In this document: positions 1-54,583 of the stretch, in pieces
Layout: each line of letters begins with the position of its first letter
How positions within the stretch are numbered: the first letter of the stretch is position 1
Origin: an uncultured Granulosicoccaceae bacterium
GTDB taxonomy: Bacteria; Pseudomonadota; Gammaproteobacteria; Granulosicoccales; Granulosicoccaceae
DNA length: 54,583 nt
Direction of reading: 5' to 3'
NCBI GenBank assembly: GCA_937922015.1
Contig: CAKZVB010000051.1
Coordinates: forward strand, 1-54,583
Notes under the pieces: model-generated
What the model was told of the DNA's origin: nothing
The model's database searches: none
Seen by the model: only the letters and a program-made list of their open reading frames with translations
Position numbers and translations under genes: made by a program

Positions 1-1537
1 AAAATAAAAACAACCCCACCAAAAACATCGATAAACCCGCACTCCCGATGTTTCTGCTATCTACGCCTCGCGTTGCTGCCAGTGAAGGCACCTCACCGCT
101 TTCTATAAGAACCTCTGTGGTCACATCATTGTTGATGACAGCAGAGGTTGAATCAGGATTTAATAACATTCTTACCGCGCGGTTGGTGTTCAGCTTGCCG
201 TATCCGCAGTTGTTCTTCTGACATCGTGAATCGTCGGTTGTTGTGGTTGCTGAATTACTTAGCAGGCCTTCAAGTGCCGGGTTGTCCAGCGACGGATCTA
301 TCGACAGCAGGGTTGCCAGTGCGGCACTGACATGTGCTGCGGCCAGACTGGTGCCAAAGTGATATCCATAGTCACCTGTATCTACAGCGTGTTCATCGCC
401 TGCGTTATCGGTACTGACTATTCCGTCAATGGCACTTCCACCCGGGCCTAGTAGAAAGACATTGTTGCCACTGGCACTGTAATGTGCGAGCAGGCCGTTG
501 CGTAGTGCTGCAGCAATTGGCAGAACATTTTTACAAGAGGCTGGAGAGTAGGGTGTCTGATCCAGTGAGACCGGGTTGTTTGTGGCGGCAGTAACCAGTA
601 TGGCGCCGGCTTTGACTGCATCGTCGATGGCCGATTGCAATCTAGCGCTACAGTTACCTGGAAAGCCGACACTTAAGTTAATGATACGTGCGGGGGTTTG
701 GTTTTGAGGTGTGTCTGCTACAAACAAACCGGCAGCCCATCGGATACCGTCGATAAGATCGGTGACGTAGCCACCGCATTTGCCGGTAACACGCACAGGT
801 AACAGGGATACATTACTAGCGCCACCGGCAATACCAATCTGGTTTCCAGAGTGTGCACCTATAATTCCGGCAATCGCTGTTCCGTGCCACTTACTGTTTG
901 TAATCTGGCAATTGGATGAAGTCAGATTTGAACTGATATCAGTTTCATTGACCCAGTCACCCGGATCGGTGGGATCATTGTCCCGGCCGTCACCGTCATT
1001 GCCTGTCACGGGATCGTGAACAAAATCGTAGCCATCAAGTGTGGTGTAATCTTCGTGATTGAGCAAAAGACCAGAGTCTACGATTGCCACAACGACTTGT
1101 GACTGATTGCCATTGTGTGTCGGTGTGTTAAAAAAATTTGCGGCACCAGCATATTGATCCGGCGCCATAAAACTCCACTGCACGGTGGCATAAGGGTCGT
1201 TTGGCAAGGGTTCAGCAAGTGCTGTCATCCTGTCATAGTCGAATAGTGATTGCGGCAGTATTGTTTTATAAGCGGTGGTTTTGACTGATCGTCGGGTTAG
1301 TCGTAAGGGCGATGGACTTGTAGCCCTTGATCCCATGACGGCAGTAACCGTACCGTGTTGCGAAATCGCCTGTTGTGCTGAAATCCGGGATGTAAAGGTT
1401 TCCGCTTCGACGTTGTTCCATGGAACAGTCTGGCCTAGTAAAATTGCCGTGGCAGAGCCAATTAGAAGGTGTCGCTTGTTCTGCAATAACCACCGGTAAC
1501 CGGATGCTGGTTTGGATTTTAGGGAGTGGCTGGGCAT
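1..1537 (-). CDS. Secreted subtilisin-like serine protease (S8), 3' end outside the window
   Basis: I translated this frame by hand; it stays open through the left edge. Reading from the start it has a signal-peptide-like stretch (RHLLIGSATAILLG), the Asp box VVVAIVDSG near 1080, the His box WHGTAIAGIIGA near 880, and the Ser box GTSLAAAHVS near 350. This is the S8 Asp-His-Ser triad; the usual Pro of GTSMAAPH is Ala here. After the catalytic domain comes CGYGKLN, then a Gly/Ser stretch and a hydrophobic segment (GSAGLSMFLVGLFLF) at the window edge, which looks like a C-terminal sorting tail. The family degrades proteins outside the cell. The start is uncertain: ATG at 1537 is the first one before the signal peptide, and no clear ribosome-binding site is visible. 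It is divergent from the M35 protease gene, 62 bp away. Confidence 0.85.
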   Translation of the reverse strand, partial: MPSHSLKSKPASGYRWLLQNKRHLLIGSATAILLGQTVPWNNVEAETFTSRISAQQAISQHGTVTAVMGSRATSPSPLRLTRRSVKTTAYKTILPQSLFDYDRMTALAEPLPNDPYATVQWSFMAPDQYAGAANFFNTPTHNGNQSQVVVAIVDSGLLLNHEDYTTLDGYDFVHDPVTGNDGDGRDNDPTDPGDWVNETDISSNLTSSNCQITNSKWHGTAIAGIIGAHSGNQIGIAGGASNVSLLPVRVTGKCGGYVTDLIDGIRWAAGLFVADTPQNQTPARIINLSVGFPGNCSARLQSAIDDAVKAGAILVTAATNNPVSLDQTPYSPASCKNVLPIAAALRNGLLAHYSASGNNVFLLGPGGSAIDGIVSTDNAGDEHAVDTGDYGYHFGTSLAAAHVSAALATLLSIDPSLDNPALEGLLSNSATTTTDDSRCQKNNCGYGKLNTNRAVRMLLNPDSTSAVINNDVTTEVLIESGEVPSLAATRGVDSRNIGSAGLSMFLVGLFLF

Positions 1538-1599
1538 TCCAAAGCGGCTGCAAATTGTATGCCCTGACAAATCCCTGTATCGTGCCTCCTGAAGGCGAT

Positions 1600-3198
1600 A
1601 TGAAAATGAACAAAATCCTGCAAAATCTATTGGTTGTGAACATACGCAATTTGCCCGGCCCTGCCTGTATTTTGCTGCTTTTGGTGTTGTTTTTCAGTGG
1701 CTTTGCGTCGGCTGCCAGTGAATCCCCATTGCGGCTGTCACTTGAATCCCTGGGACAGGGGCAGTTTCAGGTCAGCCTGCATAACATCAGTGATGAAGAC
1801 TTGTCAGTGTTGAGTTGGGGCACGCCTTTTGAGCAGACCATATCTGCTGATCTTTTTGACATTCGTGCGGCCAATAAACTGGCATCCGGCCGACTGATCT
1901 ATAGGGGGCGAAGAGTTAAGCGGGCAAGCCCGTTGCCGGAAGATTATATGCAGATTGCTGCTGGCGAAATGATTCAGCGCGTGGTGTCTTTAACTGAACA
2001 TTACCTCATTCCAGAATACGCAGAATATCAGCTGACGTTTAATAACACTGTGGAGTACCGCAGTGCAGAGTCAGCTTTCCGGAGTGTTGGTGAAAATTCA
2101 GCTAACGTAGAATCGGCAAATAATAAAATTCACAAAAGCTCGCAAGCAAATTCACTTCGATCTGCCGCGTTAACCACCGCGCCATTAACTGCGTTGCTGG
2201 TGCCGGTACCGGAAACAGCGGCAGCACAGGTGGGTGGATATTTATCCTGTTCTGTTGCTTTGCAATCTGAATTGAATCAGGCATTGCAGGCGTCAGAAGA
2301 AATCACTAACGCGGCAAGAGACGGCCTGGCTTCTCTGACAGGGGATGCGCAGCTAAACTCTCCGCGTTATCGCTATTGGTTTGGTCAGTTTTCGCAAGCG
2401 CGATTCGACAAAGTTTATGCTACCTACGAAGCGGCATCAAACGTAATGGCCGATGGCTTAATTGAATTCGATTGTTCCTGCGATGAAGCGGGATTGTACG
2501 CGTATGTCATTCCCATAGACCCTTACAGAATTTACCTTTGTCCGAACTTCTGGCGGGCATCATTGATCGGTACGGACTCTCGTGCTGGTACAATACTTCA
2601 TGAGCTCACACACTTTCCTGAAGTCAGTGGTACAACGGATCACGCTTATGGTCAGCGTCTTGTTGCCAATCTCGCCAGTGAAAATCCGGAGCGTGCCGTA
2701 GAGAATGCGGATAGCTACGAATATTTTGCCGAGAACACTCCTGCGATAGCAATATCAAATCTGGTTGTTTTTACTGAAATTGCCGTTGGCAATGCCGTCA
2801 GTAGTGATCTCAGGCAGGGTGAGAGTACGTTTTATAAAGTAACCGGGGCGGAACTGATAGAGTTGACGTCGACTACGGGTGACGCCGATCTTTACGTTTA
2901 TGATTCAGCTGAAAGCAATAATCTGCTTTGCAGGTCACGTTCCCAGACCGCACTGGATAGTTGTGAACTCAATCCTGATGCGGTGGCGTATATTGAAGTC
3001 AAAGGGTACATCGATTCACAATATAGTTTACTGGCGCAGGCAGCGGACGATCCAACAGACGTGTCCGAACCTGAATTGCCTGTTGTGGACCCGCAGGGTG
3101 GTAACAGCGGTGAGCAGAATAGCGGGGGTGCTGTTAGCATTTGGTTGCTATTACTGATCGTCCTCAGGCGAGGTGTGGCGAGGGTGATTCAAACTTGA
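1600..3198 (+). CDS. Secreted M35 (aspzincin) metalloprotease with PPC domain and C-terminal sorting tail
   Basis: The protein is 532 residues from ATG 1600, which follows AAGG; the longer open frame from 1420 lacks signal-peptide logic. It begins with a signal peptide (LLLLVLFFSGFASA). A pro-region of about 150 residues follows, containing SWGTPFEQ and YRGRRVKRA. The catalytic domain has HELTH at about residues 334-338, then GTTDHAYG with the third zinc ligand Asp near 347, the aspzincin signature of M35 and Lys-specific endopeptidases. Next is a bacterial pre-peptidase C-terminal (PPC) domain with GDADLYVY. The C-terminus is GGAVSIWLLLLIVLRR followed by basic residues, a GlyGly-CTERM-like tail for rhombosortase-type processing. 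A lipoprotein resembling its own pro-region follows directly. Confidence 0.88.
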   Translation: MKMNKILQNLLVVNIRNLPGPACILLLLVLFFSGFASAASESPLRLSLESLGQGQFQVSLHNISDEDLSVLSWGTPFEQTISADLFDIRAANKLASGRLIYRGRRVKRASPLPEDYMQIAAGEMIQRVVSLTEHYLIPEYAEYQLTFNNTVEYRSAESAFRSVGENSANVESANNKIHKSSQANSLRSAALTTAPLTALLVPVPETAAAQVGGYLSCSVALQSELNQALQASEEITNAARDGLASLTGDAQLNSPRYRYWFGQFSQARFDKVYATYEAASNVMADGLIEFDCSCDEAGLYAYVIPIDPYRIYLCPNFWRASLIGTDSRAGTILHELTHFPEVSGTTDHAYGQRLVANLASENPERAVENADSYEYFAENTPAIAISNLVVFTEIAVGNAVSSDLRQGESTFYKVTGAELIELTSTTGDADLYVYDSAESNNLLCRSRSQTALDSCELNPDAVAYIEVKGYIDSQYSLLAQAADDPTDVSEPELPVVDPQGGNSGEQNSGGAVSIWLLLLIVLRRGVARVIQT

Positions 3199-3212
3199 AT
3201 TCGAATGTGCAG

Positions 3213-3851
3213 ATGTCTCCCTTGCTATTGTCTTCCCGGTCATTGTCTGGCCGTCGTCTGTTTACCACTACCGCTGTCAGGATCTGTGCTGTTGGACTTT
3301 TGCTATTTTATCTGACAGGAACTGTAACGGGCTGTGAAGCTCAGACCCGGACTGATAGCCAGATGGTAAATACCGACAAAGACAAACAAGCTGATACATC
3401 AATAGGGTCTGATGATACACCACTGGTTGATGAGATGATGGGTCACGCGCTGGTGGCGAGTCTTGTGGCTACGGATACCTGGCTTCAGCAGGGGGCAGAT
3501 CTCAAGCTCACTTTTTCGGTTAAGAACCTCAGTGATGACTCTGTCATGGTTCTTCCCTGGGGCACCCCGCTCGAGGCGGTGTTGTCGGCTGATATTTTTG
3601 AGGTGTTGTATAAAGATGAAATTCTTCCGTATCGCGGCCGGGTGGTAAAAAGAGCGCCGCCGGTTGATACCGACTATCTTGAAATTCCATCGGGTGGGAC
3701 GACACAATCCATAGTGAATTTATCGCAGGCCTACGACACACGAACCGCAGGTACCTACACAGTGCAGCTCAAAACAGTTGACGGTCTGCTTCGACTGTAC
3801 GATCAAGACGCATGGATTGAGACTGATCCACTGGTCATTGAACGACAGTAA
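3213..3851 (+). CDS. Lipoprotein homologous to the pro-region of the adjacent M35 protease
   Basis: The product is about 212 residues with a hydrophobic signal ending in a lipobox-like VTGC, so it is probably a lipoprotein. Residues from about 85 onward align by eye with the pro-region of the preceding protease. Shared landmarks are WGTPLE against WGTPFE, SADIFE against SADLFD, YRGRVVKRA against YRGRRVKRA, and a following DY..I..G..Q..V.L pattern. There is no HExxH, so it is not a protease. Start: ATG 3213 lies 15 bp past the protease stop and precedes the signal, whereas the ATG at 3141 lies inside the protease gene. Inferred role: an envelope-anchored inhibitor, chaperone or self-protection factor for the protease. 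This is by analogy with inhibitory propeptides and is not demonstrated. Confidence 0.7.
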   Translation: MSPLLLSSRSLSGRRLFTTTAVRICAVGLLLFYLTGTVTGCEAQTRTDSQMVNTDKDKQADTSIGSDDTPLVDEMMGHALVASLVATDTWLQQGADLKLTFSVKNLSDDSVMVLPWGTPLEAVLSADIFEVLYKDEILPYRGRVVKRAPPVDTDYLEIPSGGTTQSIVNLSQAYDTRTAGTYTVQLKTVDGLLRLYDQDAWIETDPLVIERQ

Positions 3852-3941
3852 TCACTGGCCGGTAAGTCTTCGCTGTCGTGTCCAGGGCCGGACCATCCTA
3901 TTAAGATTCTGCTGTAAGCGTTAATCCCGGACTCAACACGC

Positions 3942-5510
3942 ATGGTTGCATCGATAGAAAACTGGTCAGTAAACAAAGCGGCGGTGTCTTCGCAACAGGG
4001 GGTGGTGGCGGCGCAACATACAGCAGCTGCTGCAGCCGGTGCCACAATGCTGGCTGCAGGGGGTAACGCTGTTGATGCAGCGGTGGCGGCAGCGTTTGCT
4101 CTGTCCTGCGTTGAGCCATGGATGTGCGGCCCGGGGGGAAGCGGCTATATGGTGGTTTGGAACGCAGCTGAAAAACGTTCGCGGGTGTATGACTTTCAGG
4201 GGGTGCTTGCCAATAATATAAGCAACAGTGACTATCCCCTTGATGCCGATGTACCGATGAGCATCATGGGCTTTCCCGGCGTTGTAGATAACCTTAATAC
4301 TGTCGGTTATAAGTCCATTACCGTGCCGGGTGCGGTGAAAGGGTTGTCTGCGGCATTGGCAAACAGCGGCAAGCTTGCATTTGATCGCGTGTTGCAACCG
4401 GCTATCGATCTTGCAGAGGCCGGACTTGCAGGTAACTGGTTTACGACGCTGCAAATCGCACTGGCTGCCAAAGACCTGCAGGTCGATGCGGGTGCCAGTC
4501 GAATTTACCTGCCGGACGGCGCACCGCCTCAACCGGAACAACTGTTGTCACTTGGTGCATTGGCGAATACGCTGAAAATACTGGCGGAGGAAGGTCCGGA
4601 CTCGATGTACGGCGGAACGCTTTGCGAAACTATGGTTGCCGATTTAAAAGCCGGTGGCAGCCAACTGGATGTGCAGGACTTTGCTCGATATAAAGTGATT
4701 GAAAGTGAATCACTGCAGGGGCTTCATCGCGGAGTAACACTACATACAGCGGGTCCGACCAGTGGCGGACCGCGGTTAATTGAAGCGCTGCAGGAGATAG
4801 CAGAAAATCTGCAACCGGGTGTTGCACCTGATCCGGCAAGCTGGCTGGTATACGCACAGGCACTAGACAAGGCCTGGCAGAGCCACAACGCGCGTATAGG
4901 GCGCACAACAGAGACCGGTGGTTGCACCAGTCATTTATCCGCTGTAGACGGTGACGGTAACATGGTTGCTTTAACTTATACCCTGTTAAATCGATTTGGC
5001 TCATGTGTGGTATTGCCACAGAGCGGGATATTGATGAACAATTCAGTTGCCTACTTTGACCCGCGTCCCGGCTATCCCACAAGTATGGCGCCAGGCAGGC
5101 GTATCAACGCCAGTAATATGTGTCCGACTATTGCAACCCGCAATGGTGAATCACTTTTTGCTGTGGGTGCCTCCGGTGCTAATTATATTGTCCCGTGTAC
5201 CACGGTAATAGCAGCGTTGATGGTCGACTACGGGTTGACTCTGGAAGAGGCATTAAATCATCCTCGAATTGATGTGTCCGGGAATGGTGTGGTTACCGTT
5301 GACCCTCGATTGGGAGGTGAGGCTATTGATGTGCTTGCAGCAGATTTTCCGGTCGAGGTTGCACAGCTACTGGTTTTTCCCAAGTTGTATGCCTGTCCTT
5401 CCGGAGTCAGCCGCGATTCTGAGACGGGGCTACTGTGCGGGGGCAACGATCCATCGCAGCCCGTCGGTGGCGGGGTTTCTGTCGAAATGGTGGAGAATGA
5501 TTGTGGCTAA
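3942..5510 (+). CDS. Gamma-glutamyltransferase family protein (Ntn hydrolase)
   Basis: The protein has 522 residues. The N-terminal part carries GVVAAQHTAAAAAGATMLAAGGNAVD-type sequence, the hallmark of the gamma-glutamyltranspeptidase large subunit. The self-cleavage and catalytic region is TSHLSAVDGDGNMVALT, whose Thr would become the N-terminal nucleophile of the small subunit. It is followed by GILMNNSVAYFDPRPG and MAPGRR. The family hydrolyses or transfers gamma-glutamyl groups, for example from glutathione. No signal peptide is visible, unlike classical periplasmic GGT, so a cytoplasmic amidase role in ligand breakdown is possible. No strong ribosome-binding site was found before ATG 3942. 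It is convergent with the dehydrogenase gene. Confidence 0.85.
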   Translation: MVASIENWSVNKAAVSSQQGVVAAQHTAAAAAGATMLAAGGNAVDAAVAAAFALSCVEPWMCGPGGSGYMVVWNAAEKRSRVYDFQGVLANNISNSDYPLDADVPMSIMGFPGVVDNLNTVGYKSITVPGAVKGLSAALANSGKLAFDRVLQPAIDLAEAGLAGNWFTTLQIALAAKDLQVDAGASRIYLPDGAPPQPEQLLSLGALANTLKILAEEGPDSMYGGTLCETMVADLKAGGSQLDVQDFARYKVIESESLQGLHRGVTLHTAGPTSGGPRLIEALQEIAENLQPGVAPDPASWLVYAQALDKAWQSHNARIGRTTETGGCTSHLSAVDGDGNMVALTYTLLNRFGSCVVLPQSGILMNNSVAYFDPRPGYPTSMAPGRRINASNMCPTIATRNGESLFAVGASGANYIVPCTTVIAALMVDYGLTLEEALNHPRIDVSGNGVVTVDPRLGGEAIDVLAADFPVEVAQLLVFPKLYACPSGVSRDSETGLLCGGNDPSQPVGGGVSVEMVENDCG

Positions 5511-5521
5511 ACCAGACAACA

Positions 5522-5540
5522 CAATACGATGATTGTATTG
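5522..5540. terminator. Small inverted repeat between convergent genes
   Basis: CAATAC at 5522-5527 and GTATTG at 5535-5540 form a perfect 6-bp stem with a 7-nt loop, between the stops of two convergent genes. There is no clear T-tract, so a terminator role is tentative. Confidence 0.3.
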
Positions 5541-5585
5541 GCAGCCGAGTCATTGGTTCTATAGCAAAGTGGCAATAGCCGGGTA

Positions 5586-6509
5586 TCAATAGCCAAGCCC
5601 GGGATCAGTCAGATCCTCAATTGTTTCGCCGTTGATAAACGCCTTTAAATTATTCGCTATTTCTCTACCGCCGGCCTCAGGATCTATCATTGACGCTATA
5701 TGCGGTGTCACCAGAATTTTTGGATGAGTCCAGAAAGGGTGGGTTGCGGGCAGGGGTTCTTCTCTGAACACGTCCAGTGTTGCATGACCAATCCGGCCTG
5801 TGTCCAGTGCCTCCAGCAAGTCTTCTTCAACCAGATGCTCACCTCTTGCGGCATTAATGATACAGGCAGCTGCGGGAAGCTTTGCGAACAGTTCTTTATT
5901 GAGCAGGTTTCTGGTAGACGCTGTTAGTGGTAATAGACACACCAGTATTTCACAGCCTTGCAAAAATTCGTCTAGTTGGTTTTTGCTGTAGGTTGTTACC
6001 CCTGTTATCCGGTGTTCTTTAATTGCCCAGCCGGTGACATTGAACCCTATTACAGAGAGACAGCGAGCGGCGTCTGCACCAAGTTTGCCTAGTCCCATGA
6101 TGCCTACCTGTCGCTGGTGTGCGGGGGGAGTGACCAGGTTTTCCCATTGTTGTTTTGTCTGTGCGGATTGCGTATCAGCCAGTCGCCGGTGATGTCGCAA
6201 TACATGCAGGCATATATACTCGCGCATGCGCAATGTCAGGTCTGAACCGGTGGTGCGTATGACGGGTACGTTTGGACGCTGTCTGTCCTGCAGTATGTGA
6301 TCAATGCCAGCCCCAATCGAGATGACGCACTTCAGGTTGGGGAAGGTGGCAAGCCATCCGTCAGGAGGCGCCCATGCAACGACATATAAAACATCGTCGG
6401 GGTCTTCGATGTCGTCCCATAACCGGCACCTGAGTTCAGGTAGCAACGTTTGCAGATGTTCAAGCCACAACTGTTTGCGCTTGGTAGTTAAGTACAGGGC
6501 CAGAGTCAT
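5586..6509 (-). CDS. D-2-hydroxyacid dehydrogenase, glyoxylate/hydroxypyruvate reductase A type
   Basis: The protein is 307 residues from ATG 6509, which follows GGAACCCGAT; an upstream ATG at 6554 lacks such a site. The N-terminal substrate-binding lobe includes VVAWAPPDGWLA and ISIGAGIDHIL. The NAD(P)-binding Rossmann motif GIMGLGKLGADAAR follows. Later come CLLPLTASTRNLLN, INAARGEHLVEEDLL and TLDVFREEPLPATHPFW, then the catalytic-type HPKILVTPHIAS. Length and motifs match GhrA-like reductases, which reduce glyoxylate or hydroxypyruvate in the cytoplasm. The exact substrate cannot be told from sequence. Confidence 0.88.
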   Translation of the reverse strand: MTLALYLTTKRKQLWLEHLQTLLPELRCRLWDDIEDPDDVLYVVAWAPPDGWLATFPNLKCVISIGAGIDHILQDRQRPNVPVIRTTGSDLTLRMREYICLHVLRHHRRLADTQSAQTKQQWENLVTPPAHQRQVGIMGLGKLGADAARCLSVIGFNVTGWAIKEHRITGVTTYSKNQLDEFLQGCEILVCLLPLTASTRNLLNKELFAKLPAAACIINAARGEHLVEEDLLEALDTGRIGHATLDVFREEPLPATHPFWTHPKILVTPHIASMIDPEAGGREIANNLKAFINGETIEDLTDPGLGY

Positions 6510-6907
6510 ATCGGGTTCCGGAAGCTGCAAGCAGGCGTTTACCGCTGATGGCAAGTGAAGATATTTTATATGGTTTTGTGTGTAGCGCTGTTACCGGCGC
6601 AAATGTAAACACATTGGCAGGATATTGCGCGTTATTTTTTCCGGCTTGCAGGGCAAACATGAGCCCATGACCGCCGTAGGAACAACCAGACAGAGATCTG
6701 CTGCTGAGTTCGCGCCTGCCATTGGATTTTTACAAAAATCAGCTGGGAACCGTGTCGGCGTGTCCGTTAGATCTGTCAGTATGATGAATGCGCGGCAGTT
6801 AATGGCAACAATTTCTTACATTGCTTGCGTTGTTTACGCTGCTCGGTCACCATATCTCAGTGCAGAGGGAAAATTCCCTGTTATTAGTTCATTCGAGGAC
6901 AAAAAAT
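6510..6907. other. Intergenic region without a recognisable gene
   Basis: About 400 bp lie between the divergent dehydrogenase and DUF533 genes. The short open frames here have no family features and no ribosome-binding sites. Promoters for both genes should lie here, but no convincing -35/-10 pair stood out. Confidence 0.5.
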
Positions 6908-7678
6908 ATGAGTTTGGTTGGAACTTTGGCGAAAGTCGCTGTAGGCGCAATGGTCGCAAAGGGTGTTAGTGGTGCCATGAAAGGCGGCGGTGCCGGTGCT
7001 GGCGGCGGATTGGGTGGACTGTTGGGTGGGCTGCTTGGCCAGGCCGGTGGTGCTGGCGGACTCGGCGGCATGCTGGGTGGCCAGGGTCAGCAACAGGGAC
7101 AGCAGGGCCAGGCCGGTGGAGGTCTGGGTGGAATGCTTGGTGGACTACTGAGTGGTCAGCAAGGTGGGCAACCCGGCGCTCAGCAAGGACAAGCCGGTGG
7201 AGGTCTTGGCGGATTGCTCGAATCGCTTGGTGGTGGAGGTCAGGCCGGTGGACAAGCGGGTGGTGGTCTGGGTGATTTGCTTAACTCTGCATTGGCAGGT
7301 AACGAGCAGCCTCCTACACCCACAGCAGAGCAACAGGCAGAAATCTGTTTGCGTGCCATGTTGAACGCCGCCAAGTGCGACGGTCAGATCGACGCGGCAG
7401 AACAACAAAAAATTACCAGCCAGATTGGCGATATCTCGCCGGAAGAAGCCGAATTCATTCGCAACGAAATGGCCGCGCCGCCAAACTTTGATGCCTTTGT
7501 TCAGAGCGTGCCGGCAGGGATGGAGCAGCAGGTATATCTGATGTCAATTCTGGCGATTGATCTGGACAGTCAGGTTGAAGCGCAATACCTGGACAAGCTG
7601 GCCAAAGGCTTGAACATTGATCAGCAGACCAGTAACGCGATCCACCAGAAGCTTGGTGTACCAGCACTCTACAGCTAG
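6908..7678 (+). CDS. Gly/Gln-rich DUF533 (TerB-like) protein
   Basis: ATG 6908 follows GAGGACAAAAAAT, giving 256 residues. The start MSLVGTLAKVAVGAMVAKG is amphipathic or membrane-seeking. Residues about 24-135 are a low-complexity Gly/Gln/Leu tract built from GGLGGLLGG and GQQGGQ-like units. The C-terminal 110 residues (ICLRAMLNAAKCDGQIDAAEQQKI through LNIDQQTSNAIHQKLGVPAL) match the helical DUF533/TerB-like domain, related to tellurite-resistance TerB. Its biochemical role is unknown. A good hairpin terminator follows the stop, so it is probably transcribed alone. Confidence 0.8.
   Translation: MSLVGTLAKVAVGAMVAKGVSGAMKGGGAGAGGGLGGLLGGLLGQAGGAGGLGGMLGGQGQQQGQQGQAGGGLGGMLGGLLSGQQGGQPGAQQGQAGGGLGGLLESLGGGGQAGGQAGGGLGDLLNSALAGNEQPPTPTAEQQAEICLRAMLNAAKCDGQIDAAEQQKITSQIGDISPEEAEFIRNEMAAPPNFDAFVQSVPAGMEQQVYLMSILAIDLDSQVEAQYLDKLAKGLNIDQQTSNAIHQKLGVPALYS
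6979..7285 (+). repeat. Coding low-complexity Gly/Gln tandem repeat
   Basis: Degenerate in-frame units encoding GG-L-GG-(L/M)-LGG with intervening Gln/Gly runs. The repeated GGTGG and CAGG trinucleotide pattern makes the tract prone to length variation between strains. Confidence 0.7.
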
Positions 7679-7734
7679 TTGTAGGTCGGTCATGGTAGCG
7701 CCTGCCGGTTTGTGGCAGCCGCTATCGGTGGTAG

Positions 7735-7760
7735 AAGGCGATGCTTTGTATCGCCTTTTC
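7735..7760 (+). terminator. Intrinsic terminator after the DUF533 gene
   Basis: AAGGCGAT (7735-7742) pairs perfectly with ATCGCCTT (7750-7757) around a 7-nt loop, and the T-run continues to 7759. Confidence 0.7.
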
Positions 7761-7828
7761 CATAGGTGGTGTGAAGTTCTGGCGCTGTAGGCAACATCGG
7801 TTTCCGCGGTCTGGTTGCGTACTGACCG

Positions 7829-8236
7829 CTAGCCGCCGGACATATCAAACGCATCGTCTATTGGTGGTTTTATTGCGTTCAACAGATGGTTTGTCCGTGC
7901 TGCGGTAGACACAATTCTAAGCAGTTCGGCGTGCTCTGCATCAGTCATTCCACGTGCCCTGGCGGCAGCCGTGTGTGAGTGGACACAATAGTTACACGAA
8001 TTCGCGATAGACACTGCAGCGTAAATCATCTCCTTGGTTTTGAAGTCGATCAGTGTAGGCCGGGCCATCACGTCTCTGACATCTGTCCAGACCTCTTCCA
8101 GAAGTTGTGGATCAAACGCAAGGTGACGCCACACGTTGTTTATAAAATCATTGCCTCGAACTTCTCTTATATCATCGAATACGGCCTTTACCCGGGGGTT
8201 GGATTCGGGATTGACCGGTGGAGTTATCGTTGACAT
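7829..8236 (-). CDS. Carboxymuconolactone decarboxylase / AhpD-like protein
   Basis: This 135-residue protein has the AhpD-type core: MIYAAVSIANSCNYCVHSHTAAARARG, with a CxxC pair and a nearby His that act as a peroxidase or disulfide redox centre in AhpD relatives. Length matches the single-domain CMD family. Such proteins either reduce peroxides with a thiol partner or have unknown small-molecule roles. No partner gene is adjacent; the closest neighbour is an SDR transcribed away from it. Function beyond redox-type CMD is not resolvable. Confidence 0.85.
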   Translation of the reverse strand: MSTITPPVNPESNPRVKAVFDDIREVRGNDFINNVWRHLAFDPQLLEEVWTDVRDVMARPTLIDFKTKEMIYAAVSIANSCNYCVHSHTAAARARGMTDAEHAELLRIVSTAARTNHLLNAIKPPIDDAFDMSGG

Positions 8237-8490
8237 GGTTTTGACCTGTGATTGATGTGGAGCGATTTATCATAGGGCTGTCAAATCGGCATGTAAATTA
8301 TTTCAGAAACGATCCGCGACAGGGCTATTTTGCGATGCTGAATCACACGGAGTATTAAATATCGGTAGTGTGTGAGTGAGGCATTGCTTGATTCAGTGGC
8401 TGTTGCACACGTTATGTCCATTTATCTCATGTTGAGCCTTACTGGCGTTAGAATAAGCCCCTACTACGTTAAAAAAGAAGCGAAACCAAC

Positions 8491-9255
8491 ATGCATGAAT
8501 TACATGGACAAGCGGCCATTATCACCGGAGCCAGTCGAGGCATCGGGGCAGCGACCGCAGCGGAACTGGCTAATGCGGGTGTGTCTGTAATTCTGGCTGC
8601 CAGATCAGAGTCCGATATCCGTCACAATGCGCAGATGATCCGGGAAAGCGGCGGGCAGGCAGAAGCGGTCACGTGTGACGTTAGCAAATACAAAGACGTG
8701 CAGGCACTTATATCCCATTGTGAGTCCACATTTGGTCGCATGGATATATTGATCAATAACGCCGGTGTGATTGAGCCAATCGGGCATCTGGCCACTTCGG
8801 ACCCGGATGTCTGGTCACATGCTGCCGATATAAATTTCAAAGGGGTATATTTTGGATTGAGAGCCGCTTTGCCTCTCATGCAATCGCAACAAAAAGGCAC
8901 CATCATCAATATCGGTTCAGGTGCTGCGCACAGTCCACTGGAAGGCTGGAGCCACTACTGCGCTTCAAAGGCAGCTACTGCTATGTTGACGAAGTGTGCT
9001 CACAAAGAAGTGTCAGGCACCGGTGTTCGTATATTTAGTTTAAGTCCGGGTACTGTCGCTACGGAAATGCAAGTGCTTATTAAAGCCTCAGGCATAAACC
9101 CGGTGAGCCAGATGGATGAGTCTGATCATATTGATCCACGCTGGCCGGCTAAGGCGATACTGTGGTTATGTTCGGAAGATGCGGTTGAGTTTAGTGGGGA
9201 GGAGGTTTCGCTTCGCGATGAGCTTATTCGTAAGCGGGCAGGAATTGAGATTTAA
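8491..9255 (+). CDS. Short-chain dehydrogenase/reductase (SDR)
   Basis: 254 residues starting MHELHGQAAIITGASRGIG. The cofactor motif is TGASRGIG, followed by the structural NNAG (ILINNAGVIEP), catalytic Ser in IINIGSGAAHSP and Tyr/Lys in HYCASKAATAM, so the classical SDR catalytic set is complete. The C-terminal part (DPRWPAKAILWLCSEDAVEFSGEEVSLRDE) is standard for a classical SDR. It catalyses an NAD(P)-dependent oxidoreduction of an unknown carbonyl or alcohol. It stands alone, with about 400 bp of noncoding DNA before miaB. Confidence 0.88.
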   Translation: MHELHGQAAIITGASRGIGAATAAELANAGVSVILAARSESDIRHNAQMIRESGGQAEAVTCDVSKYKDVQALISHCESTFGRMDILINNAGVIEPIGHLATSDPDVWSHAADINFKGVYFGLRAALPLMQSQQKGTIINIGSGAAHSPLEGWSHYCASKAATAMLTKCAHKEVSGTGVRIFSLSPGTVATEMQVLIKASGINPVSQMDESDHIDPRWPAKAILWLCSEDAVEFSGEEVSLRDELIRKRAGIEI

Positions 9256-9672
9256 GCCTGCCTTGATATCTGTTCCGGCACTGCAAGGGCGTGCCACCAT
9301 GGCGTTTGACGAGGTCAGAGCTCGAGGCCGTGTTCAAATAGAGACGAAATCTAAGCAAGACCCTATTGAAATCCACGCAGGTTTGCGTCCGGGATCTGAG
9401 CGGAATTTTTTAACTTCAACCGGCTGTGACGGGCCGTGGCAGTCGCGCCTGCCGGGATCCTGTGGGTAGTGCGTACGTTCACCGTGGACGCCAGTGGTTG
9501 GTCGGTCATGTGCCTGAACTGCCGGTATTTACCAGAAATCGGGCAAATGACCTGTCAATTGTCTTTTTTATCCGAAATTTCTGTTACAACCCTCGCTTAA
9601 TCATGTAGCAGTGATTGGATCAGGGCTGGAAAAAGCGTATGCTGGCGGGCTTATTCACGTGAAAAATACTTA
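9256..9672. other. Intergenic region before miaB
   Basis: No coding sequence with family features was found in these roughly 420 bp. It should hold the promoter of the miaB operon; an AT-rich stretch at about 9555-9600 is the best place, but no clean hexamer pair was seen. Confidence 0.4.
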
Positions 9673-11016
9673 ATGCGACAAAAGGTTTTTGTCAAAACGC
9701 ACGGTTGTCAGATGAACGAGTACGACTCGGACAAAATGATAGGCGTGCTTGACGAGCGATTCGGCGTTGATGTGACCGACGATCCGGCCGAGGCCGATAT
9801 TCTGCTGGTCAATACTTGCTCCATTCGGGAAAAAGCACAGGAAAAGGTATTTTCCCAGCTTGGTCGATGGCGTCCATACAAGGAAAAGCGCAAGGATGTG
9901 CTGATTGCGGTGGCTGGCTGTGTGGCCAGTCAGGAAGGCGCTGCATTACAGGAAAGGGCCCCCTACGTTGATCTGGTGGTCGGTCCGCAGACTATTCATC
10001 GCCTTGCAGATATGGTTGAGACCACCCGCCTGGAAAAACGGCCGCTGGTTGACGTCAGTTTCCCCGAAATAGAAAAATTCGATAACCTGCCCGAGCCGAA
10101 AATGGATGGCCCGACGGCGTTTGTATCGATCATGGAAGGGTGCAGCAAATACTGTAGTTTCTGTGTTGTCCCGTACACCCGCGGCGAAGAGATCAGCCGC
10201 CCGTTTGACGATGTAATAGTAGAGGTCGCCTCACTGGCAGAGCAGGGCGTGCGCGAAGTCAATCTGCTTGGTCAGAATGTGAATGGCTATCGTGGTGAAA
10301 TGCACGATGGTGAAGTTGCTGACCTGGCCATGTTAATTTCGGTCGTGGCATCGATAGACGGTATTGAGCGCATACGCTTCACCACGTCACACCCGATTGA
10401 ATTTGGTGATCGACTTATACAGGCCTATGCCGAGGTGCCGGAGCTGGCAAGCTTCCTTCATTTGCCTGTGCAGTCCGGGTCAGACCGTATCCTGGCTGCT
10501 ATGAAGCGTGGTCATACGGCTATCGAATACAAATCAAAAATCAGACAATTAATGAAGGCACGCCCCGGTATGTCATTGTCTTCTGATTTTATCATCGGCT
10601 TCCCCGGTGAAACCGACAGTGACTTTGAACAAACTATGTCACTGATAACCCAGCTGGGTTTTGATCAGTCGTTTAGCTTTATCTATAGCGCCAGACCCGG
10701 TACACCAGCCGCGTCACTCGAAGATCCTGTCCCTATGGATGTAAAAAAACAGCGACTGGCAACCTTGCAAAAAACCATCAATGCACAAGCCTATGCCATT
10801 AGTGAATCTATGGTGGGTACCACACAAAGAATATTGGTAGAGCGACCTTCAACTCGCGATGCATCAGAAATGGCCGGACGCACGGAGAATAATCGTGTGG
10901 TTAATTTTGCCGGTGAACAAACTCTGGTGGGGAAATTTGTAGATGTTGAAATAACAGATGCCAGACCCAACTCACTGCGTGGAAAGTTTCTTCAGATAAA
11001 TGACCCGGCTTTTTAA
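9673..11016 (+). CDS. miaB: tRNA-2-methylthio-N6-dimethylallyladenosine synthase MiaB
   Basis: 447 residues, the usual MiaB length. The N-terminal MTTase domain holds the first cluster cysteines ([32 protein letters not shown]). The radical-SAM motif is [15 protein letters not shown] (CxxxCxxC). Later motifs include [15 protein letters not shown] and [12 protein letters not shown], followed by a C-terminal TRAM domain ([11 protein letters not shown]..). The enzyme methylthiolates i6A37 in tRNAs that read UNN codons. It heads a same-strand series with ybeZ, ybeY, corC and lnt, as in many gammaproteobacteria. Confidence 0.97.
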
Positions 11017-11061
11017 AACCAACACTGGGACTACACTTCAGTATGCAGGATATGCAATAAC

Positions 11062-12129
11062 TTGGCATCACTAGAATTTTATCTTCGGCCGGATGATAAC
11101 AAGCGTCTGGCAAATCTTTGCGGTCAGTTTGACGAGCATTTAAAACAAATCGAAGGGCGCCTTGGTGTCGAACTACAAAACCGCGGTGGCGACTTTAGAG
11201 TTTCCGGTTCGGACAAAGTGGTGCGCAGTGCCCGCAGTGTGGTGCAAAGTTTATACGATGCCACAAAACGTGAAACACTAACCCCTGAAAAAATACACTT
11301 GTACCTGCAGGAGGCTGATTTGGACGAGGTTGACATGCAATCAAGTCCCGCACAAACAAATCGTGGGCAATCGAAACGAGGCCAGTCAGATCAGGATCAA
11401 TCGACTGATTTCGCACAAGACAACGATCAATCTGCCGGCGCTGATATTTCCACGCGTCGCGTAAAAATACGTTGTCGTGGCAAAAACCAGATCCAATATG
11501 TGGAAAACATCCGCGACTATGACCTGAGCTTTGGTGTGGGGCCTGCGGGTACCGGCAAAACTTACCTTGCAGTTGCCTGTGCTGTCGAAGCGCTGGAGCG
11601 CGAGCAGGTGCGGCGTCTTGTGCTGGTGCGTCCGGCTGTGGAGGCTGGTGAACGACTTGGTTTTCTGCCCGGTGATCTCACTCAGAAAGTAGATCCTTAC
11701 CTGCGCCCTATATATGATGCGCTTTACGAGTTCCTGGGTTTTGAGCGAGTGGCCAAGCTGATCGAAAAAAATGTCATTGAAATTGCCCCGCTGGCCTACA
11801 TGCGTGGTCGTACCTTAAACCATGCCTGCGTGATTATGGACGAAGCGCAAAATACCACGGTCGAGCAAATGAAAATGTTTCTTACCCGTATCGGTTTCGG
11901 ATCAAATGCGATTGTCACCGGTGATGTCACTCAGGTCGATTTACCGAAGCATGTACTTTCAGGTCTTAAACATGTGCGTGGCGTGTTGGATGGCGTGGAA
12001 GGGATAGGCTTCTGCGACTTTCAGGCTCGCGATGTGGTCCGTCATCCATTGGTGCAAAAAATAGTGGGTGCCTATGATGCTGCAGACAAACGTGAGGAAA
12101 AGAAAAGCCGTGCCGGCAACAGCGACTGA
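11062..12129 (+). CDS. ybeZ: PhoH-family ATPase YbeZ
   Basis: 355 residues using a TTG start at 11062; no in-frame ATG fits upstream. An N-terminal region of about 110 residues (SLEFYLRPDDNKRLANLCGQ..) is followed by a charged, Gln-rich linker (RGQSKRGQSDQDQS). The PhoH ATPase domain has Walker A GPAGTGKTYLAVA and Walker B CVIMDEAQNTT, with VTGDVTQVDLP. YbeZ is a cytoplasmic ATPase linked to the endoribonuclease YbeY and ribosome maturation, and ybeY follows 16 bp downstream. The Gln/Asp-rich linker is longer than I expect for the family. Confidence 0.93.
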   Translation: MASLEFYLRPDDNKRLANLCGQFDEHLKQIEGRLGVELQNRGGDFRVSGSDKVVRSARSVVQSLYDATKRETLTPEKIHLYLQEADLDEVDMQSSPAQTNRGQSKRGQSDQDQSTDFAQDNDQSAGADISTRRVKIRCRGKNQIQYVENIRDYDLSFGVGPAGTGKTYLAVACAVEALEREQVRRLVLVRPAVEAGERLGFLPGDLTQKVDPYLRPIYDALYEFLGFERVAKLIEKNVIEIAPLAYMRGRTLNHACVIMDEAQNTTVEQMKMFLTRIGFGSNAIVTGDVTQVDLPKHVLSGLKHVRGVLDGVEGIGFCDFQARDVVRHPLVQKIVGAYDAADKREEKKSRAGNSD

Positions 12130-12145
12130 TGCGCCCCATGATCCA

Positions 12146-12697
12146 ATGAATGCTCGGCAGCATGGGGAAATATTAAACGTAGATCTGCAATGGGAATGTG
12201 CAGATGTGCAAAACTGCCCGAGCGCCGAAAAAATACGCCTGTGGGCCGTAGCCGCGTGTCAGCAACAACCGGATAAGTCGGCACTGCCAGCTGAGGTCAC
12301 CATCCGTATTGTCGACTCCGCGGAAATGCAAAGTGCCAATGCGCAGTGGCGAGGGCAGGATAAAACAACCAATGTACTGTCGTTTCCGGCCGACTTTCCA
12401 GCCGAGGCTGGATTGAATTATTTTGGTGATATTCTAGTGTGTGCAGAGGTGTTACGCACTGAAAGCGACCAGCAGGGTAAGCTTGCGGAAGCTCACTGGG
12501 CACATATCGTGGTTCACGGTATGCTGCATCTGCAAGGTTATGATCACATTGAAGATAGCGAGGCGACAGTAATGGAGCGGTGCGAAGTAGAAATTCTCAG
12601 AACACTGGGATATTCAAATCCCTATCTGGTAAATTCCGGTGGCATTGAGTCGGGACCAGCAGGGATGCGTGATATCACCGATGTAGAAAAAAACTGA
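12146..12697 (+). CDS. ybeY: Endoribonuclease YbeY
   Basis: From ATG 12146 the protein has 183 residues; an earlier in-frame ATG at 12068 would overlap ybeZ by about 60 bp and adds unrelated sequence. The family signature is HIVVHGMLHLQGYDHIEDSEA, the HGxLHLxGYDH zinc site. RGQDKTTNVLSFPAD and YFGDILVCAE are also typical. YbeY is a metal-dependent single-strand RNase for 16S rRNA 3' maturation and 70S quality control. Its stop overlaps the corC start in a TGATG arrangement, suggesting translational coupling. Confidence 0.92.
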   Translation: MNARQHGEILNVDLQWECADVQNCPSAEKIRLWAVAACQQQPDKSALPAEVTIRIVDSAEMQSANAQWRGQDKTTNVLSFPADFPAEAGLNYFGDILVCAEVLRTESDQQGKLAEAHWAHIVVHGMLHLQGYDHIEDSEATVMERCEVEILRTLGYSNPYLVNSGGIESGPAGMRDITDVEKN

Positions 12698-13551
12698 TGG
12701 CACAAGACTCTGCCGAACAAGGTAAATCTTTTGTCGATCGAATTCGCCATGCATTTAATGGCGATGACGAGCCGCGCGATCTGAATGATCTGAAAACCGT
12801 ATTGCGCGAAGCCGCAGACAGAGACATCGTCAGTGACGACACCCTAACCATGCTCGATGGAGTCTTTGATGTAGCGGCCATGAGAGTTCGCGACATCATG
12901 ATTCCGCGTGCACAGATGGTGGTGGTAGAAATTGACGAAGATCTCGACGAGATTCTGCCTACCATCATTGAGTCCGGTCACTCCCGCTTTCCCGTCATTG
13001 GCGACAGCCGTGATGAGATAAAAGGGGTGTTACTGGCGAAAGACCTGTTGCGATTTTCATTGCCGGGTAAGAAAGAAGCCTTTGATGTTAAATCACTCAT
13101 CAGAGAGCCTGTGTTTACCCCTGAAAGTAAGCAGCTCAATATTCTGCTGACCGAATTCCGCTCCAACCATAATCACATGGCTATTGTGGTTGACGAATAC
13201 GGTGGTGTTGCGGGTCTGGTCACTATTGAAGATGTATTAGAAGAAATCGTCGGTGAAATTGACGACGAACACGACACCGAAGAAGACGCCAACATCCGCA
13301 AGCACGATGACTACGGGTACACGATAAAAGCCTTAACACCGATTGAAGAATTTAATGAAGAGCTGGTAGCCCTGTTGCCCGATGATGAATTTGATACCAT
13401 CGGCGGACTGGTCATGCATCAGATCGGTCATATGCCCACACCCGGCGAAGAGACCAAAATTGATCGTTTCAAAATAAAAGTGTTGTCTGCCGAATCAAGG
13501 CGTATTCATTTGCTTGAAGTCACTGTTGACGATGACGCCGCCGAAGAGTAG
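12697..13551 (+). CDS. corC: CorC/YbeX CBS-domain protein
   Basis: 284 residues. The N-terminal acidic region is followed by a pair of CBS domains ([25 protein letters not shown] and [49 protein letters not shown] are the landmarks). A C-terminal CorC_HlyC transporter-associated domain follows ([16 protein letters not shown] to LLEVTVDDD). There is no DUF21 membrane domain, so this is the soluble CorC/YbeX type linked to Mg/Co efflux and ribosome metabolism. It overlaps ybeY by one base. Confidence 0.93.
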
Positions 13552-13569
13552 CGCAGGCGCTTTCGTTTA

Positions 13570-13601
13570 TTTTCCGAATAACTAAGGATATGTTCGGAAA
13601 A
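13570..13601. terminator. Perfect 9-bp inverted repeat after corC
   Basis: TTTTCCGAA at 13570-13578 and TTCGGAAAA at 13593-13601 enclose a 14-nt loop. On either strand the stem ends in T/A runs, so it may act as a weak terminator or an mRNA-stabilising hairpin between corC and lnt. Confidence 0.45.
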
Positions 13602-13738
13602 ATGCTCTACGGTGCAGGTGCTATTTTGGCCAGCTATTTTGATCAACTTCGTAAAATTATGAATATCCCTTATTCACAGTCAGGGCCTCAATTGATCAAT
13701 GTATCTGACGCTGTTCGCCACTCTCAAAAATGTCTCTG

Positions 13739-13774
13739 CCTCGCTACGACCCTCATTCCCGGAAAGGCTCCCGG
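13739..13774 (+). repeat. Dispersed intergenic repeat, copy 1
   Basis: This 36-bp stretch matches 51926-51961 at 32 of 36 positions (shared core CCTCGCTACG, ATTCCCGGA, AGGCT, CCGG). Translated, it gives RYDPHSRKGS, close to the RYDxHSRESGN peptide that the widespread ATTCCCG palindromic repeat produces when read through. It looks like an eroded member of that class. Confidence 0.6.
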
Positions 13775-13780
13775 ACGCCT

Positions 13781-15331
13781 GTGACTGTCTCCGAACTTAA
13801 GCGACAGCAGCATACTGTTACGGGTGTTCCAGGCTCACGTGCTATCGCACTATTCATCAGTTTACTATGTGGCGGCACCAGTGTGCTGGCGTTCGCCCCC
13901 TTTGCATTCTGGCCGGTGCTGCTGCCCTGCGTGGGCACGTTGTTTGTTCTGGTGTTCTATGCGGGCAGTGCGCGGTACAGTTTTACCATCGGTTATGTGT
14001 TCGGACTGGGTCTGTTCGGCGCCGGTGTCTATTGGGTCTACTATAGTTTGCATCTGTTCGGTGCGGCCATCGCGCCACTTGCTGCCGTAGGTACGCTTTT
14101 ATGTGTGATGGTTCTATCCTTGTATCCGGCCCTGTTTGCAGTTATTGCCTGGCGCTTTAGGGTGCGTGGCTCCGGTCTGGTTCATCGTAGCAGCTGGTTT
14201 TTAGTTGCAGCACCGGCGCTGTGGTTACTGGTAGAGTGGTTTCGCAGCTGGTTTTTAACCGGCTTTCCCTGGCTCAGTATCGGCTACTCAACTATTAATA
14301 CACCGCTGGCAGGCTACGCTCCGATAGGTGGTGTATTTCTCAACTCACTGCTTATGGCCTTCTGTGGTGGAGCACTGGCACTGATCTATGTGCAAAGAAG
14401 CATAGCGTCAGCCTGTATCGCATTGCTTGGTATTGTTGTGGTCGCGGGGGGCGGCCAGATGCTGCGTTCTGTTAGCTGGACACAGCCCGCCGGAGACCCG
14501 GTGCAAGTGACCATGGTGCAGGGAAATATTTCTCAGGAACTGAAATTCCAGCCCAGGCTGCTGGAGGATTCCTTGCGGATCTATTCAGACCTAAGTCTGA
14601 CTGGCGCTGATCTGATCATCTGGCCGGAAAGTGCAATCCCCACGTTATTTACCGACGTCGAAGCGTGGCAGACTGAATTCGTAGAAGAAATGGCTGCACG
14701 TGGCAGCACCGTGCTTAGCGGTGGCTTTCATGCAAACGAAGATTACACAGAATATTATAACGCGATCAAAGTGCTGGGTGGAACCGATGATCAGCTGTAT
14801 ACCAAGCGACACCTGGTACCGTTTGGTGAGTTTATCCCGTTGAGGGATATCATTAAGCTACTGGCGCAAGTCATTACCATTCCCATGTCAGATTTAACTC
14901 CTGGCACGGGACCGATAATGCCTATAAACATTGACGGTGTTAACTATGGCATGTCGATTTGCTACGAAGATGCCTTTGGCAATGAAATGATTGCACAGAT
15001 GCCGCAAACCAACGTGCTGGTTAATATTAGTAACGATGCCTGGTTTGGTGATTCCACCGCCCCTCATCAGCATCAGGAGATCGCCGCGATGCGATCGTTA
15101 GAGTTTGATCGACCCATGTTGAGGGTGACCAATACAGGAATCACGTCGTTAATTTCAAGACATGGTCAGGTGCTGGAGCAGGGCGAGCAGTTTGAGGCGA
15201 TGGCGATGGACGTTGAAGTTGTTCCACGGCACGGGAGTACGCCGTATGTTTTGGTTGGGAATTGGTTGGTGGTGTCAGTTGGGTTTTTCCTGGTTTTTGT
15301 TTATTTTGTTTGTTTCTTGCGGGCTGAGTAG
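13781..15331 (+). CDS. lnt: Apolipoprotein N-acyltransferase Lnt
   Basis: About 516 residues. The N-terminal half has repeated hydrophobic membrane segments (LFISLLCGGTSVLAFAPFAFWPVLL onward). The C-terminal nitrilase-like domain shows the Glu-Lys-Cys triad: Glu in IWPESAIPT, Lys in TKRHLVPFGEFIP and Cys in SICYEDAFG. Lnt adds the third acyl chain to lipoproteins at the periplasmic face of the inner membrane. An ATG at 13730 opens the same frame, but its first 17 codons come from the dispersed repeat. The GTG at 13781 puts about 19 residues before the first membrane helix, which suits the family better. This ends the miaB-lnt block. Confidence 0.92.
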   Translation: MTVSELKRQQHTVTGVPGSRAIALFISLLCGGTSVLAFAPFAFWPVLLPCVGTLFVLVFYAGSARYSFTIGYVFGLGLFGAGVYWVYYSLHLFGAAIAPLAAVGTLLCVMVLSLYPALFAVIAWRFRVRGSGLVHRSSWFLVAAPALWLLVEWFRSWFLTGFPWLSIGYSTINTPLAGYAPIGGVFLNSLLMAFCGGALALIYVQRSIASACIALLGIVVVAGGGQMLRSVSWTQPAGDPVQVTMVQGNISQELKFQPRLLEDSLRIYSDLSLTGADLIIWPESAIPTLFTDVEAWQTEFVEEMAARGSTVLSGGFHANEDYTEYYNAIKVLGGTDDQLYTKRHLVPFGEFIPLRDIIKLLAQVITIPMSDLTPGTGPIMPINIDGVNYGMSICYEDAFGNEMIAQMPQTNVLVNISNDAWFGDSTAPHQHQEIAAMRSLEFDRPMLRVTNTGITSLISRHGQVLEQGEQFEAMAMDVEVVPRHGSTPYVLVGNWLVVSVGFFLVFVYFVCFLRAE

Positions 15332-15739
15332 ACTGCCGCTCTTTGCCTTCCTTTGTTCTGCCACTGTTAAGTAATATCCCTGTTATTTATTGGCATGAGC
15401 GGCAGGTTATTCTCCAGCTTTTGCTTGATCTATCAGGCGCTGACCTGGCATATTCTGGATTGGTTCACGTGAATTGAAAAATTTGCAGATGCTGAGGACC
15501 CGTTCACGAATGTTGACGCCTAAGACGAACTAACCATCGAAACTTGTTAGCATATCTTATTGTTGCAATTTGCCTCTGTTAAGAATAAAACTACGACCCT
15601 GGCAAAAAAAAATGCCACAAATCTGCCTGGAATGTGAATCGCAATCAGCGACACCTTTTATCGACGGAATGAATCCCCAAAGGTAGGCCAATAGGTAGTT
15701 TTATTGTTGGTCCGGACTTAGCCCAGATGGAATTTTTCT
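15332..15739. other. Noncoding region with long-range inverted repeat
   Basis: No gene is seen in about 400 bp. CTGCCGCTC (15333-15341) and GAGCGGCAG (15397-15405) are perfect 9-bp inverted arms around 55 nt, just after the lnt stop. A smaller TGGCA/TGCCA hairpin with an A-only loop lies near 15600. The first may end lnt transcription. Confidence 0.4.
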
Positions 15740-18436
15740 ATGGCCAGCCCCTTGCAATTTAACAGACTGAATAGCGCCACAATGATGAACATATATCGAT
15801 TCACTGTTTGTGTGATGATACTCGCTGCACAATCTTTATTTTTTTCCCCCGCGGCTCTTGCCCAGACCACTCCGGAATTTGTGAATACTGGTCCGATCAC
15901 AGGGTCTGCCTATACATTTACCTGGGCGGAAAACAGTACATCGGTTAACAAATGGTGGCTGTATGTTGGTACTACACAGGGAGGGCGGAATCTGCACGAC
16001 AGTGGCAGCCTCGCCGCAGGGACACTGCAGCAAAGCGTTTCCGATTTGCCGCTGGATGGCAGCGTACTGCACCTACGCCTCTGGTACCTGGTCTCAGGAG
16101 CAGCATGGAATTCCATAGATATGACCGTGTCTGCTTCCGGTACACCCCTGGATATCACAAGCCACGCCAACGGGGATCAATTGCTCGATGCTTTTGAAGT
16201 CGTATCGTGGAACCCGGGAGCCGATACTTATTGGTTATACGCAGGGTCTACCCCGGGTGCCAGGGACTACTTTGATAGCGGGAATCTGGGAACTGACGTC
16301 AGTGCTCTGGTTGGCGTGTTGCCAGTGGACGGTGTGAGTGACGTCTATTTACGTCTTTGGTATCGCTTTAATGGTGGTTCATGGCTGTTTTTGGACCGGC
16401 AGGTTCTGGCGTCGGATGGTAGTGGTGATCAACTGCCGGTGATCAGTCCGGACAGCGGCACACTATTGACCAGCGGAAATCAGGAGTTTAGTTGGCAGGT
16501 TGGATCGATCTCTATCGATAAATGGTGGCTTTATGTCGGCACAAGTGTTGGCGGGCTTGATGTCGCCAACAGTGGAAACCTTAATCAAGCTACATCCTAT
16601 ACCGTAAGCAATATTCCTCAGAATGGTGAGGCATTGTATGTACGACTTTGGTTTTTAATAACCGGATCTTCCAGGTGGGAGTTTATTGATACGATTTATG
16701 ATACCGAGGAAGATATTATCGTAAGCGCACTTACCGCAACCCACAGAGACGGTCAAACCTTCCTGACCTGGCCGGAAATAGATAGCGATGCGGAATACCA
16801 TGTGTACCGACATAATGCGCCAATAACAGAGGCCAATCTGGCCGATGCTGAGCAACTGACAAGTCAATGGGGGCCCATTGGTCCGGACAGCTCAAAGAAT
16901 ATCCATGCGAATCAATTCACACCGACTTTCTTTGTCATTGAAGATCTCGGTACTCCCTTGGCTGATGATGTCGGTCTTTTTGTGCATACCACACAAGACG
17001 GTCAGGACGGAAACGCGTATTACGCTGTTACAGCGGTAGTCAATGGAGTAGAGATCCCGAGCGTCATCACCGGTCAAAACAGCCTCACTTCGCCAGTGAG
17101 TGAAACTGAATCTACCCCTAAGCCGGTTCTTACACTGTCGAAGAACAGCGGGAAAGGGCGAATCTACACCCAATATATGGACTACGCGAAGTGGAATCCA
17201 ACATTTAATGGTTACGCCTATAACTATAGTGTTGCGCTCCCGCCAAATTATAATCCCGCACAATCCTACCCGTTACAGGTGGTTCTACATTCACACGGAG
17301 ACTCTTTTCCCTACCTGGACAATACCGAATACAACTACCAGGTTATTCAGGTTTTTCCTTCAGACCCCGGCTTGAATCAAAGTGCTACCCATAGCTGGTG
17401 GTATGGATACGCAAAGGATCACGACTACAGGGACGGGTCAATTCCTACTGCTGGTACGGTGGAGAACTTAACGGAGCAGCGTGTCTTAATGGCGATTGAT
17501 GCGATGATTGCGGATGCTGCGTTTAATGCTGACCCACAGTTAGTCCATGTGTGGGGGCATTCAATGGGAGGATCAGGTGCGTTGGCGCTGGGTATGAGAT
17601 ATAGCGATATCATCTCAGGAATATATGGAAACCAGCCAATGACTGATTATGAAAGTAGTCCTGCCTTTCAGTCCGAGTTCGAAAAGCTCTGGGGAACCCC
17701 CACTAGCGCTCTATTGACAGTCAACAATGGACCGTACTCTCAAAAGCTACAGCAGTTTAACGGTATTAACGTGTGGGACTGGATGGATCATCAATATCAA
17801 CTTGAAAACGAACGCGAGTTCACACGGGGGTATTTAATGACCAGCCATGGCAAGCTAGATAATATAATCGACTGGGACAGCCAGGGGGCAAATTTTGTTG
17901 GCGCACTGACCAATGGTAACGCAGGTTTTTCTGCCAAATTTGATGGAAATGCCGGTCATGGATGGCTGGGCTTTGTAGCGACGGTAACGGCAATGTTTGG
18001 CTTGGGTGAAGACGGCGTGCTCGATCATCCATGGCGTTATCCGTTAGATTTGAGCTTTCCTGCAATAACTAACGCCACCGGGTCGGCAGACGTTATTCCG
18101 GATAATGTATCGACCGATGAATACAATTTAAATATAGAGTGGCATACCGCTAACAATGTTTTTGACGAATCGATCGAGGATAACTTAACCACATATGGAA
18201 TTTCATTGCGATCAACCAGCGGTTTAAATCAGCAGGCTGGTATTACCCCGCGACGGACTCAGGCATTTGTGCTTATTCCGGGTGAATCGTGTAGTTATCA
18301 GGTAGAACGAAACTCAGATGACGCCATTCTCGCAAGTGGCAGTGCTACCGTAAGTGTTGACGGTCTGATCACGATACCAAATGTTGATATTCTGACTGGC
18401 TTGGGATCAAGACTGATAATAGACAATTGCAATTGA
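15740..18436 (+). CDS. Large secreted alpha/beta-hydrolase esterase with three WxLYVG repeats
   Basis: 898 residues. ATG 15740 follows GGA at a fair distance; ATG 15782/15785 directly before the signal peptide (MNIYRFTVCVMILAAQSLFF..ALA) is an alternative. Three N-terminal repeats of about 90-110 residues each carry WWLYVGT..GG..L.DSG and VRLWY..G..W, near residues 72, 165 and 262. A fibronectin-like middle follows to about 450. The catalytic domain begins near 468 and has GHSMGGSG with Ser about 608, then HSWWYGYAKD and a later NAGHGW that may hold the His. It resembles extracellular PHB depolymerase or feruloyl/carbohydrate esterases; the substrate is unknown. A hairpin terminator follows. 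Confidence 0.75.
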   Translation: MASPLQFNRLNSATMMNIYRFTVCVMILAAQSLFFSPAALAQTTPEFVNTGPITGSAYTFTWAENSTSVNKWWLYVGTTQGGRNLHDSGSLAAGTLQQSVSDLPLDGSVLHLRLWYLVSGAAWNSIDMTVSASGTPLDITSHANGDQLLDAFEVVSWNPGADTYWLYAGSTPGARDYFDSGNLGTDVSALVGVLPVDGVSDVYLRLWYRFNGGSWLFLDRQVLASDGSGDQLPVISPDSGTLLTSGNQEFSWQVGSISIDKWWLYVGTSVGGLDVANSGNLNQATSYTVSNIPQNGEALYVRLWFLITGSSRWEFIDTIYDTEEDIIVSALTATHRDGQTFLTWPEIDSDAEYHVYRHNAPITEANLADAEQLTSQWGPIGPDSSKNIHANQFTPTFFVIEDLGTPLADDVGLFVHTTQDGQDGNAYYAVTAVVNGVEIPSVITGQNSLTSPVSETESTPKPVLTLSKNSGKGRIYTQYMDYAKWNPTFNGYAYNYSVALPPNYNPAQSYPLQVVLHSHGDSFPYLDNTEYNYQVIQVFPSDPGLNQSATHSWWYGYAKDHDYRDGSIPTAGTVENLTEQRVLMAIDAMIADAAFNADPQLVHVWGHSMGGSGALALGMRYSDIISGIYGNQPMTDYESSPAFQSEFEKLWGTPTSALLTVNNGPYSQKLQQFNGINVWDWMDHQYQLENEREFTRGYLMTSHGKLDNIIDWDSQGANFVGALTNGNAGFSAKFDGNAGHGWLGFVATVTAMFGLGEDGVLDHPWRYPLDLSFPAITNATGSADVIPDNVSTDEYNLNIEWHTANNVFDESIEDNLTTYGISLRSTSGLNQQAGITPRRTQAFVLIPGESCSYQVERNSDDAILASGSATVSVDGLITIPNVDILTGLGSRLIIDNCN

Positions 18437-18460
18437 TAGGGTAGCTTTGTAAATCTCAAA

Positions 18461-18499
18461 CAAGCCGGGTCCGGCTAGTCTTAAAGGCCGGTTTGTTTT
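18461..18499 (+). terminator. Intrinsic terminator after the esterase gene
   Basis: CAAGCCGG (18461-18468) pairs with CCGGTTTG (18488-18495) through one G-U, followed by TTTT. Confidence 0.55.
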
Positions 18500-18513
18500 C
18501 AAGGAGTTTGGTA

Positions 18514-18541
18514 ATCCCGGGCACGATTGACGGCCCGGGAT
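18514..18541. terminator. GC-rich perfect hairpin between convergent genes
   Basis: ATCCCGGGC (18514-18522) and GCCCGGGAT (18533-18541) form a 9-bp stem with a 10-nt loop, 10 bp beyond the stop of the minus-strand gene. There is no T-tract on that strand, so termination is plausible but not certain. Confidence 0.45.
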
Positions 18542-18550
18542 CGTAAGTGG

Positions 18551-19120
18551 TTAGTTGAACATACTTTTTATTGAGCCCCAAATGCTGCTTTTACCCTCTG
18601 CTTTGGTTTGCAGGTCGGCGATAGCAGTTGGAACAGACACCTTATCTTCCGGTGCTGCCTTTTCTGCAAGTGCTGCCGGCACCGCGGGTTCCTGGTAGTC
18701 AGGAGGCAGAATCGATTTCGCTACCACCGACTCATCTACTTCTGAAAAAAGGTCCATTTTTGCCATGGTTGCCGGACCGACAATACCATCGGCATCAAGG
18801 CCGTTTGCGGTCTGGAATTTTTTGACAGCCGCTTCGGTTCCGCCACCAAAAATGCCATCGGCATCCAGGCTGAGTTGCTGTTGAACCTTTTTGACGCACT
18901 CGCCGCGAGAGCCCTTATGAACGATCACCAGTTCATACAAGCCCATGCTCGCAAATGTATCCGGCCCGGCGATACCGTCGACAACAAGTCCGTTACTCGA
19001 TTGATAATCGCGCAAGGCCTTATCGGTTCCCGCGCCAAAAATTCCGTCTGCGGCAACACCGAGTTTTTCCTGTAACAGACGAACAGGCTCGCCGCGTAAT
19101 CCTCGTTGTAGTAGGGGCAT
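18551..19120 (-). CDS. Protein with two peptidoglycan-binding (PG_binding_1) domains
   Basis: ATG 19120 follows CGGAGTATACGT, giving 189 residues; a longer open frame reaching 19261 lacks such a site. Two PG_binding_1-type repeats are visible: [33 protein letters not shown] and [34 protein letters not shown], separated by about 55 residues. A Pro/Ala/Lys-rich tail ([23 protein letters not shown]) and WGSIKSMFN end the protein. No signal peptide or enzymatic domain is seen, so its export route is unclear. It might accompany an effector or cell-wall enzyme encoded elsewhere. Confidence 0.75.
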
Positions 19121-19354
19121 ACGTATACTCCGAATAAATAGTCGATATTGACCCTGAGGCAATATACCTGACGGGTGGGTTGTTGTCTTAGCCCTTGCCG
19201 GATTTAAATCAACATGCGCTATTAGATGGTAACGGTGTTCATAGAGCAGTTCCCGATACATGAGCCTGCCTTCGCAGTTTCCAGTGGTGACATCATCCCG
19301 GTGAGAGCCAGACGTGCTACGTTTTCATTTAGTACGTCCCGATAGAGAAGAAAA

Positions 19355-19799
19355 ATGGAATCTGAAATAACGCTGGAAATTACTCTAAAGAATCCACCTG
19401 AAGGAGTTGGATTCTGCCTGCAGAAAGGTAAATCCGAAAAAGTCGATTATCTAATTTCGAATGGCAGGAATATGACTTTTTCTTTTTGTTGTCAGAGCCA
19501 GACAGGGAAAAAACGGGTCACTGAATATGCTGGGAGAATTTACGCAAGGTACGCCAAAAGAGAGGTTTGTATATATTTGCGTCGGGCAATATGCGGGTCA
19601 GGAAAAAACTCAATGGGCCAGGCGTGTGAAAATTCACTTATCAGGTATTAGCTGGACGCAGGTAAATCAAGTACTGGCAAATAAAAAAGCTAAGCTTGTA
19701 GCAAGTTATGAGGCAACGGACAAAGATGGGGGGCCACGTTGTGCTGGCGTACCTCTCATCGGCAAAGGCGGGTCGGTCTCAAAGTCTGGAGCAAACTAA
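19355..19799 (+). pseudogene. DUF5990 gene broken by a +1 frameshift in an A6 run
   Basis: The first frame starts at ATG 19355 after GAGAAG and encodes LEITLKNPPEGVGFCLQKGK, the start of a DUF5990-type protein, up to SQTGKK. It then runs out of register. The second half is intact in another frame: LGEFTQGTPKERFVYI, YAGQEKTQWARR, LSGISWTQVNQVLA, ATDKDGGPRC and VPLIGKGG, ending at 19799. Removing one A from the six at 19508-19513 joins the halves as GKNGSLNMLGEF and restores a protein of about 147 residues. It is either a recent pseudogene, a sequencing error in the homopolymer, or slippage-controlled. The family function is unknown. Confidence 0.75.
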
Positions 19800-19984
19800 C
19801 TCACGTAAGTGAATGCAACGGCTGGATCATATTTACTAAATACTCGTTGTAAAAAAGACCGGAATGAAAGAGCAGGTATCTAGAACAGAAACATCCAGCA
19901 ACGCACGCCAGAGCCCGCGCTAAATCAACCAGCCCCAAAGTGACAATCCCGGCTGTCCACTGGGAGTCTGGTCGCCTCATGAAT

Positions 19985-20443
19985 CTAGATCTTAAGGGCC
20001 GTTGTCGTCTTAAGACATTCCATTGACAAGCTGGATGTCACATTGTGCAGCTTTACCTGTTTGATCAGCTCTTTATAGAAACGATCGAAATCCGAGGGGC
20101 TTTGCACCTGTACTTTGAGCAGGTAGTCGATATCCCCGGTTAGTCGGTGGGCTTCGAGTATTTCCGGCATTGTGATCACCGCACTGGCGAATTTCTCCAG
20201 CCATTCCGGTTCGTGCTGGTCGGTTTTTACGGCCACGAAGAATGTTTCCTCAAGGCCGATGGCTTGCGGGTTTACCAACACTACCTGTCGTTCAATGATG
20301 CCGGTCTTGCGCAGTTTTTGAACTCTCGACCACACCGGGGTCTTGGATGAGCCTAGTTTTTTAGCTAAAGCGTCCATGGATATGGTTGCATCGATCTGCA
20401 ACTCGCGGAGAATTTTCCGATCCAGTTCATCTAGTTTTGACAT
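19985..20443 (-). CDS. Lrp/AsnC-family transcriptional regulator
   Basis: 152 residues. The N-terminal winged HTH reads LDELDRKILRELQIDATISMDALAKKLGSSKTPVWSRVQKLRKTGII, followed by the RAM ligand-binding domain with AHRLTGDIDYLLKVQV. Length and layout are standard. It is transcribed away from DUF2849-cysI-DUF934, and the shared spacer carries two similar palindromic sites, so it probably controls that sulfite-reductase operon and itself. The effector could be a sulfur amino acid, but the sequence does not say. Confidence 0.93.
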   Translation of the reverse strand: MSKLDELDRKILRELQIDATISMDALAKKLGSSKTPVWSRVQKLRKTGIIERQVVLVNPQAIGLEETFFVAVKTDQHEPEWLEKFASAVITMPEILEAHRLTGDIDYLLKVQVQSPSDFDRFYKELIKQVKLHNVTSSLSMECLKTTTALKI

Positions 20444-20464
20444 TGTTCTATTTTAAGTTCCCTG

Positions 20465-20554
20465 AATGGAATAATGTTCCATTGGGTGTGGATTTATAAT
20501 CAATGCTACCTTATTTTTGACTGCCAATTGTAGATATGTTGGAAAAATGTTCTT
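20465..20554. promoter_or_regulatory. Two putative Lrp-family operator sites
   Basis: Site 1 (20465-20483) is a perfect 7-bp-arm palindrome, AATGGAA-n5-TTCCATT. Site 2 (20540-20554, TGGAAAAATGTTCTT) resembles the core of site 1 (TGGAATAATGTTCCA, 20467-20481). They lie 73 bp apart, close to seven helical turns. TATAAT at 20495-20500 between them is a likely -10 for the rightward operon, whose -35 position would fall within site 1. Confidence 0.55.
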
Positions 20555-20617
20555 ATGGCCTTAAGTAAACAGGTTACCGGAAGCCTGTGTCTGCATGAGA
20601 GTAGGAGCGAGAAAAAT

Positions 20618-20938
20618 ATGAGCAATTTTCAAGTCATGGCGGGTAATGATCTGCGCAGCGGCAGGGTGGTGTACCTGACGGCTGATGGCAATTGGACAGC
20701 CCGGTTTCTGCTGGCCAGTCAGTTGACTAACGATGAGGCTGTTGCCGCTGCAGAGGAGCATGCCTCCCAGGCAGTTGCCTCAGATCATGTAGTTGATCCG
20801 TATCTGGTTAACGTAGTCGATGATGGTAAGCCCGCCCATATACGTGAGCGTATCCGTCGTACTGGTCCGACCTGCCTGCCACCACCTACTGTTGATCACG
20901 ATTCCCTGGCGGCAGCAGCTTCTATGGCGGCTGGATAG
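20618..20938 (+). CDS. DUF2849 protein of the sulfite-reductase operon
   Basis: 106 residues from ATG 20618, preceded by GGAGCGAGAAAAAT; the frame opens earlier at 20555 but without a site. The sequence MAGNDLRSGRVVYLTADGNWTARFLLASQLT..EAVAAAEEHA..DPYLVNV matches DUF2849, a small cytoplasmic family found mainly before cysI in Alphaproteobacteria. Its role is unknown; the constant linkage to siroheme sulfite reductase suggests an accessory or assembly role. Twelve bp separate it from cysI. Confidence 0.85.
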   Translation: MSNFQVMAGNDLRSGRVVYLTADGNWTARFLLASQLTNDEAVAAAEEHASQAVASDHVVDPYLVNVVDDGKPAHIRERIRRTGPTCLPPPTVDHDSLAAAASMAAG

Positions 20939-20950
20939 AGAGAACCACTA

Positions 20951-22591
20951 ATGTATCAATATGACCAATACGACCAGTCGCTGGTAGAAGCCAGATCGGC
21001 GGAATTCAGAGCACAGGTTAACCGCCGCCTGGCAGGTACGTTAAGCGAAGAAGAATTTAAACCACTGCGCTTAATGAATGGGCTCTATCTGCAGCTGCAC
21101 GCGTATATGTTACGTGTTGCTGTGCCGTATGGCGTGATGTCTTCGCGGCAGATGAATCAGCTGGCGATGATCGCCGACAAATTCGACCGCGGATACGGAC
21201 ACTTTACTACGCGCCAGAATATTCAGTTTAACTGGCCGCAGCTGGTCGACACTCCAGACATTCTCGACGCACTGGCTGAGGTGCAGATGCATGCAATTCA
21301 AACCAGTGGTAACTGTATTCGCAATGTCACTACCGATCCGTTCGCCGGAGTTGCTGCAGACGAGACTGTCGATCCGCGTCCTGTCTGTGAACTGCTGAGG
21401 CAATGGTCGACTTTCATGCCCGAGTTTTCGTTTTTACCGCGCAAGTTCAAGTTTGCCTTAACCGGGGCCAGTACAGATCGTGCGGCAATAAAATTTCATG
21501 ATATCGGTATTCACTTGAAGCGTGGTGATGCCGGTCAGACACTGGCAGATATCTGGGTCGGTGGCGGGCAGGGACGTACTCCCCGAATAGCGCAGTTATT
21601 GAAGACTGATGTGACGGTTGCCGATCTGTTGCCCTATCTCGATGCTGCTATGCGGGTCTATAACCTGTACGGTAACCGCGATAACAAATACAAAGCGCGG
21701 ATAAAGATTCTAGTAGCATCCCTTGGGCTGGATGCATTTGCCGCCAAGGTCGAAAAAGAATATCTGTCTGCAGACAGGAGCAGATTTGAAGGGGTAGCAG
21801 AAGAACTGCAACGACTTGAAGCGGCAATTCTAAAGCCCGTCTATAAGCCGCAGACTGCTAGTGCAGAATTACCTGACGATGCAGAGTTTCAGTGTTGGCT
21901 TAAGACCAATGTATTTGCCCACCAGCAACAGGGTTACAGCATCGCGGTCATCTCGCTCAAGCCGATTGGTGGAATCCCGGGTGATGCTACATCAGATCAG
22001 ATGCGACTAATGGCAGAGCTTTGTGATGCCTATTCTGCCAGTGAACTGCGCGTCACGCATCGGCAGAATATTGTGTTGCCACACGTCGAAACAAAAAATC
22101 TTTACGAGATCTGGAATCAGCTGAAAGCCGCAAATCTGGCTGAACACAATATTGATCAACCCAGTGACATTATCGCCTGTCCGGGGCTTGATTATTGTGC
22201 GCTCGCTAAAGCGCGCTCTATTCCCATTGCACAGGAAGTGTCAGCGAAGATTTGCGAGAGAGAGCAGGCCAAAGATCTAAATGGTTTGAGTATTAATATT
22301 TCCGGTTGCATCAATGCCTGTGGTCATCATCATGTTGCCAGTATCGGGATTCTGGGGCTCGAGAAAAACGGCGCAGAGACCTATCAGGTGACACTGGGTG
22401 GACGAAACGGTCTGGACGCATCGGTTGGAAAAGTACTGGGACCCGGTTTCAGTGCAGAACAAGTACCGGATACCGTTAATACTCTGGTTGATGTCTGGCT
22501 GCAGCATCGCGAATCGAACGAGAGCTTCTCCGATACTTATGATCGACTAGGCAAACAAGTATTCTCGGAGGCTGTTTATGCTTCTGCTTAA
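20951..22591 (+). CDS. cysI: Nitrite/sulfite reductase hemoprotein (CysI-type)
   Basis: 546 residues. Two ferredoxin-like and siroheme half-domain repeats are present: GLYLQLHAYMLRVAVPYG and GHFTTRQNIQFNWP in the first half, ELRVTHRQNIVLPHV in the second. The [4Fe-4S]-siroheme cysteines are seen in CPGLDYCALA and NISGCINACGHHH. The enzyme reduces sulfite to sulfide with six electrons; a nitrite reductase role cannot be excluded from sequence alone. The partners DUF2849 and DUF934 and the Lrp regulator argue for assimilatory sulfite reduction. It overlaps the next gene by 14 bp. Confidence 0.92.
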   Translation: MYQYDQYDQSLVEARSAEFRAQVNRRLAGTLSEEEFKPLRLMNGLYLQLHAYMLRVAVPYGVMSSRQMNQLAMIADKFDRGYGHFTTRQNIQFNWPQLVDTPDILDALAEVQMHAIQTSGNCIRNVTTDPFAGVAADETVDPRPVCELLRQWSTFMPEFSFLPRKFKFALTGASTDRAAIKFHDIGIHLKRGDAGQTLADIWVGGGQGRTPRIAQLLKTDVTVADLLPYLDAAMRVYNLYGNRDNKYKARIKILVASLGLDAFAAKVEKEYLSADRSRFEGVAEELQRLEAAILKPVYKPQTASAELPDDAEFQCWLKTNVFAHQQQGYSIAVISLKPIGGIPGDATSDQMRLMAELCDAYSASELRVTHRQNIVLPHVETKNLYEIWNQLKAANLAEHNIDQPSDIIACPGLDYCALAKARSIPIAQEVSAKICEREQAKDLNGLSINISGCINACGHHHVASIGILGLEKNGAETYQVTLGGRNGLDASVGKVLGPGFSAEQVPDTVNTLVDVWLQHRESNESFSDTYDRLGKQVFSEAVYASA

Positions 22592-23027
22592 AATGGATCA
22601 GCTTGCAGTTGTTATATCGCATGCGCAAAGACAAGCTCAGTTTGAAAGTGCTGCGGTCGTCGAGGCCGATACTGACATCGAAGTTATAGATGACCAGTTG
22701 TTGTCCAGTGATTCGATCGAAATAAGCCTGCCGGCATTTAGTGACGGGCGGGGTTTATCTGTAGCCAGACACCTGCGCATGAATAAAAAATATAAAGGGG
22801 TGTTGCGGGCTACAGGCAATGTTTTACCCGATCAGCTTCAATCGCTGTTTCAGTTAGGCTTTGATGAGGTACTGGTCGGAGATGTAAACCTGGCAAAGCA
22901 TAGTGAACAGGATTGGCTGGATGTCAGTGAATCTATCCGAAAGCAAAACGCTCTATTGCCTTCGTATCTGGAATCTGTCGCCACTGGCCATGGCCATGAT
23001 TCTATCTGGAGCGCACGAAGGCAGTAG
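22578..23027 (+). CDS. DUF934 protein, sulfite-reductase accessory
   Basis: 149 residues from ATG 22578, preceded by GGAGG, inside the end of cysI. The core FSDGRGLSVARHLRMNKKYKGVLRATGNVLPDQLQSLFQLGFDEVLV is the DUF934 signature. The family is encoded next to cysI in many proteobacteria, and an oxidoreductase or electron-transfer helper role has been suggested from context only. It is last in the operon and a strong hairpin follows. Confidence 0.9.
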   Translation: MLLLKMDQLAVVISHAQRQAQFESAAVVEADTDIEVIDDQLLSSDSIEISLPAFSDGRGLSVARHLRMNKKYKGVLRATGNVLPDQLQSLFQLGFDEVLVGDVNLAKHSEQDWLDVSESIRKQNALLPSYLESVATGHGHDSIWSARRQ

Positions 23028-23038
23028 TTTGATCGTCA

Positions 23039-23064
23039 GGCCTATACCGGATGGCGTATAGGCC
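23039..23064. terminator. Bidirectional terminator between convergent operons
   Basis: GGCCTATAC (23039-23047) and GTATAGGCC (23056-23064) form a perfect 9-bp stem with an 8-nt loop, between the DUF934 and ABC-ATPase stops. The T-run is poor. Confidence 0.6.
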
Positions 23065-23088
23065 GGTTGAGATTGTATCTGCTCAGAG

Positions 23089-24141
23089 TTAAAACAAGTG
23101 TGCCGATTGCGGATCAAAGCGGAACGCGACCAGCTGGCCGACTAATACCTCGACGTTCTCGGGAGAGGCGAAGCGAAACGGTGTGCCGTGGTCGGTGACC
23201 AGTTCAAGTACTGTTTCTGTCCCCAGTTGTTCGACAAGCGTGATCGTGCCTTTTAGCGGTCCATCGGGATCGAATGCCAGGTGCTGCGGGCGAATTCCCA
23301 GTCGTATCTGATCTCCATTGTTCTTTGTTGTCGAAACCAGTCGAACTCCCTCAATATCCAGTCCCTCGCCATTAAAATGTCCGCTGTTATCGCTGGCACT
23401 TGCAAGAACGCCGTCGAAAAAGTTCATTTTTGGTGAGCCCAGAAAGCCCGCGACAAATTCGTTAGCCGGAGTGTGAAACAGCTCCATTGGTGTGCCGACC
23501 TGCATGACTTCACCGTCTTTCAGTACCACGATCTTATCGGCCAGGGTCATCGCTTCGACCTGGTCGTGCGTGACATAGATGGTGGTTGCTTCGAGTTGTC
23601 TGTGCAGTTTTGCAATCTCTACGCGAGTATCGTGGCGAAGCGCTGCATCGAGGTTGGATAAGGGTTCGTCAAACAAAAAGACATCCGGGTTTCTTACAAT
23701 CGCGCGACCGATGGCAACGCGCTGACGTTGACCGCCTGAAAGCGCAGCCGGCCGGCGATCAAGCAGGTGTTCCATTTGCAGAATTTTTGCGGCGGCTTCT
23801 ACGCGCTCGCGAATTTCTTTTTTGCTTTTGCCTTCAAGGTCCAGGGAAAAGGCCATGTTGTGAAATACGGTCATGTGTGGGTACAAGGCGTAAGATTGAA
23901 ACACCATGGCAATGCCGCGCTTGGAAGGTGGCAAGTCTGTGACTGGTCGATCGGCGATAAATATTTCACCGCTGCTTAAATTCTCCAGCCCGGAAATCAA
24001 TCGCAACAAGGTAGACTTACCACAACCGGAGGGCCCGACAAACACGACAAATTCTCCATTGTCGATTTCCAGATCCACGTCACGGATAACCTCAACCTTA
24101 CCGAATGACTTATTTACCCCTTTTAAGGTGACTCGGGCCAT
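23089..24141 (-). CDS. aglK: ABC transporter ATPase for alpha-glucosides (AglK/MsmK/UgpC type)
   Basis: 350 residues. Walker A is [11 protein letters not shown], the signature [14 protein letters not shown], Walker [16 protein letters not shown] and the switch His in YVTHDQ. The C-terminal TOBE/MalK-type region ([10 protein letters not shown]) is present. It powers uptake through the two permeases upstream and may bind regulatory proteins as MalK does. The start follows GAGGAATTATAA, and the aglA stop codon directly precedes the ATG, so the two are translationally coupled. It is last gene of the agl operon. Confidence 0.94.
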
Positions 24142-25692
24142 TTATAATTCCTCAAAGGTTGCCGTCAGTGATTCAAAGTCAAAGCTGCAACGAAGAGTCT
24201 GATGTTCAGAGATTCGATCAAACACAATCTGTGTTGCGCCACCCGTTACTTCACTCATTGTGTTAGCAGTCATAATCGCCGGTTGTTCTTTGCGCCATTT
24301 GAGAAACTTTGCAAATTCGTTGTAGATAGAATCGGTCCTTGCTGCTTCATCAAGGGCTGCTCGCGCCAGGTGGCGCTGGTCAATTGGCAGCCATGTGCTA
24401 TTGGCTTTGGAAAAGCCACCATTGGGCGCATCGCCTTTCCATACCATTGGCGTGCGGCATGTGTCACGCCCGAGAAACACAGGTGCGAATTCTATACCCC
24501 ATGGATCCTGCATTTGTTCGACAGGGATGTCCTGCACATCCTGCAATGCCAGTTCTTCGCCCTGATAGATGCAGGTCGAACCAATTAAGCAGGTCTCCAG
24601 CTTCAGCAACAGTAGTTGTAGCGCCTGTTGTTGATGCGCCTCTAATCCCAATGGCGCAAGCTGCCGGCTGGCGCTGCGTGGCACATCATGGTTTGAGAAT
24701 GCAAAACTTAAACGACCCGTTCCATTAAATGCTTCAATCGCTTTTGTGATTGCGGCTTTAAGCCCGTCGACATCCAGACCTTCCCAATGCAACAGGTTGA
24801 AGTTATAGGTTGCATGCAATCGCCCGGCGGCTGTAAAAGTCCGGCTTGCCAAAATTGGATCATCACCGTGAAGCTCTCCCATCAGGAAGCGATCACCATA
24901 CTGATCAGCTACGGTTCTGAACGATTCGCTAAAGGACTGAATGCCCGGTTGATTTAATTGCGCGGTATCATGTAGCTGACGAAAAAACGGTTGCTGTTGT
25001 TGCGGTAATGGCCCCGGAACAAAGCCAGGGTTAGCTTTGTTGTTTTCATACGGTGGTGTGTCTGCGTTTATTGTGTGTACTGCATCCAGTCGAAAACCAT
25101 CTACACCACGATCAAACCAGAATCGTGCAACATCCATAAAGGCCTCACGAACAGCCGGGTTAGCGTGATTCAGGTTCGGCTGGCTGGTGAGGAAGTTGTG
25201 CAGATAATACTGTTGTCGACGCGGCTCCCAACTCCATGCCGGGCCGCCAAAGAAAGAAAGCCAGTTAGTCGGCGGGCTGCCATCAGGCATTGGTTCAACC
25301 CAGTGGAACCAATCGGCCTTGTCGTTCTCTCTGGACTGGCGGCTTTCTATAAACCAGGCGTGTTGATCGGAGCAATGCGCCGGCACAATATCTACCATGA
25401 CCTTAAGACCATGCTGATGTGCTTTGGCGAGCATGTGGTCAAAGTCTTCCAGCGTTCCGTACTCCGGGTTCACATCGCAGTAGTCTGAAACGTCGTAGCC
25501 AAAATCTTTTTGCGGGCTTTTGAAAAAAGGGCTTATCCAGATTGCATCTACGCCCAGATTGGCGATGTATTCCAGCCGTGTGGTTATACCGGGCAGATCA
25601 CCGATACCATCATCGTTGGAGTCTTGATATGAGCGCGGATAGATCTGATAGATAACCGCGGTTTCCCACCAGGTCAGGGAGTCAGTCTTCAT
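24142..25692 (-). CDS. aglA: Alpha-glucosidase, GH13 (AglA / oligo-1,6-glucosidase type)
   Basis: 516 residues with the GH13 TIM-barrel motifs: WWETAVIYQIYPRSYQDSN at the start, VDIVPAHCSDQH (region I), the nucleophile Asp in GFRLDAVHT (II), acid/base Glu in MGELHGDD (III) and SNHDVPR (IV). No signal peptide, so it acts in the cytoplasm on imported alpha-glucosides such as sucrose, maltose or trehalose. The exact bond preference is not readable. It lies between the permease aglG (4-bp gap) and aglK. Confidence 0.94.
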   Translation of the reverse strand: MKTDSLTWWETAVIYQIYPRSYQDSNDDGIGDLPGITTRLEYIANLGVDAIWISPFFKSPQKDFGYDVSDYCDVNPEYGTLEDFDHMLAKAHQHGLKVMVDIVPAHCSDQHAWFIESRQSRENDKADWFHWVEPMPDGSPPTNWLSFFGGPAWSWEPRRQQYYLHNFLTSQPNLNHANPAVREAFMDVARFWFDRGVDGFRLDAVHTINADTPPYENNKANPGFVPGPLPQQQQPFFRQLHDTAQLNQPGIQSFSESFRTVADQYGDRFLMGELHGDDPILASRTFTAAGRLHATYNFNLLHWEGLDVDGLKAAITKAIEAFNGTGRLSFAFSNHDVPRSASRQLAPLGLEAHQQQALQLLLLKLETCLIGSTCIYQGEELALQDVQDIPVEQMQDPWGIEFAPVFLGRDTCRTPMVWKGDAPNGGFSKANSTWLPIDQRHLARAALDEAARTDSIYNEFAKFLKWRKEQPAIMTANTMSEVTGGATQIVFDRISEHQTLRCSFDFESLTATFEEL

Positions 25693-25696
25693 TGAT

Positions 25697-26920
25697 CTAT
25701 CCGCCCTTGACCGAGCCTGCTAACAGACCGCGTACAAAGTAGCGTTGCATCGACAGGAACACAATAACCGGTACGATCATGGATATCACCGCAGAGGCGT
25801 TAAGTAAATGCAGCTGATCTTTAAACGTTCCCAGTTGTTTTTGCAGGCGTATAGGAAATACCAGATCAGCGGCATCTGCGGGTCCGATATACAGTGCCAC
25901 GATAAGATCGTTCCACACCCATAGAAATTGGAAGATACTAAATGAAGCCAGTGCCGGAACCGACAGCGGAATAATAAGACGGGTGAAAATTTTCAGGTGG
26001 CTGGCGCCGTCAATCCGTGCGCTTTCCAGTAGCTCTTTGGGCAGGCCGACGATGTAGTTGCGCAACAGGTAAATAGCCAGTGGCAAGCCGAAGGCGGTAT
26101 GCGTGACCCAGAGGCTGGCGAACGACTTAGAGGCGACCTGGCAGGTTTTTGTGATCTCGCAATCGGTCATCCATGCATTGAGAGAGGTTGCCCACGACGC
26201 GATTCCGCTAAAGCCCTGTAGTACCGGCAGGAACGCGAGTTGCGTTGGTACAACCATCAATGACACCACAATGACAAATAACCAGTCACGTCCCGGAAAC
26301 CGCATCCATGCAAATGCGTACGCGGCAAAGGCAGCTATTGTGATCGGTATGATAGTGGCCGGTATGGTGACGATGAAGGATGAGATAAGTGCATTGGGGA
26401 CATTTTTATTTTCAAACAACACCTCTATGTAGGCATCGGTGCCGAACACCGGGCTCTGGTTAATGAAGGCATCCAGGTTCTTGGGCTTTGGTGCGGTGGC
26501 TTCGGGGAATGTCCAGGTGAAATCACCGGAGGATTGAAATACAAATTCACCTCCTCGCACGTCCATTACTTCGCCTGCAAAAATCAATTTCCGTATCAAT
26601 TTGGTTTTACCAGGTTTGTCAGGATCGGGCAGTCGGCCTTTAAACAGGATTGATGTCACATCGCCTGCGACTTCATAGCTCTCGCGATCGTGATTGAGCC
26701 GCTCGAAAATATTGCCGCTCATGGTGACAAACGGTTCTGTTTTTCCCTTGTCATGCGTGCCGAAACGGTGTCCTAATTCGGTCGGTGTGAAAGCGGTCCA
26801 GAAACCCGACGTTTTAGAGGCAGTCTCTGAGCGCAGCGACGTGGTTACCAGCGCTATGAAAGGAAGTACCCAGATAACGACGATTAAAGCCAGAACAACA
26901 TTTCTAAAGGTGCGAGTCAT
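25697..26920 (-). CDS. aglG: Alpha-glucoside ABC transporter permease AglG
   Basis: 407 residues, MalG type. A first membrane helix (VVLALIVVIWVLPFIALVTTSL) is followed by a periplasmic insertion of about 150 residues, then five helices. The EAA cytoplasmic loop LPKELLESARIDGASHLKIFTRLIIPLS contacts the ATPase. The large insertion fits the AglG/AglF subgroup rather than plain MalG. It forms the inner-membrane channel together with AglF. Confidence 0.9.
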   Translation of the reverse strand: MTRTFRNVVLALIVVIWVLPFIALVTTSLRSETASKTSGFWTAFTPTELGHRFGTHDKGKTEPFVTMSGNIFERLNHDRESYEVAGDVTSILFKGRLPDPDKPGKTKLIRKLIFAGEVMDVRGGEFVFQSSGDFTWTFPEATAPKPKNLDAFINQSPVFGTDAYIEVLFENKNVPNALISSFIVTIPATIIPITIAAFAAYAFAWMRFPGRDWLFVIVVSLMVVPTQLAFLPVLQGFSGIASWATSLNAWMTDCEITKTCQVASKSFASLWVTHTAFGLPLAIYLLRNYIVGLPKELLESARIDGASHLKIFTRLIIPLSVPALASFSIFQFLWVWNDLIVALYIGPADAADLVFPIRLQKQLGTFKDQLHLLNASAVISMIVPVIVFLSMQRYFVRGLLAGSVKGG

Positions 26921-26960
26921 CGTGGTAACGCCTCAGGAATTTGTCGCAGTGGTGTGTTTA

Positions 26961-28214
26961 TCAATGTCCGAGCTCTTTTTGTTCACGCCGGATGCGCCGT
27001 GCGTTATAAATCATGTTGGGTATGACTGTGACCATTAGCATGACGGCGATGGCTGCAAACAGATTTTCAACGTTGTCGCCGCCGACTGACCAGTTGTTGC
27101 GCGCGTTTTCCATCATGGTAGCCAGTAGCAGTTTGTCGTCATCATTGGCTGATAGTGCGTAGGGGATATCGAACATCTTCAGCACCAGAATCACCAGTGT
27201 GGTCCAGACCACCACCACGGTTGAAAAAATCTGCGGAAGCTTGATGCGGAAAAACATCTGTATCGGATTAGCACCGTCAATCTTGGCGGCCTCGATAGTG
27301 TCTTCCGGGACGCCGCGAAGGGCGGCGGAGAAGATCACCATGGCAAAGCCCGTTTGCACCCAGACCAGAATCCACATTAAAAAGAAATTACCCCAGAATT
27401 TCAGGCTGTATAAAGGTTCGTTGTAGGCTGCGGTATGTCCCAGCATCGCTTTTAGAAGACCAATCTGGTAAGACGGTGTGACACCATTGATTACCTCCTG
27501 AGCCTGAATGCCGCCACCGGCAAATATATTGCGCCAAATGACTGCAGCGCCGACGAAGGAAATTGCCATGGGTACAAAAACCAGTGTTTTTGCCACAATT
27601 CCCCAGCGCGTTGAATCTGCCAGTACTGCAATTAACAGCCCGAGAGATATGCACACAGTGGGCACGAGTACCAGCCACATGATGCTGTTGCGCATAGCGT
27701 AGCGAAACTGTTCATAGCCCAGTGCTGACTGATCCCAGATAAATGCGTAGTTGCGAACGGTGCGTGTGCCATCGGCTTCCTGAAACGAAAGGCTCAGGGT
27801 TGAGAACGCCGGAATAAACAAGAAGAGTAACAGCAGAACAAGGGCCGGACCGACAAAAATCCACGGTTGGATCGCTTCGATTATGGATGCCTCACGCCCT
27901 GAGGATCCATTAGAAGAAACTCGCGCCAAACCCTGATTGAGCCAGTTTGTCAGCCAGAAATAAAGAAAGGAAAGACCGACCGCAATGAAAATCGAACGAA
28001 TCGCGAAGCCGATTTTTGCAAACCGCTCCTGCGTATCGAACGTTGAAAACGACCAGTTGTAAGTCTCGTGCAGCCAGGTGCCGAATTGCACCATCAAGCC
28101 GTCAAGCGGAGTAGTAACCGCGTAAGCCAGGACACCGGTGATTGGTAATACAAAGATAACGATGAGTGCAATGGCCAGACCGTTGCCGGCAATAATTGGT
28201 CTGTTTGATCGCAT
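26961..28214 (-). CDS. aglF: Alpha-glucoside ABC transporter permease AglF
   Basis: 417 residues, MalF type. Membrane helices include IIAGNGLAIALIVIFVLPITGVLAYAV and WIFVGPALVLLLLFLFIP. The EAA loop VPEDTIEAAKIDGANPIQMFFRIKLPQIF marks the ATPase contact. A strong hairpin separates it from the upstream binding-protein gene. It pairs with AglG. Confidence 0.92.
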   Translation of the reverse strand: MRSNRPIIAGNGLAIALIVIFVLPITGVLAYAVTTPLDGLMVQFGTWLHETYNWSFSTFDTQERFAKIGFAIRSIFIAVGLSFLYFWLTNWLNQGLARVSSNGSSGREASIIEAIQPWIFVGPALVLLLLFLFIPAFSTLSLSFQEADGTRTVRNYAFIWDQSALGYEQFRYAMRNSIMWLVLVPTVCISLGLLIAVLADSTRWGIVAKTLVFVPMAISFVGAAVIWRNIFAGGGIQAQEVINGVTPSYQIGLLKAMLGHTAAYNEPLYSLKFWGNFFLMWILVWVQTGFAMVIFSAALRGVPEDTIEAAKIDGANPIQMFFRIKLPQIFSTVVVVWTTLVILVLKMFDIPYALSANDDDKLLLATMMENARNNWSVGGDNVENLFAAIAVMLMVTVIPNMIYNARRIRREQKELGH

Positions 28215-28286
28215 GTGTTTTAGGTAGCCGAAGAGATCGAGTTACGGTGAGGGCGCGCAAAATCTGCACGCCTTTTGTGTGGTGCA

Positions 28287-28310
28287 GGGAACTCAATATA
28301 GTTGAGTCCC
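28287..28310 (-). terminator. Intra-operon hairpin after aglE
   Basis: GGGA(A)CTCAA and TTGAGTCCC, with one bulged A, form a stem around about 5 nt, between the binding-protein gene and aglF. Such hairpins commonly protect or attenuate transcripts so that the binding protein is made in excess. Confidence 0.6.
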
Positions 28311-28332
28311 CCGGGTGTTGCCATAGGTAGCT

Positions 28333-29667
28333 CTACTTGATTGCATCCCATGCTGACTGAATGTTGTCGGCAGTGGTTTTTGCATCCTGACCGTTTGCAA
28401 ATGCTGTCATTTCTGACCAGAAAGCACCGGCGCCGATAGCACCAGGCATCAAGTCAGAGGCATCGAAGCGGAAGGTTGTCGCGTTGGACAGAATTTCACC
28501 TTGCTTACGCAGCGCAGGTGTCGCGTAAGCACTCAGATCAGCACCCTTGTGTGCAGTCAGGAACGTGCCTTGTGCCATCCAGGCTTCATGCGCAGATGCT
28601 TCTTTCATGTATTCAAAGAAGGCGCGTGTGGCAGGACTGTCTTTAGTCATGGTCCAAAGCGTGCCAGCACCCAGTACCGGATTACCCAAATCTGCAGCTT
28701 CATACGGAGGGAAGTAGAAGAAGTCTGCTTCACCGTTAGCTACTTCTTCACCTTTGTTCGGAAAGAAGGCAGGTATAAAAGAGGCCTGACGATGCATCAG
28801 GCAGGATGCCGGACTGGAGAACAAACCTTTGGGTGCATCTCCAAAGAATGTGGTTGCCACCGAAGAGGCACCGCCGGCAACGTAGTCGTCATTGCGTGAG
28901 AACTGACCATAAACTTCCATTGCCTTTAGTACTTCAGGGCTGTTGAATGGCAGGTCGTTGGATACCCAGCGGTCATAGTTTTCAGGTGTCGTGGTACGAA
29001 GCATCAGATCTTCCATCCAGTCTGTTGCTGTCCAGCCAGTGGCGTTACCGGATTCAACACCGATGCACCATGGGGTATTGCCGTCTTCGACCATTTGATC
29101 AGATAGTGCGATCAGCCCTTCCATGGTGGTAGGTATTTCATAGCCGTTGTCTTCAAACTGCTCGGGGGAGTACCAGACAAGCGATTTCAGATCCATTTTG
29201 TAGGCGAAGCCGTAGAAGTCTTCTTTGCCGTCTTTGTCTGCATAAGTACCCAGTGCCACCCATGACGGGCCCGCACCGTAGTTTTCTGCCATCCAGTCAG
29301 CAGACTCCTGACCCAGTGGTACCAAATGACCTTCTTTTGCCATATCGCCAGCGAGTCCCGGCTGGGGAAAGATCGCAATGTTTGGTGAGTTGTTTGAGCG
29401 AAGATCGGCCACGATAAGTGCCGCAAAGTCACGTGACCCTGAGTATTTGACGACAGCACCCGTTGCCGCTTCGAAGCAGCTGGCGGTGTTGGTGAGCATT
29501 TCTTCGTCTTTGCCCTCCATAGAACCCATGATGGTAATCACTTCGCCTTCGAACTTGCCGAGATCGCCAAGCTTTGTGGGGGTGTCGCAGACATCCGCGA
29601 AGGATGGTCCTGCGAACAAGGTTGCAGCAGCTAACACGCTGGCTGCTGTTCCTAGGTACGATTTCAT
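28333..29667 (-). CDS. aglE: Periplasmic alpha-glucoside-binding protein AglE
   Basis: 444 residues from ATG 29667, preceded by GGAGAAAGCAAT. A Sec signal peptide (MKSYLGTAASVLAAATLFAGPSFA) is followed by a family-1 extracellular solute-binding fold with landmarks GEVITIMGSMEGKDEEM, GLAGDMAKEGHLVPLGQ, WYSPEQFEDNGYEIPTTMEGLIAL and a C-terminal LMPGAIGAGAFWSEM. It has no lipobox, so it is a free periplasmic protein that delivers sugar to AglFG. It is first gene of the operon, behind a promoter with a LacI-type operator. Confidence 0.92.
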   Translation of the reverse strand: MKSYLGTAASVLAAATLFAGPSFADVCDTPTKLGDLGKFEGEVITIMGSMEGKDEEMLTNTASCFEAATGAVVKYSGSRDFAALIVADLRSNNSPNIAIFPQPGLAGDMAKEGHLVPLGQESADWMAENYGAGPSWVALGTYADKDGKEDFYGFAYKMDLKSLVWYSPEQFEDNGYEIPTTMEGLIALSDQMVEDGNTPWCIGVESGNATGWTATDWMEDLMLRTTTPENYDRWVSNDLPFNSPEVLKAMEVYGQFSRNDDYVAGGASSVATTFFGDAPKGLFSSPASCLMHRQASFIPAFFPNKGEEVANGEADFFYFPPYEAADLGNPVLGAGTLWTMTKDSPATRAFFEYMKEASAHEAWMAQGTFLTAHKGADLSAYATPALRKQGEILSNATTFRFDASDLMPGAIGAGAFWSEMTAFANGQDAKTTADNIQSAWDAIK

Positions 29668-29696
29668 ATTGCTTTCTCCGGAGCGTGAAATTGGCG

Positions 29697-29710
29697 CCAA
29701 AGCGCCTTGA
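29697..29710 (-). promoter_or_regulatory. Putative AglR operator at the agl transcription start
   Basis: CCAAAGCGCCTTGA contains an imperfect AAAGCGCCTT palindrome. It sits 7 bp downstream of the -10 box, overlapping the expected start point, where a LacI-type repressor would block initiation. It matches the perfect palindrome at 29833-29842. Confidence 0.55.
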
Positions 29711-29716
29711 ATGTTG

Positions 29717-29745
29717 AGTATTCACTAGCAATTAACACCTGTCAA
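29717..29745 (-). promoter_or_regulatory. Sigma-70-type promoter of the agl operon
   Basis: On the minus strand TTGACA (29740-29745) is separated by 17 bp from AATACT (29717-29722). The -35 is a perfect match and the -10 matches 4 of 6. Confidence 0.6.
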
Positions 29746-29832
29746 CGCAGACGGCTGGTATCCCCCTTATGAGTCGTTTTTAGAGATCTATTCGTTTGGT
29801 ATATGGATTCTTAGGGTTTAAGATGCATCTCC

Positions 29833-29842
29833 AAAGCGCTTT
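29833..29842 (+). promoter_or_regulatory. Putative AglR operator upstream of aglR
   Basis: AAAGCGCTTT is a perfect 10-bp palindrome of the LacI-family type, 20 bp before the regulator's start codon, which fits autoregulation. It resembles the site at 29697-29710. Confidence 0.5.
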
Positions 29843-29861
29843 AAATATTCCTGGTTCAGAT

Positions 29862-30887
29862 ATGGATCTAAAACAGCTTTCAAGTCAGCTAGGACTGTCG
29901 CAGACCACCGTCAGCCGTGCGCTGAACGATTACCCGGAGGTAAATGAGAATACGCGCCAGCGAGTCAAGCGTGCTGCCGTGAAATTCAATTATCGCCCTA
30001 ATGCACGGGCCACCGGTCTGGCGACCGGCCGGGCCAAAGCCATTGGTCATGTAATCCCGATGAATTCCACCGAGGTGTTCAATCCGATATTCGCTGAGTT
30101 CATCGCCGGTGCCAGTCAAACGTATTCAAAAAGGGGCTATGAACTGCTGCTGACAATGGCACCTTCGGGTACCGAAGATTCAATCTACCGGCAGATCGCG
30201 TCGCGAAAATCGGTAGACGGTATTATCGTACACGCCCCCCGTATAAACGATTCCCGAATTACCCTGCTGCAGGAACTCGCTTTACCTTTTGTGATTCACG
30301 GACGCGATACGGCAAACAAAAGCGAGTACGCATGGATAGATATCAACAATCGAAGTGCATTTTTTCAGGCGACAAAATTATTAATTGATCTGGGCCACAC
30401 GGATATCGCATTGATCAACGGCAGTGAAGCGCTAAGCTTCGCCTGTCGAAGACGCAGCGGATACCTCGATGCCCTTCAGCAGGCGGATCTTGCCATTGAT
30501 GGCGATCTAATGTTTGAAGGCGATCTTACCGAAGGCAATGGTTATAGTGCTGCCACGGAGCTTTTAACACGACCCCGGCAGCCCACCGCATTCCTTGTGT
30601 CATCTTACACCGGCGCGCTTGGTGTCAGGCGGGCAATACACAATGCCGGTTTGAAAATGGGGGCCGACGTATCTGTTGTTATTCATGATGATGACTTATC
30701 GTACTTTCATAACAGCGGAGATGTTCCCCAATTCACGTCAACCCGCTCCTCAGTAAAGCAAGCCGGTACCCTGGCTGCCGAAATGTTGCTGTCAATAATT
30801 GAAAATCCGACGGCACAGTTGCCCACACGACTGCTGGAGGCCAACCTGATCATTGGTGCATCGACTGGTCGTCGACATCATCGATAG
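29862..30887 (+). CDS. aglR: LacI-family regulator of alpha-glucoside use (AglR)
   Basis: 341 residues from ATG 29862. The HTH begins MDLKQLSSQLGLSQTTVSRALNDYPEVNENTRQRV, which is the normal start of this subgroup; the open frame extends back to 29796 without adding family sequence. The hinge and periplasmic-binding-protein-like sensor domain follow (AIGHVIPMN through STRSSVKQAGTLAAEMLLSIIENP). It is divergent from aglEFGAK and likely represses the operon until an alpha-glucoside binds. The start lacks a strong ribosome-binding site. A 7-bp GC hairpin at 30892-30915 follows. Confidence 0.92.
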   Translation: MDLKQLSSQLGLSQTTVSRALNDYPEVNENTRQRVKRAAVKFNYRPNARATGLATGRAKAIGHVIPMNSTEVFNPIFAEFIAGASQTYSKRGYELLLTMAPSGTEDSIYRQIASRKSVDGIIVHAPRINDSRITLLQELALPFVIHGRDTANKSEYAWIDINNRSAFFQATKLLIDLGHTDIALINGSEALSFACRRRSGYLDALQQADLAIDGDLMFEGDLTEGNGYSAATELLTRPRQPTAFLVSSYTGALGVRRAIHNAGLKMGADVSVVIHDDDLSYFHNSGDVPQFTSTRSSVKQAGTLAAEMLLSIIENPTAQLPTRLLEANLIIGASTGRRHHR

Positions 30888-30986
30888 TTTACGGGCGCAG
30901 TAGCGACAGCGCCCGCTCCGCGCATTCCCTTCTCAGCAGAGTATTGGTACTGTATAAGACAAATTAAACTTGCAGGGTCAACCGTT

Positions 30987-31607
30987 ATGTCTCTCAGACA
31001 AGAGATTCGATCTATCAGCACCGAGTTAGACACCGCAGACCTGCTGCGTCATCTAATTGTTGAAAGATTTCCCGGTGATGTTGTGGTGACCGCGTCTCTG
31101 CGGGCGCAGAGTATCTGTGTGTTGAAGATGATCGCTGATATTGATGCGGCGACCCCTGTCATTTTTTGTCAGCGTCCACCTGTCTTTGAAGAGAGTGCCG
31201 AGTATCGGGCGCTCATTGTAGACAAGCTGGGGTTGTCTAATGTGTCTTTAAATGACGGGCGCGAAACAACCGTTGCCGCCGGTGATCGTGATCATTGCGA
31301 GCGGATGTGGGTCCACTATCGCGATATGCCCGGTCGCTCATCGCATCTGTTACACATTAATGAATGTCTTTCGAATTATAGTTGCTGGATCAGTGCGGTT
31401 TATCATGCAGATCCTGCCGAAGTCGCGCACAATCGCGTTGATGTTGAAGGTCGTTTAATTAAAGTTGATCCGCTTGCGCGCTGGACTAAAAAAGATGTGC
31501 AGCAGTTTATGAGTGATCAAAACCTCCCGTACCACAAAATGGCAAAGCGCGAATTCAGCTACGACGATACCCGTGAAAGAGGTACTTACCCGATGTATCA
31601 TTTTTAG
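30987..31607 (+). CDS. CysH-like PAPS-reductase-fold protein lacking catalytic cysteines
   Basis: 206 residues with the overall layout of CysH: GDVVVTASLRAQSICVLKMIADID in the position of the PP-loop, AATPVIF..PPVFEESAEY in place of the TGxLFPET segment, and VDPLARWTKKDVQQFMSDQNLPYHKM matching the CysH C-terminal domain. Key features are missing. There is no CC..CxxC cluster set of APS reductases (NECLSNYSCW stands near its place), and no ECGxH tail; the protein ends RERGTYPMYHF. The PP-loop itself is poorly conserved. It is probably not a working PAPS/APS reductase; a regulatory or different adenylyl-related role is possible. sat follows 82 bp downstream. Confidence 0.65.
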   Translation: MSLRQEIRSISTELDTADLLRHLIVERFPGDVVVTASLRAQSICVLKMIADIDAATPVIFCQRPPVFEESAEYRALIVDKLGLSNVSLNDGRETTVAAGDRDHCERMWVHYRDMPGRSSHLLHINECLSNYSCWISAVYHADPAEVAHNRVDVEGRLIKVDPLARWTKKDVQQFMSDQNLPYHKMAKREFSYDDTRERGTYPMYHF

Positions 31608-31689
31608 CGCATCCTGTTAGCATAGTTTCTTTTTGCGCTGATCAGCGTTGCAGCACTGCTGTGTACTGGCAATAAATCAAGGCAAACAA

Positions 31690-32883
31690 ATGGCAAATCT
31701 TATTCAACCCCACGGCTCTGACAGGCTCAATCCTCTCTATGTGCAGGATACTGCTGAGCGACAGAAGCTCAGTCAGGAGGCGCCGTCTCTGAACTCAGTC
31801 CTGGTGAGCTCGGCAACTGCCGGCAACGCGGTGATGTTGGGTGCCGGATATTTCACGCCATTGAATGGTTTTATGAACAAGGCAGACGCGCTGTCAGTTG
31901 GCAGTCGCATGCATACCGTCGACGGGTTGTTCTGGCCCACACCTGTGATGAACCTGGTTGCCGAAGCACCGGACGTGAAGGTGGGTGATCGAATTGCCCT
32001 CAGGGACCCGAATGTTGATGGCTCACCGGTACTGGCTATTCAGCAGGTTGATGCAATAGAGACGTTTACCTCGTCAGAGCTTGAACAACTGGCGCAACAG
32101 GTATATGGCACAACTGACGCTCAGCACCCGGGTGTTGCGGAATTTTTAGCACAAGGTAGCGTGGCGATCTCAGGCGCGGTGCAGGTACTCAACTACAGCT
32201 ACTTCGAAACCGAATTTCCGGATACCTTTCGTACCGCCACTGATATCAGGGATTCTATTTCGAAAATGGGCTGGAATCGCGTGGTGGCTTTTCAAACACG
32301 AAACCCGATGCATCGAGCCCATGAAGAACTCTGTCGCATGGCGATGGAACGGCTCGATGCAGATGGCCTTGTGATACATATGCTGCTGGGCAAGCTGAAG
32401 CCCGGTGATATTCCTGCGCCGGTCAGAGATGCTTCTATCAGAAAAATGATAGAACTCTATTTTCCTGCGAACTCGGCGCTAATCACCGGCTATGGTTTTG
32501 ACATGTTATACGCAGGCCCGCGTGAAGCATTGTTGCACGCCGTGTTTCGACAGAACATGGGAGCCACACATTTTATAATCGGCCGTGATCATGCAGGTGT
32601 CGGCGACTACTACGAACCTTTTGAAGCGCAGGAAATATTCGATCAAATACCCGCAGGCGCATTGAAAATAGAAATGTTTATGGCTGACCACACGGCGTAT
32701 TCAAAGAAGCTGGATAAGGTGGTGATGATGCGGGAAGCCCCGGACCATACTAAAGAGGACTTTATCCTGTTATCCGGTACCGCAGTGAGAGAAATGTTAG
32801 GAAAAGGGGAGGCGCCTCCACCGGAATTCTCCCGACCCGAAGTGGCAGAGATTCTGATGAAGTACTATCAGGCACAGGGGTGA
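31690..32883 (+). CDS. sat: ATP sulfurylase (sulfate adenylyltransferase, Sat type)
   Basis: 397 residues from ATG 31690, preceded by AAGGCAAACAA; the frame opens at 31648 without a site. An N-terminal PUA-like domain (LNSVLVSSATAGNAVMLGAGYFTPLNGFM) is followed by the catalytic nucleotidyl-transferase domain. The active-site motif is VVAFQTRNPMHRAHE, with FIIGRDHAGVGDYY further on. Sat converts ATP and sulfate to APS and PPi; in sulfur oxidisers it can run in reverse. It is unrelated in fold to CysDN, which the window also encodes. Confidence 0.94.
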   Translation: MANLIQPHGSDRLNPLYVQDTAERQKLSQEAPSLNSVLVSSATAGNAVMLGAGYFTPLNGFMNKADALSVGSRMHTVDGLFWPTPVMNLVAEAPDVKVGDRIALRDPNVDGSPVLAIQQVDAIETFTSSELEQLAQQVYGTTDAQHPGVAEFLAQGSVAISGAVQVLNYSYFETEFPDTFRTATDIRDSISKMGWNRVVAFQTRNPMHRAHEELCRMAMERLDADGLVIHMLLGKLKPGDIPAPVRDASIRKMIELYFPANSALITGYGFDMLYAGPREALLHAVFRQNMGATHFIIGRDHAGVGDYYEPFEAQEIFDQIPAGALKIEMFMADHTAYSKKLDKVVMMREAPDHTKEDFILLSGTAVREMLGKGEAPPPEFSRPEVAEILMKYYQAQG

Positions 32884-32931
32884 AACATTTGCCCGGAGGT
32901 TAGATGGCTGCGTCGTCAGTATTGCCAGCCG

Positions 32932-33297
32932 TCACAACTCCGTATATTTGGTCGAGGTGCCGCGGGATTTTTCAACCGGGTACTTTAAATGGTTAGCGGC
33001 TATTTTGTTAGCAGCGGCTGATTGCAGATCAATACCGGTGCGTTCGGCTATCAAGAGCAGGTACAGCAGAACATCAGCGCATTCTTCCTGCAGTCGTTGG
33101 TGCATCGGGTCTGCTGTGGCTTCTTCTTCAAAGCGTTGCTCAGGCTTCCACTGACTTAGTTCCAGAAGTTCGCCTGCTTCAAGGTTGAGTGACAGAATCA
33201 GATCTTTAAGGGAGTGAAACTGCCGCCAGTCACGCGCATCGCGAAACTCGAGTAGCTGCCGGGTGAGTTCTTCAAGGCCCGGGTTATTGTGTTGCAT
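32932..33297 (-). CDS. MazG-like nucleotide pyrophosphohydrolase
   Basis: 121 residues from ATG 33297, preceded by AAGGACACC at a longish distance; an upstream start at 33369 adds non-family residues. The core LKDLILSLNLEAGELLELSQW with EEEATADPMHQRLQEECADVLLYLLLIAERTGID is the EExx(12-28)ExxD metal site of the RS21-C6/MazG superfamily. Such enzymes hydrolyse noncanonical or excess dNTPs (often dCTP) to monophosphates, cleaning the nucleotide pool. It is divergent from the metallophosphoesterase with a 90-bp spacer. Confidence 0.88.
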   Translation of the reverse strand: MQHNNPGLEELTRQLLEFRDARDWRQFHSLKDLILSLNLEAGELLELSQWKPEQRFEEEATADPMHQRLQEECADVLLYLLLIAERTGIDLQSAAANKIAANHLKYPVEKSRGTSTKYTEL

Positions 33298-33387
33298 TGT
33301 CAGAGGTGTCCTTCTGTTGCTGGCTGGTTGACACTTTGTCTGTCGTGTTAAGCTTATAGGTTCGGGCAATTTCAGGCTACCCTACAT

Positions 33388-34131
33388 ATGCGTATCATTC
33401 AAATCACTGATAGTCACATTTCTATCGACGCACCACAAAGAACGGCAGATCTCCAGAGTTGCGTTCAATACGTCAACAACGTGCGGCCATCCGCGGATCT
33501 GGTTATTCACACCGGTGATGTTGTGCATGCGGGCTTGCGTGAAGAATATGAAACCGCAAAGGGTTTGCTGGATACTCTTAATGCACCCTATATTGTGTTG
33601 GCGGGTAACAAAGATGACCGGCGGCAACTGTCTGCAGTTTTTCCTGATAACAGTACACTGCAGAAAAAAACGGAAAAACACAGTACTGTGGCCCGGGGGC
33701 AGGGTGAGTTTATTCAGTTTAGTCTAGAGCAGTTTGCGTTCAGGCTGATCGTGCTCGATACCGTGGGTCATTCCAGCAAAGGTGAGTTTTGTGATAAGCG
33801 ACTGCAGCATTTAGATACCATGCTGTCTGCTGATGTCGAGCGGCCTGCTTTAGTGTTTATGCATCATGCGCCCGTTGAGATCCGTGAAATACCCGATCCG
33901 TTTCAGTTTGATGACTGGTCACAAGTTGATGCGCTTGGTGCGACCTTTAGTAAGTATGCAAATATTCAAACGATCTATTGCGGGCATATTCATCGCAACA
34001 TTAACTCGCAGATTGGTGAGCTGCCAGTGAGTGTGCTTAGCTGTACGGCGTGCGATTTACGTAAGGGTCAGTTGAGTGATGACGACAAACAAAGACCAAT
34101 GCTTAACATCATTGATCTGCCAACAGTCTAG
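33388..34131 (+). CDS. Calcineurin-like phosphoesterase (CpdA type)
   Basis: 247 residues. Metal-binding blocks are in order: ITDSHIS, VIHTGDVVHAG, LAGNKDDRR, FMHHAPVEI and YCGHIHRN. This spacing matches class III cyclic-nucleotide phosphodiesterases such as CpdA. In the fourth metal-binding block GNHD is replaced by GNKDD, a His-to-Lys change at a catalytic or metal site, so activity may differ. Likely cytoplasmic; the substrate could be cAMP or another phosphodiester. Its stop overlaps tail-to-tail with the decayed cytochrome gene. Confidence 0.82.
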   Translation: MRIIQITDSHISIDAPQRTADLQSCVQYVNNVRPSADLVIHTGDVVHAGLREEYETAKGLLDTLNAPYIVLAGNKDDRRQLSAVFPDNSTLQKKTEKHSTVARGQGEFIQFSLEQFAFRLIVLDTVGHSSKGEFCDKRLQHLDTMLSADVERPALVFMHHAPVEIREIPDPFQFDDWSQVDALGATFSKYANIQTIYCGHIHRNINSQIGELPVSVLSCTACDLRKGQLSDDDKQRPMLNIIDLPTV

Positions 34132-34408
34132 TGTTTCAGGGAGCGGCTGGCACCGGCTTGTATGTTCATGCCATGTGTTCGTGTCTTGCCGTAAGAAGGT
34201 CCGGACCACATGGGCGGTCGTCGGGGCCTGTATGACAGTTGGAGCAGCGGGGGTGGCTGGCGACTTCATGGATTCGTAACCAGGCGTCGAGGCCCTGCGA
34301 CTTTGCAACCGGGCCTTCCTGCGGTAGATCGACGACGATCTTACCCGAAGCAGTAACCGCTGGTGCAATGAGCACGAGGGCTGTTGCAAAAATAAAAGGT
34401 ATTTTCAA
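34128..34408 (-). pseudogene. Decayed c-type cytochrome of the molybdenum hydroxylase operon
   Basis: Read from TTG 34408 the frame gives a signal peptide ([19 protein letters not shown]), then HEVASHPRCSNCHTGPDDRP with a CxxCH heme site. It then drifts into out-of-frame sequence and stops at 34166. Adding one base in the C-run near 34210 restores MWSGPSYGKTRTHGMNIQAG, the sequence expected in this cytochrome family. The restored frame ends early at SRSLKH and stop (34128-34130), so the second heme site that relatives carry is missing. A frameshift and a 3' truncation are both visible. It lies 14 bp after the large subunit. Confidence 0.72.
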
Positions 34409-34422
34409 GGGCAGTTTTTCAT

Positions 34423-36672
34423 TTATATAAAATCGATATGTTTATTAAACGGCATTTCTCGCAACCGTTGTCCGGTGGCGGCAAAGATGGCGTTGCCAAG
34501 AGATGGTGCAGCCGGTGGCAGGCCGGGTTCACCAATACCGCGAATCTTGCTGGCATTGGTTAAGGCTACTACTTCGATCTTCGGCGTTTGATATAAGCGC
34601 ATACCTTCAAACGCATGGAAATTGTTCTGCTGCGCAGCGTGGTTCTCGTAAGTGGTTTCGCAGTTCATGGCGTGTGCCATCCCGAATAACAAGCCGCCGG
34701 ACACTTGTGCTTCCAGGTTGACCGGATCCAATACTTCGCCAACATCGACAACCGCGAATACACTATCAATACGAATGCCATGATCGGTATGTGTTACTTC
34801 CGTGACGATCGCTACCGGTACACCAAAGGACAGACAAAACGCTACCCCCCGGCCGCGGTTGGCTTCAATAGATGGTCCATCCCATGCCGATATCTCACCG
34901 ACTTTTTCCAGTACTTTTAGTGAGGTGTCATCATTGCACAGGCGTATGCGTTCAGCCAGCGGGTCAGCGCCTGCGGAATGGATTAACTCGTCAAGCAATG
35001 TATCGTGCATAAATCCATTGCCCGAAGCGCCCACTGAACGCCATGAAGAAACCGGCACCATTTCAGGTGCACGATAACCGGTTACGCGGTAGTTGGGGAT
35101 TGCAAACGGCTGATCCCATGATCCGGTAGTGATGGTTTGATCCGGACCGGGCAGACTCATGCCCATCAATCGTCCGAACCAGTTGGGGGCCATGGCGGAC
35201 TGTCCGACGGATAAATCGAAGGTGTCTACCTGGCCGTTAACTACTTTACCGCGACCTTTGGCAATTGCACCCGGGCGCGGATAGTCATGGGTCATGTCTT
35301 CTTCGCGGCTCCAAACCAGTTTCACCGGTGTGTCTCTCATGGCGACGGCAATTTCTACTGCCTGAAGTACGTGAGTGTCTTCCAGTTTATGGCCAAAGCT
35401 CCCTCCCATTGGCTGCACATGGACCAGTACCTGTTCTGCATCGAGCCCTGTTATTTTGGCCGCATGATCGCGGACAAAGAGCGGAATCTGGGTGCCTGTC
35501 CAGATCACGCAACTGTCATCTTTCACCAGTACGATCGCGTTCATCGGTTCCATCGGGGCATGTGCCAGATACGGTACTTTGTAGGTGGCCTCCAGAATGT
35601 CACCACTGTCCAGCGATGATTGAACCTCACCGTCGTCTCGATTGCGATGATCGCGATGTTCTTCCTGATCAATTACCGATTCAATACGTGCGAATATTTC
35701 GTCGGTGTTTGCAGGGTAGGGTGCTGCTCCCCATGTGATATCAATCTTATTTGCAGCGCGCCAGGCACGCCATGTGTTGTCGGCAATCACTGCAACACCA
35801 TGTTTGATCGGTATGACTTTATGCACACCGCGCATCGTTGTGGCAGCAGTTGCATCGAAGCTTTCCATCGTGCCGCCAATACCCGGGTTGGCTCTAACTG
35901 CTGCATAAACCATCCCTTCAACTTCCAGGTCAATGCCGTATTTTTCAGTACCGGTGCACTTGGCTGGCATATCGATGCGAGGCATCGGTTTGCCAAGTCG
36001 GGTCCACTCACTGGCTGGGCGCAGCGCTACTTCTGTTACCGGTTCAAGCGTTGCAGCATCGGCTGCCAGCTCTGTGTAGGGAAGTGATGTACCATCGGGT
36101 AGGATCACCCGGCCATTTTCGGTTTGCAGTTGTGCCCTTGAAATACCTGTTCTTAGGGCGGCCGCCGCTTTTAATGTTTCGCGTGCAACCGCACCCGCCA
36201 TTCGCATTCGAATAAACCCATCCGGTACCGTCGAAGAGCCTCCGGTTAATTGCATGGCAAACAACCTGGCTGGCACCGCCATAAAGCTTCGCATGTTCTC
36301 GGCCAGCGTGCTGTTGTCATAGGCGGGAAAGGATAGCCCCTCTGTAAGAATCGCCGAGTTGTAGTAGGCAGGTCCGGGCAGGCCGGGTGAGATCGTCGCG
36401 GTATTCGGGTCGATGTCGAGTTCTTCAGCCAGTAAGTGCGCTTGAATAGAGTATGCGCCCTGGCCTTTGTCAGCGCGTGGCGTGATCAATGTGATGCCAT
36501 CAGGGCTTATTTTTACGTAGGGTGTGATTGCCGCTTCGCCATCGGTCAGATCTTTCTGCAGCGGGTTGTCGACAGGGCGTTTGTACAGGTAGGTGCCGAA
36601 AGCAACACCGCCGGCGATAGCGGCCGAGCCGATCAGAAAGGTACGGCGGGTAATGGTTGCCAGTTTGCCCAT
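34423..36672 (-). CDS. iorB: Molybdopterin-binding subunit of an isoquinoline 1-oxidoreductase-like hydroxylase
   Basis: 749 residues from ATG 36672 after GGAG; 2 bp separate it from the iorA stop. A Tat signal ([16 protein letters not shown]) opens the protein, so the folded enzyme is exported. Xanthine-oxidase family motifs follow: [51 protein letters not shown] and the catalytic Glu in [19 protein letters not shown]. The order of domains is that of the Tat-exported single-chain IorB type. It hydroxylates an N-heterocycle or aldehyde; the substrate is not known. Confidence 0.88.
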
Positions 36673-36674
36673 GA

Positions 36675-37136
36675 TTATGACTCCGCAAGTTTTTTGGCAG
36701 CAGTTTTGACTGCCGTGCGAATTCTTGGATAGGTTCCGCAGCGACATAAGTTGCCGGACATGGCGGCGTCTATCACATCGTCACTTGGTTGAGGGTTGCT
36801 TGAGAGCAGTGAGGCCGCCTGCATTATCTGTCCGGACTGACAGTAGCCGCACTGTGCAACCTGGTGTTCTATCCACGCCTGCTGTACTGCATGCAGGGAG
36901 TCCGGATTACCCAGGCCTTCAATCGTGGTGACTTCACGGTCACCCAGATCGCCAATCGCCAGTTGGCAGGAGCGCGTTGCAAGCCCGTTGATATGTACGG
37001 TGCAAGCGCCGCATTGGGCAATACCGCAACCGTATTTCGGTCCGGTTATACCCAATTCATCGCGCAGCACCCAGAGCAGCGGCATCTCGGGTTCGACATC
37101 GACTTCCAGGGTTTCATTGTTGACCTTGATTTGCAT
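36675..37136 (-). CDS. iorA: [2Fe-2S] subunit of the isoquinoline 1-oxidoreductase-like hydroxylase
   Basis: 153 residues. The plant-type [2Fe-2S] site is [17 protein letters not shown] with a later RSCQ. The C-terminal helical [2Fe-2S] domain is [14 protein letters not shown] with [12 protein letters not shown]. These are the two clusters that carry electrons from the molybdenum site. It has no export signal of its own and probably travels with the Tat-directed large subunit. It is first in the operon, followed by iorB and the decayed cytochrome. Confidence 0.92.
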
Positions 37137-37258
37137 GTGGTTTTACCAAAAAGGTTGATATGCTGAATGCAGGGGTTTGTTTATGCCAGTGCACTGGCTG
37201 CCTTATGGGTAGCGCGACGTTGCCTTGATCGGTCGCTGGCTTTTTCGTCCGTGGCGGC

Positions 37259-38119
37259 TTAACCGGAAGTTGCGTTGTTTGTGCCGACTGTGCGACCCCA
37301 GAATAACTGACGAACCCTGTCGCTGTTGACAAGATCCGGCTCTTCCGCATAACACAGTACCGGAACCAGGCGCGGGCGACTGCCGCTAACCCGGGTGACT
37401 CGATGCAATGTTTGTCTGCCGCCGAAAATTAGCAGGGTGCCAGCGGTAAACGGAAGTTCAGTGACTCGCTGCCGATCACCATCCAGAACGCTTTCGACTA
37501 TCTTCTTCTCGTCTTTCAGTCCGCGTATCAGTGGAACATATTCAAAGGTACCGCCAACTTCCGGTGCCTGCAGCATCAGTGTCACTGTGTATTCAGATTC
37601 ATCGAAGTGCCAGCCGTGTTCACCGCCGTCGATAAACACGTTGATTGAACATGCACCTAAGGGATCGGCAAAGCGATAGAAAGGTGACTTACCCAGTACG
37701 TGACCAATAAAATCTTTCAGAGGATCCCATTGATACAGTTGTTTTAGCCCGCTGTTCTGCGGAATATAATCATAGGCAACAGAGCCGACAACGGTCTGTT
37801 CCTGTCGGTTTTCTGCGGCTGTGTCAGCGGTTTTTGCATTGCCATCATCGAGGTAGGCGTTGTGGGTGCTTTTGCAAAAGAAGGCTTTTTCACTGAAAGA
37901 GGACGCCTCGTTGGCCAGCGCATCTAATGCCTCCGGTTTGATAAATCCCGGTAGCATACATAAGCCTGCTTGCTGATACTGAGCACGGCACGCATTGGCA
38001 AACGCAAGGCTTTCAGCGGCAGACAAATTGTCGATGGGGTATTGATCCAGATCAATCATTGATGATACCTGCTTGTCGCTATCTGCTATGAAGCCAGGCT
38101 GTGTGGAGTTGTTGATCAT
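37259..38119 (-). CDS. Fe(II)/2-oxoglutarate-dependent oxygenase (HalD/BesD-like family)
   Basis: 286 residues. A jelly-roll oxygenase core has the facial triad HxD in HGWHFDESEYTVTLMLQ and the distal His in RQTLHRVTRVSG, followed by Arg in SRPRLVPVLCY for 2-oxoglutarate. The WHFDESE..LLQAPEVGG..EYVP pattern resembles the family annotated with BesD-like halogenases. However, halogenases have Gly in place of the Asp, whereas here the Asp is kept, so a hydroxylase is more likely. The substrate, perhaps an amino acid, is unknown. It stands alone near the molybdenum hydroxylase operon. Confidence 0.8.
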   Translation of the reverse strand: MINNSTQPGFIADSDKQVSSMIDLDQYPIDNLSAAESLAFANACRAQYQQAGLCMLPGFIKPEALDALANEASSFSEKAFFCKSTHNAYLDDGNAKTADTAAENRQEQTVVGSVAYDYIPQNSGLKQLYQWDPLKDFIGHVLGKSPFYRFADPLGACSINVFIDGGEHGWHFDESEYTVTLMLQAPEVGGTFEYVPLIRGLKDEKKIVESVLDGDRQRVTELPFTAGTLLIFGGRQTLHRVTRVSGSRPRLVPVLCYAEEPDLVNSDRVRQLFWGRTVGTNNATSG

Positions 38120-38199
38120 GTCTTATTCTACCCGTTTGTACCGACACTGTGTTTGTCTGTCGTACCTATGCCAGTTGCGTACGCCCGGCATGTGTTGGA

Positions 38200-38637
38200 T
38201 TATTTTCTGAAATGTTCTTCATAGTGCTCGACATTATCTGGAATCACTGACCACTGACGGGCTGACCGTACGAATACATGACGTCTGTCTAAATTGTTGA
38301 GTTCGGACCAGTTCTGATTATCAAGCGATCCTGCAGAAATTGAATGTATGGACGGTACGGCTTCCAGAGTCAGGCCTATGTTTGATCCGCAGGTATTGCA
38401 AAAATGTTGATCCAGCCATCGGCCGGATTCGTCTGACAGATGTCGATATACCGATGGAGAGTCAGGGTGAAACTTAATCTGGTCTTTCTCAAAGACCAGT
38501 TCAACACCGAATGCAGAGCCTGTTCGCCGCTGACACCAGGTGCAATGACAGATAGTGACACGTAAGGGAATGCCGCTGATACTGTAGCGTACTTTCCCGC
38601 AAACACATCCGCCTCTCTGCGGTTCCGGCATAGCCAT
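38200..38637 (-). CDS. GFA-family zinc protein
   Basis: 145 residues. Zinc-binding cysteines in GGCVCGKVRYSISG, ICHCTWCQRRTGSAFG and HFCNTCGSNIGL are the pattern of the glutathione-dependent formaldehyde-activating (GFA/Mss4-like) family. The family's true substrates are mostly unknown and many members are not formaldehyde enzymes. Start at 38637 or 38631. No obvious operon partner. Confidence 0.87.
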   Translation of the reverse strand: MAMPEPQRGGCVCGKVRYSISGIPLRVTICHCTWCQRRTGSAFGVELVFEKDQIKFHPDSPSVYRHLSDESGRWLDQHFCNTCGSNIGLTLEAVPSIHSISAGSLDNQNWSELNNLDRRHVFVRSARQWSVIPDNVEHYEEHFRK

Positions 38638-38743
38638 TCCTTATTGCCTTGTACGGCAACGATGATAACAACCTTTCTGATGAACAGGAATGGCATGCAA
38701 CAAATATAGAGTGTCAGGCCCGCTATGTTTGCCAGTGATATTA

Positions 38744-39835
38744 TTACGCAGAGGGTATTAACTCGATCACAGTCATTTCGCAGCGGGTGCCCAGTCGCAG
38801 TATTGGTCCCCAGGTGCCCGTGCCCGGAGAGACGTAGAGGCTTTTACTATTGTTCTGAAAATAGCCGGACACATGCTTAAACTGTGTTTTTACCAGTAAT
38901 CCAAACGGCCATACCTGTCCGGCGTGAGTGTGCCCGGCGAGCATCAGGTCGATGCCGTGCTCAACAGCGGCAGGCCAGCCATCGGGCTTGTGATAGAGCA
39001 ATATATTAAACAATGAGTGGTCTAACGCGATATCCGGCAGTGTGCGGGCTACCTGTTGTGTGTTGTCGGCATCGTCAATACCGATAAGGCCGATTCCCTT
39101 GAAAGTGACTGACTGATTTCTGAGGATCACTGTTTTGTTGTCCTCGATAGCGCTGATAGCACTTTTTAAATCGACATAGCGCTCATGGTTTCCCAGGCAC
39201 ATAAATACGGGGCAGTTTAAGCTTTGTAACGGAGTTAGAAATTCGCGGTTTACAGCACTGGAGTCGAGTAAATCACCGGTGATCAATACCGCGTCGGGCT
39301 GATGGCTGGCAGCCTGGTCGATAGATTTCTGCACAAAGGCGCGGCTGCGACTGCCCGCGTGCACATCACTTAGCTGGACAAACTTATAAGCTCTGGTTAA
39401 GCGATCATTTGTAATTGTCAGGTGCTTGTTGTGGATTTTGTTCGCTGCGTAAACGCCGTAGAGGCACAGGCATAGCCAAAAACACAATGCGATTATGCCG
39501 GTAGATTGTCCGGACAGAAATAAATGCAGTGGCGCGCTGGCAAACAGTGCGCTAATCAGTACGGTTGTCCAGCCGATCAATTGAAGGGCTGGCCACTTGA
39601 AATAGAGGTTCGAAGACTGCACCGAAAACCACATCCAGCCAGCCAGTGGTATAGCGAATAAAAGACTGCCGCTTATTGCTGCGACCGGGGACGTTGCCGT
39701 AAGCCACGAGTACAATACGGCCAGTGGCAGGCAGACAACTAACCAAAGTACCACGGTGGCGATGGTAAAAAACTGAATCGATCGGATGGTGGTTTCCCGG
39801 TTGCTACAGCCTGGTCTGCAGATGATTATCTGCAT
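38744..39835 (-). CDS. Membrane-anchored metallophosphoesterase (YaeI-like)
   Basis: 363 residues. About four membrane helices occupy the first 130 residues (FFTIATVVLWLVVCLPLAVLY and others). The calcineurin-like domain has VQLSDVHAGSR, VLITGDLLDSS, MCLGNHERY, LLYHKPDGWPAA and LMLAGHTHAGQVWPFG, a full metal-binding set. The relatives hydrolyse UDP-diacylglucosamine or other phosphoesters, but this subgroup is poorly defined. Likely faces the periplasm or the inner leaflet. Confidence 0.83.
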   Translation of the reverse strand: MQIIICRPGCSNRETTIRSIQFFTIATVVLWLVVCLPLAVLYSWLTATSPVAAISGSLLFAIPLAGWMWFSVQSSNLYFKWPALQLIGWTTVLISALFASAPLHLFLSGQSTGIIALCFWLCLCLYGVYAANKIHNKHLTITNDRLTRAYKFVQLSDVHAGSRSRAFVQKSIDQAASHQPDAVLITGDLLDSSAVNREFLTPLQSLNCPVFMCLGNHERYVDLKSAISAIEDNKTVILRNQSVTFKGIGLIGIDDADNTQQVARTLPDIALDHSLFNILLYHKPDGWPAAVEHGIDLMLAGHTHAGQVWPFGLLVKTQFKHVSGYFQNNSKSLYVSPGTGTWGPILRLGTRCEMTVIELIPSA

Positions 39836-40016
39836 CAGGCATCGATGTTATTCGCTACGGACGATATATTAGACTAGCGGACTATTGCGGCCGATATGGT
39901 CTATCGCAATTGGACAATGCAGTATATCGCAATTAAACAGGGTATTCGATGCGACGCAGTCGAGCTGACGCCGCGTGGTTGTCTGGAATATAAGGGTAGT
40001 GATGCAGAGACAGGCG

Positions 40017-40778
40017 CTACGGTGTTGCCTCTTGTTTTCTTTTTCCAGATCGTCGGTAAGCGAATAAGGATACCAGTGGCAACAGCAGCGGCAGTCCAAA
40101 GGAACCAGTGCCTGTAAAGCTGAATGTGAGGTCAGAATCAAATGAAAACAGATGATCGTGCTGGCGGCTTTCAAAGGGTATTCGGTGAAGTGAGTGAGCG
40201 TCGTTGGGGCCGAAGCTTGTCAAAAGTTCATGTGAGTGTGCGTCATAAACTTCTATCAGCTGATCGTAGTAGCCGCTGGGGTAGCCAATATCGAGATCTG
40301 CCTGCAGGGTGTAGGTGTCGCCGGGTCCGGCGCCATAAACAGTGAAGTCACCGGTGACCGCGTATTCTACCCACTGGCCGCCGGCAAGGCTGAGATACAA
40401 TACGCTGTAGATGGCAGAAGTTGCGGCACTCGTGTCGAAATCAAGTGTCAGTGTGAAGTTTGAATAGTGTCCATCCTGATCGTGGTCGGTGTTCAGCCTG
40501 ATCGCAGCAGAAATAAGCCACAGCAAACTGTTGTGTGAGTTGATCTGTCGAGCTGTCGATTTTGTGGTCCGGTCCGGCTGGGGGGTATTCAAATTTCCTG
40601 TTTGCGGCGCAGGGTCGGGCCCGGCAATACCGGATGAATAGTAGTGAACCGAGGTATTTCCCTGTTCAACAATGGTAGCCTGGCGTTCTTCGGCGCAGGA
40701 AAGCGACGCAAAGCCCGTCATGCTGGCGATAGCAATAAATAGCTGCAGTTTTTGTTGGATATTTGAATTTAAACACAT
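40017..40778 (-). CDS. Exported protein with C-terminal sorting tail
   Basis: 253 residues. A signal peptide (LQLFIAIASMTGFASLSCA) is followed by a beta-rich domain with YSNFTLTLDFDTSAATSAIYSVLYLSLAGGQW and PGDTYTLQADLDIGYPSGYYDQLIEVYDAHSHELL. The C-terminus GTGSFGLPLLLPLVSLFAYRRSGKRK is a Gly/Ser-hydrophobic-basic tripartite tail of the GlyGly-CTERM kind. I do not recognise the middle domain; an envelope or surface protein is inferred. No neighbour on the same strand explains it. Confidence 0.65.
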   Translation of the reverse strand: MCLNSNIQQKLQLFIAIASMTGFASLSCAEERQATIVEQGNTSVHYYSSGIAGPDPAPQTGNLNTPQPDRTTKSTARQINSHNSLLWLISAAIRLNTDHDQDGHYSNFTLTLDFDTSAATSAIYSVLYLSLAGGQWVEYAVTGDFTVYGAGPGDTYTLQADLDIGYPSGYYDQLIEVYDAHSHELLTSFGPNDAHSLHRIPFESRQHDHLFSFDSDLTFSFTGTGSFGLPLLLPLVSLFAYRRSGKRKQEATP

Positions 40779-40912
40779 TGTAAATTGTCGTCAACAGGAC
40801 GCGCTCATTCCTTTAGAGTGGCAGTACAGGGCCGATAGTGGGTACCGGGAATGAGGCCACAGAAATGCTGAATGCATTCTGAATTTACAAGGCTTTAGTT
40901 GTCAGGGATTAA

Positions 40913-41686
40913 TTGACGTTAATCTGGGTGTGCAGTAATTTGAAAAATACAGTGAAGTATTTACTGGTGCTGATGGCCTGTACAAGCTCTTTTATTGCTG
41001 GCTCCGGAAGTGCTGCGTCCGCGATGGAGCAGCGGGCAATGCCTGTTGCAATATCTGTGGCCCACGCGAAGTTGCAGGATGATTCCGGATTGGCGTATCT
41101 GGAGTATTATCTGGATGATCCTTCAGCCGAAGAGGTGCGTGCCGAATACCGCTCAATTGATGGTGAGATGATTGTCACCAAGCGGCTGAGGTTCTCGCCC
41201 GAGCAGGGTTTTGCTGAATTCGAAATTCTGGATTATGAGCGCTTTAAGGGTTTTCGTGTGGTGTCGGGTGACAACACACTCCAAATCCAGACGCTAAGGT
41301 TGCTGGAAAACAATCTCCGTGCGGTAGTGGGAATAGACAACGTTGCCACCAGTGGTCCTGTGATTGTCGATGCAGGTTTTCATCGCTTTATGTTGGAAAA
41401 CTGGGATGCGCTGTCAGCAGGCAAACGTATTACTTTTAACTATTTGCTGCTACACAAGGCTCGTGTTATCCCTATGGTAGTCGGAAAAAAAGCATGCGCT
41501 GATCAAAATCAGCTGTGTCTGAATATTTCACTTGATAATATTCTGCTTCGGTACCTGATGCCTTCGTTGCGACTGAAGTATGAAATAGAATCAAAGCGAC
41601 TGGTCCATTATTCAGGCCCGGGTCCGTTGGCAACTGCGCGTGGCAGGGGTTTAATGGTCAATCTTGATTATCGGTATCTCGATTAG
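40913..41686 (+). CDS. Hypothetical exported protein
   Basis: 257 residues with a hydrophobic N-terminus (VKYLLVLMACTSSFIAGSGSAASA) that looks like a signal peptide. The start is uncertain: ATG 40913 gives a long n-region, and GTG or TTG codons nearer the signal are possible. The mature part has LEYYLDDPSAEEVRAEYRSIDGEMIVTKRLRF early and FHRFMLENWDALSAGKRITFNYLLLHKARVIPMVV later. I do not recognise the family and see no catalytic motif. It converges on cysNC across a long hairpin terminator. Confidence 0.6.
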   Translation: MTLIWVCSNLKNTVKYLLVLMACTSSFIAGSGSAASAMEQRAMPVAISVAHAKLQDDSGLAYLEYYLDDPSAEEVRAEYRSIDGEMIVTKRLRFSPEQGFAEFEILDYERFKGFRVVSGDNTLQIQTLRLLENNLRAVVGIDNVATSGPVIVDAGFHRFMLENWDALSAGKRITFNYLLLHKARVIPMVVGKKACADQNQLCLNISLDNILLRYLMPSLRLKYEIESKRLVHYSGPGPLATARGRGLMVNLDYRYLD

Positions 41687-41779
41687 AATGTCTGCCGCAC
41701 GTTTGCAGTCTTGCGCGGTGGTTGTGGTAGCGCTCTTCAAGCCGCTCTGGATTGACGGGCAGTAGATAGGTATATAAAA

Positions 41780-41833
41780 AGGCCGCGCCCTTGCGGTGAC
41801 ACATACACTGTGTACACCGAATAGGCGCGGCCT
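41780..41833 (-). terminator. Long two-tier hairpin terminator for cysDNC
   Basis: Outer arms AGGCCGCGCC (41780-41789) and GGCGCGGCCT (41824-41833) pair perfectly. An inner stem is formed by GGTGACACA (41795-41803) and TGTGTACACC (41809-41818) with one bulge. On the minus strand a TTTTT run follows, as expected for a terminator of cysDNC. Confidence 0.7.
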
Positions 41834-41860
41834 GGTTTACAATTACCTCAAGTGGCTGGC

Positions 41861-43774
41861 TCAGTCGATTTCTGTGATAACCCCGTGCTGTTTTAGCGCG
41901 CTGATGACTCTTTCTGCACACTGCTCTGCCGACATTGAAGAGGTGTCGACCAGAATCTCCGGCGACTCGGGTTGCTCGTAGGGTGAGTCAATACCGGTGA
42001 AGTTTTTCAAGTCACCGCGACGGGCCTTTTTATATAAGCCTTTCGGGTCCCGTTGCTCTGCAACCGCCAGCGGGGTTTCTACGTAGACTTCCAGGAACTC
42101 ACCCTCGTCCAGAAGGCTGCGTGCCATCTGACGCTCTGCAATGAATGGTGAAATGAAGGCGGTTAGTACTATAAGTCCGCTATCTACCATAAGGTTTGCC
42201 ACTTCACCAATGCGGCGTATGTTTTCTACGCGATCTTCATCGGTAAAACCCAGGTCTTTGTTCAGGCCGTGACGCACATTATCGCCATCCAGCAAGTAGG
42301 TGTGGCGGCCTTGTGCGGCCAGTTTTTTCTCAACTATATTCGCAATGGTCGATTTGCCGGATCCCGACAAGCCGGTAAACCACAGTACACAGGATTTCTG
42401 GGCTTTGAGTTCTGATCTCAGTTTTTTATCTACATCCACAGCCTGCATATGAATGTTCTGCGATCGTCGCAGAGCAAAATTCAGTGTGCCCGCAGCCACC
42501 GTGTTGTTGGTGATTCGATCGACCAGTATGTAGCTTCCGGTTGTATGGTTATCGATATAGTTGTCAAAGGCTATTTGCCGGTCCAGATTAAGGTTGCAAA
42601 TACCAATGCTGTTCAGTTCTAATTTTTTAGAAGCGGCATGTTCAAGCGTATTTACATTTACTTCGTGTTTAATATCAGTGATGGTTGCTGTGGCTGTCGC
42701 GGTGCCGCATTGCAGCGTGTAGGGTCTGCCCGGAAGTAGCGCTTCGTCGTCCATCCATACCAGTGTGCTTTCGAATTGGTTGGCGGTGCTCGCCGGTGTG
42801 TCGGTGGTGGAAATTACATCGCCACGCGAGATGTCGACTTCTTCTTTTAATGTCAGTGTGACGGCTTGTCCCGCAATAGCAGAGTCGATGTCGCCGTCCT
42901 GTGTAACGATGCGGTCAATGGTTGCGGTCTTGCCGGACGGTTGTATGCGCACCGCGTCACCGGTTTTAACAATGCCGCTGGCGATTGTGCCCGCAAAGCC
43001 GCGAAAGTCCAGGTTAGGCCTGTTTACCCATTGAACCGGCAGTCGAAACGGCGCGTCGATTGAAAGGTCAGAGTCGACCTTTACGGTTTCCAGATACGAA
43101 AGCAGAGTAGTGCCGTGATACCAGCTCATGTTCTGGCTAGGTTCAATTATGTTGTCGCCGTTCAGTGCTGACATTGGAATTGCAGTGGTGTGTTCCAGGT
43201 TTAATTGTTCTGATAACTCAGAGAAACTCTCGACGATTTCGTTGAAAGTCTCTTCGCTGTGTTTGACGAGATCCATCTTATTGACGGCCAGAACAACATT
43301 TTTTATTCCGACCAGTGAAACCAGATAAGCGTGGCGTCGTGTCTGTGTGAGAATGCCTTTGCGTGCGTCAACCAAAAGAATGGCGACATCTGCAGTGGAG
43401 GCTCCTGTGATCATATTGCGGGTGTATTGTTCGTGCCCCGGTGTGTCTGCAACAATAAACTTGCGTTTGTCGGTATTGAAGTAACGATAGGCAACGTCAA
43501 TGGTAATGCCTTGTTCGCGCTCTGCGGCCAGACCATCTACCAGTAATGCGAGGTCCGGTTCGTTGTCCTGGGTGCCGAACTTCTTTGAGTCTGCAGTGAT
43601 AGCGTCCAGCTGGTCTTCAAATAGTGATTTTGAATCAAACAGCAAACGGCCGATTAAAGTACTTTTTCCATCATCTACGCTGCCGCAGGTGATAAAGCGC
43701 AACATGCCTTTATTTTCGTGCTGTTCAAGGTAGGTTTCGATGTCTTCTTGAATGATTTTTGTAGAAGTAGCCAT
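41861..43774 (-). CDS. cysNC: Bifunctional sulfate adenylyltransferase subunit 1 / APS kinase (CysNC)
   Basis: 637 residues. The N-terminal GTPase (CysN) has GSVDDGKSTLIGRLL (G1), ADTPGHEQYTRNM (G3) and AVNKMDL (G4), followed by EF-Tu-like beta barrels. The C-terminal APS kinase (CysC) has WFTGLSGSGKSTIA (P-loop) and LLDGDNVRHGLNKDLGF. CysN uses GTP hydrolysis to drive APS formation by CysD, and CysC then phosphorylates APS to PAPS. The fusion is like NodQ. Its ATG overlaps the cysD stop (TAATG), giving coupling. Confidence 0.95.
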   Translation of the reverse strand: MATSTKIIQEDIETYLEQHENKGMLRFITCGSVDDGKSTLIGRLLFDSKSLFEDQLDAITADSKKFGTQDNEPDLALLVDGLAAEREQGITIDVAYRYFNTDKRKFIVADTPGHEQYTRNMITGASTADVAILLVDARKGILTQTRRHAYLVSLVGIKNVVLAVNKMDLVKHSEETFNEIVESFSELSEQLNLEHTTAIPMSALNGDNIIEPSQNMSWYHGTTLLSYLETVKVDSDLSIDAPFRLPVQWVNRPNLDFRGFAGTIASGIVKTGDAVRIQPSGKTATIDRIVTQDGDIDSAIAGQAVTLTLKEEVDISRGDVISTTDTPASTANQFESTLVWMDDEALLPGRPYTLQCGTATATATITDIKHEVNVNTLEHAASKKLELNSIGICNLNLDRQIAFDNYIDNHTTGSYILVDRITNNTVAAGTLNFALRRSQNIHMQAVDVDKKLRSELKAQKSCVLWFTGLSGSGKSTIANIVEKKLAAQGRHTYLLDGDNVRHGLNKDLGFTDEDRVENIRRIGEVANLMVDSGLIVLTAFISPFIAERQMARSLLDEGEFLEVYVETPLAVAEQRDPKGLYKKARRGDLKNFTGIDSPYEQPESPEILVDTSSMSAEQCAERVISALKQHGVITEID

Positions 43775-45651
43775 TAGAAGTATCCCTCCTGCTTTTTCAT
43801 TTCCATGGATGCTGAGCTGTCGTGGTCAATCATGCGTCCCTGTCGTTCAGAATTTTTTGCTAGCAGCATTTCCTGAATGATTTCGGGTAAAGTGGTGGCG
43901 TTCGACTCTATGGCACCGGTCAGCGGGTAGCAGCCAAGGGTACGAAAGCGTACGTTTTTAATCATCGGAACTTCGCCTTCATTCATTGGCATGCGATCAT
44001 CGTCGACCATGATTAGCGTTCCATCTCGCATCACTACCGGTCGTTGTGCGGAGTAGTACAGAGGCACTATAGGAATTCCTTCGAGGTGTATGTACTGCCA
44101 TACATCGAGTTCTGTCCAGTTTGAGATAGGGAAGACGCGAATAGACTCGCCTTTATTTTTAGTGGTGTTGTACAGGTTCCAGAGTTCTGGTCTCTGGTTT
44201 TTTGGATCCCACCGGTGTTGTTCTGAGCGAAACGAAAAAATGCGCTCCTTGGCGCGTGATTGTTCTTCGTCGCGTCTGGCGCCGCCTAAAGCGATATCGA
44301 ATTGATGTTTGTCCAGTGCCTGGCGCAGGCCCTGGGTTTTCATGATGTCAGTGTGCAGTGCCGATCCGTGTGTAAAAGGATTTACACCTTTTTCCACGCC
44401 TTCCTGATTTTGATGAGTGATCAGTTCAAGGTTCAGATCTTTTGCTGTCTGGTCGCGAAAGGAATACATTTCCTGAAACTTCCAGCCGGTGTCTACATGC
44501 AGCAGGGGGAAGGGAAGTTTGGCCGGATAAAAAGCCTTGCGGGCAAGGTGCAGCATAACGGCGCTGTCCTTGCCGATAGAATAAAGCATCACTGGTTTGT
44601 CTGAGTTTGCAATAACCTCCCGCATGATGTGGATGCTTTCTGCTTCCAGTTGCTGGAGATGAGTTAGCGATGTCATCGGTTGTATTTTCCTTTTTTCTCG
44701 CGGTACTTTGCGATTTTCATTGCTTGATTTAGCTGGGGTGGTAGTTGTCTTTAATTCTGCAGTTGGCGGTTGTGCCGGTGTGGTTATGCTGCTCTCTTTT
44801 GCATTACCGGTATTCACTGTCGAATCCATAGCCGGATCTGAAGACATCGGTGCAGATGGTGTCGTGGCTGTCGGGTGCGGGTAGACAGTGATGTTTGTGT
44901 TTTTGGCTAGTCGTTGTTCAAAGGCAGGGTTATTCGAGATGTCCATGCCATGCAGTATCACGGCGATATCGCTGTTTGCATGTCTGTTCAGGCGTTCGAG
45001 AAAATCAAACAGGTGCTCAATGTCAGAGGCATGGCCGCTGCCGCCCAGCCAGCAATACTGGCCGCGTGTGGTGTGGGCGTATAACAGAGGGATGTCACCT
45101 GATTTTGTTTTACCGGTCTTGCGGCCCACCCAGAAGATATTCGCGTCTGCCTTGCGCGATTTTTCGACGATAAGTTTGTATGTGGAGTTAAGCCAGTCCA
45201 GCTGGTCGCCGGATGTTTTGCACAAAGTGTGAAGATTCCCGGCATCGAGACCCCACTGAGACAGATATTTCCCCAGCGAGCGGCCGCTGATGCTGGCGTC
45301 GTACTGTTCCCGGCAGTGGCTTTCAAGGTTTTTAAGCGTCCACGGCTGGTTGTGTGGTGGTATTTTTTCGGCTGCTGTTCTGACCTGAAGCAGGGTGTCA
45401 TCCGCGAGAGCCATTTGTGTACCGGGACTGCGACCCCGGGGTTTTACATCGACTGCCGGCCAGCCGCCGGAAAGAAACAGCTTGTGGGCGGCAATAATGG
45501 TCGGGGCTGACAATTCAACGATGGCGGAAATATCGGCAATTTTTTGACCTTGCAGGCGCATTTTGACCGCGAGGCGCCTTCTCTCGTTTAATACTTGCTG
45601 GCTGGTTGATGTCTTAGTCATGGGAGTTGTAGCGGTAAAAACATTAAACAT
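43774..45651 (-). CDS. cysD: CysD with N-terminal IS630-transposase-like DNA-binding extension
   Basis: 625 residues. Residues about 326-625 are a full-length CysD ([17 protein letters not shown].., PP-loop [32 protein letters not shown]), catalysing APS formation with CysN. Residues about 20-260 read as an IS630-type transposase. HTH segments are [53 protein letters not shown] and [18 protein letters not shown]-like fold follows with [28 protein letters not shown]. Where transposases have FWxDE this has FWVGR, and LILDN is VILHG, so catalytic acids are gone. A Thr/Pro/Ser-rich linker (about 258-325) joins the parts with no stop. ATG 45621 is an alternative start. Confidence 0.85.
44674..44692 (-). 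promoter_or_regulatory. Possible internal ribosome-binding site and start for a short CysD
   Basis: On the minus strand AAGGAAAA (44692-44685) lies about 11 nt before ATG 44676, the methionine that begins CysD homology. This would allow a 300-residue CysD alongside the 625-residue fusion. The spacing is slightly long. Confidence 0.4.
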
Positions 45652-45684
45652 TTAATTTCATTAATACAGATTAAATATTTAATT
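45643..45684. promoter_or_regulatory. Paired AT-rich palindromic sites at the cysD fusion start
   Basis: ATTAAACATTTAATT (45643-45657) and ATTAAATATTTAATT (45670-45684) differ at one base and start 27 bp apart. The second is a near-perfect dyad around TAAATATTTA. The first overlaps the ATG at 45651. They look like operator half-sites in the spacer shared with the divergent TSP3 gene. The binding protein is unknown; the HTH of the fusion is a candidate. Confidence 0.5.
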
Positions 45685-45847
45685 GCAAGATATATGCTAA
45701 TCCCTGCAGGCACAATAGACAATATGTGAGCCATCCCTGTATTGTTTGCCGCAAAAACAGAATCGAAAATTTGCTGCTGGGGTAGAATAGTGAGGTGCAT
45801 TTCTCACTTTAGGCCCGTTTAGGCCATTTTGTTTCCGAGGATCAGTG

Positions 45848-47242
45848 ATGGGTATAGAAATCAGAGCCGCGATCGTGGCGGGGCTGCTGGTATCGGTTTC
45901 CGGCAATTTGATGGCGCTGGTTCAGCCCGATACTGATGGTGACGGCCTGACCGACCATCAGGAGATCGAGTACGGTACCGATCCGGATGATCCTGACACC
46001 GATTCGGATGGCATCTCCGACGGCAAAGAGATCAATGAGCACGAAACCAATCCGCTGTTGCCCGATAGTGATGACGATGGTCTGACCGACACCAAAGAGT
46101 TGTTTGATATTGGTACTAATCCATTGCGGGTCGATACTGACGGCGACGGCCTGGGTGATGGTTTTGAAGTCAACGAGTGGGGCACGGATCCGCTGATGTG
46201 GGACACAGATGGTGACGGCATTTCCGACGCCGTGGACAAGGCGCCGATTATCGTCACCAATGACAGCGACGGCGATGGTATTACTGATGCCGAAGAGTCA
46301 CAGCTTGGCACTGATCCACTTAACCCGGACACAGACAGCGACGGAACCAGTGATATTGATGAGTTGAACGGGGGCGCTGATCCGGTCAATCCGGATACCG
46401 ATGGCGACGGAATTTTTGATGGTGTCGAGGCAGTCAGTATCCGTGGTCAGGTGGTCACCGATAGCGACGGTGACGGTCTCGGCAATGCGCTGGATCTGGA
46501 TAGTGATCACGACGGACTGCCGGACAGTGTCGAAGGGCATCTGGATTCCGACGGTGACCAGCTTGCAGATTCTTTTGACCTTGACAGCGACAATGACGGT
46601 GTCCCTGATTTGCGTGAGGCTGGCGGGCCTGATGCCGACGGCGATGGTCAGCTGGACAATTATGCAGACCTCAACAACGATGGATTGGCAGATTCGCTGG
46701 AAGATCAGCCGTTAAGCAATCCTGATTCAGATGGGGACGGTATTGCGGATGTACTGGATCTTGATTCGGATAACGACGGTATTTCCGACCTGGTAGAATC
46801 AGGTGGCAGTGATATGGACGGCGATGGTCGTGTTGATGATTTTATAGATATCAACGACGATGGGCTGGTTGACATCATGCAGGGCGGCGTTGTTGTCGAT
46901 ACCGATTCAGATGGCCAGCCGGACAGGCTTGATCTTGATTCTGATAATGACGGTGTTGCGGATGTGATTGCGGGGGGCAGTGTGGATGCTAACGGTGATC
47001 AGCGGGTTGATAATTTTGTTGATCTGAATGCAGACGGTCTCGATGATGGATTAGCGTTGAACCCGCTGGCAGATGGCAGCAGTGCGGATGTGTCTGATGG
47101 TGGCAAAGTGCGAACCGGGTTAGGATGTTCGCTTGGGCGAGGTGCTTACGGTGGTAATATTGATTTAGCTTTTTTGCTGTTGTTGTTAACCGCACTCGCT
47201 GGAATATTCAGGGGAGGTATTCGCGCCCGGTGCTTCAGGTAA
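45848..47242 (+). CDS. Secreted thrombospondin type 3 repeat protein with C-terminal sorting tail
   Basis: 464 residues from ATG 45848, preceded by GAGG. After a weak signal peptide (IRAAIVAGLLVSVSGNLMA) almost the whole protein is calcium-binding TSP3-like repeats: DTDGDGLTDHQEIEYGTDPDD, DTDSDGISDGKEI and many DSDGDG or DSDNDG units. The C-terminus YGGNIDLAFLLLLLTALAGIF followed by basic residues is a GlyGly-CTERM-like tail. Likely a calcium-stiffened surface or exported protein; no catalytic domain is seen. Two small hairpins (AGTGAG/CTCACT at 45789-45808 and GGCC/GGCC at 45812-45825) sit in its leader. Confidence 0.8.
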   Translation: MGIEIRAAIVAGLLVSVSGNLMALVQPDTDGDGLTDHQEIEYGTDPDDPDTDSDGISDGKEINEHETNPLLPDSDDDGLTDTKELFDIGTNPLRVDTDGDGLGDGFEVNEWGTDPLMWDTDGDGISDAVDKAPIIVTNDSDGDGITDAEESQLGTDPLNPDTDSDGTSDIDELNGGADPVNPDTDGDGIFDGVEAVSIRGQVVTDSDGDGLGNALDLDSDHDGLPDSVEGHLDSDGDQLADSFDLDSDNDGVPDLREAGGPDADGDGQLDNYADLNNDGLADSLEDQPLSNPDSDGDGIADVLDLDSDNDGISDLVESGGSDMDGDGRVDDFIDINDDGLVDIMQGGVVVDTDSDGQPDRLDLDSDNDGVADVIAGGSVDANGDQRVDNFVDLNADGLDDGLALNPLADGSSADVSDGGKVRTGLGCSLGRGAYGGNIDLAFLLLLLTALAGIFRGGIRARCFR

Positions 47243-47293
47243 GCTGCAAACCCGGGTGATCAATCCCGGAGGCGGGTGTTCTTCGTCGCTTTA

Positions 47294-47986
47294 TTAGTCA
47301 TTGATCGATGCCGATTTGAAAAAGCCGGCGATTTTCTCGGCCATGGTCCTGGATTGCGTCGGGCCGGAATTTACAGATTCTATTGCCTGTTTTGCGACAC
47401 CGGCTGGTATTACATCCTTGCGCGCATCCAGTAAATCTTTCATATAACTTTCTGTGAACTCAGGGTGGGGCTGGACGGTGTAGGCTTTTCTGCCGTAGCT
47501 TATAGCGGCGTAGCGGCAGAAGTCGGTAGAGCCTGCCGCTTCAGCACCGGGTGGTAATCGGGTTACCTGATCCTGGTGCCATGCATAGAGTGGAAGGTCG
47601 TCTGCAATGTCATCCAGTTGGTATTTAACGCGCCCGACTGACCAGCCGCCGGCGTATTTCTCGACAGTACCTCCGAGTGCCTGGGCCAGTATCTGGTGGC
47701 CAAAGCAAATGCCGACGATGGGTATGTCACTGGCATAGGCGCTGCGAAGGAAATCTTCCAGTGGCGGTATCCAGGGTAAGTCCTCGTATGCGCCGAACTT
47801 AGAGCCGGTGACCAGCCAGCCATCTGCATCGTTTATCGACCCTGGAAGCTCGCCGTCCAGTGCCGCCCAGCTGGTAAATTCAAATCCATAACCGTCCAGC
47901 AGTCGCATGAATGCGTCTGCGTAGGTGCCGTGGTCTGGAATGGTGGTCTGCGGCGGATAGCCGGTTTGGAGTATGCCGATTTTCAT
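47294..47986 (-). CDS. Class I glutamine amidotransferase
   Basis: 230 residues from ATG 47986 (MKIGILQTGYPP); the frame opens upstream at 48160 with non-family sequence. The triad is Cys in IVGICFGHQILAQALGG, and His/Glu in VQPHPEF. Other features are WLVTGSKFGAYEDLPW and YAWHQDQVTRLPPGAE. This resembles stand-alone GATase1 proteins such as gamma-Glu-putrescine or GMP synthase-like amidotransferases, which hydrolyse a gamma-glutamyl or amide bond. The substrate is unknown. It is divergent from the FGase-like gene. Confidence 0.88.
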   Translation of the reverse strand: MKIGILQTGYPPQTTIPDHGTYADAFMRLLDGYGFEFTSWAALDGELPGSINDADGWLVTGSKFGAYEDLPWIPPLEDFLRSAYASDIPIVGICFGHQILAQALGGTVEKYAGGWSVGRVKYQLDDIADDLPLYAWHQDQVTRLPPGAEAAGSTDFCRYAAISYGRKAYTVQPHPEFTESYMKDLLDARKDVIPAGVAKQAIESVNSGPTQSRTMAEKIAGFFKSASIND

Positions 47987-48197
47987 GAGGGTGATTGTGG
48001 CCCCAATTGGGGTTGCCGGGCAACTGATTTGATGTTGTGTGGCGCTTTCAGCTGTTTTGATTCGGCAGAGTGGCGTTATCTTTTCAGTCTTCAATCTGTC
48101 GCGGCCTGTTTCTATGGCTGAGATACAGAACGACAGAATCTTCGTCAGCAGCTGTGGCAATATAGTATTTTGCGTACTTTTTAATTAAGAGCGGGCT

Positions 48198-48986
48198 TTG
48201 TCGAAAACCGAATCAGGTTATTTATTCACTGCACTGCAAAGATACGAACGTGCAGTTTCCCCGCGCCTTTACGCCAAAGAAAGTGCGTCGTGGTTTGATC
48301 GAATTAATGGCCGTCGACCAGTGCTGGTATCAGCGCCACATGCCTGCAGGCATATTCGTGATGGTGTTGAAAAGATGGGGGAAGAATATACAGCTGCGAT
48401 CGCACAGTATCTTGCAGCTGAAACCGGATGTCATGCCATTTATACCACTCATAAAACTATAGAAGACCCGAACTGGGTAGCTGTTGGTGACTACAAAGAA
48501 GCGATCGCCGAAATGGTCAGACAGCACGATATTCATTTTGTTATTGATATACATGGCATGGTCAACCGGCACCATATAGGAGTTGCATTAGGCACAATGC
48601 TGGGCCGTTCAATCGGGGGTATGGATGTGGTCAGGCCGTTCATTGATGCGGGTTTTAAGCAAGTCAGCACCGATGATTTACCCGAAAAACTGTTCAGTCA
48701 AGACGGCCTGCCGATTGATAGCAGTCTGGGGGCCGGAGAGAATGATCACTGGCGTCGGCTTGTAGTGGACCACCCCGGGTTTACCGGTGGTATAAAAAGT
48801 CATACCGTTACACGGTATGTGTGTGAAGAATTGGGAGTCAATTCAGTACAGGTGGAGCTGGCTTCAGTTGCGCGCATTGTTAACCGCACCAAAACAAAAG
48901 ATTGGCCGTATGAATATGCTGGCAAACGCTGCGCAATTACGGCCAGTGTCGATGCCTTATGCGCTCTGATTGAGGCGGTATCGTGA
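48198..48986 (+). CDS. N-formylglutamate amidohydrolase-like protein
   Basis: 262 residues from TTG 48198. The zinc-binding-type segments are LVSAPHACRHIRDGVEKMGEEY, HFVIDIHGMVNRHHIGVALG and VNSVQVELASVARIVN, consistent with the FGase fold. FGase hydrolyses formyl-glutamate in histidine breakdown, but no hut gene is near and the sequence is divergent, so another N-acyl amino acid or amide is possible. It overlaps the TauE gene by 4 bp (GTGA), so the two are probably co-expressed. Confidence 0.7.
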   Translation: MSKTESGYLFTALQRYERAVSPRLYAKESASWFDRINGRRPVLVSAPHACRHIRDGVEKMGEEYTAAIAQYLAAETGCHAIYTTHKTIEDPNWVAVGDYKEAIAEMVRQHDIHFVIDIHGMVNRHHIGVALGTMLGRSIGGMDVVRPFIDAGFKQVSTDDLPEKLFSQDGLPIDSSLGAGENDHWRRLVVDHPGFTGGIKSHTVTRYVCEELGVNSVQVELASVARIVNRTKTKDWPYEYAGKRCAITASVDALCALIEAVS

Positions 48987-49726
48987 CGACAGAATTAGTA
49001 GTTATCGCTTTATTTGCCTTTCTATTTGCAGGAATCATAAAAGGCACCATTGGTGTAGGTTTGCCAACCATCACGATATCCATTTTGGCTCAGTTTGTTG
49101 ACCCCCGGGTGGCGATTGCACTTTTATTGTTTCCCGCACTAATCACTAATACCTGGCAAATTTACAGAGGCGGCAGAGTAGCTGAGTCGTTAAGGAATCT
49201 ATGGCCGTTTGGCTTGATGTTAATAATCAGCATTTATATCAGTTCTTTTTTTGCACCCCTGGTTCCGGTCAATATGTTGGTGGCGGGAATTGGCGTGATG
49301 GTGGTTCTGTGGACTGCTTCCAGCTTAGTTAAAGCACCACCGGCTATACCGGAGCGATTAGATAAACCGATTCAGTTCGGTGCTGGCTTGATTGCGGGCA
49401 TCATCGGTGGTCTGACTGCTATCTGGTCACCGCCAATGGTCATGTATTTACATTCGCGCAGGCTGGATAAAGACGATTTTGTTGCTTACACAGGGTTTTT
49501 GATTTTGTGCGGCACGGTACCGTTAGCATTGGGTTATCTGACCAATGGCCTGCTTACTCGTGAGCTGGCAATTGGATCTGCCCTGATGATCATCCCTACG
49601 CTGGCCGGGTTTTCACTGGGTGAGAAAATGCGCTCGCGTATGAATGCAAAGCAATTTCAAAAGATGGTGCTGGTGGTGTTTTGTATCATGGGGTTAAATC
49701 TTATAAGACGGGCTATTGTGCAATGA
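48983..49726 (+). CDS. TauE/SafE-family anion exporter
   Basis: 247 residues from GTG 48983, overlapping the previous stop. About eight hydrophobic helices span the protein, with GIIKGTIGVGLPTITISIL at the start and LIAGIIGGLTAIWSPPMVMYL in the middle, the two repeats of the TauE/SafE fold. Such permeases move sulfite, sulfoacetate or other organic anions across the inner membrane. Partnership with the FGase-like protein suggests export or import of an organic acid product; this is inferred from overlap only. Confidence 0.88.
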   Translation: MTTELVVIALFAFLFAGIIKGTIGVGLPTITISILAQFVDPRVAIALLLFPALITNTWQIYRGGRVAESLRNLWPFGLMLIISIYISSFFAPLVPVNMLVAGIGVMVVLWTASSLVKAPPAIPERLDKPIQFGAGLIAGIIGGLTAIWSPPMVMYLHSRRLDKDDFVAYTGFLILCGTVPLALGYLTNGLLTRELAIGSALMIIPTLAGFSLGEKMRSRMNAKQFQKMVLVVFCIMGLNLIRRAIVQ

Positions 49727-49738
49727 ATAGCCAGCATC

Positions 49739-50401
49739 TTATTTGTAGGTCCCGTCCCATGGGCCGCTTTTTAATGTTGCAGTCGTGCCGTCTTCATTAA
49801 CTTCCGGACGGTTAAGGCTGAACATGTTATCGGCGTTGATAACGGCGTAGTCCATGTAGCCCAGTCTGGCCAGCGGTTGCATGGCGGCTGTGTCAACCAT
49901 TCCCTCCTTAATATAATCGTCGTTGATGTACACACCTTCCACGTTGACGATAATCGTGGTGAAGCCGGTGCGGCCTTCGACAACCGGTAGTTCGATAGTT
50001 TTCCAAAGGGTGCACTCAAACGCGGCCGGGCTATTTGCAACCCTTGCCGGGCGCACTAGATGTGAATCGGCGGTGTCGACATTGCTTAGCTCAAATTCAT
50101 TAATGCTGCTGTCAACTGCGGCGCTGCTCATGTTCATTTCGTCAACCTGCATATTACTGGCGATAGAGCAGGTACATTCCTTTGTGCTGATCAGGTTGTT
50201 AACGGTGTCTTTGCCAGTGGCGACAGAAAACATCAGCATAGGTGGGGAATCCGAGATCGCGTTGAAAAAGCTGAACGGTGCCAGGTTGTGCTGGCCGTTG
50301 GCGTTCAAAGTGGATACCCAGCCAATAGGCCTTGGCACGACCAGCGCTTTGAACGGGTCAAATTTTAAACCGTGATTTCGTGAGTCTGTAGTGTAGAACA
50401 T
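49739..50401 (-). CDS. Flavin reductase-like (FMN-binding split barrel) protein
   Basis: 220 residues. Features are LVVPRPIGWVSTLNANGQHNLAPFSFFNAISDSPPMLMFSV, the FMN-binding split barrel, and DTVNNLISTKECTCSIAS. It matches the flavin_reduct family that reduces FMN with NAD(P)H or acts as a flavoprotein oxidoreductase. No monooxygenase partner is adjacent. It converges with the TauE gene and is divergent from pyrC. Confidence 0.9.
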   Translation of the reverse strand: MFYTTDSRNHGLKFDPFKALVVPRPIGWVSTLNANGQHNLAPFSFFNAISDSPPMLMFSVATGKDTVNNLISTKECTCSIASNMQVDEMNMSSAAVDSSINEFELSNVDTADSHLVRPARVANSPAAFECTLWKTIELPVVEGRTGFTTIIVNVEGVYINDDYIKEGMVDTAAMQPLARLGYMDYAVINADNMFSLNRPEVNEDGTTATLKSGPWDGTYK

Positions 50402-50429
50402 CGTTTAGTCCTGTTTGATGCCTGTGATC

Positions 50430-50545
50430 GGTCAGCGCTGACCAGAGTGCTGATCGGTTTGCTAGCTGCAGTGTAGTGCTGCAGCGGGATCAGAGGAAGA
50501 GATTCCCTCTGGTCGGGCACCGGTGGCGAGCCGGGTTGTTTATTT
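50430..50545 (+). ncRNA. Candidate structured RNA: three hairpins plus terminator-like stem
   Basis: Three inverted repeats follow one another: GGTCAGCGCTGACC (50430-50443), GCTGCAG/CTGCAGC (50465-50485, 7-nt loop) and GATCAGAGG/CCTCTGGTC (50488-50514). A weaker ACCGG/CCGGGT stem near 50518-50536 is followed by TTGTTTATTTT. They lie in about 340 bp of noncoding DNA between flavin reductase and pyrC. It could be a small RNA ending here or a leader element; no known family is recognised. Confidence 0.35.
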
Positions 50546-50741
50546 TAGTATCCGAGCTGTCGTTAGTTTTCACATACAAATGGTGCTCTAAGCTGTTGTT
50601 TGCCATGACTGCGGGTAATAGTAAGTCTCCAGCAAACAAGGTAGTTACTGCGATCGAATATTTATGATCGCTGGAAGTGACAAGTAGCTCGCTATATCAT
50701 GGGTGATCAACCATCACCGTAAGTACCAGGCTGCTCTGATT

Positions 50742-51806
50742 ATGTCGCAAACTATCGCAATTCGCCGTCCCGATGACTGGCATCTGCACCTGCGTGATGG
50801 TGACATGCTAAAAGCAGTGTTGCCTGATACCGTTCGTGATTTTGCTCGTGCGATTATTATGCCCAATCTGGTGCCGCCGGTAGTCACGGGCGCTGACGCG
50901 ACTGCATATCGCGATCGGATACTGGACGCGTTGCCGCGTGGAGCGGTCTTTGAGCCTTTAATGACGCTCTATTTAACCGAGGCCACCGATCCCGAAGACG
51001 TCGCCCGTGCGGCTGGCTCCGGTCTGATAAAAGCCGTTAAACTGTACCCCGCCGGGGCGACAACCAATTCAGATTCCGGTGTGAAAGATATTAGCCGGGT
51101 AACACCGGTGCTGGAGCGTATGGCCGAAATCGGCTTGCCATTGTGTATGCATGGTGAAGTCACCAGCGCTGAGGTAGATATATTTGATCGTGAAGCGGTG
51201 TTTATCGACACCGTGCTGGAGCCGTTGCGCGAGAGAGTGCCGGGCTTGAGAATAATCATGGAACACGTGACGACCAGTGACGGTATCGATTACGTAAAAA
51301 GCGCTGCTGACAATCTGGCAGCGACCCTGACAACCCATCATCTAATGATTAATCGCAACCATATCTTCAAGGGTGGAATTCGTCCGCACTATTATTGTTT
51401 GCCGATTGCAAAGCGACAGACTCACCAGATGGCGCTTCGGGCTGCGGCAACCTCGGGTGATAGTCGCTTTTTCCTGGGCACTGATAGTGCGCCTCATCCG
51501 GACGGTGCTAAAGAGTCAGCCTGCGGATGTGCCGGTGTTTATAATTCTCCAAATGCCATGTCCTGTCTGGCGCACGTTTTTGAAGAAGAGGGCGCGCTGC
51601 AACATCTGGAGGCATTTGCCTCATTGAATGGCCCGGCCTATTACAAGCTTCCTGTAAACGAAGAAAAAATCACGTTAAAGAAGATGCCCGAACCGCTTTC
51701 CATACCGGCCAGTCTGCAAACACCCGATGGTACGGTGACCGTCTTTGATCCGGAGTGTGCGCTGCATTGGGCAGTAGTAAGGCATGAGCCTGTCGAATAT
51801 GAATGA
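50742..51806 (+). CDS. pyrC: Dihydroorotase, PyrC
   Basis: 354 residues from ATG 50742; GTG 50703 would add 13 non-family residues. The metal-binding HxH is in [16 protein letters not shown], the carboxylated Lys in [19 protein letters not shown]. Then MHGEV, IMEHVTT and the catalytic Asp in [16 protein letters not shown]. This is the E. coli-like single-domain type. It interconverts carbamoyl aspartate and dihydroorotate in de novo pyrimidine synthesis. pyrE follows about 210 bp downstream. Confidence 0.96.
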
Positions 51807-51925
51807 TGCAGTGCGTAAGCGCTGTTTTAGCCCGCATCTGCGATCAATATCGTTAGAGAGATCAACTAATAGCCTCAATAGGTCTACATATCTGAAGTTG
51901 TGCGTACCGCTTGAAAATATCACAT

Positions 51926-51961
51926 CCTCGCTACGGCCCTTATTCCCGGACAGGCTGCCGG
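51926..51961 (+). repeat. Dispersed intergenic repeat, copy 2
   Basis: Matches 13739-13774 at 32 of 36 bases, in the pyrC-pyrE spacer. The rest of the spacer (51807-52017) holds no gene that I can support. Confidence 0.6.
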
Positions 51962-52017
51962 TGGTCCACTCATCGCATAGTTCAATCCGGTTAATTTTTA
52001 CTGTAGCGGCGTAGCAC

Positions 52018-52713
52018 ATGTTTCAAAATACATTCCCTGACACGGACACGATGGCAGAGCTTGCTGCAAGCATGTTGCTGGAAATTGATGCGATACATTT
52101 TCGCGCAGATCAGCCTTATAGATTAACTTCCGGGCTTGCCAGTCCGGTTTATATTGATTGCCGGAAATTGATTTCATATCCCCGCATCAGATCAGCGCTA
52201 ATGGATTTCGCGGTGTCAAAGCTGGTTCGCGATGCCGGCTTTGAAGCCTTCGATGCCGTGGCGGGTGGTGAGACTGCAGGCATTCCATTTGCCGCGTGGA
52301 TTGCAGAGCGAATGAGTTTGCCCATGTTATACGTACGCAAGAAACCCAAGGGGTTCGGACGCGACGCGCAGATAGAGGGTGATTTAACGCAGGGCCAGCG
52401 TGTGTTGCTGGTAGAAGACCTCACCACAGATGGTGGCTCAAAGCTAAAGTTTGCAGATGCGTTGCGAAGCGCCGGTGCGGTGACAGATCATACGCTGGTT
52501 ATCTTCTACTATGATGTCTTTCCCGATACCAAATCAAAGCTCGCCAAACGGGGGCTCAAGCTGCATCATCTTGCTACCTGGTGGGATGTATTGATGCTTT
52601 GCCGCGATAGAAACCACTTTGATCCCTATACTCTTGATGAAGTAGAGAGGTTTTTAAATCAACCTCTGCAGTGGTCGGCAGATCATGGTGGGTCTTATAA
52701 TCCGATCAGCTAG
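52018..52713 (+). CDS. pyrE: Orotate phosphoribosyltransferase PyrE
   Basis: 231 residues. Features are [54 protein letters not shown], the flexible catalytic loop, and the PRPP motif [21 protein letters not shown]. The enzyme attaches PRPP to orotate to make OMP. It follows pyrC, and hpt comes next, so this is a nucleotide-metabolism group. ATG 52051 is an alternative start. Confidence 0.94.
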
Positions 52714-52782
52714 GAGCCTGCGCGGCACAACCTCATCTACTGCGAACGCCGAATCCTCATGAATAATGCAGGCTAAGTCATT

Positions 52783-53325
52783 ATGAAGCACGATAATTAC
52801 GTTATTGACGATATGATCAGCGCCAAAGCGATTGCTGCGCGCGTAGAGAGCATGGCTGCCGAAATTACCGATCATTTCAATGGTACTGAAAAGCTTGTGG
52901 TTATCGGATTGTTGCGCGGCTCGTTTATGTTTATCGCAGATCTGGTGCGAGAACTGGATCTGCCGGTAGAGGTGGATTTTCTTGAGACCTCATCCTACGG
53001 CGATGGCATGGAGTCCTCACGCGAGGTGCGTATTCTTAAAGACCTGCGGGGCGAAATAAAGGGGCGTGACATTCTGGTCGTCGAAGACATCGTCGACACC
53101 GGTCACACGCTCAATCACGTGTTGCATTTGTTAGAGTCCCGGGAGCCGGCTCGAATGGTCGTGTGCGCGCTATTAGATAAGCCCGGCAAACGCGAGGTCG
53201 ACGTAAAAGCTGATCTTGTCGGTTTTGAAATTGAAGACAAATTTGTTGTCGGGTATGGCATCGACTATGCGCAGCGTAATCGCAATCTGCCGTACATAGG
53301 GGCTGTGCGTTTTATAGATGATTAG
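52783..53325 (+). CDS. hpt: Hypoxanthine phosphoribosyltransferase
   Basis: 180 residues, normal for Hpt. The hood region [18 protein letters not shown] is followed by [17 protein letters not shown], the PRPP motif [21 protein letters not shown], and [20 protein letters not shown]. The enzyme salvages hypoxanthine (and guanine) to IMP (GMP). It lies 69 bp after pyrE. Confidence 0.95.
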
Positions 53326-53482
53326 CTTTTCATCGAATTGTCGAGTCTGCAGGGCACAGTTCCGGTACCTTGCTGTTTTGTCTTTTGAGTGCCTGCCGGT
53401 ATCGGGCTCAGATGTCCCCGCAACCAGAAGCAGATTCGGTCACCTGTGCATATAGTAAGGCAGCAGTGTCTGATCGAAGAAT

Positions 53483-53938
53483 CTACACAATCCGCGGATT
53501 AAGCGACACTCTGGTATCTGCAATCCGCAACCCCTCTGTTTCGATAACTAATGACGCTTTCAGGCGTTTCTGAACTGTGTGGTCAAAGTGACCAATCGTC
53601 ACCGGCGTGCCCATTTGGACAAACGGCACTCTGATCTCTTCACCGGCGGCAAGTGTCACCGGACCGTGCGATGTGATTTTTGAGAAGTCAAAGATGCCGG
53701 GCTCGGCCGATAGGAACGCCGGTGTTATGTTGCTGATGGTTGCTGCTTCTGTTGCGCTGTTTTTTATGATCACGTGTGTTTGCGTACCGGTCCATGAATG
53801 TTCGAGCCGGATAGAGAAGCGATTGCCGGATGACGGGTTGCTGTCTGCGAGTGCTGTGCCTGCCGCGGTGATGCCGGTTGCAGCACTGATGCCAGCGGCA
53901 CCCAGTGCCTTCAGGGTGGTGCGTCGAGATTGATCCAT
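53483..53938 (-). CDS. Tat-exported protein of unknown function
   Basis: 151 residues starting MDQSRRTTLKALGAAGISAATG, a twin-arginine signal, ending near TALADS. The mature 120 residues look beta-rich (FSIRLEHSWTGTQTHVIIKNSATEAATISNITPAF.., PVTLAAGEEIRVPFVQMGTPVTIGHFDHTVQ). I see no cysteine, metal site or lipobox and do not recognise the family. Use of Tat suggests a cofactor or folded export. It stands alone after hpt. Confidence 0.65.
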   Translation of the reverse strand: MDQSRRTTLKALGAAGISAATGITAAGTALADSNPSSGNRFSIRLEHSWTGTQTHVIIKNSATEAATISNITPAFLSAEPGIFDFSKITSHGPVTLAAGEEIRVPFVQMGTPVTIGHFDHTVQKRLKASLVIETEGLRIADTRVSLNPRIV

Positions 53939-54023
53939 AGGAGCCTCTTGAATTAATGCGGCGATGCCGTCGTAAGGTATTGATTTGGTGTTAATTGGCG
54001 GAAATTCAAGTTGTTGTCAGTTT

Positions 54024-54052
54024 TTGACTAAAATACCCTGATGGAATTTAAA
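54024..54052 (+). promoter_or_regulatory. Candidate promoter for the right-edge gene
   Basis: TTGACT (54024-54029) is followed by a 17-bp spacer and TTTAAA (54047-54052). The leader from here to ATG 54310 would be about 250 nt. The TTGACTAAAATACCC stretch also resembles half of an IscR type 1 site, but that reading is weak. Confidence 0.4.
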
Positions 54053-54166
54053 AGATTGACGTTCCCATGGAAGTGGCAGTGTATTACGGTCATTTGAGGC
54101 GCATAGTTATTCAGTTGCCCCGAAACGATCGATAATTTCCGTCGCTTGGGCGCGCCGTCAGGGCGC

Positions 54167-54227
54167 GTTCGCTGTAGCAGAGGTTCTGCCTCGCAGGCTA
54201 CTGGTGGCTGCTATTGGAACAGCGAAC
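54167..54227 (+). promoter_or_regulatory. Structured leader element upstream of the right-edge gene
   Basis: GTTCGCTGT (54167-54175) pairs perfectly with ACAGCGAAC (54219-54227). Inside, GCAGA/TCTGC (54177-54189) makes a second hairpin with a 3-nt loop. The nested layout suggests a folded leader RNA. No known riboswitch class is recognised. Confidence 0.35.
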
Positions 54228-54309
54228 TACTATTCAGTGGACCACGAAAAATAGTCTCTAAAATGGTATGAATAGAGGCATCCACGCGTCTTAGTCCCCA
54301 GGGGGAACA

Positions 54310-54583
54310 ATGTTAATAAACAACCCGTTTGCCGAAGTCTCGGCATTCATCTCGCCTGCAGTGATGCAGGGCTTTGTCATCCTCATGATTTTACTGGTGA
54401 TTGGCGGCACTTTGCTTGACATGATGCACAAGCAAAGCGCTAAGTATTTCTTTGAGAATTCGAAAAAGGCGCAGCAAAACGCCAGGCGTAAAGTCGGCGC
54501 CGGCAAGAAGGCCGGTCTGGCGGTCAAGACCGTGGCCAGTGAAGTATTGACCTCCTCAGAGTTCTGCAACAGCCGTCGACGTC
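54310..54583 (+). CDS. Integral membrane protein, 3' end outside the window
   Basis: ATG 54310 is preceded by AGGGGGAACA, a strong site. The first 91 codons encode MLINNPFAEVSAFISP, a membrane helix (GFVILMILLVIGGTLLD), then a basic cytoplasmic stretch (KYFFENSKKAQQNARRKVG) and VASEVLTSSEFCNSRRR at the window edge. This resembles the N-terminus of membrane anchors of the AprM kind (adenylylsulfate reductase) or related cytochrome-b-like subunits, but I am not sure. The gene continues beyond the window. Confidence 0.55.
   Translation, partial: MLINNPFAEVSAFISPAVMQGFVILMILLVIGGTLLDMMHKQSAKYFFENSKKAQQNARRKVGAGKKAGLAVKTVASEVLTSSEFCNSRRR

Follow-up and report, generated by a model that had tools for sequence, protein, structure and literature searches.

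The window, a stretch of 54,583 nucleotides from an uncultured Granulosicoccaceae bacterium, carries on its minus strand a single frame of 625 codons in which an IS630-derived N-terminal module is joined to CysD, followed by an overlapping cysNC gene (Table 1). The opposite (plus) strand is full of stops over the same interval. The initial annotation of this DNA had described a frame running without interruption from an HTH and DDE-like region, through a Thr/Pro/Ser-rich linker, into a complete CysD, and this layout was borne out: the frame is continuous over 625 aa, 30 of the 66 linker residues are Thr, Ser or Pro, and the CysD domain is full length (TIGR02039, 509 bits, model positions 1-294 of 294, residues 332-625, E=4.3e-153). 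The full-length structure model, of overall pTM 0.47, predicts the linker to be disordered. Codon 11 is the likelier start of the protein because the position of codon 1 is occupied by TTG in seven relatives of the genus, Met11 being common to all seven.

Table 1. Features of the fused gene and its surroundings in the window
Feature	Position	Strand	Evidence
Fused open frame, 625 aa, stop included	43774..45651	-	ORF list; profile matches; genus comparison
Likelier start, codon 11, ATG	45619-45621	-	Genus comparison
HTH1, residues 18-76	45424..45600	-	Alignments A1 and A3; HTH_29 in 35/35 domains
HTH2, residues 84-147	45211..45402	-	HTH_33 in 18/35 domains; helices in AF2 model
RNase-H-like domain without DDE acids, residues 148-262	44866..45210	-	Model, Foldseek, profile alignment
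Thr/Ser/Pro-rich linker, residues 263-328	44668..44865	-	Composition; disorder predicted at 263-326
Complete CysD, residues 329-625	43777..44667	-	TIGR02039
cysNC, bifunctional CysN/APS kinase	41861..43774	-	PRK05506, 1027 bits; TAATG overlap with cysD
Possible internal start: AAGGA 44688-44692, then ATG 44674-44676 at CysD start	44674..44692	-	
Candidate operator 1, perfect palindrome ATTAAATATTTAAT	45670..45683	-	
Candidate operator 2, ATTAAATGTTTAAT	45643..45656	-	
Unrelated ATP sulfurylase Sat	31648-32883		
CysH-like gene	30987-31607		

The CysD part and its operon

All the main CysD blocks are present in the fused protein, and its CysD part looks catalytically active. Ordinary CysD begins at the LTHL block, whereas about 325 more residues stand in front of it in the fused form; a complete CysD and an operon with a bifunctional CysNC are common to both. 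The expected product of cysD-cysNC is PAPS. We lean towards a role in PAPS supply for sulfation rather than for cysteine alone, since cysQ lies divergently upstream of the fused gene in all five such neighbours scanned (L054, L055, L059, L060 and L070), a sulfotransferase gene is located downstream of the fused cysD locus in Halopseudomonas, the window also encodes a separate Sat and CysH-like pair, and one weak PF13469 match is found in the genome itself.

Descent of the N-terminal module from IS630 transposases

Residues 18-262 show homology to IS630 transposases along their whole length. With the IS630 model NF033545, a match is obtained over residues 24-136 (37.5 bits, below the curated cut-off of 100; E=1.7e-9), and the profile of 35 fused-type N-terminal domains (A3), compared by hhalign with that of seven real IS630 transposases from other genomes (A4), matches over 255 of 260 columns (P=100, E=2e-46), the match stopping just before the third-acid region. 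This is the IS630 match over residues 1-260 on which the proposal of an IS630-like HTH and DDE-fold region had been made to depend, and the predicted fold upholds it as well. Among the 35 domains, HTH_29 was recognised in all, HTH_33 in 18 and DDE_3 in six (E<=0.01); in the contig-cut locus L051, DDE_3 scores above its curated cut-off (32.1 vs 28.6 bits).

The structure model of the N-terminal part (pLDDT 91.7) predicts two HTH units and an RNase-H-like domain. Its best Foldseek matches are to TnsB of type V-K CAST, four of them at E<=0.001, followed by a retroviral integrase, SETMAR/Metnase and the paired domains of Pax6 and Pax5 (6pax and 1k78, E of about 0.01-0.02). The query TM-scores of these neighbours are low (0.19-0.31), so that the likeness is situated at the level of domains, without a whole-protein match. 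A PDB search by sequence returned weak sigma-54 matches only (E=0.031). The homology with the IS630 family (NF033545) spans HTH1, HTH2 and the RNase-H-like core, but the fused module differs from that family in lacking the DDE triad and the NPxE end, and in apparently having no element of its own, being always joined to or beside cysD. None of the four pattern stretches examined among viruses was a relative, and the plasmid matches of the N-terminal part were annotated as IS630 transposases or unannotated, with none annotated as cysD among the matches listed.

Loss of the catalytic acids and purifying selection

The first catalytic acid column contains Asp in nine of 34 aligned proteins and the second an acid in only one (L049), and the NPxE end motif was not found at the third-acid position of these 34; L051, outside the 34, retains the first two acids. 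The protein of the window has neither the first nor the second. The two motifs quoted in the initial annotation, FWVGRK and VILHG, are present within residues 171-180 and 229-238; their counterparts among real IS630 transposases in the profile alignment are IYWGDETG and LILDNL, FWVG replacing W-x-D and VILHG replacing LILDN, and the module ends before the NPxE region. Two NPxE pattern matches located elsewhere, 'NPAFE' in a helix of the window protein and one in the linker of L062, were judged unrelated. The replacement of the catalytic acids stands as first described, and from these residues the transposase part is, in all appearance, CATALYTICALLY dead.

Calculated over 12 pairs and undefined where dS was saturated, dN/dS is 0.02-0.11 for HTH1, 0.06-0.29 for HTH2, 0.04-0.18 for the RNase-H-like part, 0.25-0.94 for the linker and 0.00-0.03 for CysD. 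Purifying selection acts on the transposase part and is much weaker on the linker; together with the lost acids, these ratios support the suggested domestication of a catalytically dead transposase. HTH1 is the best conserved N-terminal piece (alignments A1 and A3). Compared with CysD, the N-terminal part evolves at about six times the rate (mean tree distance of 2.57 vs 0.41), a pace that would suit a functionless transposase remnant ahead of CysD or a local assembly error. To this reading we give scarcely any credit: the dN/dS values lie well below 1 and rule out a neutral relic, and the module is found across the family, in several orders and in isolate genomes.

Distribution of the fusion and natural variants

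Within the Granulosicoccaceae, all 29 relatives with a CysD match carry the N-terminal match in the same frame, as verified by inspection of their translations or junctions; these 29 out of 35 family relatives comprise 28 over the cut-off and G008, cut by a contig end. Stops or separate genes, which could have betrayed a false junction, are absent from these close relatives. The six relatives without a CysD match are G002, G017, G018, G021, G030 and G031, the N-terminal domain of the last lying at the end of a contig. Of the 37 loci taken from named genomes, 36 show the fusion, as do 17 of 18 further loci outside the Granulosicoccaceae, the remaining one in both counts being L051, cut by a contig end. 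It is found outside the family in Comamonas, Achromobacter, Advenella, Pusillimonas, Azohydromonas, Halopseudomonas and Pseudomonas as well as in MAGs, with isolate genomes for Comamonas, Achromobacter, Advenella and Halopseudomonas, and 13 of the 18 genomes outside the family possess a second CysD, Comamonas testosteroni among them. An even sample of the class gave matches to the N-terminal domain profile in 25 of 369 genomes; inspection of some of these showed a fused gene in G000, G016, G020, G210 and G413, a split one in G415 and real IS630 transposases in others. An assembly artefact or a chance frame is ruled out by the 29 family relatives and the isolate genomes of other groups: the fusion is real, both across this marine family and in some relatives from Comamonas, Achromobacter and Pseudomonas. 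Literature searches, limited to titles and the beginnings of abstracts and with most subscription journals outside their coverage, retrieved no publication on a CysD-transposase fusion.

The N-terminal module adjoins cysD upstream in every locus inspected, fused or split, and cysNC is there too where the locus extends far enough. Its IS630 ancestry could suggest that DNA ends or IS630 copies are still targets of the fused protein, which might for instance inhibit transposition in trans, CysD being passive; this constant association with cysD and cysNC makes such an activity very improbable, as does the genome itself, where no other copy of the N-terminal part was found and one place only is matched at E<=0.001.

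The variants are of several kinds. In two species, the HTH1-only loci L021 and L022 (G016 and G029) encode HTH1, a short linker and CysD, the rest of the module being gone. In another family (G415, G492 and G794), the module is a separate gene of 255-261 aa directly upstream of cysD and then cysNC, with a divergent CitMHS/TrkA_C permease on the other side and, in G415, cysQ (TIGR01331) after cysD-cysNC. The split loci lie beside the fused G210 and G413 in the CysD tree (split f171 next to fused f158, support 0.93), which suggests that the split genes arose by fission of the fused form. The clade of fused, split and L117 CysDs, on which a single origin of the fusion would depend, has a support of 0.32 only, and also nests the unfused L168 of Paracoccus and the contig-cut L091. 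L117 (G037) has a different CysD N-terminus without recognisable HTH1, in which perhaps only a segment of the RNase-H-like part can still be made out (hhalign P=63, E=6.8e-5). If the domestication is true, its intermediates are still visible, as modules that retain the first two acids (L049, L051), that are complete but dead, that are reduced to the HTH (L021, L022) or that form a separate gene (L114, L118, L121).

Conserved sites upstream of the fused gene

The fused gene is preceded by TTAAATRTTTAA sites, and the spacing of the two candidate operators is 27 bp. Over 14 genomes of the genus, TTAAATATTTAA has eight occurrences, each lying no further than about 50 bp upstream of the fused gene; TTAAATGTTTAA has six, three of which are at the fused gene, each 27 bp from TTAAATATTTAA. 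The degenerate pattern is not commoner across these 14 genomes than its reversed control (49 vs 56 matches), and what is notable about it is its location, not its number. In the genome of the window, TTAAATNTTTAA is found at five distinct places, two at the fused gene, two inside predicted ORFs and the fifth in an intergenic region near a gene whose translation looks GlmS-like by eye; this search gave no sign of a wide regulon in that genome. The aligned upstream regions of the genus (n=12) have a mean identity of 0.46 before the block, 0.94 within it and 0.89 over the ten bases past the anchor, the identity over TTGCA[AT]TTAA being partly by construction since the alignment was anchored on it.

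Of 44 upstreams of fused genes, 32 contain the motif T[AG]TTTAA, whereas the 16 upstreams of cysD copies that are second or unfused all lack it; when the comparison is made with other genes from the loci concerned, the counts are 32/43 vs 30/301. By AT bin, fused vs control counts are 6/9 vs 15/134 (45-55%), 10/15 vs 7/38 (55-62%), 14/16 vs 5/11 (62-70%) and 2/2 vs 1/2 (70-85%), and the excess is partly AT-richness. With one representative per lineage, the motif taken from the genus and the distance window set after all lineages had been inspected, it precedes the first conserved codon by 45-78 bases in nine of 20 lineages (0.5 expected; simulation maximum of 4, n=2000), and outside the genus in six of 17 (0.38 expected; 0/3000 simulations as high). 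Six of the 20 lineages are devoid of it within the 180 bp used. Upstream in L061, L048, L114 and L022, inverted repeats built around TTTAA or AAGTTT were also observed, without shuffle control. The residues of the recognition helix displayed no regular correspondence with the type of site.

These sites also bear on whether the module binds DNA specifically at all. It could instead be a protein-interaction or oligomerisation arm of CysD-CysNC, the palindromes belonging to another regulator; the RNase-H-like part, needless for a pure DNA-binding module, is indeed also under selection, and L117 retains a segment resembling it without recognisable HTH1. Against such an arm, which we regard as rather unlikely, stand the strong conservation of HTH1, the sole N-terminal part left in L021 and L022, and the site common to six lineages outside the genus.

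A putative autoregulatory enzyme

The fusion is probably a trigger enzyme of PAPS synthesis that regulates its own gene, made of a domesticated dead IS630 module carried on an intact CysD. The conserved upstream sites lend indirect support to the link with gene control suggested in the initial annotation. In this reading an IS630 transposase, stripped of its catalytic acids but still in possession of the paired-type DNA-binding front end, is tethered by the flexible linker to a CysD that would form PAPS together with CysNC. The HTH module, we infer, would most likely sit on the TTAAATRTTTAA pair directly in front of the gene that encodes it, holding back the cysD-cysNC operon and perhaps also the divergent cysQ in Burkholderiales. 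Engagement of CysD, either by assembly with CysN or by occupancy with nucleotide or APS, would be the signal that relieves repression. Free HTH-CysD would then be on the operators and engaged CysD off them, so that the supply of the enzyme would be set by the demand for it.

The module might also activate instead of repressing, or sense flux through the separate CysH-like and Sat pair encoded in the same window, the operator pair being in that case an activator site. The sites are slightly upstream of the start and a promoter scan of the minus strand recognised nothing, but candidate operator 2 reaches into what is probably the leader or start region, which would favour interference, and we consider activation or flux sensing distinctly unlikely.

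The preferred trigger-enzyme reading could be extended to one gene giving two proteins, a low-copy fused sensor-repressor and a high-copy free CysD produced from the possible internal start, with CysD-CysN assembly setting the balance. We put this forward tentatively, and it may well not hold. In the genus, an ATG is found at the CysD start in 12 of 13 sequences and AAGG, AGGA, GGAG or GAGG ahead of it in eight of 13. An SD-like motif with ATG occurs in the last 36 linker codons of 19 of 50 sequences, vs 5.0 in codon shuffles (maximum 12, n=500), many of the 50 being close relatives and Granulosicoccus proper being mostly without internal start.

Comparison with known systems

If the proposed regulation is true, a bacterial transposase has become a regulator of transcription joined to an enzyme of core metabolism, and sulfate activation in these bacteria would be under a control unknown from the E. 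coli model; under the two-protein reading, the fusion would be a bacterial counterpart to the Pax story, governing PAPS supply. The domestication of IS630 would be directly testable in the culturable Comamonas testosteroni and Halopseudomonas xiamenensis.

A sulfur-assimilation enzyme with a reported transcription-activating function already exists in the fungal PAPS reductase (PMC4848566), which differs from the fused CysD by the enzyme, the kingdom and the domain, no transposase module being mentioned in the accessible part of that report. In BzdR, as in the fused CysD, an HTH domain is linked to an enzyme-derived domain, but the shikimate-kinase-like part of BzdR has lost its activity (PMC3602430), whereas the fused CysD combines an enzyme that looks active with a dead transposase.

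Trigger enzymes, with PutA as type case, unite an enzyme and a DNA-binding domain in one protein (PMC8249747), and an enzyme domain and a predicted DNA-binding domain are likewise combined here. In the absence of proline, PutA of E. coli acts as a repressor from the putA-putP spacer and, according to the same account, binds this spacer only; similarly, the putative binding of the fused CysD is beside its own operon only (PMC8249747). The E. coli trigger enzymes listed in the accessible part of that source (BirA, NadR, PepA, PutA and PyrH) include no sulfate-activating enzyme (PMC8249747). The fused CysD is set apart from these by a DNA-binding part derived from a transposase.

The paired domain of Pax proteins originates from Tc1/mariner. 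Its descent from an ancestral transposase is stated in the literature (PMC8947103), and in Pax as in the fused CysD a two-HTH module of transposase descent is reused beside another function. The fused CysD differs from Pax in being bacterial, in retaining the apparently dead RNase-H-like domain and in being joined to a metabolic enzyme.

Sulfate activation genes and gene neighborhoods

The window encodes, 11 kb from the fused cysD, a second sulfate-activating enzyme unrelated to it, a Sat-type ATP sulfurylase (TIGR00339, 390 bits), adjoining a CysH-like gene which matches PF01507 with scores under the NCBIfam CysH cut-offs. Among the 35 family relatives, a canonical CysH above cut-off was found in G018 and G021 only; CysD above cut-off is absent from both of these genomes.

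Features of three other loci are listed in the Table. In the Sterolibacterium MAG (L049), a CysN-like gene lies beyond the APS kinase and Sat. Upstream in L050 is an old-yellow-enzyme-type oxidoreductase, whose best match, BaiCD, is under cut-off, and the Comamonas locus L054 carries, as judged by eye, genes resembling those of L050 in equivalent position. In L117, a locus whose CysD has an N-terminus without recognisable HTH1, this gene is followed by cysNC and cysQ, and glycosyltransferase-like genes were recognised by eye in its surroundings.

Table. Coordinates of the features in the window and in the loci
Sequence	Position	Strand	Feature	Match
Window	30987-32883	+	CysH-like gene and adjoining Sat-type ATP sulfurylase	PF01507; TIGR00339
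Window	45845-47242	+	Divergent neighbour of fused cysD, many Asp/Gly repeats of DTDGDG type	
L049	5923-12675		Fused cysD, then separate APS kinase and Sat	
L050	9766-12155	+	DUF1214 protein and sulfotransferase, directly after cysNC	Sulfotransfer_3 (sulfotransferase)
L117	6076-7587	-	CysD whose N-terminal extension differs (~210 residues)
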